Notes under the pieces: model-generated | Seen by the model: only the letters and a program-made list of their open reading frames with translations | Database searches by the model: none | Told to the model about the DNA's origin: nothing | Assembly (NCBI RefSeq): GCF_003856495.1 | Contig: NZ_CP034118.1 | Location: forward strand, 972,001 to 1,036,000 | Direction: 5' to 3' | Source of the DNA: Staphylospora marina | GTDB taxonomy: Bacteria > Bacillota > Bacilli > Thermoactinomycetales > Thermoactinomycetaceae | Length of the DNA stretch: 64,000 bases | Position numbers and translations under genes: made by a program | Part shown: piece by piece, positions 1 through 64,000 of the stretch | Numbering within the stretch: position 1 is the first letter of the stretch | How the letters are laid out: each line of letters opens with the position of its first letter

Positions 1-473
1 AATTCCAGGGAGCGAAACGACGCTTCCAAGTGATCGGGGAAGTGGACGGGGTCCTGGTCGTGGACGATTACGCCCACCACCCGACGGAAATCGCCGCCAC
101 CCTGAAAGGGGCTCGTGCCCTGAACCGCCGGATTGTTGCCGTATTCCAGCCGCAAAGATATTCCCGCACCCATCTGTTGTTCGATGAATTCAGCCGCTCG
201 TTCGGTGAGGCGGATGAAGTCATCATCAACACGGTGTATGCACCGCCGGGCGAAAAACCCATTCCGGGCGTCAGCGCGGAACGACTGGCGGAGCGCATCA
301 GGGAAAACAGCAATCCGAACGCCCGTTTCTTCGAGACCAAGGAAGAGATCGAGGAGTATCTGCTCGACACCGTCCGACCCGGAGATCTGGTCATGACGAT
401 GGGGGCCGGAGACATTTGGAGATTGGCACACGGTCTGGTGCCGAAGTTGGAAACACGTGTCCGGAAAGCATGA
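1..473 (+). CDS. murC: UDP-N-acetylmuramate--L-alanine ligase, C-terminal part (5' truncated by window edge)
   Basis: The open frame runs in from the left edge (first full codon at 3) and ends at TGA 471-473, so about 156 C-terminal residues are present. MurC adds L-alanine to UDP-MurNAc in cytoplasmic peptidoglycan precursor synthesis. The visible part starts just before the Mur ligase C-terminal domain: a GAKRRFQ-like stretch, then [12 protein letters not shown], which is diagnostic of MurC, and near the end a [13 protein letters not shown] motif typical of this family. The ATP-binding and central domains lie outside the window. The frame does not use the GTG at 30 as a start; that codon is internal. 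A hairpin terminator follows about 110 bases downstream. Confidence 0.95.
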
Positions 474-584
474 GCTCTCATCCTTTTTCATCCTGACCGG
501 TGAGGCGGCTGGCATCCGCCGCCTCATTCCGGCGGAAAGGAAGGGCACGTCCGCGAAGGATCAAGACGGCTTGAGGAGAAAAGT

Positions 585-623
585 GGGATCCCGCCCGTCG
601 ACGTACGGGGGATCCCTTTTTTT
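585..623 (+). terminator. Rho-independent terminator after murC
   Basis: GGGATCCC with a GC-rich extension (585-598) pairs with ACGGGGGATCCC (605-616) and is followed by seven T residues. It separates murC from the SCO1-type gene. Confidence 0.75.
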
Positions 624-719
624 CGGCTGCTCCGTTGTGTCAATTCGGTGAACCGTTTCCGGAATCCGTCGCCGTTGTGGTATGGTAAGGGCAGACAAGG
701 ATTCGAGGAGGACAGGCAG

Positions 720-1382
720 ATGAAGCGGTTGGTTATGGCTCCCGCGGTGCTGGCGGCGACGATGGCGCTGGTGTTGGCCGGATGCGATTCTTCCGGGAAA
801 CAGGCCGGACATGAGCATCACGGCACTTCCGAACAGGAAGCTCCGCAAACGACGAACAATGATGTCTCCTCGCTGAACTGGCGAGTTCCTGATTTCACCT
901 TCACCGACCAGGGCGGGAAACCGTTCGGATTGAAAGATCTCAAGGGGAAATTCTGGCTGGCTGACTTCGTGTTCACCCGTTGTCCCGATGTATGTCCCCC
1001 GATGACCGCCAACATGGCCCGTGTCCAAGAGCATCTGAAAAAAGCGGGAGTAAGTGTGGAAATCGTCTCTTTCAGTGTCGATCCCGAGTATGACACGCCG
1101 GAGCGATTGACCGCTTTTGCCGAAGATCATCAGGCGGATCTTTCCACCTGGCATTTTCTGACCGGATACAAGGTGGAAGAGATTGAAAAGATCGCCATGG
1201 AAGCTTTCAAGGGACCCGTCCGGCAGCAGAAGAGCCCCTCACCCGAAGTGCCCATTCTGGTGACGCACCCCACCCAGTTTTACCTGATTGACGATACCGG
1301 CAAAGTGGTGCGGTTTTATGACGGTCTGAAGCCGGATCCGGACCGGATTTTGGAAGATGTCAAACAATTGACGGGAAAATGA
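720..1382 (+). CDS. SCO1/SenC-family lipoprotein (copper chaperone for cytochrome oxidase)
   Basis: 220 residues from ATG 720, chosen because GAGGAGG lies 8 bases upstream; an earlier in-frame start at 648 would precede the signal peptide. Residues 1-24 form a lipoprotein signal ending LAGC, so the protein should be lipid-anchored on the outer face of the membrane. The thioredoxin-like fold carries the SCO1 metal site CPDVCP (around residue 88) and the distal histidine in VTHPTQFY. SCO1 proteins deliver copper to the CuA site of cytochrome c oxidase. It sits alone between two terminators and resembles B. subtilis YpmQ, though the symbol is not assigned here. Confidence 0.9.
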   Translation: MKRLVMAPAVLAATMALVLAGCDSSGKQAGHEHHGTSEQEAPQTTNNDVSSLNWRVPDFTFTDQGGKPFGLKDLKGKFWLADFVFTRCPDVCPPMTANMARVQEHLKKAGVSVEIVSFSVDPEYDTPERLTAFAEDHQADLSTWHFLTGYKVEEIEKIAMEAFKGPVRQQKSPSPEVPILVTHPTQFYLIDDTGKVVRFYDGLKPDPDRILEDVKQLTGK

Positions 1383-1400
1383 GTGATCGGCGAACATCGG

Positions 1401-1439
1401 ACTTCCGCGCCGCCTGAGGGCGATGCGGAAGTTTTTTTT
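1401..1439 (+). terminator. Rho-independent terminator after the SCO1-type gene
   Basis: ACTTCCGC (1401-1408) pairs with GCGGAAGT (1424-1431), with GCCGCC/GGCGAT extending the stem, then a run of T to 1439. Confidence 0.85.
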
Positions 1440-1567
1440 GGCGATAAGATCCCCTTCGCCAAAACAGGAACCGTCATCGGTCGCGGGAACGGTTCGTGGT
1501 GACGCTTGGTTGTCGTGAATGATTGTGAAATGTTTTTTTCTTTCACCTTCAGATTCCATGGTTGCCA

Positions 1568-1573
1568 TATAAT
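1568..1573 (+). promoter_or_regulatory. Candidate -10 element for the FAIM-like gene
   Basis: A perfect TATAAT lies 52 bases before the chosen ATG at 1625. No good -35 is seen (TTCACC is 20 bases upstream), so this is only a likely promoter. It supports a start at ATG 1625 rather than the TTG at 1562, which would lie upstream of the transcription start. Confidence 0.4.
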
Positions 1574-1624
1574 GATCTTGTCGGAAATTTTGATGAAGGC
1601 TTCTTGACGGGGGAATGGAAGTAC

Positions 1625-3349
1625 ATGGGGAAGAAACGGACGGAGACGAAACAGTGGATCCTGCGCCTGAACGGGCGGGAGACGGAAATTCGGGCCGAGT
1701 GGCAAGAGAATGGCGGCACCCTGACGGTGGACGGGAAAGAAATGGAGAAGTGGGAATCCGTCTGGAACCATTTGAACGTGCGTCGAACCGTGCGGGTGGG
1801 AGATCATCGGGTGGTGCTTCATCTTTCGAAGGAGACGGAATACGAAGAGTTTGTGGCGGATCTCAGCGTGGACGCCATCTCGGTGACGACCGGGAGGAAA
1901 GTGGAGGAGTTGCGGCCCACACCCGTGTACGGCATCGACAAGGTCTGGAACATTCGGTTGAGTGACGGGGAGCATGAAGTTCGTCTGAAACACGCTCGGA
2001 CGAAAGTGGAGTTGCAGTTTGACGGGCAACTCATGGAAAGATGCCATGTGTGGAGCGGCAGTACGGATCTGCCGATGCGGATCGGGGATCACCGGATCCA
2101 CGCACGCATTCGTCAAGTGGAAGACGGGCAATATCTGTATCAATTGATCGTGGACGGGTTGGATCAAGACAGCTTGCAATCTGTCGACCCCGTTTCGACC
2201 ACTCCTCCCGATCAGCTTCGGTTTCGGGCCTGGCATGTGACGCGGGGGGAGCGGATCCACCGGGTGGAGGTTCATTTCGGGGCACTCGGCCGGAGCTTCA
2301 AGGTATCGGTGGACGGCCGGCCGGAGACGGCAGTCGGAGGTTTGTTCAAGGAATCCGTGAATTGCATCCCGGTCAGGATCGGCGACTCGGAATGCTTCAT
2401 CTGCGTGCGGGATACATTTGACGAGAAGAAGGAATGCGATTTGGTGGTGGACGGGAGATTTTTCACCACCGGGGATCCCGTCGGGCATCTGTTGCAGCGG
2501 AGAGCTGACGGGATTCGCAGTTGGACGGTGGAATTGGACGGGGCGAGCCGGGAGATCGGGATCGACGCCGGCCGGCTGGAAACCAAGATTCTTTTGGACG
2601 GAGAAGTCGTCCATCGGAGAACCTGGCGTGACGTCTTGGCCGGATATACCTGGAACGAAATTCATTACGAATGGTTCCCGCTTCCGCTCGGCACCGGAGA
2701 AAGCGGGGTTCTCCTGGATCATCGGATGGGGCGCAGCTGGCGGCTCTACGTGAACGGAACGGATGTGGAAACCGGAAAACGACTTGAATCTTTGAAAGCA
2801 TTGACGTCCGGGGGAAACATCATCTGGCTGTTTCGCGATTCGGACGGGGCGTTGCAGCAGGTGGTTTTAAAGACCCGGTGGTTCAGACACAGCATCGTCG
2901 TGAACGGGAACGTTGTCGGAGAGCTGAATTCGTGGAAAGACCGGGAGAAAACGTTCCGCGTCGGAGCGTGGGAAGCGCGGTTGATCCTTGATGATTCCTT
3001 CGCCGACATAGAACTGAAAATCCTGGATCAATCCGTGCAAACGGGCAAACCGGTTGAAGTGTCGGAAGACAGTGCCAAACCGCCAACCGAAACGGGATGG
3101 AAGGATCGGATCACCGAAGCGCTGATTGGGGTGTTCCTGTCATTTGCATTGTGGTTGGGGTGGAAACTCATCGGATCTCCCGAGCGCGGGAGTGGCGTGT
3201 TTCTTCTCCCGATCGTCTATGTGCTCCCGCGATTGTTCGGGGTGACCACCCTCAGGGGAACCGTATTCTTTTTTGCCGGTTTGTTCGCGTTGTTTTTCGG
3301 CGGAAGCTATGTGTATTTTGAATGGATTGAGCCGCTGATGGCCGATTGA
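1625..3349 (+). CDS. Membrane protein with five tandem FAIM-like beta-sandwich repeats
   Basis: 574 residues from ATG 1625 (GGGGGAATGG upstream). The first 480 residues are five divergent repeats of about 80-90 residues (roughly 10-90, 107-187, 201-287, 298-391, 399-480). Each begins with W-x-hydrophobic-x-L, has a central VDG or VNG turn, and most have a hydrophobic-IGDH-like strand near the end. The second repeat, with WNIRLSDGEHEV and later FDG and IGDH, closely follows the pattern I recall for animal Fas apoptotic inhibitory molecule (FAIM1). Three hydrophobic helices (about 497-516, 525-540, 544-562) anchor the C-terminus. No signal peptide is seen, so the repeats are probably cytoplasmic. 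Function is unknown; the FAIM assignment is a pattern match, not a search result. Confidence 0.75.
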   Translation: MGKKRTETKQWILRLNGRETEIRAEWQENGGTLTVDGKEMEKWESVWNHLNVRRTVRVGDHRVVLHLSKETEYEEFVADLSVDAISVTTGRKVEELRPTPVYGIDKVWNIRLSDGEHEVRLKHARTKVELQFDGQLMERCHVWSGSTDLPMRIGDHRIHARIRQVEDGQYLYQLIVDGLDQDSLQSVDPVSTTPPDQLRFRAWHVTRGERIHRVEVHFGALGRSFKVSVDGRPETAVGGLFKESVNCIPVRIGDSECFICVRDTFDEKKECDLVVDGRFFTTGDPVGHLLQRRADGIRSWTVELDGASREIGIDAGRLETKILLDGEVVHRRTWRDVLAGYTWNEIHYEWFPLPLGTGESGVLLDHRMGRSWRLYVNGTDVETGKRLESLKALTSGGNIIWLFRDSDGALQQVVLKTRWFRHSIVVNGNVVGELNSWKDREKTFRVGAWEARLILDDSFADIELKILDQSVQTGKPVEVSEDSAKPPTETGWKDRITEALIGVFLSFALWLGWKLIGSPERGSGVFLLPIVYVLPRLFGVTTLRGTVFFFAGLFALFFGGSYVYFEWIEPLMAD

Positions 3350-3452
3350 CGGATGTTGAGCGAACGGAATCTTCCAAAATTGCCGGTCCCTTCTCCTGTG
3401 AGTGCCTTTGGACGGCAACGAAACGAAGCAGAAGAAGGATCCGGTTGCAGAG

Positions 3453-3493
3453 GCGGAAGAGGGATCATTTGCCCCTCTTTCGCTTCTTTTTTT
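3453..3493 (+). terminator. Rho-independent terminator after the FAIM-like gene
   Basis: GCGGAAGAGGG (3453-3463) pairs with CCCTCTTTCGC (3473-3483) with one G-T pair, followed by TTCTTTTTTT. Confidence 0.85.
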
Positions 3494-3503
3494 GGGAAAA
3501 TGG

Positions 3504-3528
3504 TATAATGAAAATGAAACTTAGTTTC
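3504..3528 (+). promoter_or_regulatory. Promoter -10 with adjacent GAAAC-TTA-GTTTC palindrome
   Basis: TATAAT at 3504-3509 is followed at 3516-3528 by the inverted repeat GAAAC/GTTTC with a 3-base spacer, at about the transcription start, and GAAAC recurs at 3536. The position suits an operator for the downstream methyltransferase gene; the regulator is unknown. Confidence 0.45.
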
Positions 3529-3555
3529 GCTTTATGAAACCGAAGGGGGCGGCGG

Positions 3556-4326
3556 ATGTTGATCAATTTTCACGATCGCGCGAATCGTTTGTCGTATGCC
3601 GGGCGAAATGTGGATCCGGCCTGGAGGGGCTTCATGGAGCAAGTGATCGATTGGCGCGGAAAACGGGTCGTGGATATCGGTTGCGGCGGAGGCATTTATA
3701 CCAAAGAAATGTTGCGTCTCGGCGCCGAACATGTTGTCGGGATTGACTTTTCGGAGGCCATGCTGTCAGTGGCGAAAACGGAACACAAGGGGATTGAATT
3801 TCGCAAAGGGGATGCCTGTGACACCGGATTGGTGGCCGGCTCATTTGATCTGGTCTTTTCACGTGCTTTGATCCATCATCTCCGCGATTTGACGGCTTAT
3901 TTCCGGGAAGTCTTTCGGATTCTCAAACCCGGCGGGATCGTCATGACGCAAAACCGCACAATCGCAGATTGTCAACTGCCGGGGAGTCCCCGGCATCTTC
4001 GTGGATATTTTTTCGAAAGGTTCCCCCGCTTGCTGCAAGTGGAGCAAAGCCGGAGACATAGCCATGAGGACGTGGTGCGGGCTTTGCTGGAAACCGGTTT
4101 TGCAGGGGTCGTTTGCAAGTCATTCTGGGAAACACGAAAAACCTATGCAACGTTTGATCAGTTTGCCGATGAAATGAGGAACCGGTCAGGCCGGTCGATT
4201 TTGCATGAATTGACGGACCGGGAGATCGAGGAACTCATCGGGGATCTCGCGCAAAAAACAGGTACCGCATCTCCCGTCACGGACAGGGATCGTTGGTCAG
4301 TCTGGATTGCCGTTCGTCCGGAATGA
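3556..4326 (+). CDS. Class I SAM-dependent methyltransferase (UbiE/Methyltransf_11-like)
   Basis: 256 residues, with SD GGGGGCGG before the ATG. The SAM-binding motif I is VVDIGCGGGIYTKEM (around residues 35-49), followed by an acidic residue in VVGIDFSEAM that would hold the ribose. Motifs GDACD and FDLVFSRALIHHL complete the Rossmann fold, and FRILKPGG is the usual post-motif. The substrate cannot be told from sequence. It is monocistronic, with its own promoter and possible operator upstream. Confidence 0.85.
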   Translation: MLINFHDRANRLSYAGRNVDPAWRGFMEQVIDWRGKRVVDIGCGGGIYTKEMLRLGAEHVVGIDFSEAMLSVAKTEHKGIEFRKGDACDTGLVAGSFDLVFSRALIHHLRDLTAYFREVFRILKPGGIVMTQNRTIADCQLPGSPRHLRGYFFERFPRLLQVEQSRRHSHEDVVRALLETGFAGVVCKSFWETRKTYATFDQFADEMRNRSGRSILHELTDREIEELIGDLAQKTGTASPVTDRDRWSVWIAVRPE

Positions 4327-4330
4327 CAAA

Positions 4331-4355
4331 CAACCCCGGCTGCTCTCCGGGGTTG
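4331..4355. repeat. Perfect inverted repeat downstream of the methyltransferase
   Basis: CAACCCCGG (4331-4339) and CCGGGGTTG (4347-4355) form a strong hairpin just after the stop codon. There is no T run, so it could be a weak terminator or mRNA 3' stabiliser. Confidence 0.6.
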
Positions 4356-4381
4356 TCCCATTCGTTGTGACCGGGTTTTGC

Positions 4382-4430
4382 CCACACACCCGGTTTGTCC
4401 GGAAAAGGGCGGCGGACCGGGTGTGTGTGG
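4382..4430. repeat. Long GC-rich inverted repeat upstream of comC
   Basis: CCACACACCCGGT (4382-4394) pairs with ACCGGGTGTGTGTGG (4416-4430) across a 21-base loop, and GTGACC (from about 4368) and GGTCAC could extend it across a bulge. No T run follows. It lies about 105 bases before comC and may be a leader structure or terminator. Confidence 0.6.
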
Positions 4431-4534
4431 TCACGGGAGCGTGTTCGGTCCGTTGCAGGATTTTCCATGTTCGGCCCGAACCTTTCCGGGAAACGGGGAG
4501 CATTTCCCGTCGGTTGGAAGGAAGCGAAGCAAAG

Positions 4535-5278
4535 ATGAGGGAACAGTTGTTGTGGATGATGTTGACCGGTGTGGTGGCCGGGAGATGGATTCCGCCGCTG
4601 GCACTGTGGGTGCTTGCCCGGCGGAAAGACGGTTCGGCCGCGGGATTTTCCCGGTGCATGAATGATTGTCCTCTCCGGTTCAAAGGGTGGACCCGGGATT
4701 TGTGTCCGGCTTGTTCCAGGGAATTGAATCGCCTTCGTTGGGGAATGACACTCGGTTTGCTTTCATTGACGAACGTGTTGGGGGCGTCGGTCGGGGATCC
4801 GTGGGAAAGCTGGTTCCGTCTGCTTCTCGTATGGGTGTTGTGCGTGCTGGTTTTGACCGATGCTTGGGCGATGCTCATCCCGAACGTCGTCACCGTGCCG
4901 GCGCTCTTCCTTTTTGCCGCGGTGCGGGCGGTGCTGTCGCCGGAAACGTTTCTCTCCGCCGTCGGGGCGGCGGCGGGTGTGTGGGGAGTCTGCCATCTCA
5001 TCCAAATCACCGGGGGCGGATTGGGCGGAGGGGACGGAAAGTTGTTGGCTCTGTCCGCGACCGTCATCGGTTGGCCCCACATCCTGTTCGCATTTTGGCT
5101 GGGATCGGTCTGTGCGCTTCTCTACCTGTTTTTGTGTCGTTTGGCCGGAAAAAAAGGGGGGTTGAAAGAACCCTTGCCTTTCGCTCCCCATCTGGCCGCC
5201 GGTGTGGTGACGGTGATGATCTGGTCCTCCGCCGTGGAACGGTGGTGGTCGACCTGGCTGACCGGAGGGATTTCGTAA
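4535..5278 (+). CDS. comC: Prepilin peptidase (type 4, A24 family; competence ComC)
   Basis: 247 residues from ATG 4535, with GGAAGGAAG upstream. The enzyme cleaves and usually N-methylates type IV-like prepilins, here probably the competence pseudopilins. It is polytopic. The two catalytic aspartates are visible: one in LVLTDAWAMLIPN and the other in the GxGD motif GGGLGGGDGKLL. The N-terminal region has the cysteine pairs CMNDC and CPAC of the zinc-binding cytoplasmic loop. Position immediately before spoIIB and maf matches B. subtilis comC. Confidence 0.9.
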   Translation: MREQLLWMMLTGVVAGRWIPPLALWVLARRKDGSAAGFSRCMNDCPLRFKGWTRDLCPACSRELNRLRWGMTLGLLSLTNVLGASVGDPWESWFRLLLVWVLCVLVLTDAWAMLIPNVVTVPALFLFAAVRAVLSPETFLSAVGAAAGVWGVCHLIQITGGGLGGGDGKLLALSATVIGWPHILFAFWLGSVCALLYLFLCRLAGKKGGLKEPLPFAPHLAAGVVTVMIWSSAVERWWSTWLTGGIS

Positions 5279-5382
5279 GCGGTTTGTCCTCACTCTTGAG
5301 CTGATTCAATTTGTTCCGTCCCCTGTTCTATCTCTTGCATCGGATCATAAGCTATATTAGAAGATTTCAGGGGGCGGTTATC

Positions 5383-6591
5383 ATGATGGAACCTCACAAG
5401 ATGAGCCAGGCGTCCGTCAAAGAGTCCGTCCGGGTGAATGTCCGGGCCAAGGGGATGAACGGCACCGTCCCCGGCGGATCCGGCCTGGTTGTACGGACCG
5501 TGAAAAAAGTGGCCAAACCGGGTCCCTCGATCGGACCCGTGACTTTGCGCAAAGAGGACAAGCCCGGGGACGAAAAGAGGATCACGGACCGGGCGATAAA
5601 CCCGGCCCGTTCCGAGCCGGAGCAAATCCGTGATGACAAGCTTCGGAAAACCCCCGCCATGTGGCTGGAACCGGAAAAGTTGTTCAAGGGAGCGCGCAAT
5701 GTGATCGAGTGGGGTTCTCCCTCAAACCCATTCAGAACAAAAAGCGGGTCCCTGCGTCCCGTCTCTTCCCGCGTGCTCCAGGTGATCTTTTCCATCTTGG
5801 GAGCCGTGTTGCTGGGGATGGCGATGGGGTTCTCGGTGCTCAACCTGTTTTTTGCCGACGATGTGAGCACGCGTTCGCAGCAGTCGATCGACAGTCATTT
5901 GCCTCAGCCCTCCAACCCTCCGGAAAATAAGGCGAATGAACAGGAAACTCCCGCAGTGACCACGGTGGAGGAGGAATGGCCGACTTTGCCGGCGGTTCTT
6001 CTGCAGGCAGGAAATTTCAACGACCGGGAGCGGGCGAGAAAAATGGTGCAGCAGCTTCGGACCAAGGGATTGGCCGCGGTGATGTCGGAAACGGCTCCCT
6101 ATCGCATCTTCCTCGGGATCAGTCCCGACAGGGATCAAGCGCTCAAACTTTCCTCCATTTTTCAAAATCAACAGGTGGATGTCTATCTGAAGGAGATGGA
6201 ACTGGGAGGAAAGTTCCGTACGGACAGTGAAACGGCCGGAAAACTCCGCGCCGTCCTGGAGCGCGGTCACGGGCTGTATACCCGCCTCGGTGCGGCATCG
6301 GTTTCGCAAATCCGCCAGGATGGCAAAGCTCCTTCTCCGAGCGCATTCAGTGAGTCGTGGCTTGCGGAGTACCGGACGTTTGTCACGGAGTATCAGGGAT
6401 TGGCAAAAGCGTTGCCGGCAGCGGCAAAGGGACCCGTCGAAGAGATGGTGCGGGCGTTGGACCAAGCGGTGCAGAGCGGAGACGAAGTGAGACGTCATCC
6501 GAGTCAGGCGCTTTTGTGGCAAACCCAGGAAGGATTGGTCCGGTACGTGTTGGCGTATGAAAAGCTTCATCACGCACTCGGCATCCGGTGA
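5383..6591 (+). CDS. spoIIB: SpoIIB-like SPOR-domain membrane protein
   Basis: 402 residues from ATG 5383 (a second ATG follows at 5386; SD GGGGGCGG). The first 130 residues are basic and polar, then one transmembrane helix (about 130-158), an external linker, and a SPOR domain (about 200-275, beginning PAVLLQAGNFNDRERA) that binds denuded septal glycan. B. subtilis SpoIIB sits at the same place between comC and maf and helps engulfment septal thinning, so the symbol rests on domain plus synteny. The C-terminal 125 residues are helical and not recognised. Confidence 0.85.
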   Translation: MMEPHKMSQASVKESVRVNVRAKGMNGTVPGGSGLVVRTVKKVAKPGPSIGPVTLRKEDKPGDEKRITDRAINPARSEPEQIRDDKLRKTPAMWLEPEKLFKGARNVIEWGSPSNPFRTKSGSLRPVSSRVLQVIFSILGAVLLGMAMGFSVLNLFFADDVSTRSQQSIDSHLPQPSNPPENKANEQETPAVTTVEEEWPTLPAVLLQAGNFNDRERARKMVQQLRTKGLAAVMSETAPYRIFLGISPDRDQALKLSSIFQNQQVDVYLKEMELGGKFRTDSETAGKLRAVLERGHGLYTRLGAASVSQIRQDGKAPSPSAFSESWLAEYRTFVTEYQGLAKALPAAAKGPVEEMVRALDQAVQSGDEVRRHPSQALLWQTQEGLVRYVLAYEKLHHALGIR

Positions 6592-6653
6592 TTGCCGGAT
6601 TTGACGAACATGGAATGCTTCAACAACATTCGCCCTGAATTGCCAAAATTCTC

Positions 6654-6726
6654 TTGTTGACAAGGGGTTCATTTGCTAAACTGAAAGTGTTCTTGCCGAA
6701 CGGGCACCTCTCGGGGGTGCTCTTTT
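6654..6726 (+). promoter_or_regulatory. Possible promoter and attenuator hairpin before maf
   Basis: TTGTTGACA (6654-6662) is followed by TAAACT (6677-6682), 17 bases after TTGTTG. Downstream GGGCACC (6702-6708) pairs with GGTGCTC (6716-6722) and is followed by TTTT. The arrangement resembles a promoter with a weak early terminator, but neither part is strong. Confidence 0.35.
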
Positions 6727-6805
6727 CCGTGGCAGGAGATGCATGTGTTTCCAAACATTGGTGATACTATCCGTCGTACTTGTCGGATTTGAAAGAGGGA
6801 TGATG

Positions 6806-7417
6806 ATGCGACCGGAGCTGGTGCTTGCATCCGGTTCTCCGCGCAGAAGGGAACTCCTGTCCGGGCTGGGGCTTTCGTTCCGGGTGATGACCAGTCAGGC
6901 GGATGAAGAGCTCGGCCGTCCCATGAAACCGGAAGAAGCCGTGGAAGAGTTGGCGCTTCGGAAAGCGCGGGCGGTGGCGTCCCAATGCGTTGACGCCTTG
7001 GTCATCGGTGCGGACACCGTGGTGGTTCACGAACGGGAGTTGCTGGGCAAGCCGAAAGATGCCTCCCATGCCGCGGACATGTTGCGAAAACTTTCCGGCC
7101 ACACACACCAAGTGGTTTCCGGAATCGCCCTGGTTTTGGTCGAAGACGGAGCCGTGAAGCGGGAGATCGCCGGACACCGGGTGACGGAAGTGACGATGCG
7201 CCGTTTGTCCGAACGTCACATCGATTGGTATGTCGGAACGGGTGAGCCGTTGGACAAGGCGGGAGCCTACGGCATCCAGGGGAAGGCGGCTTGCTTCATC
7301 GAAAAAATCAACGGGGATTATTTCAATGTGGTGGGGATGTCCCCGGCATTGTTGGATGAATTGATGGAGCGAATGGGCTTCATGATGGTGCGTGATTTCG
7401 CGAAAGCACGGGACTGA
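6806..7417 (+). CDS. maf: Maf/HAM1-type nucleoside triphosphate pyrophosphatase
   Basis: 203 residues. Three ATGs occur in a row (6800, 6803, 6806); the last gives the best spacing from AGAGGG. Maf proteins hydrolyse dTTP, UTP and modified pyrimidine triphosphates and are linked to septum inhibition. The family signature LASGSPRRRELL is at the N-terminus, followed by VIGADTVV and GKPKD, and the late GAYGIQGKA loop. It is followed closely by radC. Confidence 0.93.
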   Translation: MRPELVLASGSPRRRELLSGLGLSFRVMTSQADEELGRPMKPEEAVEELALRKARAVASQCVDALVIGADTVVVHERELLGKPKDASHAADMLRKLSGHTHQVVSGIALVLVEDGAVKREIAGHRVTEVTMRRLSERHIDWYVGTGEPLDKAGAYGIQGKAACFIEKINGDYFNVVGMSPALLDELMERMGFMMVRDFAKARD

Positions 7418-7469
7418 AGGCATCCGGCCGAACCGGTGAATGGAGTGGAGTGGCGAGGGAGGATGCAGA

Positions 7470-8174
7470 TTGGGAGATCATGCGAAATCTTGCTTGCTCA
7501 TCCGGGACGTTCCCGAGGAGGAGCGTCCCAGAGAGCGGATGATCCGATGTGGAGCCGCTTCGCTTTCCAATTCCGAACTGGTGGCACTTCTGCTTCGCAC
7601 GGGCAGCACCGGGGAATCGGTGATGGCGCTTGCCCAACGGCTGATTGCGACGGCGGGCGGAATCAAAGGGCTGAGCCGGTTGTCGCTGCAGGAACTGACA
7701 CGGATCCGCGGAGTCGGCATGGCGAAAGCGATCCAGGTTCTGGCGGGCATCGAACTGGGAAGACGGATTTCCCGGCTTTCCCCCGAAGAGCGCTTTCCGG
7801 TTCGCACACCGGAGGATGCCGCCCGTTACGTCATGGATGAATTGCGCTTCGAACAACAGGAACTGTTTGTTTGTCTGTTTCTGGACACCCGCTACAGGGT
7901 CATCGACAAAAAGGTGATCTTCAAAGGCAGTCTCAACGCATCGATCGTTCACCCCCGCGAAATCTTCCATGAAGCCATCCGCCACAGTGCAGCCGCCATC
8001 ATCTGCGTTCACAACCATCCCAGCGGAGACCCTGCTCCTTCCAAAGAGGACCTTGACGTCACGGTCCGAATCCTGGAGGCCGGTCGCATCTTGGGAATTG
8101 AACTGCTGGATCACTTGATCATCGGTGATTCCAGTTGGTACAGCATGAAAGAAAAAGGACTGATCCCGGAATGA
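7470..8174 (+). CDS. radC: RadC/YsxA family JAMM-motif protein
   Basis: 234 residues from TTG 7470, which has GGGAGG seven bases upstream; an upstream ATG at 7440 lacks an SD. An N-terminal helix-hairpin-helix region (LTRIRGVGMAKAIQ) precedes the JAB/MPN domain, which carries the metal motif HNHPSGDPAPSKED. The biochemical role of RadC is unsettled; the original DNA-repair assignment is doubtful. It sits between maf and mreB as in Bacillus. Confidence 0.92.
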   Translation: MGDHAKSCLLIRDVPEEERPRERMIRCGAASLSNSELVALLLRTGSTGESVMALAQRLIATAGGIKGLSRLSLQELTRIRGVGMAKAIQVLAGIELGRRISRLSPEERFPVRTPEDAARYVMDELRFEQQELFVCLFLDTRYRVIDKKVIFKGSLNASIVHPREIFHEAIRHSAAAIICVHNHPSGDPAPSKEDLDVTVRILEAGRILGIELLDHLIIGDSSWYSMKEKGLIPE

Positions 8175-8264
8175 TTTCATTCATCGACTTGCGTGAAAAC
8201 CAAGTTCGATGTCGAACGGCATCCGGGGGTATCAAGTCGTTTCCGGATAAAAGGGGGACCGGGC

Positions 8265-9311
8265 ATGTTTGGCGGGTTTTCGAAAGACTTGGGCATCGAT
8301 TTGGGAACGGCCAACTCGTTGGTCTACCTGAAAGGGCAGGGGATCATCGTCCGTGAGCCGTCCGTGGTGGCCGTGGATGTTCACAACGATGAAATCAAGG
8401 CGGTGGGCAATGCGGCCAAGCGGATGATCGGAAGGACACCGGGAAACATCGTGGCCGTTCGCCCGCTGAAAGACGGCGTCATCGCCGATTACAACAAGAC
8501 GCTCTGCATGATCGAATATTTCATCAGACAGGCGATCAACACCAAAAAAATGCTGTTGCCTCGTCGGCCCAACGTGATGGTGTGCATCCCTTCCGGAGTC
8601 ACCCAACCGGAAAAGAGAGCGGTCGAAGAAGCCACCCTGGGCGCGGGGGCGAAAGAGGCTTTTATGATCGAAGAGCCTTTCGCCGCGGCCATCGGGGCGG
8701 GGCTTCCGGTGTGGGAGCCGACCGGCAGCATGGTGGTGGACATCGGCGGAGGCACCACCGAAGTGGCCGTCATTTCGTTGGGAGGCATCGTCACCGCCAA
8801 ATCGCTCCGGGTGGCGGGAGACAAAATGGATGAAGCCATCATCCAGTACATTCGCCGTAAATTCAATCTGTTGATCGGGGAGCGCACCGCGGAAATCCTG
8901 AAGGTTGAAATCGGGTCTGCGATCCCGGACGACGAGGATACGAAACGGGAAATCAAGGGGCGCGACATGGTGAGCGGATTGCCGCGCATGGTGACAATCA
9001 CTTCCAGGGACATCGCCGAAGCTCTTTCCGAAACCGTCGAGGCGATCATCAATTCAGTCAAGCGGACACTGGAAGAAACTCCTCCGGAACTGGCGGCCGA
9101 CATATTGGACAGGGGAATCGTCCTGACAGGGGGAGGAGCCCTGCTGCGCAATTTGGACCGGCGATTGGCGGAAGAAACGAAGATTCCGGTGCACGTGGCG
9201 GACAACCCGCTGGATTGTGTGGCCGTGGGCACCGGTGCGGCACTCGAGCATCTGGACATGCTCAAGCCCCGGACCGGACAGGCGCTCCGCTTCAGAAGAC
9301 GCCGCTTCTGA
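8265..9311 (+). CDS. mreB: Rod-shape determining actin homologue MreB
   Basis: 348 residues from ATG 8265 with AAGGGGGACC upstream. MreB forms membrane-associated filaments that guide the peptidoglycan elongation machinery. The actin-fold nucleotide motifs are plain: [16 protein letters not shown] at the start (phosphate 1), [15 protein letters not shown] (phosphate 2) and [12 protein letters not shown] (adenosine). It opens the mreBCD-minCD cluster. Confidence 0.97.
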
Positions 9312-9326
9312 CAGGGGGGAGTGACG

Positions 9327-10136
9327 ATGCTCCGCCCCGTCACCCATCGCTTGCTTCTTTTGGTGTGTACGGTTCTCCTTGTGTTCATCACCGTGGAAAT
9401 GACCCGCGGAGATCGTTCCTTGACCGGTCCGGAATCCTGGATCAAAGAGATGGTCGGGACGATTCAGGGATGGCTTTCCGCCCCCGTCGGATGGGTCGCT
9501 TCATCCGAGCTCCACGAAGACCGTCCGGCAAACGAGGCGGAATTGCTCCGGCTCAAGGCGCGGATCCGCGAGTTGGAACGGGAAAACAGGGAGCTCAAAC
9601 GGCTGATCGGTTTTCGCGAGGAACGGGGAATCGAAGCCATTCCCTCCCGGGTGATTTACCGGAATCCCGACCGCTGGACCGGACGGATCACGATCAACCG
9701 TGGAAAAAAGGACGGGATTCGGGAGAAAATGCCGGTGGTGACGGCGGACGGGCTGATCGGAAGGGTGCAGTCGGTCACGAACGCCACGGCTGACGTCCGG
9801 CTGTTGACGGACAGCGGGGACGGACCGGGAATCGCCGCCGTCATTCAGACCGAAAATCAAGAGGATGTGTTGGGAATCATTGAAGGACATGATCCGGGAA
9901 AAGGTTGCCTGATCATGAGAAAAGTCCCCGTCACGGCGGAGCCACGCCGCGGCGACATCGTGGTCACTTCGGAATTGTCGGAAATGTTTCCGGGCGGGCT
10001 TCTGATCGGCCGGGTCGAATCGGTGTCACCGGGATCCCTCGGAGCGGAAAAGACGGTTTGCGTCAAACCTGCGGCTTCATTCGAAGGTCTGCGCATGGTC
10101 ATGGTGGTGCGCGACCCCGACAAACTCCTTCAATGA
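9327..10136 (+). CDS. mreC: Rod-shape determining protein MreC
   Basis: 269 residues from ATG 9327, preferred over GTG 9321 because AGGGGGGAG then has good spacing. A single N-terminal transmembrane helix (about 8-25) is followed by a coiled coil (ELLRLKARIRELERENRELKRL, about 70-92) and the external beta-barrel domain, including VSPGSLGAEKTV. MreC scaffolds the cell-wall elongation complex between MreB and the synthases. It lies 15 bases after mreB. Confidence 0.95.
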   Translation: MLRPVTHRLLLLVCTVLLVFITVEMTRGDRSLTGPESWIKEMVGTIQGWLSAPVGWVASSELHEDRPANEAELLRLKARIRELERENRELKRLIGFREERGIEAIPSRVIYRNPDRWTGRITINRGKKDGIREKMPVVTADGLIGRVQSVTNATADVRLLTDSGDGPGIAAVIQTENQEDVLGIIEGHDPGKGCLIMRKVPVTAEPRRGDIVVTSELSEMFPGGLLIGRVESVSPGSLGAEKTVCVKPAASFEGLRMVMVVRDPDKLLQ

Positions 10137-10170
10137 ATGGAGAGATCCTCAAGAGGGAGGGGAAACCCGA

Positions 10171-10692
10171 GTGATTCCGAGATTGGCTCTCTTCCTTTTT
10201 TTCGTGTTTCTGTTGGAGGGTTCCCTGGCGGTGTGGCTGCTCCCCCAGACATGGGGGAGCCCTTTTGTCGTCATGCCGCAGTGGGTTCTTCCCGGAATCG
10301 TTGCCGCGGCCGAAGATTTGGATGAACGCGCGTTGATGTTGACCGGAGCGGGGTTCGGCCTGTTGCACGACATCGTTTACGGGCCGGCCATCGGCATTCA
10401 CGCGTTTTGTACCGGAGCGGCTGCTTGGCTGTCCGCCAAGGCTGCCCGCGAATTTCCTCCGGTCGGGTGGTTGACCGGACTCACCGCGGCGTCCGTGTTG
10501 TTCGTCTGGTTTCTGATGGTCTACGGATGGATGGTGTTGTTCGGATTCACCGCCGTTTCGTTTGATGAAGCGCTTTTCTTTCACATCATGCCATCCGTGC
10601 TCTTTGATGCGGTCACGGGTTATCCCGTCTCCAAGGGTGTTTCGATGCTTCTTCCCGGCAAGCGGAATCTCCCGATTCAGCTGTTCCGCTGA
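10171..10692 (+). CDS. mreD: Rod-shape determining membrane protein MreD
   Basis: 173 residues from GTG 10171 with AGGGAGGGG upstream. The protein is almost entirely hydrophobic, with about five transmembrane segments and the family feature GAGFGLLHDIVYGPAIG. MreD partners MreC in the elongasome. Length and position after mreC match the family. Confidence 0.93.
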   Translation: MIPRLALFLFFVFLLEGSLAVWLLPQTWGSPFVVMPQWVLPGIVAAAEDLDERALMLTGAGFGLLHDIVYGPAIGIHAFCTGAAAWLSAKAAREFPPVGWLTGLTAASVLFVWFLMVYGWMVLFGFTAVSFDEALFFHIMPSVLFDAVTGYPVSKGVSMLLPGKRNLPIQLFR

Positions 10693-10760
10693 GGAGCTGG
10701 AAAGAGAAGGAAATGAATGGCCGAAGGCGAAATCTTTTTGGTGAGGCGGGTGACAAAAGC

Positions 10761-11447
10761 ATGGGAAAAGTGATGAAACCGGGCGTAACCATCAAGGGGA
10801 CCAGGGAAGGGCTCACATTTTATCTCGATGACGCCCGACCGTTTCCCAACGTGCTTGAAGAGCTCAAACACAAGCTGGAAAACCGCCATGCAGCCTCCAT
10901 TTGGGACGGCCCGGAGATGAAAGTGGTCATCAAGTTGGGAACACGAAAGATCACGCGGGCCGAAGAGACACAGGTTCGTGAACTCTTCTCCATCCGCAAG
11001 AATCTCATCATTCATCGCTTTGAGACCGACTCGGGGGATTATTTGCAGGAATCGGGGACGTCCGGCATTCGCATCAAAGTGGGGACCGTCCGGTCCGGTC
11101 AGGTGCTCACCCACTCGGGAGACCTTTTGTTCATGGGAGATGTCAACCCCGGGGGAACCATCAAAAGCACCGGAAGCATCTATGTCTTGGGAGCGCTGAG
11201 GGGATTGGCCCATGCAGGAATGGACGGGGATGCATCCGCCATTATCGTCGCTTCCGTGTTTCGGCCCACCCAGCTCCGGATTGCCGACGCCATTTCCCGT
11301 CCGCCGGACGAATGGGATGAATCGGATGTGGGCATGAAGTACGCGTTCAAGGAAGGGGACGCGATCATCGTCGAGCGCATCCAGCATCTCGCCCGGGTGA
11401 GACCCGAGTTTGAATGGAAAGACAACAGAAAGCGTTTCTTTCTATAG
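10761..11447 (+). CDS. minC: Septum site-determining protein MinC
   Basis: 228 residues from ATG 10761, chosen because the conserved start of MinC (VTIKGTREGLTFYLDD) follows within six residues; an ATG at 10713 would add an unsupported extension. The N-terminal domain inhibits FtsZ assembly; the C-terminal right-handed beta-helix (about 110-205, with VRSGQVLTHSGDLLFMGDVN and GSIYVLGALRGLAHAG) dimerises and binds MinD. Followed by minD 18 bases later. Confidence 0.94.
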   Translation: MGKVMKPGVTIKGTREGLTFYLDDARPFPNVLEELKHKLENRHAASIWDGPEMKVVIKLGTRKITRAEETQVRELFSIRKNLIIHRFETDSGDYLQESGTSGIRIKVGTVRSGQVLTHSGDLLFMGDVNPGGTIKSTGSIYVLGALRGLAHAGMDGDASAIIVASVFRPTQLRIADAISRPPDEWDESDVGMKYAFKEGDAIIVERIQHLARVRPEFEWKDNRKRFFL

Positions 11448-11465
11448 AGAAAGGGAGGGACCCCC

Positions 11466-12260
11466 ATGGGGGAAAGCATCGTCATCACTTCGGGGAAAGG
11501 CGGCGTCGGAAAGTCGACCACTTCGGTCAACATCGGCACGGCACTCGCGCTCACGGGGAAAAAAGTCTGTCTGGTGGATACGGATATCGGACTGAGGAAC
11601 CTGGATGTCCTCCTGGGACTGGAAAACCGGATCATCTATGATTTGGTGGACGTGGTGGAAAAGCGATGCAAGATTCAGCAGGCCCTGATCAAGGACAAGC
11701 GCTGTGAAGAACTGTCTCTGCTCCCCGCTGCCCAAACCCGTGACAAAAGTTCCGTGTCGGCCAGTGACATCCGTTGGTTGATCGCCGAGTTGAAAGAAGA
11801 ATTCGATTATGTGATCATCGACTGTCCCGCGGGGATCGAACAAGGTTTCAAAAATGCGCTGGCAGGAGCCGATCAGGCCATCGTCGTGGCGACTCCGGAG
11901 AACACCTCGATTCGTGACGCCGACCGGGTGATCGGGCTTCTGGAACAGCTGACCACCTCTGCACCGAAGCTGATCGTCAACCGATTCCGCCGGAAAATGG
12001 CGAAAGACGGCGGAATGATGGATGTGGATGAGGTGGTGGCGGTGTTGGCCATTGACCTTCTCGGCGTGATTCCCGACGATGAACAGGTCATTCGTTCCGG
12101 CAATCTCGGGGAGCCGATTGTCTACGACAACCGCAGTCTGGCAGGTCGGGCCTTTCGCAACATTTCCCGCCGGATTCAGGGAGAAATGGTTCCGCTCATG
12201 ACACAGGACCAGGATTTCGGCATTGTGAACCGGATGAAACGTTGGCTGGGATTTGCGTGA
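11466..12260 (+). CDS. minD: Septum site-determining ATPase MinD
   Basis: 264 residues, with SD AAGGGAGGG. The deviant Walker A GKGGVGKSTTS starts at residue 10, switch I follows in VDTDIGLRNLD, and Walker B is YVIIDCPAGIEQG. The C-terminal amphipathic helix (about 253-264, with MKRWLGFA) is the usual ATP-dependent membrane-targeting sequence. MinD recruits MinC to the membrane to block polar division. A terminator follows, closing the mre-min unit. Confidence 0.97.
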   Translation: MGESIVITSGKGGVGKSTTSVNIGTALALTGKKVCLVDTDIGLRNLDVLLGLENRIIYDLVDVVEKRCKIQQALIKDKRCEELSLLPAAQTRDKSSVSASDIRWLIAELKEEFDYVIIDCPAGIEQGFKNALAGADQAIVVATPENTSIRDADRVIGLLEQLTTSAPKLIVNRFRRKMAKDGGMMDVDEVVAVLAIDLLGVIPDDEQVIRSGNLGEPIVYDNRSLAGRAFRNISRRIQGEMVPLMTQDQDFGIVNRMKRWLGFA

Positions 12261-12277
12261 GTTCTTTCATACATAAC

Positions 12278-12328
12278 ACCCCGGAATCCGGGAGCTCGCC
12301 CCGGTTCATTCCGGGGTTCGTTTTTTTT
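12278..12328 (+). terminator. Rho-independent terminator after minD
   Basis: ACCCCGGAAT (12278-12287) pairs with ATTCCGGGGT (12308-12317); eight T residues follow at 12321-12328. Confidence 0.85.
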
Positions 12329-12393
12329 CGTGCATACCTTGTCCTTCCCGGTCATATCTTGGAATGGAATCATCGGACAAACAGGTGATGCGG

Positions 12394-13146
12394 ATGACCA
12401 GGCACTGGAGTGAAAACAACAAACGAAGACGTCGGGAGAAAATTCGCCGGATCCGCGAAGGGATTCCGATCCCGGCGGACGGGGGATGGACGTTGGATGT
12501 GGCCGGTTCGGGCGATCAGGTGCCATGGAATCGGAGTCAGCCTGGATCCGGAAGATCGGTGGCAAACAGGCTTTTGAAGCAAGGAGTCGGAGCGGCGACG
12601 CTGTTTGTGTTGACGCTGATGCTGTTCAGCTCCTCTTCTCCGGCCTTGCAGCCGATGGAGGCGTTTGTCCGTGAAGTGATGACCCGGGATTTCAACTTTG
12701 CGGGAGCCGGTCAGTGGGTCAAGAGGGTCACGGGAGGGGCTGAAGGGATTCTGCCCGCGTTCCGTCCGTCCAAGGAAAGTTCCGGAGCAAAGATTTCTTG
12801 GTCGGCTCCCGCGAAGGGATCCGTCGCGCTCCCTTTTGACAACAAAAGGAAGGGCGTGGTGATTCGCATTCATTCCGGGAATCGGGTGGAAACCGCCGCG
12901 GAAGGATGGGTGGTGTTTTCCGGAGTGAAGGAAGGCCTGGGGAACACGGTGATCGTCCGGCATGCCGGAGGGACGGAAACATGGTACGGTTGGCTGGAAA
13001 ACACACCGGTTCGGGAGAACGACTGGGTCAAGGCGGGACAGTCGATCGGACAGGCCAAGGAGACGGGCGGACAGACACTTTTGTATTTCGCCGTCAAAAA
13101 GGACGGGAATTTCATCAACCCGACGAGCGTGATTTCGTTTGAATGA
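12394..13146 (+). CDS. spoIVFA: SpoIVFA-like regulator with degenerate LytM (M23) domain
   Basis: About 250 residues from ATG 12394 (AGGTGA five bases upstream); starts at 12364 and 12388 are possible. A basic cytoplasmic segment is followed by one transmembrane helix (GAATLFVLTLMLF) and a C-terminal LytM-fold domain. Positions that hold zinc in active M23 peptidases are replaced: the usual YGHL is YGWL and the HFEV-type histidine is a tyrosine in LLYFAVKK. That fits an inactive LytM domain. In B. subtilis SpoIVFA holds and inhibits the SpoIVFB protease. It overlaps spoIVFB by eight bases. Confidence 0.88.
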   Translation: MTRHWSENNKRRRREKIRRIREGIPIPADGGWTLDVAGSGDQVPWNRSQPGSGRSVANRLLKQGVGAATLFVLTLMLFSSSSPALQPMEAFVREVMTRDFNFAGAGQWVKRVTGGAEGILPAFRPSKESSGAKISWSAPAKGSVALPFDNKRKGVVIRIHSGNRVETAAEGWVVFSGVKEGLGNTVIVRHAGGTETWYGWLENTPVRENDWVKAGQSIGQAKETGGQTLLYFAVKKDGNFINPTSVISFE

Positions 13147-14047
13147 TTTCCCCTGGAAAGGAACGAGACTCCGGATTCACCCACTCTTTTGGTTGGTGAT
13201 TGCCTTCTCCGTCTGGACCGGCCGGTTTGTGGAGGTGCTCACCTGGTTTGTGCTCGTCGTCATTCACGAGCTTGGACATGTGACGGCCGCGGTATCGTTC
13301 GGTTGGAGAATCGGGGAGGTGACCCTTCTCCCGTTCGGGGGCGTGGCAAACACGGAGGAGTGGGGCACCGTTCCTTCCCGCGAGGAATTGGCCGTGGCTT
13401 TGGCCGGACCGTTTCATCATGTGATCATGGTGGCCGTCAGCTGGATCTTTTATTCAGGGGGGCTGTGGAGCCGGGAGTGGACCGAGTATTTCATTCAATG
13501 CAATCTGTGGCTTGCCGGATTCAATCTGCTTCCCGTTTGGCCGCTGGACGGCGGACGAATCCTGCTCGCGATCCTCGGATGGGGAATGCCTTACCGGCTG
13601 GCGATTTCCGTCGTGTACGGGACGGGGTTCCTTTTGTCCGCGGTGCTTCTGCTCATCGCGCTGCTTTCCGGAGAGTCCGTCCACTTGTCGCTCGCCGTCA
13701 TTGCCTTGTTCCTTTTGGGGTCCAATATCGGCGGCTACCGGAAACGTTCCATTCAGTTCATGAGGTTTTTGCTTCATCGACACGCCTTCGGCGTCCCCGG
13801 TTCCGCCCGGCCCCACGAACTCTTCCTGTGCGGAACGGATTCGCTCAAAAAGGTCGTTCATGCGTTTTACAAGGAACGATATCACATGATTCGCGTGAAA
13901 GACCGCTCCGGAAAGGAGATCGGTTTGATTCCGGAGGAAAAAGTGTTGGATGCCTATTTTCTCGGTGGAAGGCCCGGGGATTTCCACGGTCGGATCCCGA
14001 ATGGAAAAAAACGGACGGGGACGGATGGAACGAATCGGAGATCCTGA
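13139..14047 (+). CDS. spoIVFB: SpoIVFB intramembrane metalloprotease (site-2 protease, M50)
   Basis: 302 residues. The zinc motif HELGH lies in VVIHELGHVTAA, and the second metal ligand is in NLLPVWPLDGGRI. About six transmembrane helices precede a C-terminal CBS-like domain (about 210-280). In B. subtilis this protease removes the pro-sequence of pro-sigma-K in the mother cell after release from SpoIVFA and BofA. Its start overlaps spoIVFA, which suggests translational coupling of enzyme and inhibitor. Confidence 0.95.
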   Translation: MNDFPWKGTRLRIHPLFWLVIAFSVWTGRFVEVLTWFVLVVIHELGHVTAAVSFGWRIGEVTLLPFGGVANTEEWGTVPSREELAVALAGPFHHVIMVAVSWIFYSGGLWSREWTEYFIQCNLWLAGFNLLPVWPLDGGRILLAILGWGMPYRLAISVVYGTGFLLSAVLLLIALLSGESVHLSLAVIALFLLGSNIGGYRKRSIQFMRFLLHRHAFGVPGSARPHELFLCGTDSLKKVVHAFYKERYHMIRVKDRSGKEIGLIPEEKVLDAYFLGGRPGDFHGRIPNGKKRTGTDGTNRRS

Positions 14048-14050
14048 AAA

Positions 14051-14094
14051 GGAGACGGCGGATTTCCGATCCGCGGTTTCCTTTTTCTTTTTTT
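14051..14094 (+). terminator. Rho-independent terminator after spoIVFB
   Basis: GGAGACGGCGGA (14051-14062) pairs imperfectly with TCCGCGGTTTCC (14070-14081), followed by a T-rich tract. The T tract overlaps the -35 of the rplU promoter. Confidence 0.75.
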
Positions 14095-14121
14095 GACAAT
14101 CGACGACCGATGTGCTAAGAT
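14093..14121 (+). promoter_or_regulatory. Strong sigma-A type promoter of rplU-prp-rpmA
   Basis: TTGACA (14093-14098), a 17-base spacer and TAAGAT (14116-14121) preceded by an extended -10 TGC. This is among the best sigma-A matches in the window. Confidence 0.85.
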
Positions 14122-14218
14122 GTCTGTTGTGGTTCGTCACCGCTCACGTCGGGGCTTCAAACCGGCCGGACGGCCGTCCCTGAACGTGGCGAGTCTCTGC
14201 ACAGAGGGAGGATTGACA
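14122..14218 (+). promoter_or_regulatory. rplU leader (candidate L21 autoregulatory leader)
   Basis: About 95 bases lie between the promoter and rplU. They contain complementary segments CACGT/ACGTG, a CCGGCCGG/CGGCCG region and a CTCTG-CAG-AG hairpin next to the SD. An L21-binding leader is known upstream of rplU in Firmicutes; I did not fold or align this one, so identity is by position and visible pairing. Confidence 0.5.
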
Positions 14219-14530
14219 ATGTACGCTGTAATCGAAACCGGTGGCAAACAGTATCGCGTGGAGAAGGGCAGCGTTCTCTACATTGAGAAGCTGGCCGCGC
14301 AGGAAGGCGAGACCGTCACTTTTGACAAGGTTCTGCTCGTCGGCAAGGAAGACGGAACCAAAGTGGGCTCTCCGCTCGTGGAGGGTGCGAAAGTGACCGC
14401 CAAAGTCGTGAAACACGGCAAAGGCAAAAAAATCATCGTCTTCAAGTACAAACCGAAAAAGAACTACAAGCGCAAGCAAGGTCATCGCCAACCGTTCACC
14501 AAAGTCGTGATTGAAGGCATCGAAGCCTGA
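14219..14530 (+). CDS. rplU: 50S ribosomal protein L21
   Basis: 103 residues from ATG 14219 (SD GAGGGAGGA). The start [17 protein letters not shown] is the L21 hallmark, and the C-terminus [15 protein letters not shown] matches the conserved rRNA-binding tail. First gene of the rplU-prp-rpmA operon. Confidence 0.98.
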
Positions 14531-14531
14531 C

Positions 14532-14870
14532 ATGATCAAGATTCGTGTGGAACGGGATCGCGGGGGTCGACTCACCCGCGTACTCATCACGGGACATGCG
14601 GATTTTGATGAACACGGACGGGATATTCTCTGTGCGGCCGTATCGGGGCTCTCCATCGGACTGGTCAATGCCATCGAAACGATGTTCGGCGTGCGTGTCC
14701 ATGCGGACGACGACGCTCCGGGAAAACTGGATTGCCGGCTTTCGCCGTCCGTTGACCCGGAGAAGGCGGAGAAGATCCGTCTGATCATGGAGGCCATGGT
14801 CGTCGCACTTCGCAATATGGCGGATGAATATCCGGATCATGTGACGATATACGAACGACATTCCGACTGA
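14532..14870 (+). CDS. prp: Ribosomal-processing cysteine protease Prp
   Basis: 112 residues, starting one base after the rplU stop codon. The catalytic pair is visible: histidine in [12 protein letters not shown] and cysteine in [10 protein letters not shown]. Prp removes the N-terminal extension of ribosomal protein L27, encoded by the next gene, and is essential where studied in Firmicutes. In B. subtilis the gene is ysxB and lies in the same position. Confidence 0.94.
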
Positions 14871-14890
14871 ACAAAGTGAGGTGGAGAACG

Positions 14891-15199
14891 ATGCTGAAGC
14901 TGAACCTTCAATATTTTGCTTCCAAAAAAGGGGTCGGCTCCACGAAGAACGGCCGTGACAGCATTTCCAAACGCCTCGGCGTGAAACGCGGAGACGGTCA
15001 ATTCGTGTTGGCCGGCAACATCCTGGTGCGTCAGCGCGGCACGAAGATCCATCCGGGTCTGAACGTTGGCCGCGGCGGAGACGACACCCTGTACGCAAAA
15101 GTGGACGGCGTTGTCCGCTTTGAAAGCTTCGGTCGCAACAAAAAGCGCGTGAGCATCTACCCGGTGGCTCAAAACGAAGTCGCCGCCGCTCAAGCCTGA
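14891..15199 (+). CDS. rpmA: 50S ribosomal protein L27 with cleavable N-terminal extension
   Basis: 102 residues from ATG 14891. The first residues, [14 protein letters not shown], include the Firmicute extension; Prp is known to cut after the phenylalanine, leaving ASKKG as the mature terminus that reaches the peptidyl transferase centre. The remainder ([21 protein letters not shown]) is typical L27. A terminator follows. Confidence 0.98.
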
Positions 15200-15216
15200 G
15201 TGACCGATTGAACAAG

Positions 15217-15240
15217 CCCCGGTCTGATACCGGGGTTTTT
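15217..15240 (+). terminator. Rho-independent terminator after rpmA
   Basis: CCCCGGT (15217-15223) and ACCGGGG (15229-15235) form the stem, followed by TTTTT. Confidence 0.85.
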
Positions 15241-15303
15241 CATTTTTGAAAAAATACTGTAAAATGAGGTCGAGCCTACATACACACAGGATGGGAGAGA
15301 TCG

Positions 15304-16059
15304 ATGGTGTGGCGAGACCTCTTTCGCCATGGGAGGCCCTTTGTTCCGCTTCTTTTGGTGATGGCCGGGGGAATGGCGCAGCCCTGGGGCCTCGCGGGGG
15401 CGATCCCGTTTTTTGTCGCCTCGCTGGTTTTGCTGGCTGTCGGGATTCGCTCTTTGCAAAAGCGCTGGCGGGAAGAGTCCGTCGAGGAAGAGGCCGCGCG
15501 GCTGAAACAGTTTATCAGTCGTCAACGGCATGATTGGATGAACCATGTCCAGGTCCTGCTTGGGTATCTTTCCCTGGACAAGCGGGATCGGATCAAGGAA
15601 TATCTGGAAAATTTGGCCGAACATGCCGGCAAGGAACGCATGGCCTCCGAGTGTACATATCCTCCGCTCGCGGTCACGCTCACCACGTTGCAGTATCGCG
15701 AGTGGCAGCGGCAGGTTCAGTTGGCTCTGGAGGCCCCGCTGTCGTTCATGAAACGGGAAGATGAAATCCGGCTATGCCGGATTCTGGAACGGGTGATTCC
15801 CTGGTTGGAACAGACGCTCAAAACGGAAACGGATCCCGGTCCTCTCCGGGTGACGGCGGTCCGTGAACCGCAGGCCGCCGTTCTTCTGATGGAAGTGGAC
15901 GGGGGAACCGATCCGCTTCACTCCCTGCACACACGGTCGCATGAGTGGGGGAGACTGAGGGAAGATATGAAAGAATTCAGGGGTGACATTCGTCTCCTCA
16001 CAAACGGACGGGGAATCGAGATCCGGTGTCCGTTCAGCCGGAATCGTGCAGGCAGGTGA
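15304..16059 (+). CDS. spo0B: Spo0B-like phosphotransferase with N-terminal membrane hairpin
   Basis: 251 residues. A four-helix-bundle histidine phosphotransfer motif is visible in [17 protein letters not shown] (around residue 73), as in Spo0B, which passes phosphate from Spo0F to Spo0A in the sporulation phosphorelay. The order rpmA-spo0B-obg is that of B. subtilis. Unlike the 192-residue B. subtilis protein, this one begins with two hydrophobic helices (about 12-50), so it may be membrane-bound. The C-terminal domain is degenerate, as expected for Spo0B. Only five bases separate it from obg. Confidence 0.85.
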
Positions 16060-16064
16060 ACCAA

Positions 16065-17366
16065 GTGTTTGTCGACAAGGTGAAAGTGTATGTCAAAGGC
16101 GGTGACGGCGGAAACGGCATGGTGGCTTTCCGCCGTGAAAAATATGTTCCCATGGGCGGCCCCGCGGGCGGCGACGGAGGACGGGGCGGAAACGTGGTGT
16201 TTGTCGTCAATGAAGGACTTCGGACGTTGATGGATTTCCGTTATCAGCGTCATTTCAAGGCGCCCCGTGGTGAAAACGGCAAACCCAAATCCATGCACGG
16301 GGCGGCGGGAGAAGATCTGGTGGTCAAGGTACCGCCTGGAACGGTCGTCCGTGACGCAGATACCGGGGAGCTGATCGCCGATCTGGTGGAACACGGACAA
16401 CGCGCGATCATCGCGAAGGGCGGACGCGGTGGCCGGGGCAATTGCCGGTTTGCCACTCCCGTCAATCCGGCTCCCGAAATCGCCGAGAACGGAGAACCCG
16501 GTCAAGAGCGTTGGGTCGAGTTGGAACTGAAACTGCTTGCGGACGTCGGACTGATCGGCTATCCGAGCGTGGGCAAATCCACGCTCCTGTCGGTGGTATC
16601 AGCGGCCCGGCCGAAAATCGGTGCTTACCATTTCACCACCCTTACTCCCAACCTGGGAGTGGTGCAGGTGGAAGACGGCCGAAGCTTCGTCATGGCCGAC
16701 CTTCCCGGGCTGATTGAAGGCGCGCATCAGGGAGTGGGGCTGGGGCACCAGTTTTTGCGGCATGTGGAACGGACCCGTGTCTTGGTGCATGTGGTGGACA
16801 TGGCCGGTTCGGAGGGACGTGATCCCTTTGATGACTGGGTGAAAATCAACGAAGAATTGCGCCTGTACCGGGAAGATCTTGCAAACCGTCCGCAAATCGT
16901 CGCGGCCAACAAGATGGATCTGCCCGATGCAATGGAGCAGTTGGCCATGTTCCGAGAGCAAGTGGGCCCCGAAGTCCAGGTGATTCCCATCTCCGCGGCC
17001 ACCCGGCAAGGGATCCGGGAGCTCCTGTTTGCCGTGGCCGATCTGCTTGACAAGGTGGATCAGGAAGAAAAAGAGGCACCCCTGCAGCCCGAACGTTCCA
17101 CCGACCGCAAAATATATCGCAGCGAGGAAAAACCGCCTTTCACCATCCGACGGGAGAACGAATACTGGATCGTCGAGGGAGAACGGGTGGAAAAACTGGT
17201 GCAGCTCACCAACTTCAATTACTACGACAGTGTTCTTCGCTTCGCGCGGACGTTGAGAAAAATGGGCGTGGAAGATGCCCTTCGCGCCGCCGGGGCCAAG
17301 GAAGGCGATTCCGTGGCCATCCTGGACCGCGTGTTTGAGCTGACGGACGATCTGGGCGATGAGTGA
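16065..17366 (+). CDS. obg: Obg family GTPase
   Basis: 433 residues from GTG 16065 (AGGTGA six bases upstream). The order is the glycine-rich Obg fold (about 1-158, with [13 protein letters not shown]), a GTPase domain with P-loop [15 protein letters not shown] (G3) and NKMD (G4), and the C-terminal OCT domain (about 345-425). Obg works in 50S ribosome assembly and stress/sporulation control. A bidirectional terminator follows. Confidence 0.97.
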
Positions 17367-17383
17367 CCATAAGCAAGAAAACG

Positions 17384-17445
17384 GAAACGGACGGTTGTGG
17401 GTCCCCGAGGTCAGGGAATTTCGCACAACCGTCCGTTTCTTGTTT
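17384..17445. terminator. Bidirectional terminator between obg and the HD gene
   Basis: GAAACGGACGGTTGTG (17384-17399) pairs perfectly with CACAACCGTCCGTTTC (17424-17439). T-rich sequence lies on both outer sides, so it can serve obg and the convergent HD gene. Confidence 0.85.
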
Positions 17446-18031
17446 ATCGAACGAACAGGCCGTTCACACGTCGGATGGTCTCTTCATAAACGGGCCGGTG
17501 TTTCACCATGAACCGGCTCACCGGGTGATCCGGTCCGTACCGGTCGACCACTTCCCGAACGCGTTCATCAAGGGTAAACCGCTCTCCGACGGGAGAGGTA
17601 TGCAAGTCGCAATAGGTGACCAGATCGATGAACAGACGGTCCCGCTGATTCAGCCGGGAGGCATTCTTCAGATAGACGGGATAAAGGTTCGGACGGGTCA
17701 GTCTGGCCTGGTCATCGGCGCATGAATGGAACAACACCGTCGCCACCACCGACTTGGAAAATCCACGTTCCCGGGCGAAAACGGCTCCATCCAGCGGATG
17801 AAACCGGTGACCGGCCAATTCCGGGGCATACCCGATGTCATGCAGCAGGCAAGCGGTGACCAGTTCTTCCTTCCACGAACGGGGAAGATCCAATCGGGGG
17901 AACACCTCTTCCATGCAGCGGGCCACCCCAAGAATGTGTCGATACCGGGGAGAGTTCTCCGGAAGAAAACGGGACAACTCGTCCGACTCAAAGGCGAGGG
18001 AAGGATCCCCCGGGTGGCCGAGCAGATTCAT
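17444..18031 (-). CDS. HD-domain protein (predicted phosphohydrolase)
   Basis: 195 residues, with AGGAGAGGA before the ATG. The HD metal motifs are in RHILGVARCMEEVF (first His), LLHDIGYAPELAGHRFHPLDG (HD pair and further His) and a late aspartate in LVTYCDLH. The substrate, probably a nucleotide, cannot be told. The gene lies downstream of a NUDIX gene in the same orientation with a 50-base gap, so the two may be co-transcribed. Confidence 0.85.
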   Translation of the reverse strand: MNLLGHPGDPSLAFESDELSRFLPENSPRYRHILGVARCMEEVFPRLDLPRSWKEELVTACLLHDIGYAPELAGHRFHPLDGAVFARERGFSKSVVATVLFHSCADDQARLTRPNLYPVYLKNASRLNQRDRLFIDLVTYCDLHTSPVGERFTLDERVREVVDRYGPDHPVSRFMVKHRPVYEETIRRVNGLFVR

Positions 18032-18081
18032 GTGCCATCCTCTCCTTGCGCTACCACGCTCTCCATGTCAGGGGTGTTTGC

Positions 18082-18552
18082 TCATCGAATGAAAGACCGC
18101 TCCCGATTGGCGAAAAAGTCTTCAAGTCGGATCCGCTGGGCGGGATGAAGATCCATCTGCAGAATTTCCTCCCGCGTGAACAGTTCCACACGGGTGGATT
18201 CCGGACTGATCCTTTTTTCTCCGCCAATGATGTTGCAATGGAAACAAATGGAGAATTGCTGTCGGACTTCACCGTCTGAGTATGCGATGACATGATGGGG
18301 ATCGGTGTAAATGCCGATGCATTTTTCCACCACAACGTCAAATCCGGTTTCCTCTTTCACTTCACGGATGATGGTTTGTTCAATGGATTCCCCGACATCC
18401 ATGGCGCCGCCCGGAAGGGACCAGAGATGGTTGTCGCTCCGTTTGTGGAGGACAATCCGCCCTTGATCATCCGTGACCACCGCGGATGCGGCGGGGACCA
18501 ACGAGTTGGGTTTCGGCGCGTCCGGTTGGTGCCAGTAATCTTTTCGAGCCAT
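18082..18552 (-). CDS. NUDIX hydrolase
   Basis: 156 residues from ATG 18552, chosen for GGAGGTG upstream; a longer frame to 18654 has no support. The NUDIX box GGAMDVGESIEQTIIREVKE continues into ETGF and fits GX5EX7REUXEEXGU. The N-terminus MARKDYWHQPDAPKPN and SAVVTDDQGRIVL resembles ADP-ribose pyrophosphatase-like or MutT-like members. Substrate unknown. Confidence 0.88.
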   Translation of the reverse strand: MARKDYWHQPDAPKPNSLVPAASAVVTDDQGRIVLHKRSDNHLWSLPGGAMDVGESIEQTIIREVKEETGFDVVVEKCIGIYTDPHHVIAYSDGEVRQQFSICFHCNIIGGEKRISPESTRVELFTREEILQMDLHPAQRIRLEDFFANRERSFIR

Positions 18553-18655
18553 TTGGAGCACCTCCGATTTGCGTCTGATAAATCGAAATATTGACTCGAC
18601 GGCGGAAAATCGTTCAATGTTCCGGTTTCGTTTCTGGGAGGACCTTTTCCGCAAA

Positions 18656-18685
18656 CAACCCCGGCACGTTTCGGTACCGGGGGTT
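18656..18685 (-). terminator. Terminator of the low-Mr phosphatase gene
   Basis: CCCCGG (18659-18664) pairs with CCGGGG (18677-18682). On the minus strand the stem is followed by TTGTTTG, just after the stop codon of the phosphatase gene. Confidence 0.6.
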
Positions 18686-18690
18686 CTTTT

Positions 18691-19161
18691 CTACTTCAGC
18701 CCGTGATTTTCCTTGATCGTCTCCAACAGATGGCGGCAACCCTTGGAGACCAATTCGTAGGTTTCATCGAAGTTGCCGGTGTACCAGGGATCGGGAACCT
18801 CCGTGTAACGGGTTCCCGGGATGAAATCAACGAACCGGTGGACGGTGACATCACGGGAGCCGGCCAGTTTTTTCAGATTGGCCACATTGCTGTCATCCAT
18901 GCCGATGATATATGTAAACTCGTCGAAATCGGACGGTTTCACTTGCCGGGCGCGAAGACCGGCGTGGGAGATCCCGACTTCGTCCAGTTTTTTGCGGGTG
19001 CCGTGATGCGGCGGCTCACCGATGTGCCAGTCACCGGTGCCGGCGGAATCGATCCGGATGCGGCCGGACAGCCCTTCCTTCTCCACGTAATGACGAAACA
19101 CCGCCTCGGCCATGGGTGAACGGCAAATGTTGCCGAGACAGACGAACAACACCGAGATCAT
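18691..19161 (-). CDS. Low molecular weight protein tyrosine/arginine phosphatase
   Basis: 156 residues from ATG 19161 (SD AGGAGG). The P-loop VCLGNICRSP starts at residue 7 (CX5RS) and the general-acid loop is VPDPWYTG near residue 121. Family members dephosphorylate tyrosine or arginine residues (YfkJ, YwlE types). The threonine seen in the P-loop of arginine phosphatases is an isoleucine here (CLGNICRS), which favours a tyrosine phosphatase; that reading is inference. Confidence 0.92.
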   Translation of the reverse strand: MISVLFVCLGNICRSPMAEAVFRHYVEKEGLSGRIRIDSAGTGDWHIGEPPHHGTRKKLDEVGISHAGLRARQVKPSDFDEFTYIIGMDDSNVANLKKLAGSRDVTVHRFVDFIPGTRYTEVPDPWYTGNFDETYELVSKGCRHLLETIKENHGLK

Positions 19162-19328
19162 GGGGAGGTCCTCCTTTGTCTGTAATCCATGATTTATCTT
19201 AACACAAGCGAAGGTGAAAAATGGCGTTGCCGTTCGGATGAACCGGGCGCGGTTTCCGACCCGACGCAAAAAACGTCGCATTGTTGGGATGGAGCGTTTG
19301 AAGTTGCAACCTGCTTGGAAGACCGGGC

Positions 19329-19358
19329 TTGCGTGTGAACGATTTCATCGGGTAAAAT
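19329..19358 (+). promoter_or_regulatory. Promoter of the ACT-domain gene
   Basis: TTGCGT (19329-19334), 18-base spacer, TAAAAT (19353-19358), about 45 bases before the start codon. Confidence 0.5.
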
Positions 19359-19404
19359 GTCCGCTGAACAAATACGGATGTCTGTACACGGAGGACGGGA
19401 GAGC

Positions 19405-19854
19405 ATGAAGAAGAGTAAAGAACCGTTTGCCCTGGTTCACGTCGACGTGTTGCCGGAGGCGATCCGCCGGACGCTGGAAGCCAAGCGGTTGCTGGAGGCA
19501 GGGGAGGCGGGGAACGTGCAGGAGGCGGTCAGGATGGCGGGTTTGAGCCGGAGTTCGTTCTACAAGTACAAGGATGCCGTGTTTGCATTCAACGCGATGA
19601 TCAGGGAAAAGATCGTCACCATTTCGCTGGTGTTGGAACACAAGTCGGGAGTGTTGTCTCAGGTTCTCGGTTTTTTGGCTTCGGAAAACGTCAATGTGCT
19701 GACCGTTCATCAGAGCATCCCGTTGCAAGGAGAAGCGACGGTTTCTCTGTCCGTGGACACCGCGCAGGCCGCCCGGGAACCGGAAGAATGGATTCGTGAA
19801 TTGGCCGGATTGTCCGGCGTGCGCCGGGCATTGATTGTCGGAGTGGGACATTGA
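19405..19854 (+). CDS. pheB: ACT-domain protein, PheB family (UPF0735)
   Basis: 149 residues from ATG 19405 (SD GGAGGACGGGAGAG). The N-terminal half has a helix-turn-helix-like segment (AGNVQEAVRMAGLSRSSFYKYKD), and the C-terminal half is an ACT domain (about 70-148, starting VTISLVLEHKSGVLSQVLGFL). ACT domains bind amino acids. The position after obg matches B. subtilis pheB, but pheA is replaced by thrC-thrB. Despite the name, pheB is not chorismate mutase; a role in amino-acid regulation is inferred. Confidence 0.85.
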   Translation: MKKSKEPFALVHVDVLPEAIRRTLEAKRLLEAGEAGNVQEAVRMAGLSRSSFYKYKDAVFAFNAMIREKIVTISLVLEHKSGVLSQVLGFLASENVNVLTVHQSIPLQGEATVSLSVDTAQAAREPEEWIRELAGLSGVRRALIVGVGH

Positions 19855-19989
19855 TCGGTCGGCTTCCCGTGAAATTGGCGGGATGGGCGGACCCGGTCGG
19901 AATGAAAGAAGAAAATGTCAGAGGGAAAAGAAGCAGCTTTTCTGGTATTCTGGAAATGAAGAGAAAGATTTTTTTGGAAGTGGAAGAGG

Positions 19990-21051
19990 ATGGATATTGC
20001 GATGCGACAAGGGATTCTGGAAAGATACGCCGCATGGTTGCCCGTCACGGAACATACACCCCGGTATACCCTTTTTGAGGGAAACACGCCCCTGATTCAC
20101 GCTCCCGCCCTTTCCGAGGAGCTGGGGGTGGATCTCTGGTTGAAATGGGAGGGGGCCAACCCGACGGGATCATTCAAGGACCGGGGCATGGTCATGGCCA
20201 TCAACAAAGCAAAGGAGGAAGGAAGCCGGGCGGTGATCTGCGCATCGACCGGCAATACTTCGGCATCTGCGGCTGCCTATGCCGCGCGTGCCGGGATGAA
20301 TTGCTTCGTCGTCGTCCCCGCCGGTCACATCGCGTTGGGCAAGCTGTCCCAAGCGATCATGTACGGAGCCGAGGTGATCGCCATCGACGAAAACTTTGAC
20401 CAGGCACTGGAATTGGTTCGGGAAATTGCCGTCGAAGAGAATGTCACCTTGGTCAACTCCGTCAATCCCCATCGGATTGAAGGACAGAAAACGGCCGCTT
20501 TCGAAGTGTGTGAACAATTGGGCGATGCGCCGGACATCCTGGCCATCCCGGTCGGCAACGCCGGCAACATCTCGGCGTATTGGAAAGGGTTCCAAGAATG
20601 GAAAGAAGCGGGGAACTCGACGCGTCTTCCCCGCATGTGGGGGTTCGAGGCGGAAGGAGCGGCCGCCATTGTCCGGGGAGAACCGATCACGGAACCGGAA
20701 ACGGTGGCCACCGCGATCCGCATCGGCAATCCGGCCAGCTGGAAGACGGCGGTCCGGGCTGCGGAAGAGTCCGAAGGAATGATCGGAAGCGTGACGGACG
20801 GAGAAATTCTTTCTGCCTTCGGCAAAGTTGCCCGGCAGGAAGGGGTATTTTGCGAGCCGGCATCTGCGGCCTCGGTGGCGGGAGTGATCCGCATGCATCG
20901 GGAAGGAATGCTTCCGAAAGGAGCCCGGGTGGTTTGCGTACTCACCGGAAACGGTCTCAAGGACCCAGACACCGCCCTCGGCACGGCCGTCGCTCCGGCA
21001 ACCGTCCCCTGTGACAAGCGGACGATTCTGGATATCATACGTGGGAAGTAG
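19990..21051 (+). CDS. thrC: Threonine synthase
   Basis: 353 residues from ATG 19990, or 349 from ATG 20002, which aligns better with B. subtilis ThrC; neither SD is ideal. The PLP-dependent enzyme converts O-phosphohomoserine to threonine. The PLP lysine is in [13 protein letters not shown] (around residue 63), the phosphate-binding glycine loop in [13 protein letters not shown], and [11 protein letters not shown] follows. Nine bases separate it from thrB, so both are in one transcript, perhaps with the ACT gene. No hom gene is present in the window. Confidence 0.97.
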
Positions 21052-21060
21052 GGGGAAACA

Positions 21061-21972
21061 GTGAGCCAGTTTCAGCCGTTTCGGGTCATCACTCCTTGCA
21101 GCACGGCCAATCTGGGTCCCGGTTTTGATTCTCTGGGCATGGCGTTGAGCCGGTATTTGATGCTGTCGTTCGCTCCGTCGGAAACACGCATCGTGGAGTA
21201 CCGGGGAGAAATATTGCCCCATATTCCGCTCGATGACCGCAACCTGATCATCCGGGTCATCAAAGAGGCTTTTGCCGATGCCGGAAAAAAGCTTCCGGAG
21301 TTCCGTTTGGTGATTGAAAACGAAATCCCTCTGGTGCGCGGACTGGGAAGCAGTGCGGCCGCGATTGTCGGTGCACTGGTGGCCGCCAACCAGTTGCTCG
21401 GACGGCCTTGGTCGCAGGAAGAAATATTGGATCGTGCCACCCGGCTGGAAGGACATCCGGACAATGTGGGAGCTTCGTTGGTCGGAGGAGTGGTGGTCAC
21501 CTCCTGGGACGGAAAAAAAGCCCGGCTGGTGCGGATGGACCCGCCTGAACTCCCGGTCGTTGCGGTGATTCCCAAAGAGCCGCTGTCCACCAAATTGGCC
21601 CGTCAGGTGTTGCCCAGCTACTACTCGAGGGAAGAAGCGGTGCTTTCCAGCAGCCGTGCCAATCTGCTGGTGGCGTCGCTGGCCACCGGACGCTGGGATT
21701 TGCTGTCTTATGCGATGAAAGACGGGTTTCACCAGCCGTACCGGGAACGATTGGTTCCCGGTTTGAAGGACGCCTTGAGAAACGCCTGCAGGCACGGGGC
21801 GTTGGGAGTGGCGCTCAGCGGAGCAGGACCGACCATCATCTCGTTCGCGAAAGATCCGAAACGGGTGATCGCATACTTTGAGAGTGTTTTTCAAAAACTG
21901 CGGGTGCCCGCCGACGTCGTGGAACTTCGCGCCGTCTCTGCAGGTGCGACCGTGGAGACCGTCGATGGATGA
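21061..21972 (+). CDS. thrB: Homoserine kinase
   Basis: 303 residues from GTG 21061 (SD GGGGGAAA). A GHMP kinase: the N-terminal STANLGPGFDSLGMAL, the ATP loop PLVRGLGSSAAAIVGAL and the C-terminal ALSGAGPTIISF are all present. It phosphorylates homoserine for ThrC. Confidence 0.97.
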   Translation: MSQFQPFRVITPCSTANLGPGFDSLGMALSRYLMLSFAPSETRIVEYRGEILPHIPLDDRNLIIRVIKEAFADAGKKLPEFRLVIENEIPLVRGLGSSAAAIVGALVAANQLLGRPWSQEEILDRATRLEGHPDNVGASLVGGVVVTSWDGKKARLVRMDPPELPVVAVIPKEPLSTKLARQVLPSYYSREEAVLSSSRANLLVASLATGRWDLLSYAMKDGFHQPYRERLVPGLKDALRNACRHGALGVALSGAGPTIISFAKDPKRVIAYFESVFQKLRVPADVVELRAVSAGATVETVDG

Positions 21973-22026
21973 ACGGATTTCATGCAAAAAAGCCGCTGAA
22001 GGGTTCGGCGGCGAGATGGATGACAA

Positions 22027-22061
22027 ACCCCCGACCCTTTCTTTGAAAAAGGATCGGGGGT
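22027..22061. terminator. Hairpin between thrB and yjdF
   Basis: ACCCCCGA (22027-22034) pairs with TCGGGGGT (22054-22061). There is no real T run on either strand, though TTTG follows on the minus strand. The 227-base gap between the convergent thrB and yjdF genes holds this and a smaller CCCCGA-TCGGGG hairpin (22171-22185). Confidence 0.45.
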
Positions 22062-22199
22062 GGAGATGATCAATCGAATCCATGTCGCCTCTTTCCGGAG
22101 GAGCCTGCCGTTTGTGGCGTTTGAAGTCACGGCTGTCAGGGGGCATTGTTTTGTTCCCCTGAACGGGCATCCCCGACCATCGGGGCCTTTTACGGGGTT

Positions 22200-22613
22200 T
22201 TATCTGCCGCGATGTTTTTCTTTTTTCTTTTGCACTTTCATCTCCCATTTTTTCATGGCCAGCGCTTCTTTTCGCTCTTTCGCTGATTTTTTGCGCTCTT
22301 GTTTGCGCCTTTCATACTCTCGCTGGATCGCCGTTTGCGCGTAAGTGGAAACGCCTTTTTGTTTCATTTCTTTCGCTGTTTGTCGCGCCAATCGCTTGGG
22401 ATTCGCCTTTTTCTCCTTGCGGAAAACGGAAACGTGTTCCTTGGCTTCAGCGATCAACGGAAGCATGTTTTTTTGGACGAAGAGCAACACTTCTTCATCT
22501 TTGGGTTCGGAGCCAAACATATATTGAGCCGCTTTCAGTCGGTTCCCATCCCACTGTTCGACGACCCCCACCCAAAACTGGCCATTGAAAAAGACAGTCA
22601 GTTTCATTTTCAA
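22200..22613 (-). CDS. yjdF: YjdF family protein (DUF2992)
   Basis: 137 residues. The TTG at 22613 has best spacing from GAGGGGG; an in-frame ATG follows at 22607. The N-terminus, MKLTVFFNGQFWVGVVEQWD, matches the YjdF family, and the second half is very lysine-rich and helical (KQERKKSAKERKEALAMKKW). The molecular function is unknown; in Bacilli yjdF genes are often controlled by a riboswitch that binds azaaromatic compounds. Here a promoter and a long structured leader precede it. Confidence 0.85.
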   Translation of the reverse strand: MKMKLTVFFNGQFWVGVVEQWDGNRLKAAQYMFGSEPKDEEVLLFVQKNMLPLIAEAKEHVSVFRKEKKANPKRLARQTAKEMKQKGVSTYAQTAIQREYERRKQERKKSAKERKEALAMKKWEMKVQKKKEKHRGR

Positions 22614-22750
22614 AAACGATCCCCCTCTTGTACGTCATCAAGGGAATGATGGACATCCCGAGGGGGGAAGGTTACTGACACCGGAAATTTCCGTTTCCGA
22701 TGCAACCGGACTACCAACCGGTTCGTGTTTTTACATTCCCTTATTCCAGC
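22614..22750 (-). promoter_or_regulatory. Candidate yjdF riboswitch leader with SD sequestration
   Basis: About 137 bases separate the promoter from the start. On the minus strand CCCCCTC (complement of 22660-22666) can pair with GAGGGGG (complement of 22621-22627), which is the SD itself, across a loop of about 30 bases. Upstream are AACCGGTTGG with CCGGTT, and GGAAA with TTTCC, giving further stems. Position before a yjdF gene plus a visible SD-masking stem supports a yjdF-type riboswitch; I did not match it to the covariance model. Confidence 0.65.
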
Positions 22751-22756
22751 AGCTTT

Positions 22757-22785
22757 ATCATACCATTTTGCGAATTGCTCATCAA
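22757..22785 (-). promoter_or_regulatory. Promoter of yjdF
   Basis: On the minus strand TTGATG (22785-22780), a 17-base spacer, and TATGAT (22762-22757). Transcription would begin near 22750. Confidence 0.7.
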
Positions 22786-22810
22786 TTCATCCGGCCTCTG
22801 TTCCGCATAC

Positions 22811-22838
22811 AAACCCGGCGGTTTTATCCGCCGGGTTT
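22811..22838 (-). terminator. Terminator of the ABC/SGNH operon
   Basis: AAACCCGGCGG (22811-22821) pairs perfectly with CCGCCGGGTTT (22828-22838). A second hairpin, GCCGCTGA/TCAGCGGC (22851-22871), lies closer to the stop codon; its T run is on the plus strand. Confidence 0.65.
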
Positions 22839-22882
22839 GTCAATAACCCCGCCGCTGAAGAAATCAGCGGCTTTTTTGTGCA

Positions 22883-23866
22883 TCAGGCCAGTACATCACG
22901 GCGGGTGAACACGGCGAAGGCGATGGCCAGGCTCACCAGCGACCAGACAGAGAGGACCGTCAGTGAGAAAGAAAGATCCATTCCTTCCACGAGCACGGGT
23001 CTTCCGGCCAGATAGTCGGTGAGTCGCAAATTGGTGAATGCCAGGTATTTCAGGTCTTGCCAAGACGGCGCCAGTTGTCCGAGCAAACTTCCGGAGATCA
23101 CCGCCGCCAACATGATGCCCATGCTGGCCGCGGTGCTGCGGACCAGAACGGATACCATGAACGAAATGGTGGCCACGGCCAGACAGGAAAACCAGGCCAG
23201 TCCGTAGCTCATCAGGATGTATTTCCATTGGGGAATCAGGTGAACATGATCGGTCAGCAACTGGCCGTTTTGCTCCTGGAAACCGATGAGAACCGGCAGA
23301 TCCCATCCTCCGTATCCGAAGATCACCCCCGAGAGAAGATAGCCGGTCAATATGGTGAGCCCGACCATCAGGGAAACGCACAGGATCAGGGCCAGATACT
23401 TGGCCGTCAAGATTTTCCATCGGCGTACGGGGCGAGTGAGCAACAGCTTGATCGTTCCGCCCGAATGTTCCGAGGAAACGATGTCGGCGGCCATCACCAC
23501 CACGAGCAAGGGCAGAAACAGGGAGACGGCTTGCTCGGCGAAATTTCTGACGAACGTGGGAGCACCGGGGGCGGCCGGATTGATGTCATGATCCAGGTAA
23601 TATTGCTGTTGCTGGATGTTCAGCCGGATGAAAGCTTTCCATTCTTCCGGCGTGCGGCTGGAGGAGAGACGGTTCTGCTGGTCAATGATTTGCTGCTGCA
23701 ACACGGCCCGCCAATCGGATGTTCCCAGTTGCCGGACCGTGTTCTGCACGGAACGGAATTGCCCGTACGTGAAGATCGGAATGAGCACCAGCAGAATCAG
23801 CGTGACCACCCAGATGCGCCGTTTTCTCACCATTTTCACCATTTCGTTGTGAACGAGGCTAATCAA
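22883..23866 (-). CDS. ABC-2 family transporter permease
   Basis: 327 residues from TTG 23866, which has GGGAGGTG at proper spacing; GTG 23875 would sit directly against the SD. Six hydrophobic segments are visible: one near residue 25, then a long external region (about 45-105), and five from 115 on, including SLFLPLLVVVMAADIVSSEHSGGTIKLLLTRP, whose SSEHSGGTIK loop is typical of ABC-2 permeases (YhaP/NatB-like). It overlaps the ATPase gene and should form the exporter with it. The substrate is unknown. Confidence 0.88.
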   Translation of the reverse strand: MISLVHNEMVKMVRKRRIWVVTLILLVLIPIFTYGQFRSVQNTVRQLGTSDWRAVLQQQIIDQQNRLSSSRTPEEWKAFIRLNIQQQQYYLDHDINPAAPGAPTFVRNFAEQAVSLFLPLLVVVMAADIVSSEHSGGTIKLLLTRPVRRWKILTAKYLALILCVSLMVGLTILTGYLLSGVIFGYGGWDLPVLIGFQEQNGQLLTDHVHLIPQWKYILMSYGLAWFSCLAVATISFMVSVLVRSTAASMGIMLAAVISGSLLGQLAPSWQDLKYLAFTNLRLTDYLAGRPVLVEGMDLSFSLTVLSVWSLVSLAIAFAVFTRRDVLA

Positions 23867-24785
23867 CGTGAACACCTCCCGTCAGTTCGAGGAAGATGTC
23901 TTCCAGTGTGGGGGTGAGCGGCCGAATGGCTTCAACCCGGATTCCCTCATCCAGCAACATCCGGTTGGCATCGGCGGCCTTTTCGGGTGGCATGTGGGCG
24001 ATGACCGTGCGGTCGTCTTTCATGTCCACCCGGCTGACAAACGCTTGCAAGCGCAGCAGATCGGCGCCTTTTTCGGCAGGATGCAGCAACCACTGCACGC
24101 GCTCCTTTCCGGTAAGGAGCTCGTCCACGCGTCCGGTGTGAACCACGGTGCCGTCATGGATGATCGCCACCCGGTCGCACATCAATTGGACTTCATGCAG
24201 GATGTGACTGGAGATGAACACGCTGATCCCTTCTTCCCTGGACAGACGACGGATGAAAGTCCTGAGCTCGCGAATGCCCGCCGGATCCAGTCCGTTGGTC
24301 GGCTCATCCAGGATGAGCAGGCGCGGTTCCGCCAAGAGTGCCTGGGCGATCCCCAACCGTTGTCTCATTCCGAGAGAGTAGGTTTTGACCGGTTCATGAA
24401 TCCTTTCGGTCAGCTCCACCCGTTCCACCACTTCATCGATTCTGGAGCGTGGAATGTCCTCTGCCATGCGCGAGAACAACTCCAGGTTTTCATACCCCGT
24501 CAGGTACGGATAGAGCTCCGGATTTTCCACGATGCAGCCCACATGTCGGATCGCTTTCAAAAACTCGCGGGACAGATCGTACCCTCCGATCCGAATTTCA
24601 CCGGACGTGGGGCGAATGAGTCCGACCAACATGCGGATCGTGGTGGTTTTTCCCGCGCCGTTGGGACCGAGAAAGCCGAAGATCTCCCCACGCTGCACTT
24701 CAAAAGACACGTCTTTGACGATTTCGCGATCGCCGATCCGCTTAGAGAGTCGGCGGACGGACAGAACGGGCGCATGATCCGTCAC
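23859..24785 (-). CDS. ABC transporter ATP-binding protein (BcrA/CcmA-like)
   Basis: 308 residues from GTG 24785 (SD GGAGGTGA). Walker A is GPNGAGKTTTIRML, the signature is YSLGMRQRLGIAQAL, Walker B is LLILDEPTNGLDP and the H-loop histidine is in SSHILHEV. The C-terminal 80 residues match the domain found in drug- or bacteriocin-export ATPases. Its stop overlaps the permease start. It lies two bases before the SGNH hydrolase stop, in the same orientation. Confidence 0.94.
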   Translation of the reverse strand: MTDHAPVLSVRRLSKRIGDREIVKDVSFEVQRGEIFGFLGPNGAGKTTTIRMLVGLIRPTSGEIRIGGYDLSREFLKAIRHVGCIVENPELYPYLTGYENLELFSRMAEDIPRSRIDEVVERVELTERIHEPVKTYSLGMRQRLGIAQALLAEPRLLILDEPTNGLDPAGIRELRTFIRRLSREEGISVFISSHILHEVQLMCDRVAIIHDGTVVHTGRVDELLTGKERVQWLLHPAEKGADLLRLQAFVSRVDMKDDRTVIAHMPPEKAADANRMLLDEGIRVEAIRPLTPTLEDIFLELTGGVHVD

Positions 24786-24786
24786 T

Positions 24787-25593
24787 TTATCGTTTCACCT
24801 CCGCGGAGGGGGATTCGAGCACCTGAAGAAGACGATCGGCCATCCGCTCGTATCCCGGGCGGTTGGGATGAAAATGGTCGGTGTACAAATAAGCCCCGGG
24901 GTTCAGTTGGAACAGGTCATGGGTGGGGACGACCACCACTTTTTCAAATCGTGAGGCGACCTCGTTCATCGTGTGATTCCAAGAGGCCACCAGCCGGGAA
25001 GACGTTTCGGCATCGGCGACGTCTCCGAACGGATTGTACAGCCCGAGGAGAAATACGGGAGCTTGCGGATTGGATGACCGAAGCTCGCTCAGGATGGCAG
25101 AAAGGTTTTCCCGATAACGAAGGCGGGCTTTTTCCGCCTCTTGTTCATCGATGCGGGCCAAGCGTCCGCTGCTGCGGAACAAATCGTTTCCGCCGATGGT
25201 GATGACGATCTTGCCCGCCTCCTTCACCAGCTGTTTCACCCGCTTTTCCCGCACTTGGCGAAGCAGGTCTTCGGAAGTGGAACCTTGTACGGCCAGATTG
25301 ACGGCACTGAAGGAACCGCCACTCGATTTCGACAACTCTTCCTTCACGATGCCGAAATATCCTTGACCCTGCGAATCACCGATTCCGCGGGTGAGGGAAT
25401 CTCCGAGTCCGAGCAGCATGCCGGCCGGGGGGGTGGCGGTCGTCGGACTTGCCTCCGGCTTGGATGCGAGGTTGCTTTTCGGCGGGTTCGTCAGGCTGTG
25501 GACGGCCAGGACAAACCCCCCGGCCAGGATCAGGAACGCAAGCAAGGAAAGGACGGTGGAGACGAGCACATCCAATCTCTTGTACGGTTTCAT
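24787..25593 (-). CDS. SGNH/GDSL-type esterase, membrane-anchored
   Basis: 268 residues. One N-terminal transmembrane helix (about 9-32) is followed by a proline/serine-rich linker and an SGNH hydrolase domain: block I LGLGDSLTRGIG, the conserved GGND, and the catalytic Asp-His in YLYTDHFHPNRPG. The enzyme should act outside the cell on esters such as lipids or acylated glycans. It is first in a three-gene minus-strand run with the ABC exporter, which hints at a shared envelope role. It resembles B. subtilis YpmR. Confidence 0.9.
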   Translation of the reverse strand: MKPYKRLDVLVSTVLSLLAFLILAGGFVLAVHSLTNPPKSNLASKPEASPTTATPPAGMLLGLGDSLTRGIGDSQGQGYFGIVKEELSKSSGGSFSAVNLAVQGSTSEDLLRQVREKRVKQLVKEAGKIVITIGGNDLFRSSGRLARIDEQEAEKARLRYRENLSAILSELRSSNPQAPVFLLGLYNPFGDVADAETSSRLVASWNHTMNEVASRFEKVVVVPTHDLFQLNPGAYLYTDHFHPNRPGYERMADRLLQVLESPSAEVKR

Positions 25594-25760
25594 GGCTTCT
25601 CCTTTCTACCCGCTTGTACGCATCACTAACCATTTTAAAGCGAATGAAATGAAAAAAAAACCGGTCCTTTTTCGAAGGATTGACAGCTCGGTGAAGCAAA
25701 AAACCGCCCGCAGGCGCATAGGATGGATATTGATTTCCGACAGGATGAGGGGGTTGTTTC

Positions 25761-26366
25761 ATGAAAATCCACGTGACCAGGGCCGGCGACACGTTGTGGG
25801 GGTTGGCGCAAAAATACAATGTTCCCGCCGAACGACTGAAGGAGGCCAATCCGGAACTGGGAGAATTCGATCAGCTTCGCCCGGGACTCAAGGTGCGCGT
25901 GCCGACGGGAAAAGTGCCGGTCACCTCGCCGGGAAGTGCCGAGGACGCTTCGCAGCAACCGGAACCCGCGTCCGCGACCGGCGATCATCCGAAGAGTGCC
26001 CGCGACGAGCGGCCCTATGATTCATCGGATCTCCGGCCTTATGATTCTTCCGATCTTGATGTGGAGGATTGGGAATCTCCCGACCTTGATTACGAATCGA
26101 GCGGTGATTGGGAAGCCGCACCGATGATCTCCGCACAACCACCCATGCCCTGGATGTGGCCGCCGCATCCCGGCTGGTGGACGCCCGCTCCTCCCGTGAT
26201 GCCTGATCACGCCTCATGGCCGACGTTGTCCGGTGGACCGTGTTCCGGATTTGTACCTTATCATCCTCATTCTTACGTTCAGGGCTGGCCGGCACCTTGG
26301 GCAGGATGGCCCGCGTCGGGCGACATTTCCTGGAAAGTGAAAGAAAGCTCATCCCGTGAAGGCTGA
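25761..26366 (+). CDS. SafA-like LysM spore-coat protein
   Basis: 201 residues. A single LysM domain is at the very N-terminus (MKIHVTRAGDTLWGLAQKYN to VRVPTGK, about 1-52), as in SafA, which organises the inner spore coat. The middle is acidic and contains the direct repeat RPYDSSDL twice in succession; the tail is rich in Pro, Trp, His and Gly (PWMWPPHPGWWTPAPP). Position next to a CotS/YsxE-type gene supports the coat assignment. A CATAGGAT sequence at 25717-25724 resembles a sigma-E -10 but is unproven. Confidence 0.78.
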   Translation: MKIHVTRAGDTLWGLAQKYNVPAERLKEANPELGEFDQLRPGLKVRVPTGKVPVTSPGSAEDASQQPEPASATGDHPKSARDERPYDSSDLRPYDSSDLDVEDWESPDLDYESSGDWEAAPMISAQPPMPWMWPPHPGWWTPAPPVMPDHASWPTLSGGPCSGFVPYHPHSYVQGWPAPWAGWPASGDISWKVKESSSREG

Positions 26367-26380
26367 ACCGGAGGAGTCGG

Positions 26381-27325
26381 ATGATGAAACCTCCACGTCG
26401 ACAGGAAATGGAAAGAATGTTGGGGACCTCCGTGGTCGCCATGGAACCGTTCCGGAAAAACTGGTTGGTAAAAACAGGGGCCGGAGCGTATGTGGCCAAG
26501 CGGGCGGATGTTTCCCACCTGCGATGGTGGATGAACGTGGACCGGGAACTCCGGATGAGAGGATTTCATGACATGCCGCCGATGACTTTGGGAAGCGGGT
26601 GGATGATCACTCCCTATTTGCGGGGAAGGCCCGGGAAGTATACGGAAGAATCCACGGTCAGCCGCATGATGGAGATATTGGCCCGGTTCCATCTGACAGG
26701 CCGGGGATTGGTGACGCCGCCTGCGGACGGGGCGGCTTTTTTGCTGCATCGGCGAATCCACGACCGGCTGGTCCGTTTCTGGAAAGCTCTCGGGAAAGCC
26801 GGTTCGGTCGGCGGAGAACTCGGAGCGTTCCTGGCCCGTACGGGACCGGATTTTTACCGGGATGGGTTGGCCGCGTGGGAAAGGTTGCGCAAACTTCCGC
26901 TCAATCATCTCGCGAAACACGACCGGTATTTCCATGCCGTCACCCATCGCGACCTGGCCAGCCACAACTGGATCATCTCCGAAGACGGACGGATCTGGCT
27001 GATTGATTTTGAGACGGCGGATTACGATGCACAAGTGGGGGACGTGTGGCAGATCATTTCGCGGGTGCTTGCGGAAAACGCCGGTGCGGAGTCCTGGCTG
27101 AAGCTGACGGTTGACTCGTACGAGAGGATTCGGCCGCTTCCGTCCGTGGAACGGACCATTCTCGTGGAATTGCTGGCGTTTCCGAATGAATTTTTCCGGG
27201 AAGCGGTCGGATTGGTGGAACGAAAAAGAGGGTACAAACCGGAACATTCTTTGCCCTATCTGAAAAAGCTGGCCGAACATCGGTCCGCCTTCAGATCCGT
27301 TCTCCGGAATCTCTCCCTTTGGTGA
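26381..27325 (+). CDS. CotS/YsxE-family phosphotransferase-like protein
   Basis: 314 residues (SD GGAGG). An APH/choline-kinase-like fold: an N-lobe lysine in GAYVAKRAD, the catalytic loop HRDLASHNWI (around residue 189) and the metal-binding DFETADYD. This matches the family of spore-coat proteins CotS, YsxE and YutH. The kinase residues appear intact, although activity in this family is mostly undemonstrated. It is 14 bases downstream of the LysM gene and probably forms a coat operon with it. Confidence 0.82.
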   Translation: MMKPPRRQEMERMLGTSVVAMEPFRKNWLVKTGAGAYVAKRADVSHLRWWMNVDRELRMRGFHDMPPMTLGSGWMITPYLRGRPGKYTEESTVSRMMEILARFHLTGRGLVTPPADGAAFLLHRRIHDRLVRFWKALGKAGSVGGELGAFLARTGPDFYRDGLAAWERLRKLPLNHLAKHDRYFHAVTHRDLASHNWIISEDGRIWLIDFETADYDAQVGDVWQIISRVLAENAGAESWLKLTVDSYERIRPLPSVERTILVELLAFPNEFFREAVGLVERKRGYKPEHSLPYLKKLAEHRSAFRSVLRNLSLW

Positions 27326-27350
27326 TCGGTTGGTAGTGACCGGGCGCATG

Positions 27351-27359
27351 TGGTATGAT
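27351..27359 (+). promoter_or_regulatory. Extended -10 promoter of the NAD synthetase pair
   Basis: TGG directly precedes TATGAT (27354-27359). A weak -35, TTGGTA, lies 18 bases upstream. Confidence 0.5.
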
Positions 27360-27443
27360 GAAGAATGATTTGATCCAGCCAGTGTACGGGGCCGGAAGGG
27401 AAAGAAGGAAACCTCCGGCCCTCAAGCCTGAGGAGGCGCATGC

Positions 27444-28301
27444 ATGAAAGCAGGAATCGCACAAATCAGACCGCGCCTGGGACGGGTGGACGCCAATATC
27501 GAAATGCATGAATCCATGATCCACCGGGCCCGGGAGGAGCAGGTGGATCTTCTGGTTTTTCCGGAGCTCAGTCTCACGGGATACCAATTGCTCGATCTGA
27601 CGTACGAAGTGGCCCGGGATCCATACAGCCCGGATCTGAGCGAACTTGTGCAATCCGCCGGCGACATGGATCTTGCCTTCGGGTTTGTGGAACACAGCCC
27701 CGAACACATCCTATACAACACCGCGGCCTACGTCAGTTCCGGGAAATTGCATGCCCTGCACCGGAAAGTGTATCTCCCGACATACGGCATGTTTGATGAA
27801 GCCCGGTACTTCGGACAGGGACAGACCATTCGGAGTTTCCCGACGCGCTTCGGGCAAATGGGCATGCTGGTATGTGAAGATGCATGGCATCCGTCCTCCC
27901 TGTATCTTCTGGTTCAGGACGGTGCCCAAGTGGTGTTGGTATTGTCCAATTCCCCCGTTCGGGGAGTGGGAGCGGACGGACTGGGATCGCGGCAGTCCTG
28001 GATCGACATCCTCCGGACACAAGCCATGTTGTACGGCATCTATATCCTGTTTGCCAATCGGGTGGGCACCGAAGACGGAGTCAGCTTCTTCGGCGGATCC
28101 ATGGTCATCGATCCGTTTGGACGGATTGAGGCGGAAGCGGATCTTCTCACCGAGGAACTGCTCGTCTGTGAGCTCGACCCTGACAAAATTCGCAAGGCCC
28201 GGTTCCGGATGCCCATGATCCGCGACGAGAAACTGGACCTGACCATCCGCGAACTTTCCCGCATTCAGCGCAAACGGACAGGGGAGGGAATCTGGCAGTG
28301 A
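27444..28301 (+). CDS. Nitrilase-superfamily glutaminase subunit of a split NAD synthetase (predicted)
   Basis: 285 residues (SD AGGAGG). The C-N hydrolase triad is complete: Glu in LVFPELSLTGY, Lys in HRKVYLPTYGMFDE and Cys in LVCEDAWHPS. The sequence resembles the glutaminase domain at the front of glutamine-dependent NAD synthetases. The stop codon overlaps the start of nadE (GTGA), so the two products are made together. The likely role is to feed ammonia from glutamine to NadE. An independent amidase acting on another substrate is possible. Confidence 0.85.
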   Translation: MKAGIAQIRPRLGRVDANIEMHESMIHRAREEQVDLLVFPELSLTGYQLLDLTYEVARDPYSPDLSELVQSAGDMDLAFGFVEHSPEHILYNTAAYVSSGKLHALHRKVYLPTYGMFDEARYFGQGQTIRSFPTRFGQMGMLVCEDAWHPSSLYLLVQDGAQVVLVLSNSPVRGVGADGLGSRQSWIDILRTQAMLYGIYILFANRVGTEDGVSFFGGSMVIDPFGRIEAEADLLTEELLVCELDPDKIRKARFRMPMIRDEKLDLTIRELSRIQRKRTGEGIWQ

Positions 28302-29161
28302 ACAGCGTGGACCAAATGCTGGCGGAAATGTGGGAACAAGCTCCCTACCTGCGTCTGGATGAGCGGCTCACGGTGGACATCCTGACGTCCACGCTTCGTG
28401 AGGAAGTGCGGAAAGCCGGGTTTTCGAAGGTGATATTGGGGCTGTCCGGGGGCATTGACTCCGCGCTGTCCCTCTATTTGTGTGTGCGGGCTTTCGGTCC
28501 GGAACATGTCATTGCAGTCCGCATGCCGTATCGGACCAGCAGCCCGTCGAGTCTGGAGGATGCCCAAACGGCGATCGACGACACGGGCGTTCAGTCCATC
28601 ACGATTGACATCACCCCGCAAATCGATGCATATTTCCAGAACTTCCCCGACGCCACCCCGCTTCGGCGAGGGAACAAAATGGCCCGTGAGCGCATGACCA
28701 TTTTGTACGATCTGTCCGCCAAGCATGACGCTTTGGTCATCGGGACAAGCAACCGGACGGAGATTTTGCTCGGTTACGGAACGCAGTACGGGGACTCGGC
28801 TTCCGCCATCAACCCGATCGGCGATTTGTACAAGACCCAGGTTCGTCAGTTGTCTGCGTGGATCGGCGTTCCGGAGTCGATCATCCTGAAACCGCCGAGC
28901 GCCGATTTGTGGGAAGACCAGACCGATGAGGGCGAACTGGGCTTCACGTATCTGGACGTGGACCGTTTGCTCCATTTCATGGTGGATCAACAGTATACGT
29001 TGGAGGAGCTCAGGGCCGAAAACTTTGACGACGACTTCATCCACGCGGTTTCCCGGCGCATCATCCGCAATCAGTACAAACGCAGAATGCCCATCATCCT
29101 GAAGCTGGGAAACCGGACCGTGGGTGTCGATTTCCGCTATTTGCGCGACTGGGGTTTGTGA
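28298..29161 (+). CDS. nadE: NAD synthetase
   Basis: 287 residues from GTG 28298, overlapping the upstream gene by four bases. The PP-loop SGGIDSAL (around residue 51) binds ATP pyrophosphate; GTSNRTEILLGYGTQYGD, with PIGDLYKTQV, is typical of NadE. It makes NAD from nicotinate adenine dinucleotide. On its own it resembles an ammonia-using NadE, but the C-terminus (YKRRMPIILKLGNRTVG) resembles the glutamine-dependent type. It probably pairs with the upstream glutaminase. Confidence 0.94.
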   Translation: MNSVDQMLAEMWEQAPYLRLDERLTVDILTSTLREEVRKAGFSKVILGLSGGIDSALSLYLCVRAFGPEHVIAVRMPYRTSSPSSLEDAQTAIDDTGVQSITIDITPQIDAYFQNFPDATPLRRGNKMARERMTILYDLSAKHDALVIGTSNRTEILLGYGTQYGDSASAINPIGDLYKTQVRQLSAWIGVPESIILKPPSADLWEDQTDEGELGFTYLDVDRLLHFMVDQQYTLEELRAENFDDDFIHAVSRRIIRNQYKRRMPIILKLGNRTVGVDFRYLRDWGL

Positions 29162-29336
29162 ACGTGCCGGGCAGGAACCCGTCGGTTCCGGTCGAATTTC
29201 TTTGTGAATCATGACGTGTGAAAAGACAAAAGCGCCTGCGCGTACCCGACAGCAACGACGCACGGAGCCCGCGGCGGCCGGGAGCGTTCCCGACCGCGCA
29301 AACTGCGCCAGACAGAGAGCAGGGAGAGTGATTCCA

Positions 29337-30095
29337 ATGGCCGGTCATTCCAAGTGGAAAAACATCATGCACAGAAAAGGCCGCCAAGACGCCCTCCGCG
29401 GCAAATTGTTCGCCAAGCTGGCCAAGGAGATTTACGTGGCGGCACGATTGGGGGACAAGGACCCCGCCAACAACCAGCGTCTGAGATTGGCAATCGCCAA
29501 GGCACGGGCACAAAACATGCCGAACGAAAACATCGAGCGGGCGATCAAGAAGGCGAGCGGCGGTGAAGGCGGCAAAGACTATGAGTCCATCACGTACGAA
29601 GGATACGGTCCGGGCGGCGTGGCCGTCATGGTGGAAGCACTCACGGACAACCGAAACCGCACGGCCGCAGACGTTCGCCACATGTTTTCCAAACGGGGCG
29701 GCAATCTGGGAGAAGCGGGCTGCGTCTCCTGGATGTTTCATCGCAAAGGTTTGCTCGTCATCAACCGCGAAGCCGCCGCAGGCAAGGATGAGGACGAACT
29801 GTTGATGGCTGCGCTCGAAAGCGGGGCGGAGGATTTTGAAGCCACCGAACGGGGATTTGAAATCACCACTTCTCCGGAAGCCTTCGAAGATGTGAAGCAG
29901 GCGCTGGAAGCGGAAGGGATCGTTTTCGAAACGGCGGAGGTCACGTTCGTGCCGGAGAACCGCGTGGAGGTCTCCGGGGAAACGGTTCGGGACATTTTGA
30001 GCCTGATGGAAGCGCTGGAAGAGCATGATGACGTGCAAAACGTGTATGCCAATTTCGTGATTGATGACGAAGAGTTGGCCAAATATGCGGAGTGA
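29337..30095 (+). CDS. yebC: YebC/PmpR family protein
   Basis: 252 residues from ATG 29337 (SD GGGAGAG). The start MAGHSKWKNIMHRKGRQDA is diagnostic. Members were called transcription regulators; recent work links some to relief of ribosome stalling at proline-rich stretches. Length is normal (about 240-250). In Bacillus the homologue is yrbC. The 175 bases upstream hold no gene; only a small GGAACC/GGTTCC hairpin (29174-29189) is visible. Confidence 0.95.
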   Translation: MAGHSKWKNIMHRKGRQDALRGKLFAKLAKEIYVAARLGDKDPANNQRLRLAIAKARAQNMPNENIERAIKKASGGEGGKDYESITYEGYGPGGVAVMVEALTDNRNRTAADVRHMFSKRGGNLGEAGCVSWMFHRKGLLVINREAAAGKDEDELLMAALESGAEDFEATERGFEITTSPEAFEDVKQALEAEGIVFETAEVTFVPENRVEVSGETVRDILSLMEALEEHDDVQNVYANFVIDDEELAKYAE

Positions 30096-30107
30096 GGAAA
30101 ACAAAAA

Positions 30108-30134
30108 ACTCCCGGTTTGATGCCGGGAGTTTTT
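30108..30134 (+). terminator. Rho-independent terminator after yebC
   Basis: ACTCCCGG (30108-30115) pairs with CCGGGAGT (30123-30130), then TTTT. An A run upstream would let it work in both directions. Confidence 0.85.
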
Positions 30135-30199
30135 GATTCATCAAAAAAACGTCATTTGTTTGGATGGTTTGCTTGATCAGGAGGGGGGAATCAGGAATA

Positions 30200-31174
30200 A
30201 TGGAAAGACTTGTCATCGTCAGAGGATTTTTGCAAAGTCGCGGAAAGGTGTTGATGATCAAGCGTTCCCCGGACGATTCCCATGCACCGGGGCATTACGA
30301 ATTGCCAGGGGGAAAAGTGACGGTCGGCGAAGATCCCCGAAAGGCCTTGGAGAGGGAATTTCTTGAAGAAGTGAACCTCCGTGTGGAGGTCGGACCCCCG
30401 CTTGAAACGTTTTCCGAGACGAGTGGAGACGGACGGCTCCACATCCTCGAGATCGTGTACATGTGCCGGTTCGTGGATGATTCCGCGGATGTCAGGTTGA
30501 GTCCTGAACACTCGGCTTTTCGTTGGGTGGAGGAGAAGGATTTGTCCGACCTTGAGGTCACGAAGATCACCCGGAAATCGGTGCATGTCGGATGGGAAAG
30601 GAACACGGATACAACAGGAAAAGGAAGAGACATGATGAACGGTGCAAAAATATTGATTCGGAAACCGGAGCCGGCGGATCTCGAGGCATTTCTTGATCTG
30701 GAAATACGCAATCGGGAGCATCTCAAACCGTATGAGCCCAACCGTCCGGATCGATATTATACCCGTGATGGACAGAGGGAAAGGCTGGAGCGACTGATTC
30801 GTAACTTTGAAGAGGGAAATACATACGGTTTCGGAATATTCCTGAGGGATTCGGGAGCGCTGGTTGGCCGGATCAGCCTGAGCAATGTGGTCAGGGGAGC
30901 CTGGGAAAACTGCACGATCGGGTATTACATCGACCATTCGATGCAGGGAAAGGGATACGCGACGGAGGCGGTGAAAGAAGCCGTCAGGTTTGCGTTTGCG
31001 GAAGCGGGACTGCATCGGGTGCAGGCGGCGGTGATGCCGTGGAATCTTGCTTCCATCCGGGTGTTGGAAAAGGCAGGATTTCGTTTTGAAGGGATGGCCA
31101 AACGGTATTTGCGGATCAACGGGAAATGGGAAGATCACAACATCTACGCCATCACCCGGGAAGAATGGGAGTGA
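30200..31174 (+). CDS. NUDIX hydrolase-GNAT acetyltransferase fusion
   Basis: 324 residues from ATG 30200. Residues 1-140 are a NUDIX domain with box GGKVTVGEDPRKALEREFLE continuing EVNL, where the late glycine is replaced by Asn. Residues 147-324 are a RimJ/RimL-type GNAT with the acetyl-CoA loop MQGKGYATEAVKEAV and NLASIRVLEKAGFRFEG. The two are joined in one frame with no stop. At the junction lies a strong SD (AGGAAAAGGAAG) and two in-frame ATGs (30632, 30635), so a separate 180-residue GNAT could also be made. Substrates are unknown. Confidence 0.85.
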   Translation: MERLVIVRGFLQSRGKVLMIKRSPDDSHAPGHYELPGGKVTVGEDPRKALEREFLEEVNLRVEVGPPLETFSETSGDGRLHILEIVYMCRFVDDSADVRLSPEHSAFRWVEEKDLSDLEVTKITRKSVHVGWERNTDTTGKGRDMMNGAKILIRKPEPADLEAFLDLEIRNREHLKPYEPNRPDRYYTRDGQRERLERLIRNFEEGNTYGFGIFLRDSGALVGRISLSNVVRGAWENCTIGYYIDHSMQGKGYATEAVKEAVRFAFAEAGLHRVQAAVMPWNLASIRVLEKAGFRFEGMAKRYLRINGKWEDHNIYAITREEWE

Positions 31175-31264
31175 AAGCAGGCCGGGAGAAGGACGATTTT
31201 TGCGTACCTTCCGTCGGGGGGACGACCGGACACGTTGAAGTTTCCCGCAGGAGGAGGGACGGAA

Positions 31265-31819
31265 ATGCTCGAAAACCTCGTATTGTCTTCCGTCAACCGT
31301 GAATTCGCAAAGCTGAAAAAGTTGGGAGATCAAGCCATCGGGAGATTGACCGTGGACGAATTGAACCGGATTCCCGCCGACGGTTCGAACAGTGTCGCCT
31401 TGATCATCAAGCATCTGCGGGGCAACATGGTGTCCCGGTGGACGGATTTTCTTGTCAGTGACGGAGAAAAGCCGGACAGGGACCGGGATGCCGAGTTTGA
31501 AGGAGGGTACGGGACCAAGGAGGAAGCGTTGGCCGCCTGGGAGGAAGGTTGGAGGGTGTTGTTCGGAGCGCTCGCGACTTTGACGCCGGGCGATTTGCTT
31601 CGTACGGTGACCATCCGCGGGGAGCCGCATTCGGTGATCGACGCGATTCATCGCCAATTGGCGCACTATGCGTATCATGTCGGACAAATCGTGTTGCTTG
31701 CCAAATGGATGAAAGGGACGAAGTGGGAAAGTCTCAGCATCCCCAAGGGACAATCCGAAGAACATAACCGGGAGATGTGGAACAAACACGTGAAGAACAA
31801 CGGAAAGGGTCAGAATTGA
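31265..31819 (+). CDS. DinB-like protein (DUF1572)
   Basis: 184 residues from ATG 31265 (SD GGAGGAGGG). A DinB/YfiT four-helix fold is suggested by the three metal histidines: one in LIIKHLRGNM and two in HRQLAHYAYHVGQIV. Members are often bacillithiol- or metal-dependent transferases, but the function of DUF1572 proteins is not known. Follows the NUDIX-GNAT gene by 90 bases. Confidence 0.82.
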   Translation: MLENLVLSSVNREFAKLKKLGDQAIGRLTVDELNRIPADGSNSVALIIKHLRGNMVSRWTDFLVSDGEKPDRDRDAEFEGGYGTKEEALAAWEEGWRVLFGALATLTPGDLLRTVTIRGEPHSVIDAIHRQLAHYAYHVGQIVLLAKWMKGTKWESLSIPKGQSEEHNREMWNKHVKNNGKGQN

Positions 31820-31820
31820 A

Positions 31821-31860
31821 AACGCCGGACCGCAAATGCGGTTCCCGGCGTTTTTTTTTT
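31821..31860. terminator. Bidirectional terminator between the DinB-like gene and mntD
   Basis: AACGCCGG plus ACCGCA (31821-31834) pair with TGCGGT and CCGGCGTT (31837-31852), followed by a T run of about ten on the plus strand. It lies between convergent genes. Confidence 0.85.
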
Positions 31861-31867
31861 GCATGGG

Positions 31868-32767
31868 TCACGTTCGTTGAGAGTCGTTTGCCAGCTCCAG
31901 TTTCAGGCGACGACGGATCCACCGGCGGGTCACGATCCCGTGACCCGGGGAGAACAGGAAAGCCGTCAGAAAGAGAAGGCCCGCGGCCACGGTGATGCAG
32001 CCGGCGATGGATGCGTCCAGCCATTTGGCAAGGTAGTAGCCGGCCACACTGCTGACGGTGCCCACCGTCATGCTGAGCATCAACATGGTGGACAGTCGGT
32101 CCGTCAGGAGATAAGCGGTGGCGGCCGGTACGATCAGCATGGCGACGACCAGAATGGCTCCGACGCTTTCAAAGGATGCGACCGTGGTGACCGAAACGAG
32201 TCCCATCAACAGATAGTGGAACAGGGTGACGGGAATGCCGACGGCCGCCGCCATCGCCGGATCGAACGTACAGAGTTTGAACTGTTTCCAAAACACCATG
32301 GTGGTGACCAGACTCAGGATCAAGGCGATTCCGGTTGCCCAGACCGCCTTGGGGCCCAGCTCGATTCCCCCGAGAGAGACCGTTTCCCAAGGGACATAGG
32401 CGATTTCGCCATACAACACGCAATCGAGATCCAAATCGACTTGTCGCGTGTAGATGGAAACGAGAATGACGCCGATGGCGAACAGCGAGGTGAACGAGAC
32501 GCTGATCGCCGCGTCCGATTGGACACCGGTGTTTTTCAAAGTTTGGATGGCGATCGTGCACAGCAGCCCGAACAAGGACGCTCCCAGAAGCATCGGAAGG
32601 GAATCCCGGGTTCCGCTCAGCAGAAAAGCGATCACGATGCCCGGGAGGACGGCATGGCTGATCGCGTCCCCCAGCATCGCCATGCGGCGAAGGATGAGAA
32701 AACATCCCAGAAAGCCGCAGGCTGAGGCCACCAAAGCTCCCGTCAGGATGATCCAGAATTCGCTCAC
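31868..32767 (-). CDS. mntD: Manganese/zinc ABC transporter permease
   Basis: 299 residues with about eight transmembrane helices of the ABC-3 family. LGDAISHAVLPGIVIAFLL is the conserved coupling region. Last gene of a four-gene minus-strand operon; its start overlaps the end of mntC. B. subtilis MntD has a very similar length (about 295), which supports the symbol. Confidence 0.88.
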   Translation of the reverse strand: MSEFWIILTGALVASACGFLGCFLILRRMAMLGDAISHAVLPGIVIAFLLSGTRDSLPMLLGASLFGLLCTIAIQTLKNTGVQSDAAISVSFTSLFAIGVILVSIYTRQVDLDLDCVLYGEIAYVPWETVSLGGIELGPKAVWATGIALILSLVTTMVFWKQFKLCTFDPAMAAAVGIPVTLFHYLLMGLVSVTTVASFESVGAILVVAMLIVPAATAYLLTDRLSTMLMLSMTVGTVSSVAGYYLAKWLDASIAGCITVAAGLLFLTAFLFSPGHGIVTRRWIRRRLKLELANDSQRT

Positions 32768-34068
32768 GAGGCACTTCCCCCTTCATGAAGCCTCGGATGC
32801 CAGGAAGGATCGAGGTTGTGCCGCTTGATCAATTCCATCAACTTCGGACGGATGCTTTCCGGTATCTCGGCTTCTTCCCGCTCCCGGTCCGGAAGGACCT
32901 GATCCAGTTCGTGTTCGTGCATCAGCCAGACATCCAGCATGCGCAGCCGGAGCACCGTGTCTCTCGCTTCGTCCCATCCTTTGGGCGTCAAACCGATTTC
33001 CGAGATGCGCGCTCCCGATCTGCAAAGCTGAAGCACACCTTCTTTTTCCAAGCGTTTCATGACGGAAAGATCCCTTCGAAATGAGGGAAACACAGCCTCC
33101 AGTTCAGCGGCGCCGACCGTTTCCGCGCGCTTTTGTTCGAGGAGATCATAAAGACCCGACAAAATGCGTTCCCTGGCCACACGTCGCCGGGTTTCGAGCA
33201 GACGGATCCATTTGGCGAGAAGTCCTCTTCGGGGGGCGAACACCATCGAGACGGCAAACATGGCTGTGGCGGAAAGCACGATCAGCGGCCCCGTGGACAA
33301 ATTGTATCCCGCCGCGCTGATCGCGGTGCCGATCATTCCGGAAGCGGCACCGATGATCGCCGAGATGATGATCATCCGGTTCAGCCGTTCCGTCCAGAAC
33401 CGGGCAGCGGCGGCAGGCGTGATGAGAAGGGCTGCCATCAGGACGATTCCGGCCGCCTGCAGACCGATCACCACCGCAACGACCAGAAACATCATGAGCA
33501 GAAAGTCGATCCGCCCCATGGGAAATCCGAGGCTTCTTCCGAAGGAGGCATCAAAGCAAAGCAGCTTCAGCTCCTTGAAAAACAGGAGAGACAAAACGAG
33601 CAAAAGGACCGCGACACCTCCCATCAACCGGACGTCGCTTTCCACCATCGATGCCGCCTGCCCGAACAGGAAACTGTCAAGGCCGCTCTGGTTGCCGTGG
33701 TCACTGTGCTGAATGTGGGTGAGCAGCACGATCCCGATTCCGAAGAAGACGCTCAGCACAAGGCCCAACGCCGCATCTTCCTTGATGCGCGAAAACCGGG
33801 TGATTCCGGTGATCACCAAGGAAGCGGCCAGACCGGTGACGGCGGCTCCCAACAGAAACCACAGCGGATGTTTCGAACCGGTCAACATGAATGCCAGACA
33901 GATGCCGGGCAGCGCCGCGTGGGCCAAAACATCCCCCATCAGCCCCCGTTTGCGCAAAAAAGCGAAGCTTCCCAACACGCCGCCGGTGAGTCCCAGGAGG
34001 GTGGTGCCGGAGAGGACCCACCATGCGTTGGGATCCCCGGGCAGGATCCACCAGTGAGACAGGCTCAT
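32764..34068 (-). CDS. mntC: Manganese/zinc ABC transporter permease with DtxR-like C-terminal domain
   Basis: 434 residues from ATG 34068 (SD GAGGTG six bases upstream). Residues 1-285 form an ABC-3 membrane domain, with MGDVLAHAALPGICLAFML. Residues about 290-434 are soluble and look like a DtxR/MntR-type winged helix and dimerisation region (FRRDLSVMKRLEKEGVL, LTPKGWDEARDTVLRLRMLD, HEHELDQVLPD). The B. subtilis MntC protein is also about 435 residues, so the tail is a family trait. A role in sensing intracellular metal is inference. Confidence 0.88.
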   Translation of the reverse strand: MSLSHWWILPGDPNAWWVLSGTTLLGLTGGVLGSFAFLRKRGLMGDVLAHAALPGICLAFMLTGSKHPLWFLLGAAVTGLAASLVITGITRFSRIKEDAALGLVLSVFFGIGIVLLTHIQHSDHGNQSGLDSFLFGQAASMVESDVRLMGGVAVLLLVLSLLFFKELKLLCFDASFGRSLGFPMGRIDFLLMMFLVVAVVIGLQAAGIVLMAALLITPAAAARFWTERLNRMIIISAIIGAASGMIGTAISAAGYNLSTGPLIVLSATAMFAVSMVFAPRRGLLAKWIRLLETRRRVARERILSGLYDLLEQKRAETVGAAELEAVFPSFRRDLSVMKRLEKEGVLQLCRSGARISEIGLTPKGWDEARDTVLRLRMLDVWLMHEHELDQVLPDREREEAEIPESIRPKLMELIKRHNLDPSWHPRLHEGGSAS

Positions 34069-34073
34069 CTCCG

Positions 34074-34835
34074 TCACCTCGCCACCGCGATGCCGGAGAA
34101 CCCTGGCAAAACGGTCAACCGGCCGCCGTATGTCTTTTTCAGATTTTCCTCGGTGAACACTTCGTCCGTCGGACCCGCCGCGATCAATCGCATGTTCAGA
34201 AGCAGCACGGAGTCAAAATACTCCCGAACGGTTTGCAGGTCATGGTGAACGACCAACACCGTCTTTTTTTGTTCTTTCATCTCACGGAGGACCTGGATAA
34301 TCGCCTTTTCCGTCGCGACATCCACACCGGCGAACGGTTCATCCATGAAGTAGATGCGGGCGTCCTGAGCCAGGGCCCGGGCGAGAAACACCCGTTGTTG
34401 CTGGCCGCCTGACAGTCGGCTGATCTGACGGTGAGCGAACGCCTCCATGCCCACTTTTTTCAGGCAATCCATGGCCATCTCCCTGTCTTCCTTGCCGGGG
34501 CGACGGAACCATCCGAGCTTCCCGTACCGTCCCATCAGCACCACGTCCAGGGCATCCGTCGGGAAGTCCCAATCGACCGATTCCCGTTGCGGCACGTAAC
34601 CGACCAGACCGCGTTGACGGTCATACGGTTTCCCGTAAATGGACACTTCTCCCCCGGCAAGCGGAAGCAGTCCCAAGATCGCTTTGATCAGCGTGGACTT
34701 TCCCGCGCCGTTGGGGCCGATGATGCCGATCAGTTGCCCTTCCGGCACATCGAAATGAATGTCACGGAGGACCGGCTTCCGGTGGTAGGCCACGGACAGA
34801 CCGCGAACGGAAACCGGTGCTGCTTGTTTTCCCAT
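34074..34835 (-). CDS. mntB: Manganese/zinc ABC transporter ATP-binding protein
   Basis: 253 residues from ATG 34835. Walker [17 protein letters not shown]-loop VPQRES, signature [15 protein letters not shown], Walker [13 protein letters not shown] and an H-loop in VVHHDLQTV. The [13 protein letters not shown] segment is typical of ATPases in Mn/Zn uptake systems. Stop codon lies a few bases before mntC. Confidence 0.92.
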
Positions 34836-34912
34836 CTTCCTCTCTCCCTTTCCGCCGGTTTCTCTGAAGCCGCCCGTCATCGTCCGGAATCGGCGGCTTT
34901 TTCAAAATCTTG

Positions 34913-35839
34913 TCATCGAAGCGCTTTGACAATGGTGTTCACGTTGTGTTTGACCATGCCGATATAGGTACCTTCGGGCGTTCCACGTTTGCCCATCGCG
35001 TCGGAAAAGAGTTCTCCCCCGATCGTCACTTCATGATTTCGGGTACGTGCTCCCTGCACCACGGCTTCGAGGGAGCGTTTCGATACGCTGGATTCCACGA
35101 AAACCGCCTTGATTTTCCGGTCAACCAGCAGGTTGACCAGTCGTTGGACGTCCTTGAGACCGTATTCCGAGGCGGTACTGATCCCCTGCAATCCGACCAC
35201 TTCCATGTCGTAGGCCCGACCGAAGTACCCGAATGCGTCATGGGCGGTGACCAACACCCGACGCTCTTTTGGAATGGTCGCCAGTTGTTCCCGGACATAT
35301 CGGTCCAGTTCTTCCAACTCCTTCAAATACTCGGCGGCTTGAGACTCGTAATCGTCTTTGTGGCGGGGATCCGTTTTCACCAACGTCGATTTCACCTGTT
35401 CCACGGCTTTCATCCACAATTTCACGTCAAACCAGACGTGCGGGTCGTATTGGTTGTCGGCCGTTTTCAACAGGAGGTCTTTGTCGATTCCGTCCGTGAC
35501 GGCCACCACCGGCTTTTGTTTTGACATTTTCCCGAAGATCTCAACCATCTTGCCTTCCAGATGCAATCCGTTGTAAAAAACCAGATCCGCATCCGCCAGT
35601 TTTTCCATGTCTCCTTGGGACGCTTTGTAGAAGTGGGGATCCACTCCGGGCCCCATCAACGTGGTGACGCTCACGAGTTTCCCGCCCACATTCTCGACGA
35701 TGTCTCCGATCATGCCGGTTGTCACCGTCACCCGGATCAAACCGTCTTCACGCTTTTTCTCTCCGGTGCATCCCGTCGTCGCCGGAAGCAAAAGAAGCAA
35801 AGTGCACAACAAAATGAAAAAGCGGACTCCCGGTTTCAA
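34913..35839 (-). CDS. mntA: Manganese/zinc ABC transporter substrate-binding lipoprotein
   Basis: 308 residues from TTG 35839 (SD GGGGAGG). Lipoprotein signal ends PATTGC at residue 24. Cluster A-I binding protein: metal ligands are the His in GVDPHFYK, the His in YDPHVWFD, a His in VTAHDAFGYFG and the Asp in GELFSDAMG. A third histidine here, rather than the glutamate of strict Mn binders, matches the TroA-type site, so zinc may also be carried. First gene of the operon, preceded by a good promoter. Confidence 0.9.
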   Translation of the reverse strand: MKPGVRFFILLCTLLLLLPATTGCTGEKKREDGLIRVTVTTGMIGDIVENVGGKLVSVTTLMGPGVDPHFYKASQGDMEKLADADLVFYNGLHLEGKMVEIFGKMSKQKPVVAVTDGIDKDLLLKTADNQYDPHVWFDVKLWMKAVEQVKSTLVKTDPRHKDDYESQAAEYLKELEELDRYVREQLATIPKERRVLVTAHDAFGYFGRAYDMEVVGLQGISTASEYGLKDVQRLVNLLVDRKIKAVFVESSVSKRSLEAVVQGARTRNHEVTIGGELFSDAMGKRGTPEGTYIGMVKHNVNTIVKALR

Positions 35840-36227
35840 CGCGTTTCATCCTCCCCGATCAGGCGCAGGTTCCGCTTCTGCGTCGTTGTGATCGAAATTG
35901 CCAGTGTCCACAGTTTGTGGCTTTGGGACATCTTTTTTGTTTAAGCCACATAAGTTGGTCTAGTGCAAAACTCGACTATCACCATTGTATCTATGGGTTT
36001 TTTTGGTTGTCAACAATAAATGTTCATTATTCGGCAACAATATTCTTCCGAAGAGATGAAGCAGGTCCCTGTCGGTCATATCAGGTTGAATCCGCCATAC
36101 AATGGTGGAGAATGGAAAGGCGGCGGCCGGGGCTTCCAAATGTCGTCCCGATTTCGCGGGGATTTCATCGGGGATGAGGCCGGAGGGTTGCCGCGTGCCG
36201 GAAACCTTGCAAAGGGAGAGGTCGAAA
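35840..36227. other. 388-base intergenic region between mntA and a small orphan gene
   Basis: AT-rich over 35930-36060, holding the mntA promoter and a 5' leader of about 140 bases. The part from 36060 to 36227 is GC-rich with a CCCGAT/ATCGGG hairpin. I see no open frame with an SD on either strand and no recognisable MntR or Zur box. Confidence 0.6.
35984..36013 (-). promoter_or_regulatory. Promoter of mntABCD
   Basis: On the minus strand TTGACA (36013-36008), 18-base spacer, TACAAT (35989-35984). Confidence 0.75.
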
Positions 36228-36398
36228 GTGGGAGTGTTTCAAAATTTTCAAGTGGAAAAAGCGCTTCGGGAAGTGTTGGAGATCCGGAAGGGGAAGGGGA
36301 CATGGGAGGACTGGGAAAAACGTTGGCCGAACGAAGTGAAAGAGAAGGCCAACAAGGAAATGAAAATCTTCGATTTGCTCGGATGGATCAAGCGATAA
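36228..36398 (+). CDS. Small highly charged protein of unknown function (56 aa)
   Basis: 56 residues from GTG 36228, with AAAGGGAGAGG at good spacing; the frame stays open upstream but without an SD. The product is helical and highly charged, with EIRKGKGTWEDWEKRWPNEV and a C-terminus FDLLGWIKR. A strong terminator follows at once, which supports a real transcription unit. I do not recognise the family. Confidence 0.6.
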   Translation: MGVFQNFQVEKALREVLEIRKGKGTWEDWEKRWPNEVKEKANKEMKIFDLLGWIKR

Positions 36399-36411
36399 CA
36401 AGAGTGAAAAA

Positions 36412-36456
36412 ACAGTCGGAAGGCGGGAAGCCGACTCCGCCCTCCGACTGTTTTTC
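36412..36456. terminator. Bidirectional terminator between the 56-aa gene and the EamA gene
   Basis: ACAGTCGGAAGGCGG (36412-36426) pairs with CCGCCCTCCGACTGT (36437-36451) with one mismatch; T run after, A run before. It ends at the stop codon of the convergent EamA gene. Confidence 0.85.
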
Positions 36457-37375
36457 ATTCCGGTTGATGTCTTTTTCTTCCCCAGGGAAAGCGAACGGCG
36501 GGAAGTTCGGACAACAACATGCCGCCGAAAATCAGCAGGCATCCGGCGAGAGCCCGGCCCGTCAAGGTCACGCCCAGCCAGACGTAATCGGCCAATGCCG
36601 CGAAAACCGGCTCCAATGAAAAGATCAGGGCCACCCTGGCCGGGCTGGTGTATTTTTGGACGTGGGTTTGCGCAATGAATGCCAACACGGTTGCAAACAC
36701 CGAGGTGACGAGCAATGCCGACCATACGGACGGATCCAGCAGGATTTCCGGGCGGAGCGCCTGTTTCCACGGTTCCGTCAGGAGGGAGCAGACGCCGCTC
36801 AATACGGCCACGGTCAGAAGCTGGAAGCCCACAAGATGAAGAAGGGAACAGCGCCCGGAGAATTGCCCGGTGTAAATGATTTGAAAAGCGAAAAAGACGG
36901 AGCACAGAAAGGCGAGCACATCTCCGATGTTGACCGAGCCGAAATCGGCGAATGCCAGCAGGTACAGTCCGATCAGGGCACACAGTGCACCGGTCGCGGC
37001 CTGCAGGCTGATCCGGCTTTTGGTGACAAAATAGGCGAAGATCGGCACGAGCGCCACCGACACCCCTGTCAGAAAACCGGATTTTCCCGAAGTGGTGTAC
37101 AGCAGGCTGAACGTTTGAAAGGCGTATCCTCCGAACAACAGAATGCCGAGAATCACGCCGTATCGCAATTCCCGTCCGAAATTTTCCCGCGAATCCCCGT
37201 TGACGCGCACCAGACGCATGTACAGGAAGATCAGCAGGGCGGACGAACCGAACCGGATGGTGAGAAACAAAAACGGGGGCAGACTTTGGATTGCGTCTTG
37301 CACCATGATGAAGGTAACGCCCCACACGAAAGCAATCAGGGTGAGTGCCAAGTCGGCCAGCCGGCGTTTCGTCAT
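36455..37375 (-). CDS. EamA/DMT-family transporter
   Basis: 306 residues with ten predicted transmembrane helices in two EamA repeats (about 10-140 and 150-290), each ending with the family Pro/Glu-rich segment: SVALVPIFAYF and FSLEPVFAAL. The N-terminus FVWGVTFIMVQDAI is typical. Members export or import amino acids, sugars or drugs; the substrate is not predictable. A 281-base AT-rich gap separates it from the divergent methyltransferase gene. Confidence 0.9.
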   Translation of the reverse strand: MTKRRLADLALTLIAFVWGVTFIMVQDAIQSLPPFLFLTIRFGSSALLIFLYMRLVRVNGDSRENFGRELRYGVILGILLFGGYAFQTFSLLYTTSGKSGFLTGVSVALVPIFAYFVTKSRISLQAATGALCALIGLYLLAFADFGSVNIGDVLAFLCSVFFAFQIIYTGQFSGRCSLLHLVGFQLLTVAVLSGVCSLLTEPWKQALRPEILLDPSVWSALLVTSVFATVLAFIAQTHVQKYTSPARVALIFSLEPVFAALADYVWLGVTLTGRALAGCLLIFGGMLLSELPAVRFPWGRKRHQPE

Positions 37376-37564
37376 GAGATTCTTCCTTTCTTTGACGTTC
37401 TGAGCATTTTGATCGGGCGGACGAAACCCTTCAAAAAGTCACGCAACCGGCGATTCAACAGCCATATTTTCAGAATGCGATGAAACAAACCCGTGCGGCA
37501 ACAGAAAAAATAAGGAAAAGAAAAAACTTGCAAACAGAAAAAGAAAGAAAATTTACGCAGAGAA

Positions 37565-37593
37565 GTGACGGGAGGGGCGGAACATCGTATACT
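37565..37593 (+). promoter_or_regulatory. Promoter of the PmtA-like methyltransferase
   Basis: GTGACG (37565-37570), 17-base spacer, TATACT (37588-37593). The -10 is strong, the -35 moderate. Confidence 0.5.
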
Positions 37594-37656
37594 ATTGTTG
37601 ATAAAATCGACCTGATTAGTGTGTTTTGAATTTGGGGCGAACAGGTGGGGTGCACG

Positions 37657-38226
37657 GTGGATCTGTTGCCGCATGCCGTACAGGAAAGAATCCGTTTTTT
37701 TGTATCGTTTCTCCGTTCTCCGCTCAGCGTGGGAAGCATCACGCCCAGTTCGGAATTTCTGGCCAGGGAAATGGTGAAATGTGTTCCGTGGGATCAAGTG
37801 TCGCTCATCGTGGAGCTGGGAGCGGGAACCGGTGTGTTCACCCGCCACATCCATGAAAAAAAATCCCCGGATGCGATCGCGGTGATCTATGAACGGGACG
37901 ATGTTCTTCGGGCGGAATTGATGAAAAAGTTCCCGGGGCTGGGATATCGGGACGACGCCATGAATCTTGAACACGACCTTCTGTTGACGGAAGCGGGTGC
38001 CGCCGACGTGATTTTGTCGGGATTGCCGTTTGCCGCGTTTCCTCCGGACCGGAGGGATCGAATGTTGGATGCGGTGCACCGCAGTCTCAAGCCGGGCGGG
38101 TTGTTCGTGATGTTTCAGTATTCACCGCAAATGCTGGGACAGCTCAGAAAACGGTTCAGTCGGATGGAAGTGTCATTGGTTTTCTCCAATCTCCCGCCGG
38201 CCATCGTTTATACGTGTTTCAAATGA
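37657..38226 (+). CDS. SAM-dependent methyltransferase (phospholipid N-methyltransferase-like)
   Basis: 189 residues from GTG 37657 (AGGTGGGG seven bases upstream; GTG 37645 lies too close). Motif I is VELGAGTGVFTRHI, and the start RFFVSFLRSPLSVGSITPSSEFLA is characteristic of PmtA-like/rRNA dimethylase-related enzymes. DVILSGLPFAAFP takes the place of the NPPY-type motif. It could methylate phosphatidylethanolamine, or another substrate; membrane phospholipid is the usual inference for this clade. Confidence 0.8.
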   Translation: MDLLPHAVQERIRFFVSFLRSPLSVGSITPSSEFLAREMVKCVPWDQVSLIVELGAGTGVFTRHIHEKKSPDAIAVIYERDDVLRAELMKKFPGLGYRDDAMNLEHDLLLTEAGAADVILSGLPFAAFPPDRRDRMLDAVHRSLKPGGLFVMFQYSPQMLGQLRKRFSRMEVSLVFSNLPPAIVYTCFK

Positions 38227-38377
38227 CGGCGCTTGCAAACGGATCCCTTCCGACGGCCGCGTTTCGACATCGGCAAGTGCAGGAATGTGAAATTACTTCT
38301 TTTGTCAAAAATCTCTCCTCCCGATCTTCTGGGGGAATCCGGTCGAATATGATAGAATCATAGGGGAAAACCGCAAT

Positions 38378-38436
38378 GAAATCCCGGAATCGACAACGTT
38401 TCGTCGATTTTGGAGGCGCGGGATTTCTCTTTTTTT
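38378..38436 (+). terminator. Terminator-like hairpin just upstream of the deacetylase gene
   Basis: GAAATCCCG and GAATCGAC (38378-38394) pair with GTCGATTT and CGGGATTTC (38403-38427), followed by CTCTTTTTTT. It lies between a TATGAT (38349) and the start codon, so it could be an attenuator; alternatively it is a distant terminator for the methyltransferase gene, 150 bases upstream. Confidence 0.6.
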
Positions 38437-38448
38437 GGAGTGAGACTC

Positions 38449-39345
38449 ATGACCGGAGTCGTCAGAGTGACATGTTGTGCACTCGCTTTTTTTGTTTTTT
38501 TGGGAGGTTGTGTGCCGGAAAGCACGGATTCGGGGATCCGCCCGGAACAGAAAGAGAAGGCTCAGGCGCCATCCGGCGGGCCGGACAAGGAGGAAGTGAA
38601 GCGGCAGATCCAGCCGAAAGCCCCGGCAGATCACGGTGACCAAAAGAAAGGGAAAGTTGAACCGCCAGAGCAGAAAAAAGAGACCAAACCCGTGATGAAA
38701 CCTTCCTCCCAAAAGCCGGCGAAGGCGCCGGCCGTCATCTACAAAGGTTCCGGGGACGCCAAACGGGTGGCACTCACCTTTGACGACGGCCCCGACCGTC
38801 ATTTCACGTTGCAGATCCTGGAGATCCTGGAGAAGGAGCGCGTTCCGGCCACATTTTTCGTGGTGGGGCAACTCGCCGAAAAACATCCGGACATCTTGCG
38901 GGAAATCGACCGAAGGGGTCATGTGATCGGGAACCATTCATTCAGCCATCCGGTGATGACCCGGTTGTCTTCGGCGTCAGCCACCCGCCAGGTGGAGGAA
39001 ACGAACCGCATCATCCGTGACGCCACCGGGAAGTCCCCCCGACTGTTCCGACCTCCTTACGGAGCGGTCAACAAACCGTTGATCCGGCAGGTGTCCGACC
39101 AAGGATTCCACATCATTCAGTGGAGTGTGGATACTCGGGATTGGGCCGGTCCTTCGTCGAAAAAGATCGTACATACCGTCAAACAACAGGTGGGACCGGG
39201 CGGCATCATTCTCCAACACAGTGCGGGCGGACCGCAGCTCAAGGAAACCGTGAAAGCTCTTCCGGTCATCATCCGTCATCTGAAGCAGGAAGGGTATGAA
39301 TTTGTCACCGTGGATCAGTTGATCGGCATTCCGGCGTATCACTGA
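38449..39345 (+). CDS. Polysaccharide deacetylase lipoprotein (NodB family)
   Basis: 298 residues from ATG 38449 (SD GGAGTGA). Lipoprotein signal ends FLGGC (residue 22), then a Lys/Glu/Pro-rich linker to about 100, then the NodB domain: motif 1 TFDDGPD, motif 2 HSFSHP, motif 3 RPPYG, motif 4 DTRDWAG and motif 5 ILQHSAG. It is anchored outside and should remove N-acetyl groups from peptidoglycan or another glycan. It may be a PdaA/PdaB-like sporulation enzyme; the sequence does not decide. Confidence 0.9.
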   Translation: MTGVVRVTCCALAFFVFLGGCVPESTDSGIRPEQKEKAQAPSGGPDKEEVKRQIQPKAPADHGDQKKGKVEPPEQKKETKPVMKPSSQKPAKAPAVIYKGSGDAKRVALTFDDGPDRHFTLQILEILEKERVPATFFVVGQLAEKHPDILREIDRRGHVIGNHSFSHPVMTRLSSASATRQVEETNRIIRDATGKSPRLFRPPYGAVNKPLIRQVSDQGFHIIQWSVDTRDWAGPSSKKIVHTVKQQVGPGGIILQHSAGGPQLKETVKALPVIIRHLKQEGYEFVTVDQLIGIPAYH

Positions 39346-39384
39346 ACACCCCGAACACCGGAAAACATGCCGACAGCGAGTTTT

Positions 39385-39413
39385 GTTCCCGCCAATGCGG
39401 GAAATTTTTTTTT
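39385..39413 (+). terminator. Rho-independent terminator after the deacetylase gene
   Basis: TTCCCGC (39386-39392), CAAT loop, GCGGGAA (39397-39403), then nine T residues. Confidence 0.88.
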
Positions 39414-39505
39414 GCGTTTTGACCCATTTCGGGAGAAAATGACAAAAGGGGGAGTGACCGTGGCAGATTGACTTCCGGTTCAAATCCAAATTTTTCGGGA
39501 AAAGG

Positions 39506-40393
39506 GTGAGGACTATAGAAATCGCGAAGGAATATCACAAAACGTTGTCGGTTCCCGCTTTCTTGAAACGGACTCTGTTGATTTTCACCGGTGCGGTGCT
39601 TGCGGCCGTGGGCATTGAGCTCTTCTTGGTGCCGAACACCATCATCGATGGCGGAATTGTGGGGATCTCCATCATCCTTTCTCACCTCACCGGAATCAAA
39701 CTGGGATTGTTCCTGTTCCTTTTGAACGTGCCGTTTTTCCTGTTCGGTTACAAGCAAATCGGCAAAACGTTCGCATTGTCGACGTTGTTCGGTGTTGCCG
39801 TCATGTCCGCGGCGACCTATTTCTTCGGGGAATTGGGTCATGTGGTGACTCGCGATTTGCTCCTGGCTGCCGTGTTCGGCGGAATCGTTCTGGGAGTGGG
39901 GGTCGGCATGGTGATCCGCTTCGGAGGGTCGCTGGACGGTACCGAGGTGCTGGCCATTTACATCAGCAAGCGGTTTCCGTTCTCCGTCGGCCAGGTCGTC
40001 ATGTTTTTCAATCTGTTCATCCTCGGCAGCGCCGGTTTTGTCTTCGACTGGAATCGCGCCATGTATTCGCTGATCGCCTATTTCGTGGCGTTCAAAATGA
40101 TTGACATCACCATCGAAGGTTTTGATGAAACGCGCTCCGTCTGGATCATCAGTGACAAACCGTCGGAAATCGGGCAAGCGCTTCTTTATCGCCTCGGACG
40201 GGGAGTCACCTATTTGAACGGGGAAGGCGGGTACACGGGAGATGACAAAAAAGTGATCTTCTGCGTGGTCACCCGTCTGGAAGAGGCCAAACTTCGCACG
40301 ATCGTCGAGGAGATCGATCCGGATGCGTTTCTGGCGATCGGTCACGTCCACGATGTGAGAGGCGGCAGGTTCAAGAAGAAGGACATTCATTGA
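39506..40393 (+). CDS. YitT family membrane protein (DUF161/DUF2179)
   Basis: 295 residues from GTG 39506. Five transmembrane helices occupy about 20-185, starting GAVLAAVGIELFLVPN, then FGGSLDGTEVLAIYISKR. A C-terminal DUF2179 domain (about 215-285, beginning KPSEIGQALLYRLGRGVTYLNGEGGYTG) is soluble and resembles PII-like or ACT folds. Members are abundant in Bacilli; function is unknown, possibly transport. Confidence 0.9.
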   Translation: MRTIEIAKEYHKTLSVPAFLKRTLLIFTGAVLAAVGIELFLVPNTIIDGGIVGISIILSHLTGIKLGLFLFLLNVPFFLFGYKQIGKTFALSTLFGVAVMSAATYFFGELGHVVTRDLLLAAVFGGIVLGVGVGMVIRFGGSLDGTEVLAIYISKRFPFSVGQVVMFFNLFILGSAGFVFDWNRAMYSLIAYFVAFKMIDITIEGFDETRSVWIISDKPSEIGQALLYRLGRGVTYLNGEGGYTGDDKKVIFCVVTRLEEAKLRTIVEEIDPDAFLAIGHVHDVRGGRFKKKDIH

Positions 40394-40472
40394 TGTGAAC
40401 GGCTGATTCCGTCATCCGGCCGTCATCAGATTTCCTTTCTGCGGAAATACACGGGCAAGGGAAGTGAAGATT

Positions 40473-40853
40473 TTGAGCGAGGCCAGGCAATCCGTACCGG
40501 AAAAGGCGGGAAAGAAATCGAAGCCGATCAGTCGGAGCAGGGCATGGGCGTACGTTTGGATCGGGGGCGCCCTGGAAATTGTGTGGGCGTCAGGATTCAA
40601 ATACGAAGCGGTTCCGGGATGGTTGGTCATCATCTCGCTGCTGGTCAGTTTTGATCTGATCATCAAGGCAACCAAAGTGATTCCGGTGGGGACCACGTAC
40701 GCCGTGTTCACCGCGATCGGAACCGTGGGAACCGTTGTGGTCGATGCCATCTTTGCCGACAACTTCACTTTGATCAAAGGATTCCTTGTTCTGTTGCTGC
40801 TGCTGTTTGTGATCGGATTGAAACGGACCGGCGATGAGGGGGGACGCAACTGA
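40473..40853 (+). CDS. SMR family transporter subunit (YkkC/YvdR-like)
   Basis: 126 residues from TTG 40473 (AAGGGAAG at proper spacing; GTG 40464 is too close to it). Four transmembrane helices after an unusual basic N-terminus. The conserved glutamate is in GGALEIVWASGFKY. SMR pairs in Bacilli export guanidinium or quaternary ammonium compounds. The stop overlaps the start of the second subunit gene. Confidence 0.88.
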   Translation: MSEARQSVPEKAGKKSKPISRSRAWAYVWIGGALEIVWASGFKYEAVPGWLVIISLLVSFDLIIKATKVIPVGTTYAVFTAIGTVGTVVVDAIFADNFTLIKGFLVLLLLLFVIGLKRTGDEGGRN

Positions 40854-41167
40854 TGGACTGGTGGCTGCTTGTCATGGCCGGTTTGATGGAAGTGGTCGGA
40901 GTCATCGGGATCAAACGGGTTTCCGAGAAGGACAATCTGTTCAACAACATTCTCGTGATCGGAGCATTCATCATCAGCTTCCAGCTGCTTCTCGCGGCGA
41001 TGAAAACGATCTCCCTTTCCACCGCATATGCCGTTTGGACCGGGATCGGAACGGTCGGCGGTGCCGTTGTGGGAATGCTCTTCTTCAAGGAATCCAAAAA
41101 CCCGGTTCGGCTGCTGTGCATCGCGGGCATCATCGGTTGCGTGATCGCCTTGAAAATGACGGAGTGA
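40853..41167 (+). CDS. SMR family transporter subunit (YkkD/YvdS-like)
   Basis: 104 residues from ATG 40853, overlapping the first subunit by one base. The key glutamate is in LLVMAGLMEVVGVIGIKR and the family motif is STAYAVWTGIGTVGG. With the upstream gene it should form an antiparallel heterodimer. I see no ykkC-type guanidine riboswitch in the 80 bases before the pair. Confidence 0.9.
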   Translation: MDWWLLVMAGLMEVVGVIGIKRVSEKDNLFNNILVIGAFIISFQLLLAAMKTISLSTAYAVWTGIGTVGGAVVGMLFFKESKNPVRLLCIAGIIGCVIALKMTE

Positions 41168-41197
41168 CACCGTCTCTTGAGGAGAGGGAGTGGAGTC

Positions 41198-42127
41198 ATG
41201 AATCATTCGTCCGCTTCCGGAGTTCATGGAACTCATCTGTTTCTGGTGCTGACCTCCCTGTTCTGGGGAAGTGCGTTTGTGGGATCCAAATTGACCGTGA
41301 CGGACGTTCCGCCGTCCGTGTCCGCCTTCATTCGCTTCGGATTGGCTGCCGTCATCATGCTCGGATGCTTGCTTGTGCGCCGGAAGCCGAGGCAACTGTT
41401 CACCGGCGTTCCCTGGGGGCGTCTGGTTCTGCTCGGTTTCATCGGCGTGGCCGTTTACAATCTTCTCTTCTTCCAAGGATTGAAATGGTCTCCCGCTTCC
41501 CACGGAAGCATGATTGTCCCGACACTCAGCCCGGTGTTCACGTTTTTGCTGGGATCGCTGTGGTTGAACAAGCGGCCGGATCGCCGCCAAATGTTCGGAT
41601 TGTTCGTTGCGCTGTCCGGGTCGGCGGTGTTTTTCGCGGTTGTCCTTTCAGGGGAAGCCGCCGGGGGAGACACCCTGACGGGAGACCTCTGTTTTCTGGC
41701 GGCTGCCGTCTGCTTCGCCTTTTACACGCTGTACGGCAATCGGGTGATGGAAATCCTTCATCCGTTTTCCGCCACGGCTCTCTCCCTGCTTGCCGGCAGC
41801 GTGTTTATGGGCATTGCCGCCTTGCCGGATTTCCTGAATGTCGACTGGAGAGAAATTCGGCCCTCTTACTGGTGGATGCAATCGTATCTGGCCGTTTTTC
41901 CCACCGTCCTTGCGTTCTGGTTCTGGTACCGGGGCGTGCAATTTCTCGGATCGGCCCGCACGGTGGTGTTTCTCTATCTCGTTCCGGTGGTGGGCACAAT
42001 GATGGCCGCAGGAGTGCTGCATGAGCGGATTTCGCCGTGGCAATGGGTCGGCGGAGCCCTGATGTTGACCGGAGTGTGGCTGGTCAATCGGGAGAAGAAC
42101 AAGGAGACCGGTGCCGAATCCTATTGA
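41198..42127 (+). CDS. EamA/DMT-family transporter
   Basis: 309 residues from ATG 41198 (SD GAGGAGAGGG). Ten transmembrane helices in two EamA repeats, with LFWGSAFVGSKL at the start, and VPTLSPVFTFLLGSLWL and LVPVVGTMMAAGVL at the ends of the repeats. 30 bases after the SMR pair and probably co-transcribed, so the three may form an efflux operon. Substrate unknown. Confidence 0.9.
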   Translation: MNHSSASGVHGTHLFLVLTSLFWGSAFVGSKLTVTDVPPSVSAFIRFGLAAVIMLGCLLVRRKPRQLFTGVPWGRLVLLGFIGVAVYNLLFFQGLKWSPASHGSMIVPTLSPVFTFLLGSLWLNKRPDRRQMFGLFVALSGSAVFFAVVLSGEAAGGDTLTGDLCFLAAAVCFAFYTLYGNRVMEILHPFSATALSLLAGSVFMGIAALPDFLNVDWREIRPSYWWMQSYLAVFPTVLAFWFWYRGVQFLGSARTVVFLYLVPVVGTMMAAGVLHERISPWQWVGGALMLTGVWLVNREKNKETGAESY

Positions 42128-42177
42128 TGGCTTCTTGCCACGTTGCGGCACTTCACGGGGTACCCATCCGCATTTTG

Positions 42178-42186
42178 TGATATAAT
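42178..42186 (+). promoter_or_regulatory. Extended -10 promoter of ruvC
   Basis: TGA followed by TATAAT (42181-42186); no convincing -35. Confidence 0.5.
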
Positions 42187-42245
42187 GGAACACGCAGGAA
42201 TGCATGTTCGCAAAAGCGATGATCACACAGAGAGGAGACCGGATC

Positions 42246-42749
42246 GTGCGGGTCATGGGAATCGACCCCGGCATCGCCATCGTGGGATTCGGGGTGGTGG
42301 ACCGGGAGGGAAACCGGCTGAAAGCGGTGGAGTACGGCAGCATACAGACGGAGGCCGGACTTCCCGTACCGGTGCGTCTCCGGCAAATTCATGAAGCGTG
42401 CCGAACGTTGTTCGCGCTCCACCGCCCGGATGTGGTGGCGGTGGAGCAATTGTTTTTTCAGCGGAACGTGACGACGGCGTTCACCGTCGGGCAGGCGCGC
42501 GGAGTGATTTTGCTTGCGGCGGAACAGGAGGGAATTCCGGTGACCGAGTACACCCCGATGCAGGTGAAAATGGCCGTGACCGGATACGGTCAGGCGCAGA
42601 AAAAGCAAGTGCAGGAGATGGTGCGGATCCTTCTGGCACTTCCCGGGATTCCCAAACCGGATGACGTGGCGGATGCGTTGGCGGTGGCGATCTGCGAAGC
42701 GCATTCGGCGGGAGTGCGGGACCATGCCGCGCGGAAGGGAGGTTCATGA
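42246..42749 (+). CDS. ruvC: Holliday junction resolvase RuvC
   Basis: 167 residues from GTG 42246 (SD GAGAGGAG). Catalytic acids: Asp in VMGIDPGIAIVG, Glu in VVAVEQLFF and the Asp pair in KPDDVADALAVAI. RuvC cuts Holliday junctions moved by RuvAB. B. subtilis lacks ruvC and uses RecU, so its presence here at the head of ruvAB is a difference from that model. Its stop overlaps the ruvA start. Confidence 0.95.
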   Translation: MRVMGIDPGIAIVGFGVVDREGNRLKAVEYGSIQTEAGLPVPVRLRQIHEACRTLFALHRPDVVAVEQLFFQRNVTTAFTVGQARGVILLAAEQEGIPVTEYTPMQVKMAVTGYGQAQKKQVQEMVRILLALPGIPKPDDVADALAVAICEAHSAGVRDHAARKGGS

Positions 42750-43372
42750 TGATCGATTTTGTCCGGGGAACCGTGGTGTATCATGAATCGGACAGCGTGG
42801 CGGTGGATGTCGGCGGCACCGGGTACCGTGTGTTCGTGACGAATCCCGTTCAATGGGAGGAAGGACGGGAAGTGATGCTCTACACCCACCACGTGGTGCG
42901 GGAGGATGCGCAACTCCTGTTCGGTTTTGCCTCGAGACGGGAGCGGGATTTGTTCCGGGTGCTGCTGGAAGTCTCCGGAGTGGGCCCGAAGGCGGCCATC
43001 GGCATGCTGACGGTCTGCGCGCCGGCAGATCTGGTTCGGGCCATCGAGTTTGAAGACATGAAAACACTCACCCGTCTGCCGGGAGTCGGAAAAAAAACGG
43101 CTCAGCGATTGGTGTTGGAGCTGAAGGACAAGCTGAAAAAGGCCGGTTTTGTCTCGGCATCCATGCGTGACGATGGGACCGGCTCGCGTGCGGAATCGGT
43201 CGGGACGGATGCTCCCGGGATCGCCGACGTCATTGCCGCTCTTTCGGCGCTTGGCTATAATGAGGAAGAAGCCGGGGAAGCGGCGCGCCTCGCCCTTGAA
43301 ACGGGCGGAGGAGAATCGCTTTCCCTGGAAGAGTGGATTCGCAGGGCTCTTCAGCAATCGCTCCGGAAATAG
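42749..43372 (+). CDS. ruvA: Holliday junction branch migration protein RuvA
   Basis: 207 residues from ATG 42749 (GGGAGG six bases upstream; ATG 42746 is an alternative). Domain I is the OB fold starting MIDFVRGTVVY; domain II has helix-hairpin-helix motifs LEVSGVGPKAAIGML and LTRLPGVGKKTAQRLVLELKD; domain III (about 160-207) contacts RuvB. Confidence 0.96.
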   Translation: MIDFVRGTVVYHESDSVAVDVGGTGYRVFVTNPVQWEEGREVMLYTHHVVREDAQLLFGFASRRERDLFRVLLEVSGVGPKAAIGMLTVCAPADLVRAIEFEDMKTLTRLPGVGKKTAQRLVLELKDKLKKAGFVSASMRDDGTGSRAESVGTDAPGIADVIAALSALGYNEEEAGEAARLALETGGGESLSLEEWIRRALQQSLRK

Positions 43373-43384
43373 GGAGGGTGGGAC

Positions 43385-44383
43385 ATGGAAGACCGGATCA
43401 TCTCCGCCCGGTTGTCCAGTGAGGACGAGACGGTCGAGTACAGCCTCCGCCCTCGAACGTTCAAAGAATACATCGGACAAACCCGGGTGAAGGAAAATCT
43501 CAAAGTATACATAGAAGCGGCCAAACTGCGCAAAGAGTCTTTGGATCATGTGCTTCTGTACGGACCGCCCGGATTGGGAAAGACCACGCTTGCCCAGATC
43601 ATCGCCAACGAATTGGGCGTCAGCATCCGGATCACGTCGGGTCCCGCCATTGAACGACCCGGGGATCTCGCGGCGATTCTCACCAATCTCCAACCGTATG
43701 ATCTTCTGTTCATCGATGAAATCCATCGCCTGAACCGGTCAGTGGAAGAAGTGCTCTATTCGGCCATGGAAGATTTCGCACTGGACATCATGATCGGCAA
43801 GGGACCGAGTGCCCGGTCCGTGCGTCTCGATCTCCCGCCGTTCACGTTGGTGGGGGCGACGACGAGGGTCGGGTCGCTTTCTTCTCCGCTTCGGGACCGT
43901 TTCGGCGTGATTTGCCGTCTCGAGTATTACACGCCGGAGGAACTGGCGCTCATCGTTCAACGAGCCGCCGATTTGCTCAACGTGAACATTTTGGGGGACG
44001 GTGCGGAGGAGATCGCATTCCGATCACGCGGGACGCCGCGGATCGCCAACCGGTTGCTGAGGAGGGTCCGTGACTTTGTGCAGGTAAGGGGAGACGGAAT
44101 GATCACCGGTGAGGCGGCGCGCGATGCATTGGATCGGATCCAGGTGGACAAAATGGGGTTGGACCATTCCGATCATCGCCTGCTCCTGACGCTGATCGAG
44201 AAGTTTCGCGGGGGTCCGGTCGGACTGGACACGCTCGCGGCGGCTGTGGGAGAAGAGGCGCACACCGTGGAAGATGTCCTGGAACCGTATCTTTTGCAGA
44301 TCGGATTTCTGGAGAGAACTCCCCGGGGGCGTGTGGCCACGCGGCTGTGCTACCGGCATTTCGGATTGGAGTGTCCGTCATGA
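43385..44383 (+). CDS. ruvB: Holliday junction branch migration ATPase RuvB
   Basis: 332 residues (SD GGGAGG). AAA+ motor: Walker [15 protein letters not shown], Walker [11 protein letters not shown], sensor I in GATTRVG, and the C-terminal winged helix ending [16 protein letters not shown]. Drives branch migration with RuvA. Its stop overlaps the next start (ATGA). Confidence 0.98.
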
Positions 44384-44598
44384 ATCCAGTGGCCAAAACA
44401 CTCATTGTGATCGGCGGGGTGCTTGTCCTGCTGGGACTCCTGTGGCAGGTCGGCGGAAAATGGCTTCCGCTCGGCAGGCTCCCCGGAGACATCGTGATCG
44501 AAAAGGAAAACATGAAATTTTATTTTCCCATTGTCACCTGTATCGTCATCAGCCTGCTCCTGTCGCTGATCAGCTGGCTGTTCCGTCTGTTCCGCTGA
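44380..44598 (+). CDS. DUF2905 small membrane protein (YrzS-like)
   Basis: 72 residues from ATG 44380, overlapping ruvB by four bases. Two transmembrane helices (about 6-24 and 46-66) flank the conserved [21 protein letters not shown] segment that marks DUF2905. Same place as B. subtilis yrzS, between ruvB and queA. Function unknown. Confidence 0.9.
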
Positions 44599-44643
44599 CG
44601 GACGGAGACGAGGATTGAAAGGATCCCGGATCCCCGCCGGCCG

Positions 44644-44675
44644 TTTCGCCGGCTCCCTGCAGGGAGCCGGCGAAA
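44644..44675. repeat. Perfect 32-base palindrome between the DUF2905 gene and queA
   Basis: TTTCGCCGGCTCCCTG (44644-44659) is immediately followed by its exact reverse complement (44660-44675). With no loop and no T run it is not a typical terminator, though as RNA it would fold into a very stable hairpin. Confidence 0.85.
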
Positions 44676-44739
44676 ACGCATCGGCGGTGAGACCGGGTTT
44701 TTTGTGATGGAAACGCTTTGAGGGGAGGAAGGGAGAGAG

Positions 44740-45771
44740 ATGGAGGTTTCCCAATTCATCTTTGATTTGCCCAAAGAATTGATCGCGCAGACGCCTGTCG
44801 CCGAGCGTTCGGGATCCCGGCTGATGACGGTGAACCGCGTGACGGGGGAGATCACTCACGGGCGGTTTCCCGACATCGTCCGGCATCTGAATGCCGGAGA
44901 TGTATTGGTGCTCAATGACAGCCGCGTCCGCCCGGCCCGGCTGATCGGCGTGAAGGAAGAGACGGGAGCGCAAATCGAGTTGTTGCTCCTGAAACCGCTC
45001 GGTGAGGATCGCTGGGAAGCCCTGGTGAAGCCGGCCAAACGGGTCAAAACGGGTACCGTGATCTCTTTCGGGGGAGGACGGCTTCGTGCCGTGGCGGAGG
45101 AAGAAAGCGGAGTGGCCGGGGGACGGCTGTTCCGGCTGGAGTATGAAGCGGAAGATGTGGAAACGCTGTTTGAGGAATTGGGGCAGATGCCTCTGCCTCC
45201 GTACATTCGCGAAAGGCTGGAGGATCCGGAACGGTACCAGACCGTTTATTCGCGGGCGATCGGTTCGGCAGCGGCTCCCACCGCGGGGCTTCATTTCACG
45301 GAAGAGATTTTGGATCGGCTTCGGGAAAAAGGGGTGATCATCGCGTTCATCACCTTGCATGTGGGGTTGGGAACGTTCAGGCCGGTCACCGCCGAGCGGA
45401 TCGAAGACCATGTCATGCATGCGGAGTACTATGAAATCGGCGAGGAAACGGCAACCATCATCCGGGAGGCCAAGCGGCGCGGAAACCGGGTGGTGGCCGT
45501 GGGAACGACCACGGTGCGCACGTTGGAAACGGTGGCCCGCGACTTCGGCGAAGTTCGGGCAAGCAGCGGATGGACGGACATTTTCATCTACCCGGGGTTC
45601 CGGTTTCGGGTGATCGATGCACTGCTCACCAACTTCCACCTTCCCGGTTCCACGCTGATCATGCTGGTCAGTGCGCTGGCGGGGCGGGAGAGGATCCTGA
45701 AAGCCTACGAAGAAGCGGTGAGAGAGCGGTACCGGTTCTTCAGCTTCGGGGATGCCATGCTCATCGTGTGA
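44740..45771 (+). CDS. queA: S-adenosylmethionine:tRNA ribosyltransferase-isomerase
   Basis: 343 residues (SD GGGGAGGAAGGGAGAG). QueA converts preQ1 in tRNA to epoxyqueuosine. Conserved blocks [39 protein letters not shown] and [17 protein letters not shown] are all present. Followed by tgt after a separate promoter. Confidence 0.97.
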
Positions 45772-47001
<1,230 letters not shown>

Positions 47002-47046
47002 CCGCTGCCGGGGTGACCACAATGGATGTTGAAGGAGGTTTTTTCG

Positions 47047-47361
47047 ATGCCCAATCAATTGATGAATCTCGCATTGCCGCTGTTGATGATCGCGGTGTTT
47101 TATTTCCTGTTGATCCGCCCGCAACAGAAGCGGCAGCGTGAACGGATGAAAATGCTTGGCAATCTGAAAAAAGGCGACAAGGTCGTCACCATCGGAGGGC
47201 TGCACGGGACGATCGTGGATTTGAACGAAGAACGGGTCACCCTGAAAGTCAACGAAAACACCCGTCTGGTGTTTGAACGTTCCGCCGTCAACACGGTTGC
47301 CAACGACAGCGTCACGGAAGAGAAAGCGGAAGAGAAAAAGGAAGAAAAATCGGAAGCCTGA
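47047..47361 (+). CDS. yajC: Preprotein translocase subunit YajC
   Basis: 104 residues from ATG 47047 (SD GGAGG). One transmembrane helix at 6-23 followed by RPQQKRQRERMKML and VVTIGGLHGTIVDL, the YajC hallmark, then an acidic/lysine tail. Associates with SecDF at the translocon. Position after tgt is conserved. Confidence 0.95.
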   Translation: MPNQLMNLALPLLMIAVFYFLLIRPQQKRQRERMKMLGNLKKGDKVVTIGGLHGTIVDLNEERVTLKVNENTRLVFERSAVNTVANDSVTEEKAEEKKEEKSEA

Positions 47362-47369
47362 TCGGCAAA

Positions 47370-47423
47370 AACCCCTTCCGGCAACACAGGGAAGAACCTG
47401 TGGCATGCCGGAAGGGGTTTTTT
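47370..47423. terminator. Bidirectional terminator after yajC
   Basis: AACCCCTTCCGGCA (47370-47383) pairs with TGCCGGAAGGGGTT (47406-47419); an inner ACAGG/CCTGT stem lengthens it; T run follows, A run precedes. Confidence 0.88.
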
Positions 47424-47446
47424 CATGGGGGGGTTGACGCTCCTTC

Positions 47447-47848
47447 TCAGCGGAAACGGCTTCCCGTGTTCACTCCGAGCATTCCTCCCAATGCTCCCGT
47501 TCCGAAGGAAGAAGCGATCAGAACAAACGGATGCAATGTCGGACGGGCATCAAAGGCCAAAAAACTGATCAAGAGGATGGTGGCGGCATAGATCAGCCCT
47601 TGAGTACCGCCGTGAATCCAGCCCCGTGAACGTGCCTTGCGGGCGGCGGCAAACCCCGCCGCAAAAAGGGACAGGGCATTGACGGAGTAAGCGATGGTCG
47701 GCAAGGAAGAAGAATCCAGGGATGAATACCGCAGCAACAGGGCAGCAGTGAACGAGCCGGCGAGAATCAATCCCCACAACCACAGCTGACCGGTCAACCA
47801 CGGGGAGGACAGCCCGCGTTTGCCCCACTCAAGGAACGTTTCCTTCAT
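47447..47848 (-). CDS. TIGR04086 family membrane protein (YrzE-like)
   Basis: 133 residues from ATG 47848 (SD AGGAGG). Four transmembrane helices (about 18-37, 48-70, 82-103, 108-126), with the family segment FAAGFAAARKARSRGWIHGGTQGLIYA. Same neighbourhood as B. subtilis yrzE (between yajC/yrbF and yrbG). Function unknown. Confidence 0.85.
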   Translation of the reverse strand: MKETFLEWGKRGLSSPWLTGQLWLWGLILAGSFTAALLLRYSSLDSSSLPTIAYSVNALSLFAAGFAAARKARSRGWIHGGTQGLIYAATILLISFLAFDARPTLHPFVLIASSFGTGALGGMLGVNTGSRFR

Positions 47849-48030
47849 CGGGACGAACCTCCTTTGCTTGGTACATGGTATGAGCCGGGTGGACAAAATA
47901 TCACCGCCGTCCCTTCGGGAGAAGAAAAAAACGGAACATTCCCCGTGAAGAAGGCGGGTCATAAGTCACCCGTGAGGCGATCAAACTATGGAGGAGATGG
48001 CGTGTTCCCGGAAAGGAGGGTTTCCCGAAG

Positions 48031-48720
48031 GTGTTTTGGTCGATGATGCTCCGAGCGATATTTTTGTATTTTTTGCTGATGCTGGTTCTCAGGTTGATGG
48101 GAAAGCGGGAGATCGGCAAACTGTCCATCTTTGACCTGATCGTTTCCTTCATGATCGCGGACCTTTCGGCCATGGCCATCGAGCGGACCAATGAGCCCTT
48201 GGTATATTCGGTCGCGGCCATCCTGATGCTGGCAGGTCTGCAGATTTTGTTGTCTTATGTGTCACTGAAAAGCACCCGGATCCGTCGCTTGTTTGACGGG
48301 GAGCCGTTGTTTTTGATCCGTGACGGAAAAATCATGAACAACAACATGGCACAGGCCCGATACACCATGGATGACCTGTTGCAGCAGCTTCGTGAAAAAA
48401 ACATTGCCGACGTGGCGGATGTGGAATTTGCCATCTTGGAAAACAACGGCAAGCTCAGCGTGTTTCCGAAACAGGAAAAAAGGCTGGCCGCAAAGGAAGA
48501 TGTTTATCGCCGACCGATGCAACACCGTTTCCGCATGCCGGTTCCGCTGATCATCGAAGGAAAGGTGCAGGAAAACGGATTGCGGAAAATCGGTCAAACC
48601 CGTTTTTGGCTCAAAAACGAAATCCGGAAGCGGGGATTCTCCGACTTCCGGGATGTGTTCTACGCCAGTCTCAGTCAGGACGGCATTTTGTACGTGGACG
48701 GGAAAAACGACGACGAGTGA
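48031..48720 (+). CDS. DUF421 membrane protein (YrbG/YetF-like)
   Basis: 229 residues from GTG 48031 (SD AAAGGAGGG). Three N-terminal helices (about 5-85) then a soluble DUF421 domain (GEPLFLIRDGKIMNNNMAQARYTMDDLLQQLR, and later FAILENNGKLSVFPK). Related YetF domains occur in spore germination-linked proteins; exact function unknown. Neighbour of spoVB as in Bacillus yrbG. Confidence 0.9.
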   Translation: MFWSMMLRAIFLYFLLMLVLRLMGKREIGKLSIFDLIVSFMIADLSAMAIERTNEPLVYSVAAILMLAGLQILLSYVSLKSTRIRRLFDGEPLFLIRDGKIMNNNMAQARYTMDDLLQQLREKNIADVADVEFAILENNGKLSVFPKQEKRLAAKEDVYRRPMQHRFRMPVPLIIEGKVQENGLRKIGQTRFWLKNEIRKRGFSDFRDVFYASLSQDGILYVDGKNDDE

Positions 48721-48804
48721 AGGACGTCACGACGGAAAACGACTTGCGGCTTTTTCGGGCACAAGCCCGGAGACCGAAAGACCGGCTTGACTGTCGCAAA
48801 GGGA

Positions 48805-50382
48805 TCAGGTCGGGAAAAATCGGCCGGCCCATTTGCCCACGAAGGGGATTTTCGACAAGTCGTCCCGTTTGATCAGTCTCAGCAAGATGACCATCAACAG
48901 GTACGCGCCCAGAGAGATCAAGGTGGTGTAAAGTGTTTGCTCCAACAGGGACAGGTGGCCGAAATCCAGGAAGGAAGCGGTGACCGGAATCGCCGCCGCC
49001 GCGAGGGCCAGTTTGCCGAAATCCCTGAGATTCAGGGTGAACGGGGCGATTTTGGCCAGGGAAATGAAGTGAAGCATGGTCACGCACAAGATCCCTCCGT
49101 TGATGGCCAAGGCCACCCCGTCAATGCCCAGCTCGGGTCTGGAAGCGAGCAAAAGGATCAGTCCCGTTTTGAGCACGGCACCGACGATGGAATTTTTCAT
49201 CGAGACCGTGGCATGGTCCAACCCCTGCAACACGGACGCAAACGGCCCCTGCAGGGCATGAACGATGGTGAACGGAGCCATGATCTTGATCAATCGGGCC
49301 ACTTCGGGCTGTCTGTAAAGCAGGACGGACAGAGGTTCGGCCAGCATGTACAACAAAATGGCACAAGGCACGGTGGTGATCAGCGACAAGCGGATGGCTT
49401 GTTGCAGGCGGTGTTCCACCAACGTCGGGCGGTTTTGCGCGGCCGCTTCACTGACCGCGGGCACCAGGGAGACGGTGAGCGCATAGGTGATGAACGTGGG
49501 AAAGAACACCAGAGGAACGGCCATGCCTTCGAGTTGTCCGTACAGGGCGGTCGAAACGGAGGTGGCGATTCCGGCGAATGCCAAACTCTGCGAAACCACA
49601 ATCGGTTCGATCGCGTAGGAAAAGGAACCGACCACCCGGCTGGCGGTGACGGGAATCGCCGTTTTGAGCAATTCGCGGATGATGTCACGGGACCGATTGA
49701 GAAACGAGTCCTTTTTTTCTTTGACCGGTTTTCCGAACAGACGGGGACGTTTCGGATCTTTTTTGAATTTCCAGATGAGAAACATCAATCCGCTGAATTC
49801 CCCGATCACCATCCCGATCATGGCTCCGGCCGCCGCGTATTCCACTCCTTTGGGAAGCAACCAACTGGCCAGCAGCAGGACGGTGACAATCCGGACGGAT
49901 TGTTCGATGATGGTGGACAAAGCATACGGGCTCATGTTTTGCCGGCCCTGAAAATATCCCCGAAACACGGTGGAGACGGCGATCACGGGAATGATCGGAG
50001 CGATTCCGATCAACGTGTACAAGGCCCGGTCGTCAGTCAGAAGGGTTCCGGTGATCCAGGGGGCTCCCGCAAGAATCAGGAAAGTCACCAGCACGCTGGT
50101 GAGTCCCACGATGAACAGGGAAACGGCCAGAATGGATCGCACCCGGTGTTCTTCTCCGCGTGCTTCCGCCTCCGAAACCATTTTGGAAATGGCCACGGGA
50201 AGGCCGGCCGTCGTGATGACCACGGCAAAGATGAGAATGGGGAATGCCATGTGAAACAGACCCATTCCCTCGTCCCCGATGATTCGCGAAAGGGCGATCC
50301 TGTAAATGAACCCCAATATTTTCGTAAGCAGTCCGGCGCCGACGAGGACCAGCGTTCCGTACAAAAAACCCTGTTTGGTCAC
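48805..50382 (-). CDS. spoVB: Stage V sporulation protein B (MurJ/MOP-family flippase)
   Basis: 525 residues from GTG 50382, chosen because GGAGGA lies nine bases upstream; the frame opens further to 50484. Fourteen predicted helices of the MATE/MOP superfamily, with the N-terminal GFIYRIALSRIIGDEGMGLFHMA and GYFQGRQNMSPYALSTIIEQ typical of SpoVB. In B. subtilis SpoVB is needed for spore cortex, presumably flipping lipid-linked precursor. Synteny with yrbG, comN and secDF supports the symbol over its paralogues. Confidence 0.92.
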   Translation of the reverse strand: MTKQGFLYGTLVLVGAGLLTKILGFIYRIALSRIIGDEGMGLFHMAFPILIFAVVITTAGLPVAISKMVSEAEARGEEHRVRSILAVSLFIVGLTSVLVTFLILAGAPWITGTLLTDDRALYTLIGIAPIIPVIAVSTVFRGYFQGRQNMSPYALSTIIEQSVRIVTVLLLASWLLPKGVEYAAAGAMIGMVIGEFSGLMFLIWKFKKDPKRPRLFGKPVKEKKDSFLNRSRDIIRELLKTAIPVTASRVVGSFSYAIEPIVVSQSLAFAGIATSVSTALYGQLEGMAVPLVFFPTFITYALTVSLVPAVSEAAAQNRPTLVEHRLQQAIRLSLITTVPCAILLYMLAEPLSVLLYRQPEVARLIKIMAPFTIVHALQGPFASVLQGLDHATVSMKNSIVGAVLKTGLILLLASRPELGIDGVALAINGGILCVTMLHFISLAKIAPFTLNLRDFGKLALAAAAIPVTASFLDFGHLSLLEQTLYTTLISLGAYLLMVILLRLIKRDDLSKIPFVGKWAGRFFPT

Positions 50383-50682
50383 AATTCCGGTTCCTCCTTC
50401 GACCATGGTTACTACAGCGTATGACTTGTCCCCGGACGGCATGCCAACTCTCGCTCCGGAATTTCCCGCCGCATCGGAGCGCATTCCCGTCCGTTTTCCA
50501 AGTGTTCACCGATTTGCACTCTCCCCCGATCGCCGGCCCAGTGGTAAAATCAATAGGTAACTTCCATCCCGTCCATCATTTTTGTTCAGGCGGAGACAGG
50601 AATTCCCGCAGCACGGGGAGAACTGTCCTTTTGCGACTCAACATGTCGAATCGGATCGAATCTGGGGAGGGGAAGGAGAGCG

Positions 50683-50970
50683 ATGACGAAACACGCGACG
50701 CTCAAGTCTGTCGGCAGGGAACGTCAAGGCTCCCCGGAGCTCTTGAGCGAAAAAGAGCTGATGCGTTGCATCGAGGACCTTTGCAACAGCAAAGCGGCGG
50801 AGTTCCGGATGTACGGTTACGAAAATGTCACCGGAGAGCAAATCTGGGCTTGCGTTTCGGAAAATTATCGGCGCGGTTGGCCGCGGCTCAACCGGCTGGT
50901 CAATGACATCATGTCGCTCAAGGCCAACCGGTTCATGAACTGGCTCATGCTTTCCGTGTACAAGGATTGA
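50683..50970 (+). CDS. comN: Post-transcriptional regulator ComN family
   Basis: 95 residues (SD GGGGAAGGAG). The core LLSEKELMRCIEDLCNSKAAEFRMYGY and VTGEQIWACVSENY matches the family. In B. subtilis ComN (YrzD) controls comE mRNA post-transcriptionally and lies between spoVB and secDF, as here. Diverges from spoVB. Confidence 0.88.
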   Translation: MTKHATLKSVGRERQGSPELLSEKELMRCIEDLCNSKAAEFRMYGYENVTGEQIWACVSENYRRGWPRLNRLVNDIMSLKANRFMNWLMLSVYKD

Positions 50971-51012
50971 GCATTGGCGTTCATTCCGTGTCCCGATGCG
51001 TGGAGGCACCCG

Positions 51013-51056
51013 GAACGGGCAAGGTCGGCACCCGTTTCGGGTGCCCGTTTCATTTT
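51013..51056 (+). terminator. Terminator after comN
   Basis: GGCACCCG (51027-51034), TTTC loop, then GGGTGCC (51039-51045), followed by CGTTTCATTTTT. AACGGGC upstream offers an alternative, longer pairing with GCCCGTT. Confidence 0.65.
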
Positions 51057-51113
51057 TCTCGGGATCGAAACGTCGGTTATCTCTGGCCGGTCATCCCCTC
51101 ACATGCCGGGAAA

Positions 51114-51142
51114 TTGACAGGGTTGTCGGCAGACGGGATAAT
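51114..51142 (+). promoter_or_regulatory. Promoter of secD-secF
   Basis: TTGACA (51114-51119), 17-base spacer, GATAAT (51137-51142), 40 bases before the start codon. Confidence 0.8.
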
Positions 51143-51182
51143 GAATATTGTTGGTGTCATACATAAAAGGAGGATCCAGTGG

Positions 51183-52415
51183 ATGAGAGTACGCAAGGGA
51201 AAACTGGCCCTGTTTTTCCTCCTGGTCGCCGTGATCCTGGTCGTGGTGTCGACCACCACCACCGCGGTCTGGAGCCGGATCACCAAAGGTCTGGATATCC
51301 AGGGCGGATTTGAGGTGCTTTACGAGGCGGAGCAGGGGCAAAAGGTCAACACGACGATTCTCGCCCAAACGGCACAGGCCCTGCAAAGCCGGATCGATGT
51401 GCTCGGTGTTTCCGAACCGGACATCACGGTGGAACCCCCCAACCGGATCCGGGTGCAGCTGGCCGGAGTGAAAGATCAGGCCAAAGCCCGCGAGTTGCTG
51501 GGCAAACAGGCGAAGCTGACGTTTCGTGACCCCTCCGGAAAACAGGTGCTTCTGGAAGGGACTGAATTGAAAGAAAACGGGGCAAAGCTGGATTATGACG
51601 AAGCGGGGCGTCCGGTCGTTTCCCTGCAGTTGAAAGACGCGACAAAATTTGCGGAGATCACCCGCAAATATTTGGGACAACCCCTTCCCATCTATCTGGA
51701 TGATCAGGAGCTCAGCGCTCCGGTCGTGCAACAGGTCATCCCCAACGGCCAGGCGGTGATCACGGGGCAGAGCAGCGCGGAGGAAGCCAAACAACTGGCC
51801 GCTCTCCTGAATGCGGGCGCCATCCCGCTGAAACTCAAAGAAGTGCAAAGCTATGCGGTGGATGCCAGCCTGGGAACCGATTCGCTGAAAGACAGCATGG
51901 AGGCGGGACTTTATGCCGTTCTCGCCATCTTTCTCTTCATGATCGGTTACTACCGCCTGCCGGGCGTGGTGGCGGTTGTCACGCTGATCGCTTATTCCTA
52001 TCTGGTGTTGCTCACGTTCATGCTTCTGGACGTGACGCTCACCTTGCCGGGCATTGCCGCATTCATTCTGGGGATCGGAATGGCGGTCGATGCCAACGTG
52101 ATCATGAACGAACGCATCCGGGAAGAGCTGCGCAACGGGAAAAGCGTCGCTGCGGCCAATCGCTCCGGCTCCAAGCGCTCTTTCCTGACCATTTTTGACG
52201 CGAACATCACGACGATCATCGCCGCGGCGGTGCTGTTCGCATACGGAACCGCCGGAGTGAAGGGCTTTGCGGTCTCGTTGATCGTCGGAATTCTGGTCAG
52301 CTTCCTCACGGCGGTGGCCTTGTCCCGATTGTTGATGAATCTGCTGGTACGCTCGGGCATCTTCAGAACGCCGCGGTGGTTCAGCGTCAGGGAGGATGAG
52401 ATCAGTGACCTATAA
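51183..52415 (+). CDS. secD: Protein translocase subunit SecD
   Basis: 410 residues from ATG 51183 (SD AGGAGG). One N-terminal helix, KGLDIQGGFEVLYE (the SecD D1 motif), an external P1 region of about 200 residues, and five C-terminal helices including GIGMAVDANVIMNERIREEL, the SecD proton-pathway segment. SecD with SecF uses the proton gradient to pull proteins out after SecA. Separate from SecF here, unlike the fused B. subtilis SecDF. Confidence 0.96.
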   Translation: MRVRKGKLALFFLLVAVILVVVSTTTTAVWSRITKGLDIQGGFEVLYEAEQGQKVNTTILAQTAQALQSRIDVLGVSEPDITVEPPNRIRVQLAGVKDQAKARELLGKQAKLTFRDPSGKQVLLEGTELKENGAKLDYDEAGRPVVSLQLKDATKFAEITRKYLGQPLPIYLDDQELSAPVVQQVIPNGQAVITGQSSAEEAKQLAALLNAGAIPLKLKEVQSYAVDASLGTDSLKDSMEAGLYAVLAIFLFMIGYYRLPGVVAVVTLIAYSYLVLLTFMLLDVTLTLPGIAAFILGIGMAVDANVIMNERIREELRNGKSVAAANRSGSKRSFLTIFDANITTIIAAAVLFAYGTAGVKGFAVSLIVGILVSFLTAVALSRLLMNLLVRSGIFRTPRWFSVREDEISDL

Positions 52416-53325
52416 ACTGGATATCATGAAACACCGGAACAAGATCTTCCTCATTACGCTGATCGTGATGGCGGTGTGCATCGGGGCACTGCTGATCCGG
52501 GGGCTCAACCTGGGCATTGACTTTGAAAGCGGGACTCGTCTGGATTTTCAGGTGGGATCCAACGTCGATCTGGAAAAGGCCAAAACGGCCCTGAAGGAAC
52601 TGGGATATGAAAATCTCAACGGTCGCGTGGGCGGGCCCAACAAGGAGTATCTGATTTTCCGGTTCGACCGTACCATGGACAAGGCGGAAGTGGATCACAT
52701 CACGGCCAAACTGAGCGACACATTCGGAACGAACGTGGGCGTTCAGGAACAAACCGTTTCCCCCGTGGTGGGACGGGAGATTGCCCGCAACGCCATGATC
52801 TCCGTCCTGATCGCCTGTGTCGGGATCATCATTTACGTGGCTTTCCGGTTTGAATACCGGTTCGGGGTTGCCGCCATTCTTGCTCTCGCTCACGATGCGA
52901 TTTTCACGGTGGGGATGTTCTCATTGCTCCAATTGGAAGTGGACCTGGTGTTCATCGCCGCCGTGTTGACCATCGTGGGGTATTCGGTCAACGACACGAT
53001 CGTGATCTTCGACCGAATCCGCGAAAACATGGAACTGATGAAACCGAAAAAATGGGAAGATCTGGCGAGGTTGGTGAACGACAGCATTCATCAGACGATG
53101 ACCCGTTCCATCAACACCGTTGTGACGGTTCTGTTCGCCGCCCTGTTTCTCTGGATTCTCGGCGGGGAAAGCATCAGCAACTTCTCACTGGCCCTGCTCT
53201 TCGGTTTGGTTGCCGGCGCGTACTCTTCCATTTTCGTGGCCAGCCCCGTTTGGGCGGTCTGGAAATGGAATTCGATGCAAAAGAAGAAAGAACGTCGCGA
53301 ACAGCCCGAACCTGTTCTCGAATGA
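52405..53325 (+). CDS. secF: Protein translocase subunit SecF
   Basis: 306 residues from GTG 52405, nine bases after GGAGG; the ATG at 52396 abuts the SD. It overlaps secD by eleven bases. LNLGIDFESGTRLDFQV is the SecF start motif, and VGYSVNDTIVIFDRIREN the conserved fourth-helix region. Six transmembrane helices. Confidence 0.96.
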   Translation: MTYKLDIMKHRNKIFLITLIVMAVCIGALLIRGLNLGIDFESGTRLDFQVGSNVDLEKAKTALKELGYENLNGRVGGPNKEYLIFRFDRTMDKAEVDHITAKLSDTFGTNVGVQEQTVSPVVGREIARNAMISVLIACVGIIIYVAFRFEYRFGVAAILALAHDAIFTVGMFSLLQLEVDLVFIAAVLTIVGYSVNDTIVIFDRIRENMELMKPKKWEDLARLVNDSIHQTMTRSINTVVTVLFAALFLWILGGESISNFSLALLFGLVAGAYSSIFVASPVWAVWKWNSMQKKKERREQPEPVLE

Positions 53326-53413
53326 TGCATATGGCAAGCTTTTTCGGTCCATACTGTGGACAAACGACAGCCGCGGACAATAAGCCGCGGCTTTTTCCGT
53401 GGGAGGCGGGGGC

Positions 53414-54310
53414 ATGAGTCGGCGTTTGTCCGAGGTTCGGAAGGGAGCCTGGTTGTCACTGACGGTCAATCTCTTTTTGGCCGTATTGAAAACGGTCGTC
53501 GGATGGCTGTTCGGCAGCCGGGCCTTGTTGGCTGACGGGATCAATTCGGCCACCGACGTGGTATCGTCTCTGGCGGTGCTGTACGGCATCCGCTTGGCCC
53601 ACACGCCGCCGGATGAAGAACATCCCTATGGACACGGGAAGGCTGAAATCGTCATCAGTGCCGTCATTTCCATGATCGTGGCCTGGGCGGGCATCGAAGC
53701 GGGGATCACCGCGGCGAAAGCGTTTTTCAAGCCGCTTGAACCGCCGACTTGGCCCGCTTTGGCGGCGGGACTGTTGTCCATTGCGGTGAAGGAGGGCATG
53801 TTCCGGTATTCCCTGTGGTTGGGAACGAAGTGGAACAGCCGGTCGATGATCGCCAGTGCCTGGGATCACAGGGCGGATGCGGTGGCCACCGTTGCGGCCT
53901 TGGTCGGCATTGCCGGGGCCATGGTGGCTCCCGTCGTGGGGGCTCCGTGGCTGGCGCTGCTCGATCCGATGGCGGGAGTTTTGGTGGCGGTGCTCATTTT
54001 GCGCGTGGCGGTCCGGTTGTTCAAGGACGCACTCCGGTCGGGCATGGACCGGGTGCTCGAAGAAGAGGAAGTCCGCGGGATGAAGGAAGTGGCCGATTCC
54101 GTTCCGGGAGTGATCCGCATTGACCGGTTGCTCGCCCGGGAACACGGTCATTACGTCATCGTGGACATCCGGGTGGCCGTTGATCCCCGGATCACGGTGG
54201 AAGAGGGGCATGCGATCGGCAAGCAAGTGAAACGGAAGTTGCTGGAATCCTTCGATCATGTGGAAGATGTGTTCGTCCATCTCAATCCGTGGGGAGAAGA
54301 CGAACATTGA
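53414..54310 (+). CDS. Cation diffusion facilitator family transporter
   Basis: 298 residues from ATG 53414 (SD GGGAGGCGGGG). Six helices (about 10-210) and a cytoplasmic C-terminal domain with GHYVIVDIRVAVDP. Site A is D-x3-N-x3-D in ADGINSATD with HxxxD in WDHRADA. The second position is Asn, where zinc exporters have His, so manganese or another metal is possible. HPYGHGKAE is present. Lies between secF and recJ. Confidence 0.92.
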   Translation: MSRRLSEVRKGAWLSLTVNLFLAVLKTVVGWLFGSRALLADGINSATDVVSSLAVLYGIRLAHTPPDEEHPYGHGKAEIVISAVISMIVAWAGIEAGITAAKAFFKPLEPPTWPALAAGLLSIAVKEGMFRYSLWLGTKWNSRSMIASAWDHRADAVATVAALVGIAGAMVAPVVGAPWLALLDPMAGVLVAVLILRVAVRLFKDALRSGMDRVLEEEEVRGMKEVADSVPGVIRIDRLLAREHGHYVIVDIRVAVDPRITVEEGHAIGKQVKRKLLESFDHVEDVFVHLNPWGEDEH

Positions 54311-54343
54311 CCGGCCGGTTGCCGTCAAATTTTCCGGCGTTCG

Positions 54344-54352
54344 TGGTATAAT
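54344..54352 (+). promoter_or_regulatory. Extended -10 promoter of recJ-apt
   Basis: TGG directly before a perfect TATAAT (54347-54352), 29 bases before the GTG start. Confidence 0.6.
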
Positions 54353-54380
54353 GGAGAGCGCAAAGCGAGGTGAGCGCTTG

Positions 54381-56792
54381 GTGCTTCGAGCCAGAACGCG
54401 TTGGCAACTGCAGGATGCGGATCAAGCCATGACCGATCGGCTGGTTCAGACGCTCGGAATCCATCCCCTGGTGGCCGCCATGCTGGTGAGCAGGGGCATC
54501 ACGACGGCGGATGAAGCGAAGGGATTTCTGAATCCCCGGTTGGAGGATCTTCCGGATCCTTTTTTGCTGGACGGGATGGACAAGGCTGTTCAAAGAATCC
54601 GAAAAGCGATCGCATCCGGTGAACAAATTCTTGTGTACGGCGACTATGACGCGGACGGCGTATGCTCCACGGCGCTACTGCTGCTTGTGCTGAAAAGGCT
54701 GGGAGCCGTCGTGGATCATTACATACCGAACCGTTTTCGTGAAGGTTACGGGATCCATGGTGAAGCGCTGAAAACGGCCAAGGTCCGTGGAATTTCCGTC
54801 GTAGTATCCGTCGATACCGGCATTTCCGCTGCCATGGAAGCGGAACTCGCCAAGGAATTGGGGCTGGACCTGATCATCACCGATCACCATGAGCCCCCGG
54901 ATGTGTTGCCTGATGCATATGCGGTGATCAATCCGAAGAAGCCGGGTTGCCCGTATCCGAACAAGGCGTTGGCAGGAGTGGGAGTGGCGTTCAAGCTGGC
55001 GTCTGCCCTGCTCGGACATCCTCCGGAAGAAGAGATGGACATTCTGGCGCTCGGCACCATCGCGGATCTCGTCCCGCTCACGGGGGAAAACAGGGTGTTC
55101 GCCGCCCACGGCCTGAAGAGGATGAATCTCCGTCGGCGGACGGGGATCCGCGCTCTGCTTGACGTGGCGGGAATCGACGGAGAAGTCACTTCCGGCCATG
55201 TGGCATTCGGACTGGGTCCCCGGATCAACGCGAGCGGCCGACTGGACAGCGCCGAGCTGGCCGTCCGTCTTCTGCTGAGTGAAGATCCCGGAGAAGCGGA
55301 ATTGTTGGCGCGCAAGCTGGATGAGATGAATCGAAAGCGGCAGGAACTGGTGGAGGAGATGGCGGCGGAAGCGGCGGCCGTCGTGGAAAGCGATCCCGAA
55401 ACCTACCGCCATGCCATTGTCGTGGCCAAAGAAGGCTGGAATGTCGGAGTGGTGGGGATCGTCGCTTCCCGCTTGGTGGAGCGGTTTTACCGACCTTCCG
55501 TGGTGCTGGGAATCGATGCGGAGACGGGGAAAGCCAAGGGTTCCGCCCGCAGCATCGCCGGGTTTGACATGTACGGGGCGCTGACCGCCTGCAAGGAACT
55601 TTTGCCGCATTTCGGCGGCCATGCCATGGCTGCCGGAATGACGCTTCGATCCGAGGATATCGGGAAGCTGCAGGCAAAACTCTCCGAACAGGTGAGGCTG
55701 ACGATGAAGCCCGAAGACATGATTCCCATGTCGAGGGTGGAAGCCGTTCTGTCGGTGGATGAGGTGGAGCACCGTCTGATCGAACAGATCGAAGCCCTCG
55801 CCCCGTTTGGCATGGGCAATCCGACACCGCTGTTTGTGCTCAGGGATCTCAGGTTGGCAAAGATGAAAGTGGTGGGGGCACAGGGAAATCACCTGAAACT
55901 GACGGTGGAGGCCGGAGGAAAGTGGCTGGACGCGGTGGCGTTTCGCATGGGAGAGTTGGCGGATGATCTCAGCCACGGTTCGCGGGTCGAACTCCTGGGA
56001 GAGCTGTCCATCAACGAATGGAACGGGAACCGAAAACCGCAGCTGCTGGTCAGGGACTTGGCCGTTCCGCATCTCCAGTTGTTCGACTGGCGCAGCAACC
56101 GGTTTTCTCTGGATCGCCTTTCGGACCGGGATGATCCGGGGACGCTGTATGTGTGCATGCGAACCGACGATCCGGTCAAAAACCGGCATCTGGCCGGGAA
56201 GGCTGTCGCGTATTGGCCGGAAGCGGTGGACTGCCCGGACTCCGTGGAAGGCGTCCGCCGATTGGTGTTGGTGGATCCTCCGCCCGATCTGGAAACGTTT
56301 TCCCGGGTGATTCGGCGCTTCGTGAACGTGGAGCGGATCTATTTTCTCTTCGGGGATGCATCATTTGACGATGTATTGGCCAAAACTCCGGACAGAGAAC
56401 ATTTCAAAAAATTGTACGCCTGCCTGCATGCGCGCGGAAAGCTCCGGTTTCCGGCGGATCTGCCTGCACTCGTCAGGGCAACGGGATTGCAAAAACGGAC
56501 ACTTTCTTTTATGATTCAAGTGTTTGAGGAACTGGGCTTTTTGAAACGAAGCCATGGACTCATCGAACTCGTGCCCTCGCCCGTCAAAAAAGCGCTTACG
56601 GAATCGGAGCTGTACCGGAGCCAGATCCGTCGAAGCGAAGTGATGGAGAAACTGATTCTTTCCGGGCACGAGGAATTGTGTCGTTTGACATTATCCATAT
56701 CCGCCTTCAGGAACACAGGAGGACTCGCAGATGGACTTCAAGGAAAAGATTCGCGTCATCCCGGACTTTCCGCAGCCGGGGATTCGGTTTAA
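54381..56792 (+). CDS. recJ: Single-stranded-DNA-specific exonuclease RecJ
   Basis: 803 residues from GTG 54381 (GAGGTGA seven bases upstream). DHH phosphoesterase motifs: [15 protein letters not shown] (I), SVDTGIS (II) and TDHHEPP (III); DHHA1 motif GGHAMAAG near residue 417. An OB-like domain and the long Gram-positive RecJ_C tail follow. 5'-3' exonuclease in recombination and repair. The length agrees with B. subtilis RecJ (786). It overlaps apt by 62 bases. Confidence 0.97.
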
Positions 56793-57243
56793 GGATATCA
56801 CCACGCTGTTGAAAGACGGTGCCGGATACAAGGCGGCCATCGATCGACTTGCGGAACTTTTGAAGGATTACGAAATCGATGTCATCGTGGGACCGGAAGC
56901 CCGCGGATTCGTGGTCGGCGCCCCGCTCGCCTACAAACTCGGAGTGGGCTTCGTTCCCGTCCGCAAATCCGGAAAGTTGCCGGCTGAAACGATCCAGGTC
57001 GACTACAGTCTCGAATACGGCAAAGACGCTCTCGCCATGCACAAAGATGCCATCGAACCGGGACAGAAAGTGTTGATCGCAGACGATTTGCTGGCCACCG
57101 GAGGCACCATTTCCGCCACGAGCCGTCTGGTGAAACAGCTGGGGGGAGTGCCTGTTGCCGCCGCGTTTTTCATCGAATTGACCTATTTGAACGGGCGTGA
57201 GAAACTGGAGGATCTCGACGTGGTGTCGCTGGTTCAATACTGA
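56731..57243 (+). CDS. apt: Adenine phosphoribosyltransferase
   Basis: 170 residues (SD AGGAGG inside the recJ tail). PRPP-binding loop [16 protein letters not shown], flexible region [19 protein letters not shown] and N-terminal [18 protein letters not shown] are all typical. Salvages adenine to AMP. recJ-apt order is conserved in Bacilli. Confidence 0.97.
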
Positions 57244-57408
57244 GTGACCCCCCTCGTCATGAGTCATTCACCCCCGACGCTTGAATGAGAAAGGCGGTGC
57301 CGGACGGATTGCCGGATGCATGTCCGCCCGGCTTCCCTTCTCCGATGCTCGGGGGTTTTCCCGTCGGATCAGGTTCTGAACATTTTGTCTTCATGGAGGA
57401 TTGGGGAA

Positions 57409-57930
57409 ATGGAATCTGCCCGCCTCAGGTATCGTCCTTACAAGCCGGAAGATGATTGGTTTTTCATGTCTCTGTGTCTGGACCCCGATGTGATGCGGCA
57501 TATCGGGGACGGACGGGTACGCGGCCGAAAAGAAATCGGGGAATGGTTTCAGAATGTGCTGGCACGAAGCAGGACCGGTTTCGGACCGTGGGTGGTCGAA
57601 AAAAAGGACACGGGGGAACCGGTCGGTCAAGCCGGATTGGTCAAACAAATTCTGGACGGAAAAGAAGAATGGGAGATCGGGTATTGGATGAAAAAGTCCT
57701 GTTGGGGCAAGGGATATGCTTCGGAAGCGGCTGCGACTTTCCGCGATTTCGCCCTGCTCGATCTTCGGTTGGATCGCGTTATCAGCATCATTCAACCGGC
57801 CAACATCGCTTCGATTCGGGTGGCCGTGAAGATCGGCATGTCCCTGGAACGACATACGCGATTCCAGGGGATTCCGGTGGCGGTGTATTCGCTTCAGGCC
57901 GGGAAAACCGGTGAAGATGGAGGATTCTGA
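57409..57930 (+). CDS. GNAT acetyltransferase (RimJ/RimL type)
   Basis: 173 residues from ATG 57409 (GAGGATTGGGGAA upstream). Acetyl-CoA motif A is SCWGKGYASEAAATFRDFAL, and NIASIRVAVKIGMSLE is the conserved C-terminal part. The target is unknown. A terminator follows. The 165 bases upstream contain no clear gene or promoter. Confidence 0.85.
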   Translation: MESARLRYRPYKPEDDWFFMSLCLDPDVMRHIGDGRVRGRKEIGEWFQNVLARSRTGFGPWVVEKKDTGEPVGQAGLVKQILDGKEEWEIGYWMKKSCWGKGYASEAAATFRDFALLDLRLDRVISIIQPANIASIRVAVKIGMSLERHTRFQGIPVAVYSLQAGKTGEDGGF

Positions 57931-58034
57931 TGCGTGCGGAGGAAAACTTCCGAAAAAACGGAGAAAACGGTGGGCAAGGCATCCGATGGCCGGTCGTGAT
58001 CCGACACCGGATGCCCGTCCGCGGAAACAGCGAC

Positions 58035-58073
58035 ACTCCCGGAACGGGGTTCTTCCCGGACGGGAGCTTTTTT
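58035..58073. terminator. Terminator between the GNAT gene and the convergent 61-aa gene
   Basis: ACTCCCG (58035-58041) pairs with CGGGAG (58061-58066), with an inner CGGG/CCCG stem, then TTTTTT on the plus strand. Confidence 0.75.
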
Positions 58074-58258
58074 CAGTCTTCGTTTCTGCGGATCCACTCA
58101 CCCAAGGCCTCGAACGGCTTTTCCACTTCCTCGAGGCGATCCCATTCCTCCAGTTCCATGTGGGCGGGGTGGTCCAGGTCGAAATAAAAGAACGGCTTTT
58201 CTCCGTTGGACGCTTCTTGGGCCTGATGGCCCGGCGTGTTTCGCGGTTTGTCAGACAC
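58073..58258 (-). CDS. Small acidic protein of unknown function (61 aa)
   Basis: 61 residues from GTG 58258, with a near-ideal GGAGGTG six bases upstream. Sequence is rich in acidic and aromatic residues: KPFFYFDLDHPAHMELEEWD and EKPFEALGEWIRRNED. No membrane segment or signal. Not recognised. It faces away from the 44-aa gene across a repeat-rich promoter region (58356-58390). Confidence 0.65.
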   Translation of the reverse strand: MSDKPRNTPGHQAQEASNGEKPFFYFDLDHPAHMELEEWDRLEEVEKPFEALGEWIRRNED

Positions 58259-58355
58259 AGACGGCACCTCCGGAAGTCGGGATCGAAATGGGCCTTCGGG
58301 AGATAGTTTGTGTGGATGGATCATTTTTTATCAAAAGGGGTTCTGTATTAACACA

Positions 58356-58390
58356 ATCTGTTGAATAACAGAATACTGTTATAATATAAT
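58356..58390. promoter_or_regulatory. Promoter with overlapping CTGTT/AACAG repeats (divergent regulatory region)
   Basis: CTGTT (58358-58362), AACAG (58367-58371) and CTGTT (58376-58380) alternate with 4-base spacers, giving two overlapping inverted repeats. The promoter TTGAAT (58361-58366), 18-base spacer, TATAAT (58385-58390) is embedded in them. A further TAACAC occurs at 58349 and 58398. The layout suggests an operator; the regulator is not identified. Confidence 0.6.
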
Positions 58391-58427
58391 ATACCTGTAA
58401 CACGAAGGGTGAAGGACGTGAGGGTGA

Positions 58428-58562
58428 ATGAAACCGGATTCTGATCGGGATCAGACCAAGCGGTGTGAAGCTTGCGGCGCCGAGATCGTCGTCCCGGAGG
58501 GTGTGCATGCGGAAGAACACGCCGGGATCGTTCGGGATCTGCTTCTGAAGCATTATGAATGA
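58428..58562 (+). CDS. Small CxxC protein (44 aa)
   Basis: 44 residues from ATG 58428 with GTGAGGGTGA upstream. The sequence has one CxxC (KRCEACGAEI) followed by histidines at 27, 31 and 42, so a zinc site is possible. A good promoter lies upstream and a terminator downstream (58639), which supports a real short transcript. I do not recognise it. Confidence 0.6.
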   Translation: MKPDSDRDQTKRCEACGAEIVVPEGVHAEEHAGIVRDLLLKHYE

Positions 58563-58638
58563 CCGTTCATTCAAAGACGCAAAGTGCCTCCGGTCGTCGT
58601 GATCCGGATTTGCGGGCGGAGGGCTTGCTTCCTGTTTC

Positions 58639-58687
58639 AAGCGTCTTTTCGGGGGGAAATCCCCTGACAAAGGGCGCTTTTTTTGTT
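58639..58687 (+). terminator. Terminator after the 44-aa gene
   Basis: AAGCGTCTTT (58639-58648) pairs with AAAGGGCGCTT, with an inner GGGG-AAAT-CCCC hairpin, then a T run. Downstream, TGA-TATGAT (58708-58716) is a possible extended -10 for the beta-helix/AAA gene. Confidence 0.7.
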
Positions 58688-58775
58688 TCCGCGTTCTTTG
58701 GACTCCATGATATGATGGATATCGGAATCCCCGCATGGGGATGGCTGATCGTTGCGGAAAGGCAGGTTGAAGTCT

Positions 58776-61019
58776 GTGGCCCGCATCAGGGTATCCCGAA
58801 AGCTCTTTTCCCGTTACCGGAGCATCAGTCAGGCCATCCGGGATGCCGTGAACGGAACGGTGATCGAGGTGGAACCCGGGGTGTACCGCGAAGAGCTGAT
58901 CATTGATCGGCACGTTGAACTGGTCGGGGTGGGAGAGCCCGGAAGCGTGACGGTTCTCGGCAAACGTCATGCCGTTGTCGAGATGGCCACCGGTTATGCC
59001 GTTCTTCGAAATCTCACGCTCAAACACTCCGGGCCATCCCGGTTTCCGGTCATCCTCATTCCACGCGGTGCATTGGTCGTGGAAGATTGCCGGATTCAGG
59101 GCGGGAACGGCCCGGCCGTGGCACTGTTCGGCCGTGATGCGGAACCCGTCTTCCGCCGTACCGCTCTGTCCGGGGAAAGCAATGTGGCCGTGCTGTGTCG
59201 CTCATCCGGCAAAACGTTGTTTGAGGATTGTCGGATTCGGGGAGACAGCGGACTGGCCGCCGTTTTGGTGGCGGAAGGGGACCCGCTGTTCAGGCGGTGC
59301 GTGGTGACGGGTGACCCCGGATACGGGGTGTTTGTCGAAGAGCAAGGAGGAGGACGCTTCGAAGACTGTGATTTTTACGGGTTTGATCACAGTCCGGCCA
59401 TCGGGATCATCGGCGGGACCCCGTTGTTTCGGCGTACGAGAATCCATGACGGAAACGCTTCCGGAGTGGTGATGGACGGAGGCAAGGCCATTTTCGAAGA
59501 GTGCGTCTTTTTTTCGCTGGGCAAGAGCGAACCGGCGATTCGGGCGAGGGGTTCGGCCGTCCCCAGATTGGAGGACTGCGTGATCAAACATTGCCCCGGC
59601 GGCGGCCTCCTGTTTCAGGAAGAAGCCGGCGGTCTGGTGGATCGCTGTGAACTGTACGGATTCAAGGACGCTCCGGCCGTCACCTTGTTGAGCGACGCAC
59701 AACCCCAGTTGCTCCGTTGTCGCATTCATGACGGCAACCGGGAGGGGGTGCTCGTGGACGAGGGAGGACGGGGGATCCTGGAGAGTTCGGAAGTGAGCGG
59801 ATTCAACCGCGATCTGGTTCATGTAACCGGAGAGAGCCGGCTGGATCTGGTTCGTGTGACGTTGCGGGACGGAGGGGCCCGTGGTGCGGTATTCCTGCGC
59901 AAGTCGCGAGGCATTCTCCAGGACACGATGTTCTCCGCCTTCCGGCGGGATGCGGCATTTCAAGCCGCGCAAGCTTCGGATCCGTCCCTGTCGAACTGTC
60001 TGTTCCGCGATGTGGACGTGGCGGTGCGCCTGAGGGAACATGCCCGCGGAACGTTCGTGGATTGCCGGTTTGAAGGAGTTTCCGGAAAGATTTGGGATGT
60101 GGAGGACAGCCAGCCGGAAATCGTCGGCGACGTCGTGGATTCGGCACGCTCTCACGGGATTGGGGACGTTTCGGAAACGCCGTCGTTTGTCCTCCTGTTC
60201 GAAGAACTGGTGGGGCAGGAACTGGCCAGGCGGAAAATCTTGGATGTCTTGCTGTACGTGGATTATCTGCGGGAGAGGAAGAATCGGGGGATGTTTGCGG
60301 ATTCGGCCTTTTCCCTTCACGCTGCTTTTCTGGGTCCTCCGGATACGGGAAAAACCCGTGCCGCGGAGTTGTACGGCATTGCTTTGCGGGAACTGGGGAT
60401 GTTGACCCGGGGACATACGGTTCGCATCGGTGTTCGGGAAGCGAGCGACCCCGTCCTTCTGTCACGCGCCCTCGATGAGAGTGCCGGAGGCGTCTTGCTG
60501 GCGGTGGATGTCCACGAGTGGTTTCGGCAAGATTCCGCGAATGCGCGCTCTCATCTGGAACGTTGCGTAAAGGCGATCGGAGGAGATTGCGTGCTGGCCG
60601 TCACGGGAGACATCGATCCGCATTCGACGCTTCTTCCGAAAGAGTGGATTCGTCACCGTTTTCTCTTTCGGGAGTATGATGCGGAAGGGATGGCGGCCTT
60701 GTTCGGGAAAATGGCCGAGAGAGAGGAGTACCGGCTCCATCTGTCCGTCAAGCCCGTGCTTGTCCGGGAAATGACCCGGTTGATCCGGTTGGACTCCGCG
60801 GTCACCCGGGGGGCCAAGGTGAAAATGTTTTGGGAGAAAGTGAAGATGAAACACGGCCGGCGCTGTGCGTCGGTGCCCAAATCGGCCAGAACCACGGAGC
60901 TGCTTTCCACCATTCTCCCGGAAGATGTGGGTGACGTGGAATTCACCGAAGTGAATCCCGGACATCCCGGTTGGTTGGACGCGCTTTCCCGATCCCAAAG
61001 CGCCTCCCTTGACAAATGA
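58776..61019 (+). CDS. Right-handed beta-helix protein fused to a CbxX/SpoVK-type AAA ATPase
   Basis: About 747 residues from GTG 58776 (TTGs at 58752 and 58767 are alternatives). The first 480 residues are a NosD/pectate-lyase-like beta-helix: many 20-25-residue coils with the pattern LFEDCRI or PLFRRCVV then SGVVMDGGK. From about 495 a AAA domain of the CbxX/EccA/SpoVK clade begins (ELVGQELARRKILDVL, Walker A GPPDTGKT at 520-527, RGHTVRIGVREAS, arginine-finger region WIRHRFLFREY). In Walker B (GGVLLAVDVHEWF) the usual Glu after Asp578 is Val, so ATP hydrolysis may be lost or slow. No signal peptide. Function unknown. Confidence 0.88.
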   Translation: MARIRVSRKLFSRYRSISQAIRDAVNGTVIEVEPGVYREELIIDRHVELVGVGEPGSVTVLGKRHAVVEMATGYAVLRNLTLKHSGPSRFPVILIPRGALVVEDCRIQGGNGPAVALFGRDAEPVFRRTALSGESNVAVLCRSSGKTLFEDCRIRGDSGLAAVLVAEGDPLFRRCVVTGDPGYGVFVEEQGGGRFEDCDFYGFDHSPAIGIIGGTPLFRRTRIHDGNASGVVMDGGKAIFEECVFFSLGKSEPAIRARGSAVPRLEDCVIKHCPGGGLLFQEEAGGLVDRCELYGFKDAPAVTLLSDAQPQLLRCRIHDGNREGVLVDEGGRGILESSEVSGFNRDLVHVTGESRLDLVRVTLRDGGARGAVFLRKSRGILQDTMFSAFRRDAAFQAAQASDPSLSNCLFRDVDVAVRLREHARGTFVDCRFEGVSGKIWDVEDSQPEIVGDVVDSARSHGIGDVSETPSFVLLFEELVGQELARRKILDVLLYVDYLRERKNRGMFADSAFSLHAAFLGPPDTGKTRAAELYGIALRELGMLTRGHTVRIGVREASDPVLLSRALDESAGGVLLAVDVHEWFRQDSANARSHLERCVKAIGGDCVLAVTGDIDPHSTLLPKEWIRHRFLFREYDAEGMAALFGKMAEREEYRLHLSVKPVLVREMTRLIRLDSAVTRGAKVKMFWEKVKMKHGRRCASVPKSARTTELLSTILPEDVGDVEFTEVNPGHPGWLDALSRSQSASLDK

Positions 61020-61036
61020 TTCCGGGAGCGTATCAT
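61009..61036 (+). promoter_or_regulatory. Promoter of the first azoreductase gene
   Basis: TTGACA (61009-61014), 16-base spacer, TATCAT (61031-61036). The -35 overlaps the end of the beta-helix/AAA gene, so the mRNA leader would be about 165 bases. Confidence 0.65.
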
Positions 61037-61137
61037 GGTTCCGTATGGCAAGTGGGAAGACAAAGAACGGGAATGTTGACACGTTCCGTCGGACCGCCTC
61101 CGGTTTGCTTGTCAACGGGCGGTGCGATTTGCGGATA

Positions 61138-61187
61138 CAAGCACCGGCGGAAAACGGGTTTGTCATCCTTCTCAATCACGGTGCTTG
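61138..61187 (+). repeat. Inverted repeat in the azoreductase leader, ending at the SD
   Basis: CAAGCACCG (61138-61146) pairs exactly with CGGTGCTTG (61179-61187) around a 32-base loop, just before the AGGTGGGGG ribosome-binding region. It could modulate translation. Confidence 0.6.
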
Positions 61188-61209
61188 CCAGGTGGGGGTT
61201 TACATCACA

Positions 61210-61842
61210 ATGGGCACTCTTTTGTATGTGACGGCCAATCCGAAAGATGAGCGGGAATCCATCAGCCTTCAGGTGGGACGAGCGTTTCTCAATGCATATG
61301 AGTTGGCCAATCCTTTGGACGATGTCGTGGAACTGGACTTGTACCGGGAAGATATTCCCCTTCTTGATCATGATGTGTTCAGCGGTTGGAACAAAATGGT
61401 GACCGGCGTGCCGATGACGAGAGAAGAACGGAGAAAGCTCGTCCGCATCAATGAGCTGGCGGATCAGTTCGCGTCGGCGGACAAGTACGTGTTCGTGACC
61501 CCGATGTGGAATTTCGGATTGCCTCCGATGTTCAAGGCTTACATCGACAACGTTTGTCTGGCCGGAAAAGCGTACAAGAACACGGAGTACGGACCGATCG
61601 GCCTGCTTGTCGGAAAGCGTGCGGTCCACATTCAGGCCCGGGGCCGCACGTATTCCCACGGGGCGGCCCGGGCAATGGATTACGCGGACAGCTATGTCCG
61701 GTTGATTCTGGGCTTCATGGGGATCACCGACGTGCGCTCCGTGATCGCGGAGGGAACGCTGGATCCCGAAAACGTGGGGCGTGCGCTGCAGCAAGCGCTT
61801 CAGGAAGCAAAAAAAGTGGCGGTGGAATTCGCACGGTCGTAA
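61210..61842 (+). CDS. azoR: FMN-dependent NADH azoreductase
   Basis: 210 residues from ATG 61210. Flavodoxin-like fold: LLYVTANPKDERESISLQVGR binds FMN phosphate, and [21 protein letters not shown] is the azoreductase signature. Reduces quinones and azo compounds. About 55 percent identical by eye to the second azoreductase at 62018. The open frame continues upstream of the ATG, but without the flavodoxin fold. Confidence 0.92.
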   Translation: MGTLLYVTANPKDERESISLQVGRAFLNAYELANPLDDVVELDLYREDIPLLDHDVFSGWNKMVTGVPMTREERRKLVRINELADQFASADKYVFVTPMWNFGLPPMFKAYIDNVCLAGKAYKNTEYGPIGLLVGKRAVHIQARGRTYSHGAARAMDYADSYVRLILGFMGITDVRSVIAEGTLDPENVGRALQQALQEAKKVAVEFARS

Positions 61843-61865
61843 ACCCGGCTTGTCCAAACGATCTG

Positions 61866-61893
61866 CGTCATTCCTTCGGGAATGGCGTTTTTC
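61866..61893 (+). terminator. Terminator between the azoreductase genes
   Basis: CATTCC and GGAATG (about 61869-61884) form a short stem with a TTCG loop, followed by GCGTTTTT. Confidence 0.65.
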
Positions 61894-61928
61894 GTTTGGA
61901 GGCAGACTGACATTCAGCAAAAAAAATC

Positions 61929-61977
61929 TTGACGGCCCGGAGAAACAAAAGGTATGATACTAACTAAAAGTTAGTTA
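61929..61977 (+). promoter_or_regulatory. Promoter and palindromic operator of the second azoreductase gene
   Basis: TTGACG (61929-61934), 18-base spacer, TATGAT (61953-61958). Directly after it lies TAACTAA-AAG-TTAGTTA (61961-61977), a perfect 7-base inverted repeat over the start site. The layout fits repression by a quinone- or thiol-sensing regulator (MarR/DUF24 type), which is inference. Confidence 0.75.
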
Positions 61978-62017
61978 TTAACAAAAAGAACAATTTGAAA
62001 AGGAGTGGCGGGAAATC

Positions 62018-62659
62018 ATGGCCAAACTGCTGTACATCACCGCAAATCCCAAAACACCGGACGAATCGTTCAGCTTGAGATTGGGAGAAGCGTTTTTGAA
62101 AACATACCGGGAAGTGGCGCCGGGAGATGAAATCATCAGATTGGATCTTTACAAAACGGATATCCCTCACATTGATGCGGACGTGTTCAGCGGCTGGGGC
62201 AAACTCACTCGCGGGGAAGATTTGACGGATGATGAACGTCGCAAGGTGGAGCGGATCAATGAATTGACCGAGCAGTTCATTGAAGCGGACAAAGTGGTCT
62301 TTGTCACTCCGATGTGGAACTTTATGTTCCCTCCCATCCTCAAGGCTTACATCGACACGATCGTCATGGCGGGAAAAACGTTCAAGTACACCGAGCAAGG
62401 GCCGATCGGTCTCCTGAAGGACCAGGGCAAGAAAGTGGTGCATCTTCAGGCCCGGGGAGGCATTTACTCCGAGGGACCCAGCCGGGAGCTGGAATTTGGT
62501 GACCGCTACCTGCGAGCGGTGCTCGCCTTTATGGGAGTCACCGATGTCCGTACCGTGGTCGCGGAGGGAATGGCCTTCACGCCGGATCGGGCCGAAGAAA
62601 TCATGGAACGCGCGGAGGCACACGCCCAAGACGTTGCGGTGGAGATGGCCCGTTCCTGA
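62018..62659 (+). CDS. azoR: FMN-dependent NADH azoreductase, second copy
   Basis: 213 residues (SD AAAAGGAG). Same architecture as the copy at 61210: [39 protein letters not shown], and [19 protein letters not shown]. Tandem but separately transcribed from its own promoter with a palindromic operator. Probably protects against quinones and electrophiles. Confidence 0.94.
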
Positions 62660-62669
62660 TCACATCAAA

Positions 62670-62708
62670 CGGCCGGAGAAGGAAAACATCCTCTCCGGCC
62701 GCCTTTCA
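62670..62708. terminator. Terminator after the second azoreductase gene
   Basis: CGGCCGGAGA (62670-62679) pairs with TCTCCGGCCG (62692-62701), then CCTTTCATTT. It lies between convergent genes and may serve both. Confidence 0.75.
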
Positions 62709-62716
62709 TTTCGGAT

Positions 62717-62977
62717 TCAATCTTTTCTTCTCATCCGGGCACAAGCCAGTTCCATTTTGCTTCGGGCAAGTGCCAGGGTTTTCTGCAATTCCAATTGGGG
62801 AACAAACGCTTGTTCTTCACCGGCCAATCCACAGTTCGGACAGGATATGATCCGCCGGGCATCCGGGCGGAATCGTTCGGAGGAAAACGTCGAAAGACAT
62901 GCGGGACACTCCAGTTCCGGGATTCGAGGCACGGACAAGGTCGATGAACTTGAATCCCGGAGGCTGACTGATTTCAC
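62717..62977 (-). CDS. Small zinc-ribbon-like protein (86 aa)
   Basis: 86 residues from GTG 62977 (AAGGAG nine bases upstream). Two CPxC pairs, ELECPACLSTF and IISCPNCGLAG, 20 residues apart make a zinc ribbon likely; the C-terminal 30 residues are helical (LELQKTLALARSKMELACARM). Not recognised. Confidence 0.65.
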   Translation of the reverse strand: MKSVSLRDSSSSTLSVPRIPELECPACLSTFSSERFRPDARRIISCPNCGLAGEEQAFVPQLELQKTLALARSKMELACARMRRKD

Positions 62978-63321
62978 GTTCCAACACTCCTTTTGAGTTT
63001 GCGCAATGTTCTGTGGAAATCTCCTGGATGAGAAGGTGAGTACACTTATTCGTGATCACTCCGTCCGTTTCCTTCCTTTGTTGGAAATTCCATGAATCTT
63101 CGGGGAATCCAAGACGGGGCGGGCTGACCTCTCTTGATTTTCAGGCGGAGAAGCCGAATTCGGCAGGGAGTCCGGTTTCGCGGGGATGACCGGTGTCATC
63201 TGTGCAGCTGTACAGAAAACCATGGCAAGACGGCATTTTTTCTCATAAGGCAAAAAAGGGAGACTTTTGCTAAAATGGTATTGTATCCGTTTGCAAGAAC
63301 CGCGGAACTGGAGGGAACACC
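62978..63321. other. Intergenic region between the zinc-ribbon gene and hmgA
   Basis: 344 bases with no convincing gene. It holds the near-palindrome CTGTGCAGCTGTACAG (63200-63215, two mismatches) and TGC-TAAAAT (63268-63276), a possible extended -10 about 45 bases before hmgA. No promoter for the minus-strand gene is clear. Confidence 0.5.
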
Positions 63322-64000
63322 ATGCCTTTTTATCATCGCCTCGGTCAGATTCCACACAAGAGGCACATTCAATTCAGACAGCCGGATGGCAGCCTGTACC
63401 GGGAACAGGTGATGGGTACCAAAGGGTTTTCCGGAAATCAGTCGATTCTTTACCACATCCATCCGCCGACGCAGGTGAGTGAGGCGAAGTTGTTGCGGGA
63501 GTGGGCCGCTCCCGTCGAAGAGGAAGGAGCCAACCGCCACCGGCATTTCTTCACCTTTGATGCCGAACCGGGCGGAGATCCCGTGGACGGTCGGAAGCAT
63601 TGGCTGATCAACGACGATGTGGCCATTGCCACCTGCATGCCGACCGAACCGATGAATTATTTCTTCCGGAACAGTGACGGCGATGAAATCTTGTTCGTCC
63701 ATGAAGGGGAAGGCGTGCTGGAGACGATTTTCGGCGACATTCCGTATCGGCCCGGCGATTACTTGGTCATCCCGGTCGGCACCACGTACCGCCTGGAAAT
63801 GAAAAAGGGACCGACCCGCCTTTTGGTGATCGAGTCGACGGGTGAGATCACGACGCCGAGACGGTATCGCAATGAACACGGTCAATTGATGGAACACAGC
63901 CCGTTCTGTGAGCGGGACATGCGGCCTCCGGAAACGTTGAACCCCCGGAACGAATCGGGACGGTTCGAAGTCCGTGTCAAGGCGCGAAACCGGCTTCATT
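63322..64000 (+). CDS. hmgA: Homogentisate 1,2-dioxygenase-like protein (3' end outside window)
   Basis: The frame is open from ATG 63322 (SD GGAGGG) to the window edge, 226 residues so far. The N-terminus MPFYHRLGQIPHKRHIQFR and the segments QSILYHIHPPTQV, NYFFRNSDGDEILFVHEGEG and YRPGDYLVIPVGTTYRL match bacterial homogentisate dioxygenases, cupin enzymes that open the ring of homogentisate in tyrosine and phenylalanine breakdown. The iron ligands (two His and Glu) lie beyond this point, so activity cannot be judged here. Confidence 0.85.
   Translation, partial: MPFYHRLGQIPHKRHIQFRQPDGSLYREQVMGTKGFSGNQSILYHIHPPTQVSEAKLLREWAAPVEEEGANRHRHFFTFDAEPGGDPVDGRKHWLINDDVAIATCMPTEPMNYFFRNSDGDEILFVHEGEGVLETIFGDIPYRPGDYLVIPVGTTYRLEMKKGPTRLLVIESTGEITTPRRYRNEHGQLMEHSPFCERDMRPPETLNPRNESGRFEVRVKARNRLH

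Follow-up and report, generated by a model that had tools for sequence, protein, structure and literature searches.

Introduction

The characterised members of the SpoVK/CbbX/EccA clade of AAA ATPases are dedicated chaperones, CbbX for Rubisco, SpoVK for MurG and EccA for T7SS substrates, according to the available part of the text of Delerue et al (PMC10659427). The same part reports that SpoVK alleles altered in Walker B or in the arginine finger are dominant over the wild type, and that a Walker A allele is not dominant and hardly accumulates, the latter presumably being the cause. It also mentions an N-terminal beta-helix for EccA, and the combination of a beta-helix with an AAA domain is already in print there. 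Among the features that it gives for the clade are a bihelical hairpin ahead of Walker A, a GY signature in sensor-1, an Asn four residues upstream of the first arginine finger, and a second arginine finger in sensor-2. One red-algal CbbX is a 1:1 hetero-hexamer, as stated in the accessible portion of a review (PMC5385338).

Here we compare with these systems a gene from the window, that is, the whole 64,000-nucleotide stretch of DNA analysed. It encodes a beta-helix joined to an AAA domain of the CbxX/EccA/SpoVK clade, an architecture proposed in an earlier note on this DNA and borne out by family searches, by an AlphaFold2 model and by the comparison of profiles. That note also spoke of an undescribed system. 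The architecture as such is not new, being in print for EccA and present in a Lihuaxuella relative described below; no named family with an established function was found for the window protein in Pfam, NCBIfam or PADLOC. Our search of the open-access literature returned a beta-helix combined with CbxX, SpoVK or EccA only in PMC10659427, did not find the window protein itself and returned nothing for a pseudo-ATPase AAA protein. As far as that literature was searched, what is new here is a conserved, Thermoactinomycetaceae-specific beta-helix-AAA protein with an eroded ATPase site.

Results

Gene structure and upstream region

The open reading frame at 58752–61019 on the forward strand is a single frame and a real gene, encoding 755 residues from TTG or 747 residues from GTG 58776.

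58776..61019, + strand: whole gene, 747 residues from GTG (755 from TTG 58752), from the reading frame, the RBS-like sequence and the orthologue starts
58708..58716, + strand: possible extended -10 element of a vegetative (sigma-A type) promoter, TGATATGAT

The GTG, already chosen in the earlier note, is the better start because the RBS-like sequence AAAGGCAGG (58758–58766) ends 9 nt before it and several orthologue starts coincide with it in the alignment. Further upstream, TGAYAT is found at the position of TGATATGAT in 7 of the 11 aligned orthologues, window included (counted by eye); both a sigma-A pattern search and a consensus scan missed this element. The putative element has a faintly vegetative, rather than sporulation-type, look.

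Across the first 40 windows of N-terminal hydropathy in 12 proteins, the highest 19-residue mean was 0.73 and neither a signal-peptide-like nor a membrane stretch was found. Because there is no hydrophobic N-terminal stretch, the beta-helix-AAA protein is probably cytosolic.

Distribution and genomic context

Of 23 genomes of Thermoactinomycetaceae, a family of often thermophilic bacteria, 12 have a full-length orthologue, counting the window; the others are 36–43% identical to the window protein and all 12 copies have uninterrupted full-length frames. A scan of genome contigs with the alignment recovered 11 loci, all from Thermoactinomycetaceae genera or MAGs (Laceyella, two; Lihuaxuella; Hazenella; Thermoactinomyces daqus; Seinonella; Thermoflavimicrobium, two; Paenactinomyces; MAGs, two), and a single-sequence search of genome contigs found no relative. 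Full-length matches were confined to Thermoactinomycetaceae among 42 genomes of the order. Within 398 sampled genomes of the class, 11 matched at 1e-50, comprising ten full-length Thermoactinomycetaceae proteins and one protein (G030) through its beta-helix alone, and within 398 sampled genomes of the phylum the own genome alone matched. A phage origin was also considered; an alignment scan of viral contigs gave 37 pattern stretches, none of which was confirmed.

The orthologues share a chromosomal site. In the 12 stretches, window included, recJ occurs in nine, apt in nine, azoR in six, a homogentisate-dioxygenase-like gene in eight, a flavin-reductase-like gene in seven and typA in eight. 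The position of the gene is downstream of recJ/apt and, at loci that include azoR, upstream of azoR. At least one of recJ, apt, azoR, the homogentisate-dioxygenase-like gene, the flavin-reductase-like gene, typA or a GNAT gene is a neighbour at 11 of the 12 loci, a count that includes G008, where recJ lies beyond the end of the stretch; the remaining locus, G005, lies at the end of a contig and has none of these neighbours. The names apt, GNAT, azoR (flavodoxin-like fold), SecF and CDF come from Pfam, and those of recJ, the homogentisate dioxygenase, the flavin reductase, signal peptidase and typA from inspection of the sequence. As the earlier note remarked, nothing among the window neighbours explains the gene. 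A link to WXG100 proteins and T7SS was looked for, and no association emerged: PF06013 does not match anywhere in the own genome, and it is present in 4 of 12 genomes with the gene and 3 of 11 without it, among the 23 genomes of the family. Anti-phage defence was likewise considered, and no PADLOC model matched the window protein at a threshold of 0.01.

The 11 genomes without the gene retain recJ (11), apt (10) and azoR downstream of apt (nine), with a gap of 162 to 5386 nt. No remnant was detected at the empty site by tblastn with three orthologues at 1e-3 across the 11 regions, one of which (G002) is cut short by the end of its contig. In the best RecJ tree, where two RecJ rows are partial, the presence of the gene needs five gain/loss changes, two of them forced by well-supported branches. 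Because there is a single shared chromosomal site, an ancestral gene lost several times would be the best reading; a recent mobile element is not favoured, since the chromosomal neighbours are held in common.

The beta-helix

58782..60125, + strand: right-handed parallel beta-helix, residues 11–458, about 18–19 coils, from PF13229, AlphaFold2 strands, the 23/46-residue period and VIA-align

The N-terminal part belongs to the Pfam Beta_helix family (PF13229), scoring 133.4 bits (cut-off 25.9), and the strands of the AlphaFold2 model span residues 11 to 458. Hydropathy repeats of 46–47 and 23 residues indicate about 18–19 coils over residues 36–460, for which the earlier estimate of about 20 was fair. 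The top VIA-align row for this part is 8egr_A (Z 34.8, rmsd 3.8, 449 aligned); beta-helix chains fill most rows of that list, and absence from it excludes no fold. The IHDG-like repeat motif of the window protein is, we presume, comparable to that of the FBXO11-type beta-helix, FBXO11 being a subunit of a eukaryotic ubiquitin ligase.

Structural matches of the helix in Foldseek and VIA-align include mannuronan epimerases and PL6 lyases, as would be expected if the protein were a cytosolic polysaccharide- or sugar-modifying enzyme with a regulatory AAA remnant. We consider such an enzyme quite improbable, given that the likeness is at the level of the fold (7–15% identity in the beta-helix VIA-align rows listed), that tailspikes and adhesins appear in the same list and that a signal-peptide-like stretch is absent. 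The pectinesterase model PF01095 scores 12.6 bits, under its cut-off of 27.

The helix can be regarded as a module of its own because beta-helix-only relatives, G030 (497 aa) and G032 (395 aa), exist in another family of the same order. The earlier note had held that homologues lacking the AAA part would count against its reading; such homologues of the beta-helix do exist, in that other family. The presence of the AAA domain in all 12 orthologues follows from their selection, as the set was restricted to full-length matches; the orthologue site yielded no shortened copy.

Fold and affiliation of the AAA domain

60186..60932, + strand: degenerate AAA domain of the CbbX/SpoVK/EccA clade, residues 479–727, from profile, sequence and structure matches

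No Pfam AAA match was obtained for the window protein, and SpoVK/CbbX models match sub-threshold at residues 483–559. Among solved structures, CbbX (3SYL/3SYK/3ZUH), the red-type Rubisco activase, is both the best sequence match (phmmer, 9.1e-7) and the top Foldseek match for the AAA fold (7.4e-12); VIA-align superposes the AAA part on CbbX chain 3syl_B with Z 21.1, rmsd 5.6 and 20% identity over 258 aligned residues. Profile comparison by hhalign of the orthologues with SpoVK-like proteins of Thermoactinomycetaceae gave 99.8% probability. The AAA+ fold is most like that of CbbX/SpoVK, which places the domain in this clade. The AlphaFold2 model, made from the 12 aligned orthologues, has a mean pLDDT of 86.9 and a pTM of 0.61, and shows helices at residues 479–485 and 490–511 before Walker A. 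With this pTM and a low-confidence linker (residues 461–476), the model does not appear to fix the placement of the helix relative to the AAA domain.

The window protein lies far below the cut-offs of the models of characterised relatives: 34.7 bits against 422.95 for the SpoVK equivalog TIGR02881, 34.7 against 459.25 for the CbbX equivalog TIGR02880 and 19.4 against 466.65 for the T7SS EccA model TIGR03922. With TIGR02881, L004 reaches 95.1 bits and L010 66.2, so that the AAA part of the window protein is the most diverged and its motif registers are consequently less sure.

ATPase motifs of the window copy

60333..60356, + strand: Walker A GPPDTGKT (residues 528–535), complete in the window; GK[ST] in 1/12 orthologues
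60486..60515, + strand: Walker B remnant GGVLLAVDVH (residues 579–588), D changed to V585 and E to D586, from MAFFT and hhalign
60591..60611, + strand: sensor-1 remnant VLAVTGD (residues 614–620), clade-defining GY lost, from the orthologue motif table
60639..60662, + strand: shortened arginine-finger segment KEWIRHRF (residues 630–637), R of NPGLPSRF on W632, from MAFFT and hhalign
60804..60827, + strand: sensor-2 remnant TRGAKVKM (residues 685–692), GNAR Arg lost (A688), from the orthologue motif table
60861..60926, + strand: C-terminal lid (residues 704–725) with invariant or near-invariant residues, from the orthologue alignment

Walker A is present in full, as the earlier note stated, and with GPPDTGKT the window protein may still bind nucleotide. 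The same note read the Walker B glutamate as a valine. A Walker B defect is there, and the residue differs: because GGVLLAVDVHEW aligns on GGILFIDEAYSL in both MAFFT and hhalign, the aspartate is replaced by Val585 and the glutamate by Asp586, the earlier reading being shifted by one residue. The hhalign profile alignment is independent of MAFFT and gives the same window register, and the DE pair is absent under either register. The arginine-finger region, which had been thought kept, is not: the segment corresponding to NPGLPSRF is shorter here, with Trp632 in the place of the NPGLPSRF arginine, and this shortening makes the exact register less certain. IRHRF, possibly the finger meant earlier, sits just past the aligned position. 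The pore loop YIG, the sensor-1 GY and the sensor-2 GNAR, losses absent from the earlier note, have also gone.

An intact relative and motif erosion across the orthologues

Lihuaxuella thermophila encodes a relative (L042:7461-10655) in which a beta-helix is followed by two AAA domains (PF13229, 478 bits; PF00004, 119 bits). It sits on another contig of a genome that also carries the orthologue, and is 34% identical to the window protein over helix residues 10–361. This relative differs from the window protein by its second AAA domain and its intact Walker motifs. Both of its AAA domains have an intact Walker A, Walker B DE, sensor-1 GY and finger Arg; in AAA1 the YIG and the sensor-2 Arg are preserved as well, and AAA2 has YQG in an ORF that ends before sensor-2. 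A phylum search with this protein at 1e-40 returned matches which, among those listed, cover the AAA part only; weaker helix matches would not be listed.

For comparison with the orthologues we used eight SpoVK-like controls from Thermoactinomycetaceae, all of which have every motif intact (8/8). They are eight of 12 single-AAA loci, and the other four carry the same motifs by pattern (12/12). TIGR02881 is their best NCBIfam model; three of the eight exceed its cut-off, which is strict for Thermoactinomycetaceae, and the others score 409.9–420.5.

Among the 12 orthologues, the Walker A Ser/Thr is found in the window copy only, and the Walker A Lys in nine (Gln in L004, L005 and L008). The Walker B Asp is kept in four (L010–L013) and the Walker B Glu in one (L010). 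The pore-loop YIG and the sensor-1 Tyr occur in none. The arginine finger and the Asn four residues before it are absent from all 12, versus present in 8/8 controls, and the same holds for the sensor-1 GY signature of the clade (0/12 versus 8/8). The sensor-2 Arg, the second arginine finger, survives in L010 alone, the window copy having A688. L010, from Seinonella, thus combines Walker B DE, the sensor-2 Arg and the Lys of Walker A. An active P-loop site is marked by GK[ST] in Walker A and DE in Walker B, a combination that is found in no orthologue; in the aligned register, GK[ST] is not joined by even the Walker B Asp in any of them. On these alignments, erosion of the ATPase site is a feature of the whole orthologue family and not just of the window copy, and the different relics in different genera suggest separate late decay steps.

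These patterns bear on the earlier proposal of an ATP-locked hexamer motor, which in its fuller form would be a hexameric AAA chaperone that binds ATP, is defective in hydrolysis and is regulated rather than dead. The intact GPPDTGKT of the window copy and the DQ at Walker B in two orthologues (L011 and L012) would suit it, DQ at Walker B being a classical trap substitution. However, L011 and L012 carry GKE instead of GK[ST], no orthologue pairs GK[ST] with a Walker B Asp, and the pore loop, sensor-1 Tyr and arginine finger are lost in all 12, so that we judge this chaperone unlikely. Because the Walker A Ser/Thr is missing from 11 of 12 orthologues (with the Lys also missing in three) and the pore loop, sensor-1 and arginine-finger residues are gone, the family has the look of a pseudo-ATPase and not of a trapped motor.

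The fold shows positions of its own. The eight controls and AAA1 of the Lihuaxuella relative have 82 invariant columns in common; 15 of these columns are conserved by 10 or more of the 12 orthologues. Conversely, 19 near-invariant orthologue columns differ from SpoVK: six (Y502, Y642, P644, C705, P709 and E716) are common to AAA1 of the relative and 13 are not, the latter including Q489, D504, Y505, Y541, M674 and R713. Within the lid, R704 and D725 are as in SpoVK, P709 is found in 11/12 and R713 only in the orthologues. Because the helix of the Lihuaxuella relative matches that of the window protein and its AAA1 has the non-SpoVK lid residues of the orthologues, descent from a beta-helix-AAA protein of the SpoVK/CbbX/EccA clade that was still active is likely, the direction of change being our inference.

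Selection and divergence

In the Laceyella pair, codons 461–754 (AAA and linker) have 10 synonymous changes over 190 sites versus six nonsynonymous over 692 (p=4e-4), and codons 1–460 have 13 over 313 versus seven over 1067 (p=5e-5), with dN/dS of 0.12 and 0.15. By this measure the gene is under purifying selection in one close species pair; only this pair was used, as dS was saturated for L011/L012 (none obtained) and near saturation for L003/L004. In 65 of 66 pairs the helix is the better conserved of the two parts (mean identity 51%, against 37% for the AAA part), and the faster-evolving AAA columns would also fit loosened constraint. In the AAA tree the orthologues are set apart with 100/100 support on long branches; this tree was not used to place the root.

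Absence from 11 of 23 family genomes, the five gain/loss changes on the best RecJ tree (two forced) and the motif erosion might together suggest a decaying gene without function. The uninterrupted frames of the 12 full-length copies, the purifying selection in the Laceyella pair and the near-invariant positions peculiar to the orthologue family make this exceedingly improbable.

Comparison with SpoVK, CbbX and EccA

The own genome also encodes a separate SpoVK-like protein, L002, with intact motifs; it is one of the five controls just under the TIGR02881 cut-off of 422.95, at 417.3 bits. SpoVK, the MurG chaperone of sporulation, shares the AAA clade of the window protein, whereas its N-terminal part is unrelated and the motifs are lost in the window protein. 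CbbX is the closest in AAA fold; unlike it, the window protein has an N-terminal beta-helix and is without a usable Walker B, pore loop, sensor-1 GY or arginine finger, and no Rubisco was found among the eight window neighbours scanned with Pfam. EccA-like proteins, with an N-terminal TPR or beta-helix, are the counterpart in architecture, a likeness drawn from the published description in the available part of PMC10659427; the window protein differs in its eroded ATPase site.

The presence of L002 raises the possibility of a dominant-negative or tuning subunit, in which the pseudo-AAA domain would assemble into the same rings as an active ATPase of the SpoVK clade, with the beta-helix as substrate receptor. 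Dominance of SpoVK Walker B and arginine-finger alleles (PMC10659427, available part) and the hetero-hexamer of CbbX (PMC5385338, available part) are in line with it; these precedents make mixing plausible here by analogy, without being evidence for it. Against it, the window protein is only 26% identical to its own SpoVK-like protein over residues 484–725, the upstream element looks, if weakly, vegetative and not sporulation-type, and the SpoVK Walker A allele is not dominant in the same part of PMC10659427. We treat subunit mixing as a doubtful but possible role.

Discussion

The reading that we prefer, with a probability of roughly 55%, is a cytosolic scaffold or adaptor in which a long beta-helix is combined with a pseudo-AAA domain used for oligomerisation or docking, self-assembly included. 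A scaffold had been suggested earlier, and this is plausible. The starting point would have been a beta-helix-AAA protein of the SpoVK/CbbX/EccA clade that was still active; in the Thermoactinomycetaceae line the ATPase site, pore loop and arginine finger would then have decayed while the fold persisted, and positions elsewhere, ahead of Walker A and within the lid, would have become fixed. The beta-helix would act as a target-binding rod whose long surface holds a client, and the AAA fold would now be used to oligomerise or to dock, either with further copies of itself or with an active ATPase of the SpoVK clade, presumably with no ATP hydrolysis in vivo. Pulling a client through the pore is improbable because Walker B, the sensors, the arginine finger and the pore loop are absent.

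In the SpoVK/CbbX/EccA clade this fold forms rings, and it is this fold that the pseudo-AAA domain offers. The architecture, orthology, synteny, motif erosion and one-pair purifying selection, all computed, speak for a scaffold. On the other side are the intact GPPDTGKT of the window copy and the relics of L010 (Walker B DE, Walker A Lys, sensor-2 Arg), the high divergence of the window AAA part with its less sure registers, the faster change of AAA columns than of the helix, the derivation of the selection estimate from one close pair, and the lack of dominance of the SpoVK Walker A allele (PMC10659427, available part).

A more specific and tentative role is that of a regulator acting as a dead subunit, which would join active SpoVK-clade rings or build passive rings, its rod serving as a receptor, and would slow or retarget them. 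We know of no other pseudo-ATPase member of the SpoVK/CbbX/EccA clade, and if such a role were true this protein would be the first, as far as is known and as far as the open-access literature was searched. With the fold kept, the motor lost and the same site empty in relatives, the family offers a direct test of an ATP-free role for an AAA domain, and makes it possible to test in bacteria if live subunits are tuned by dead ones. The family is at the same time a small, tractable case of the passage from enzyme to pseudoenzyme, in which the relics of the active site differ by genus.

Sequences upstream of the beta-helix/AAA gene

Two features were identified on the 5' side of the gene in the window.

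58428–58562, + strand: small CxxCG ribbon-like protein of 44 aa, just 5' of the gene
58708–58716, + strand: TGAYATATT-like element, seen by eye in the upstream regions of some of the orthologues

Small ORFs of this kind precede the gene in the window and in genomes G009, G008, G019 and G022 (5 of 11 loci examined), and one is also present in G011, a genome that lacks the beta-helix/AAA gene. The 44-aa ORF looks independent of this gene. The TGAYATATT-like element lies 5' of 7/11 orthologues, often with GAAA on its 3' side by visual inspection, and may represent an extended -10 element.

Related arrangements in other genomes

Genomes G016, G015 and G013 encode proteins (L014, L015 and L026) that combine a hydrophobic N-terminal part with a pair of SpoVK-type AAA domains whose motifs look intact.

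In Lihuaxuella, a beta-helix is joined to a pair of AAA domains whose Walker motifs are intact (L042:7461–10655); this ORF stops within the second AAA domain, and more matching sequence follows immediately 3' in the genome. Its surroundings include a protein-kinase-like ORF, ~2.2 kb upstream, as well as an ORF of the SUKH family, ~5 kb downstream. Paenactinomyces carries a similar but broken arrangement (L043:7925–9267), comprising a helix ORF of 150 aa and an AAA ORF of 297 aa.

In G030, a genome from another family of the same order, the beta-helix-only homologue lies immediately downstream of two ORFs, one WHH/colicin-DNase-like and the other a SUKH ORF with two domains (L084:6152–10047). 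Upstream of the helix gene, a 154-aa near-copy of its end was identified (L084 2946–3410). The genes across L084:6152–10047 are arranged as in polymorphic toxin-immunity loci.
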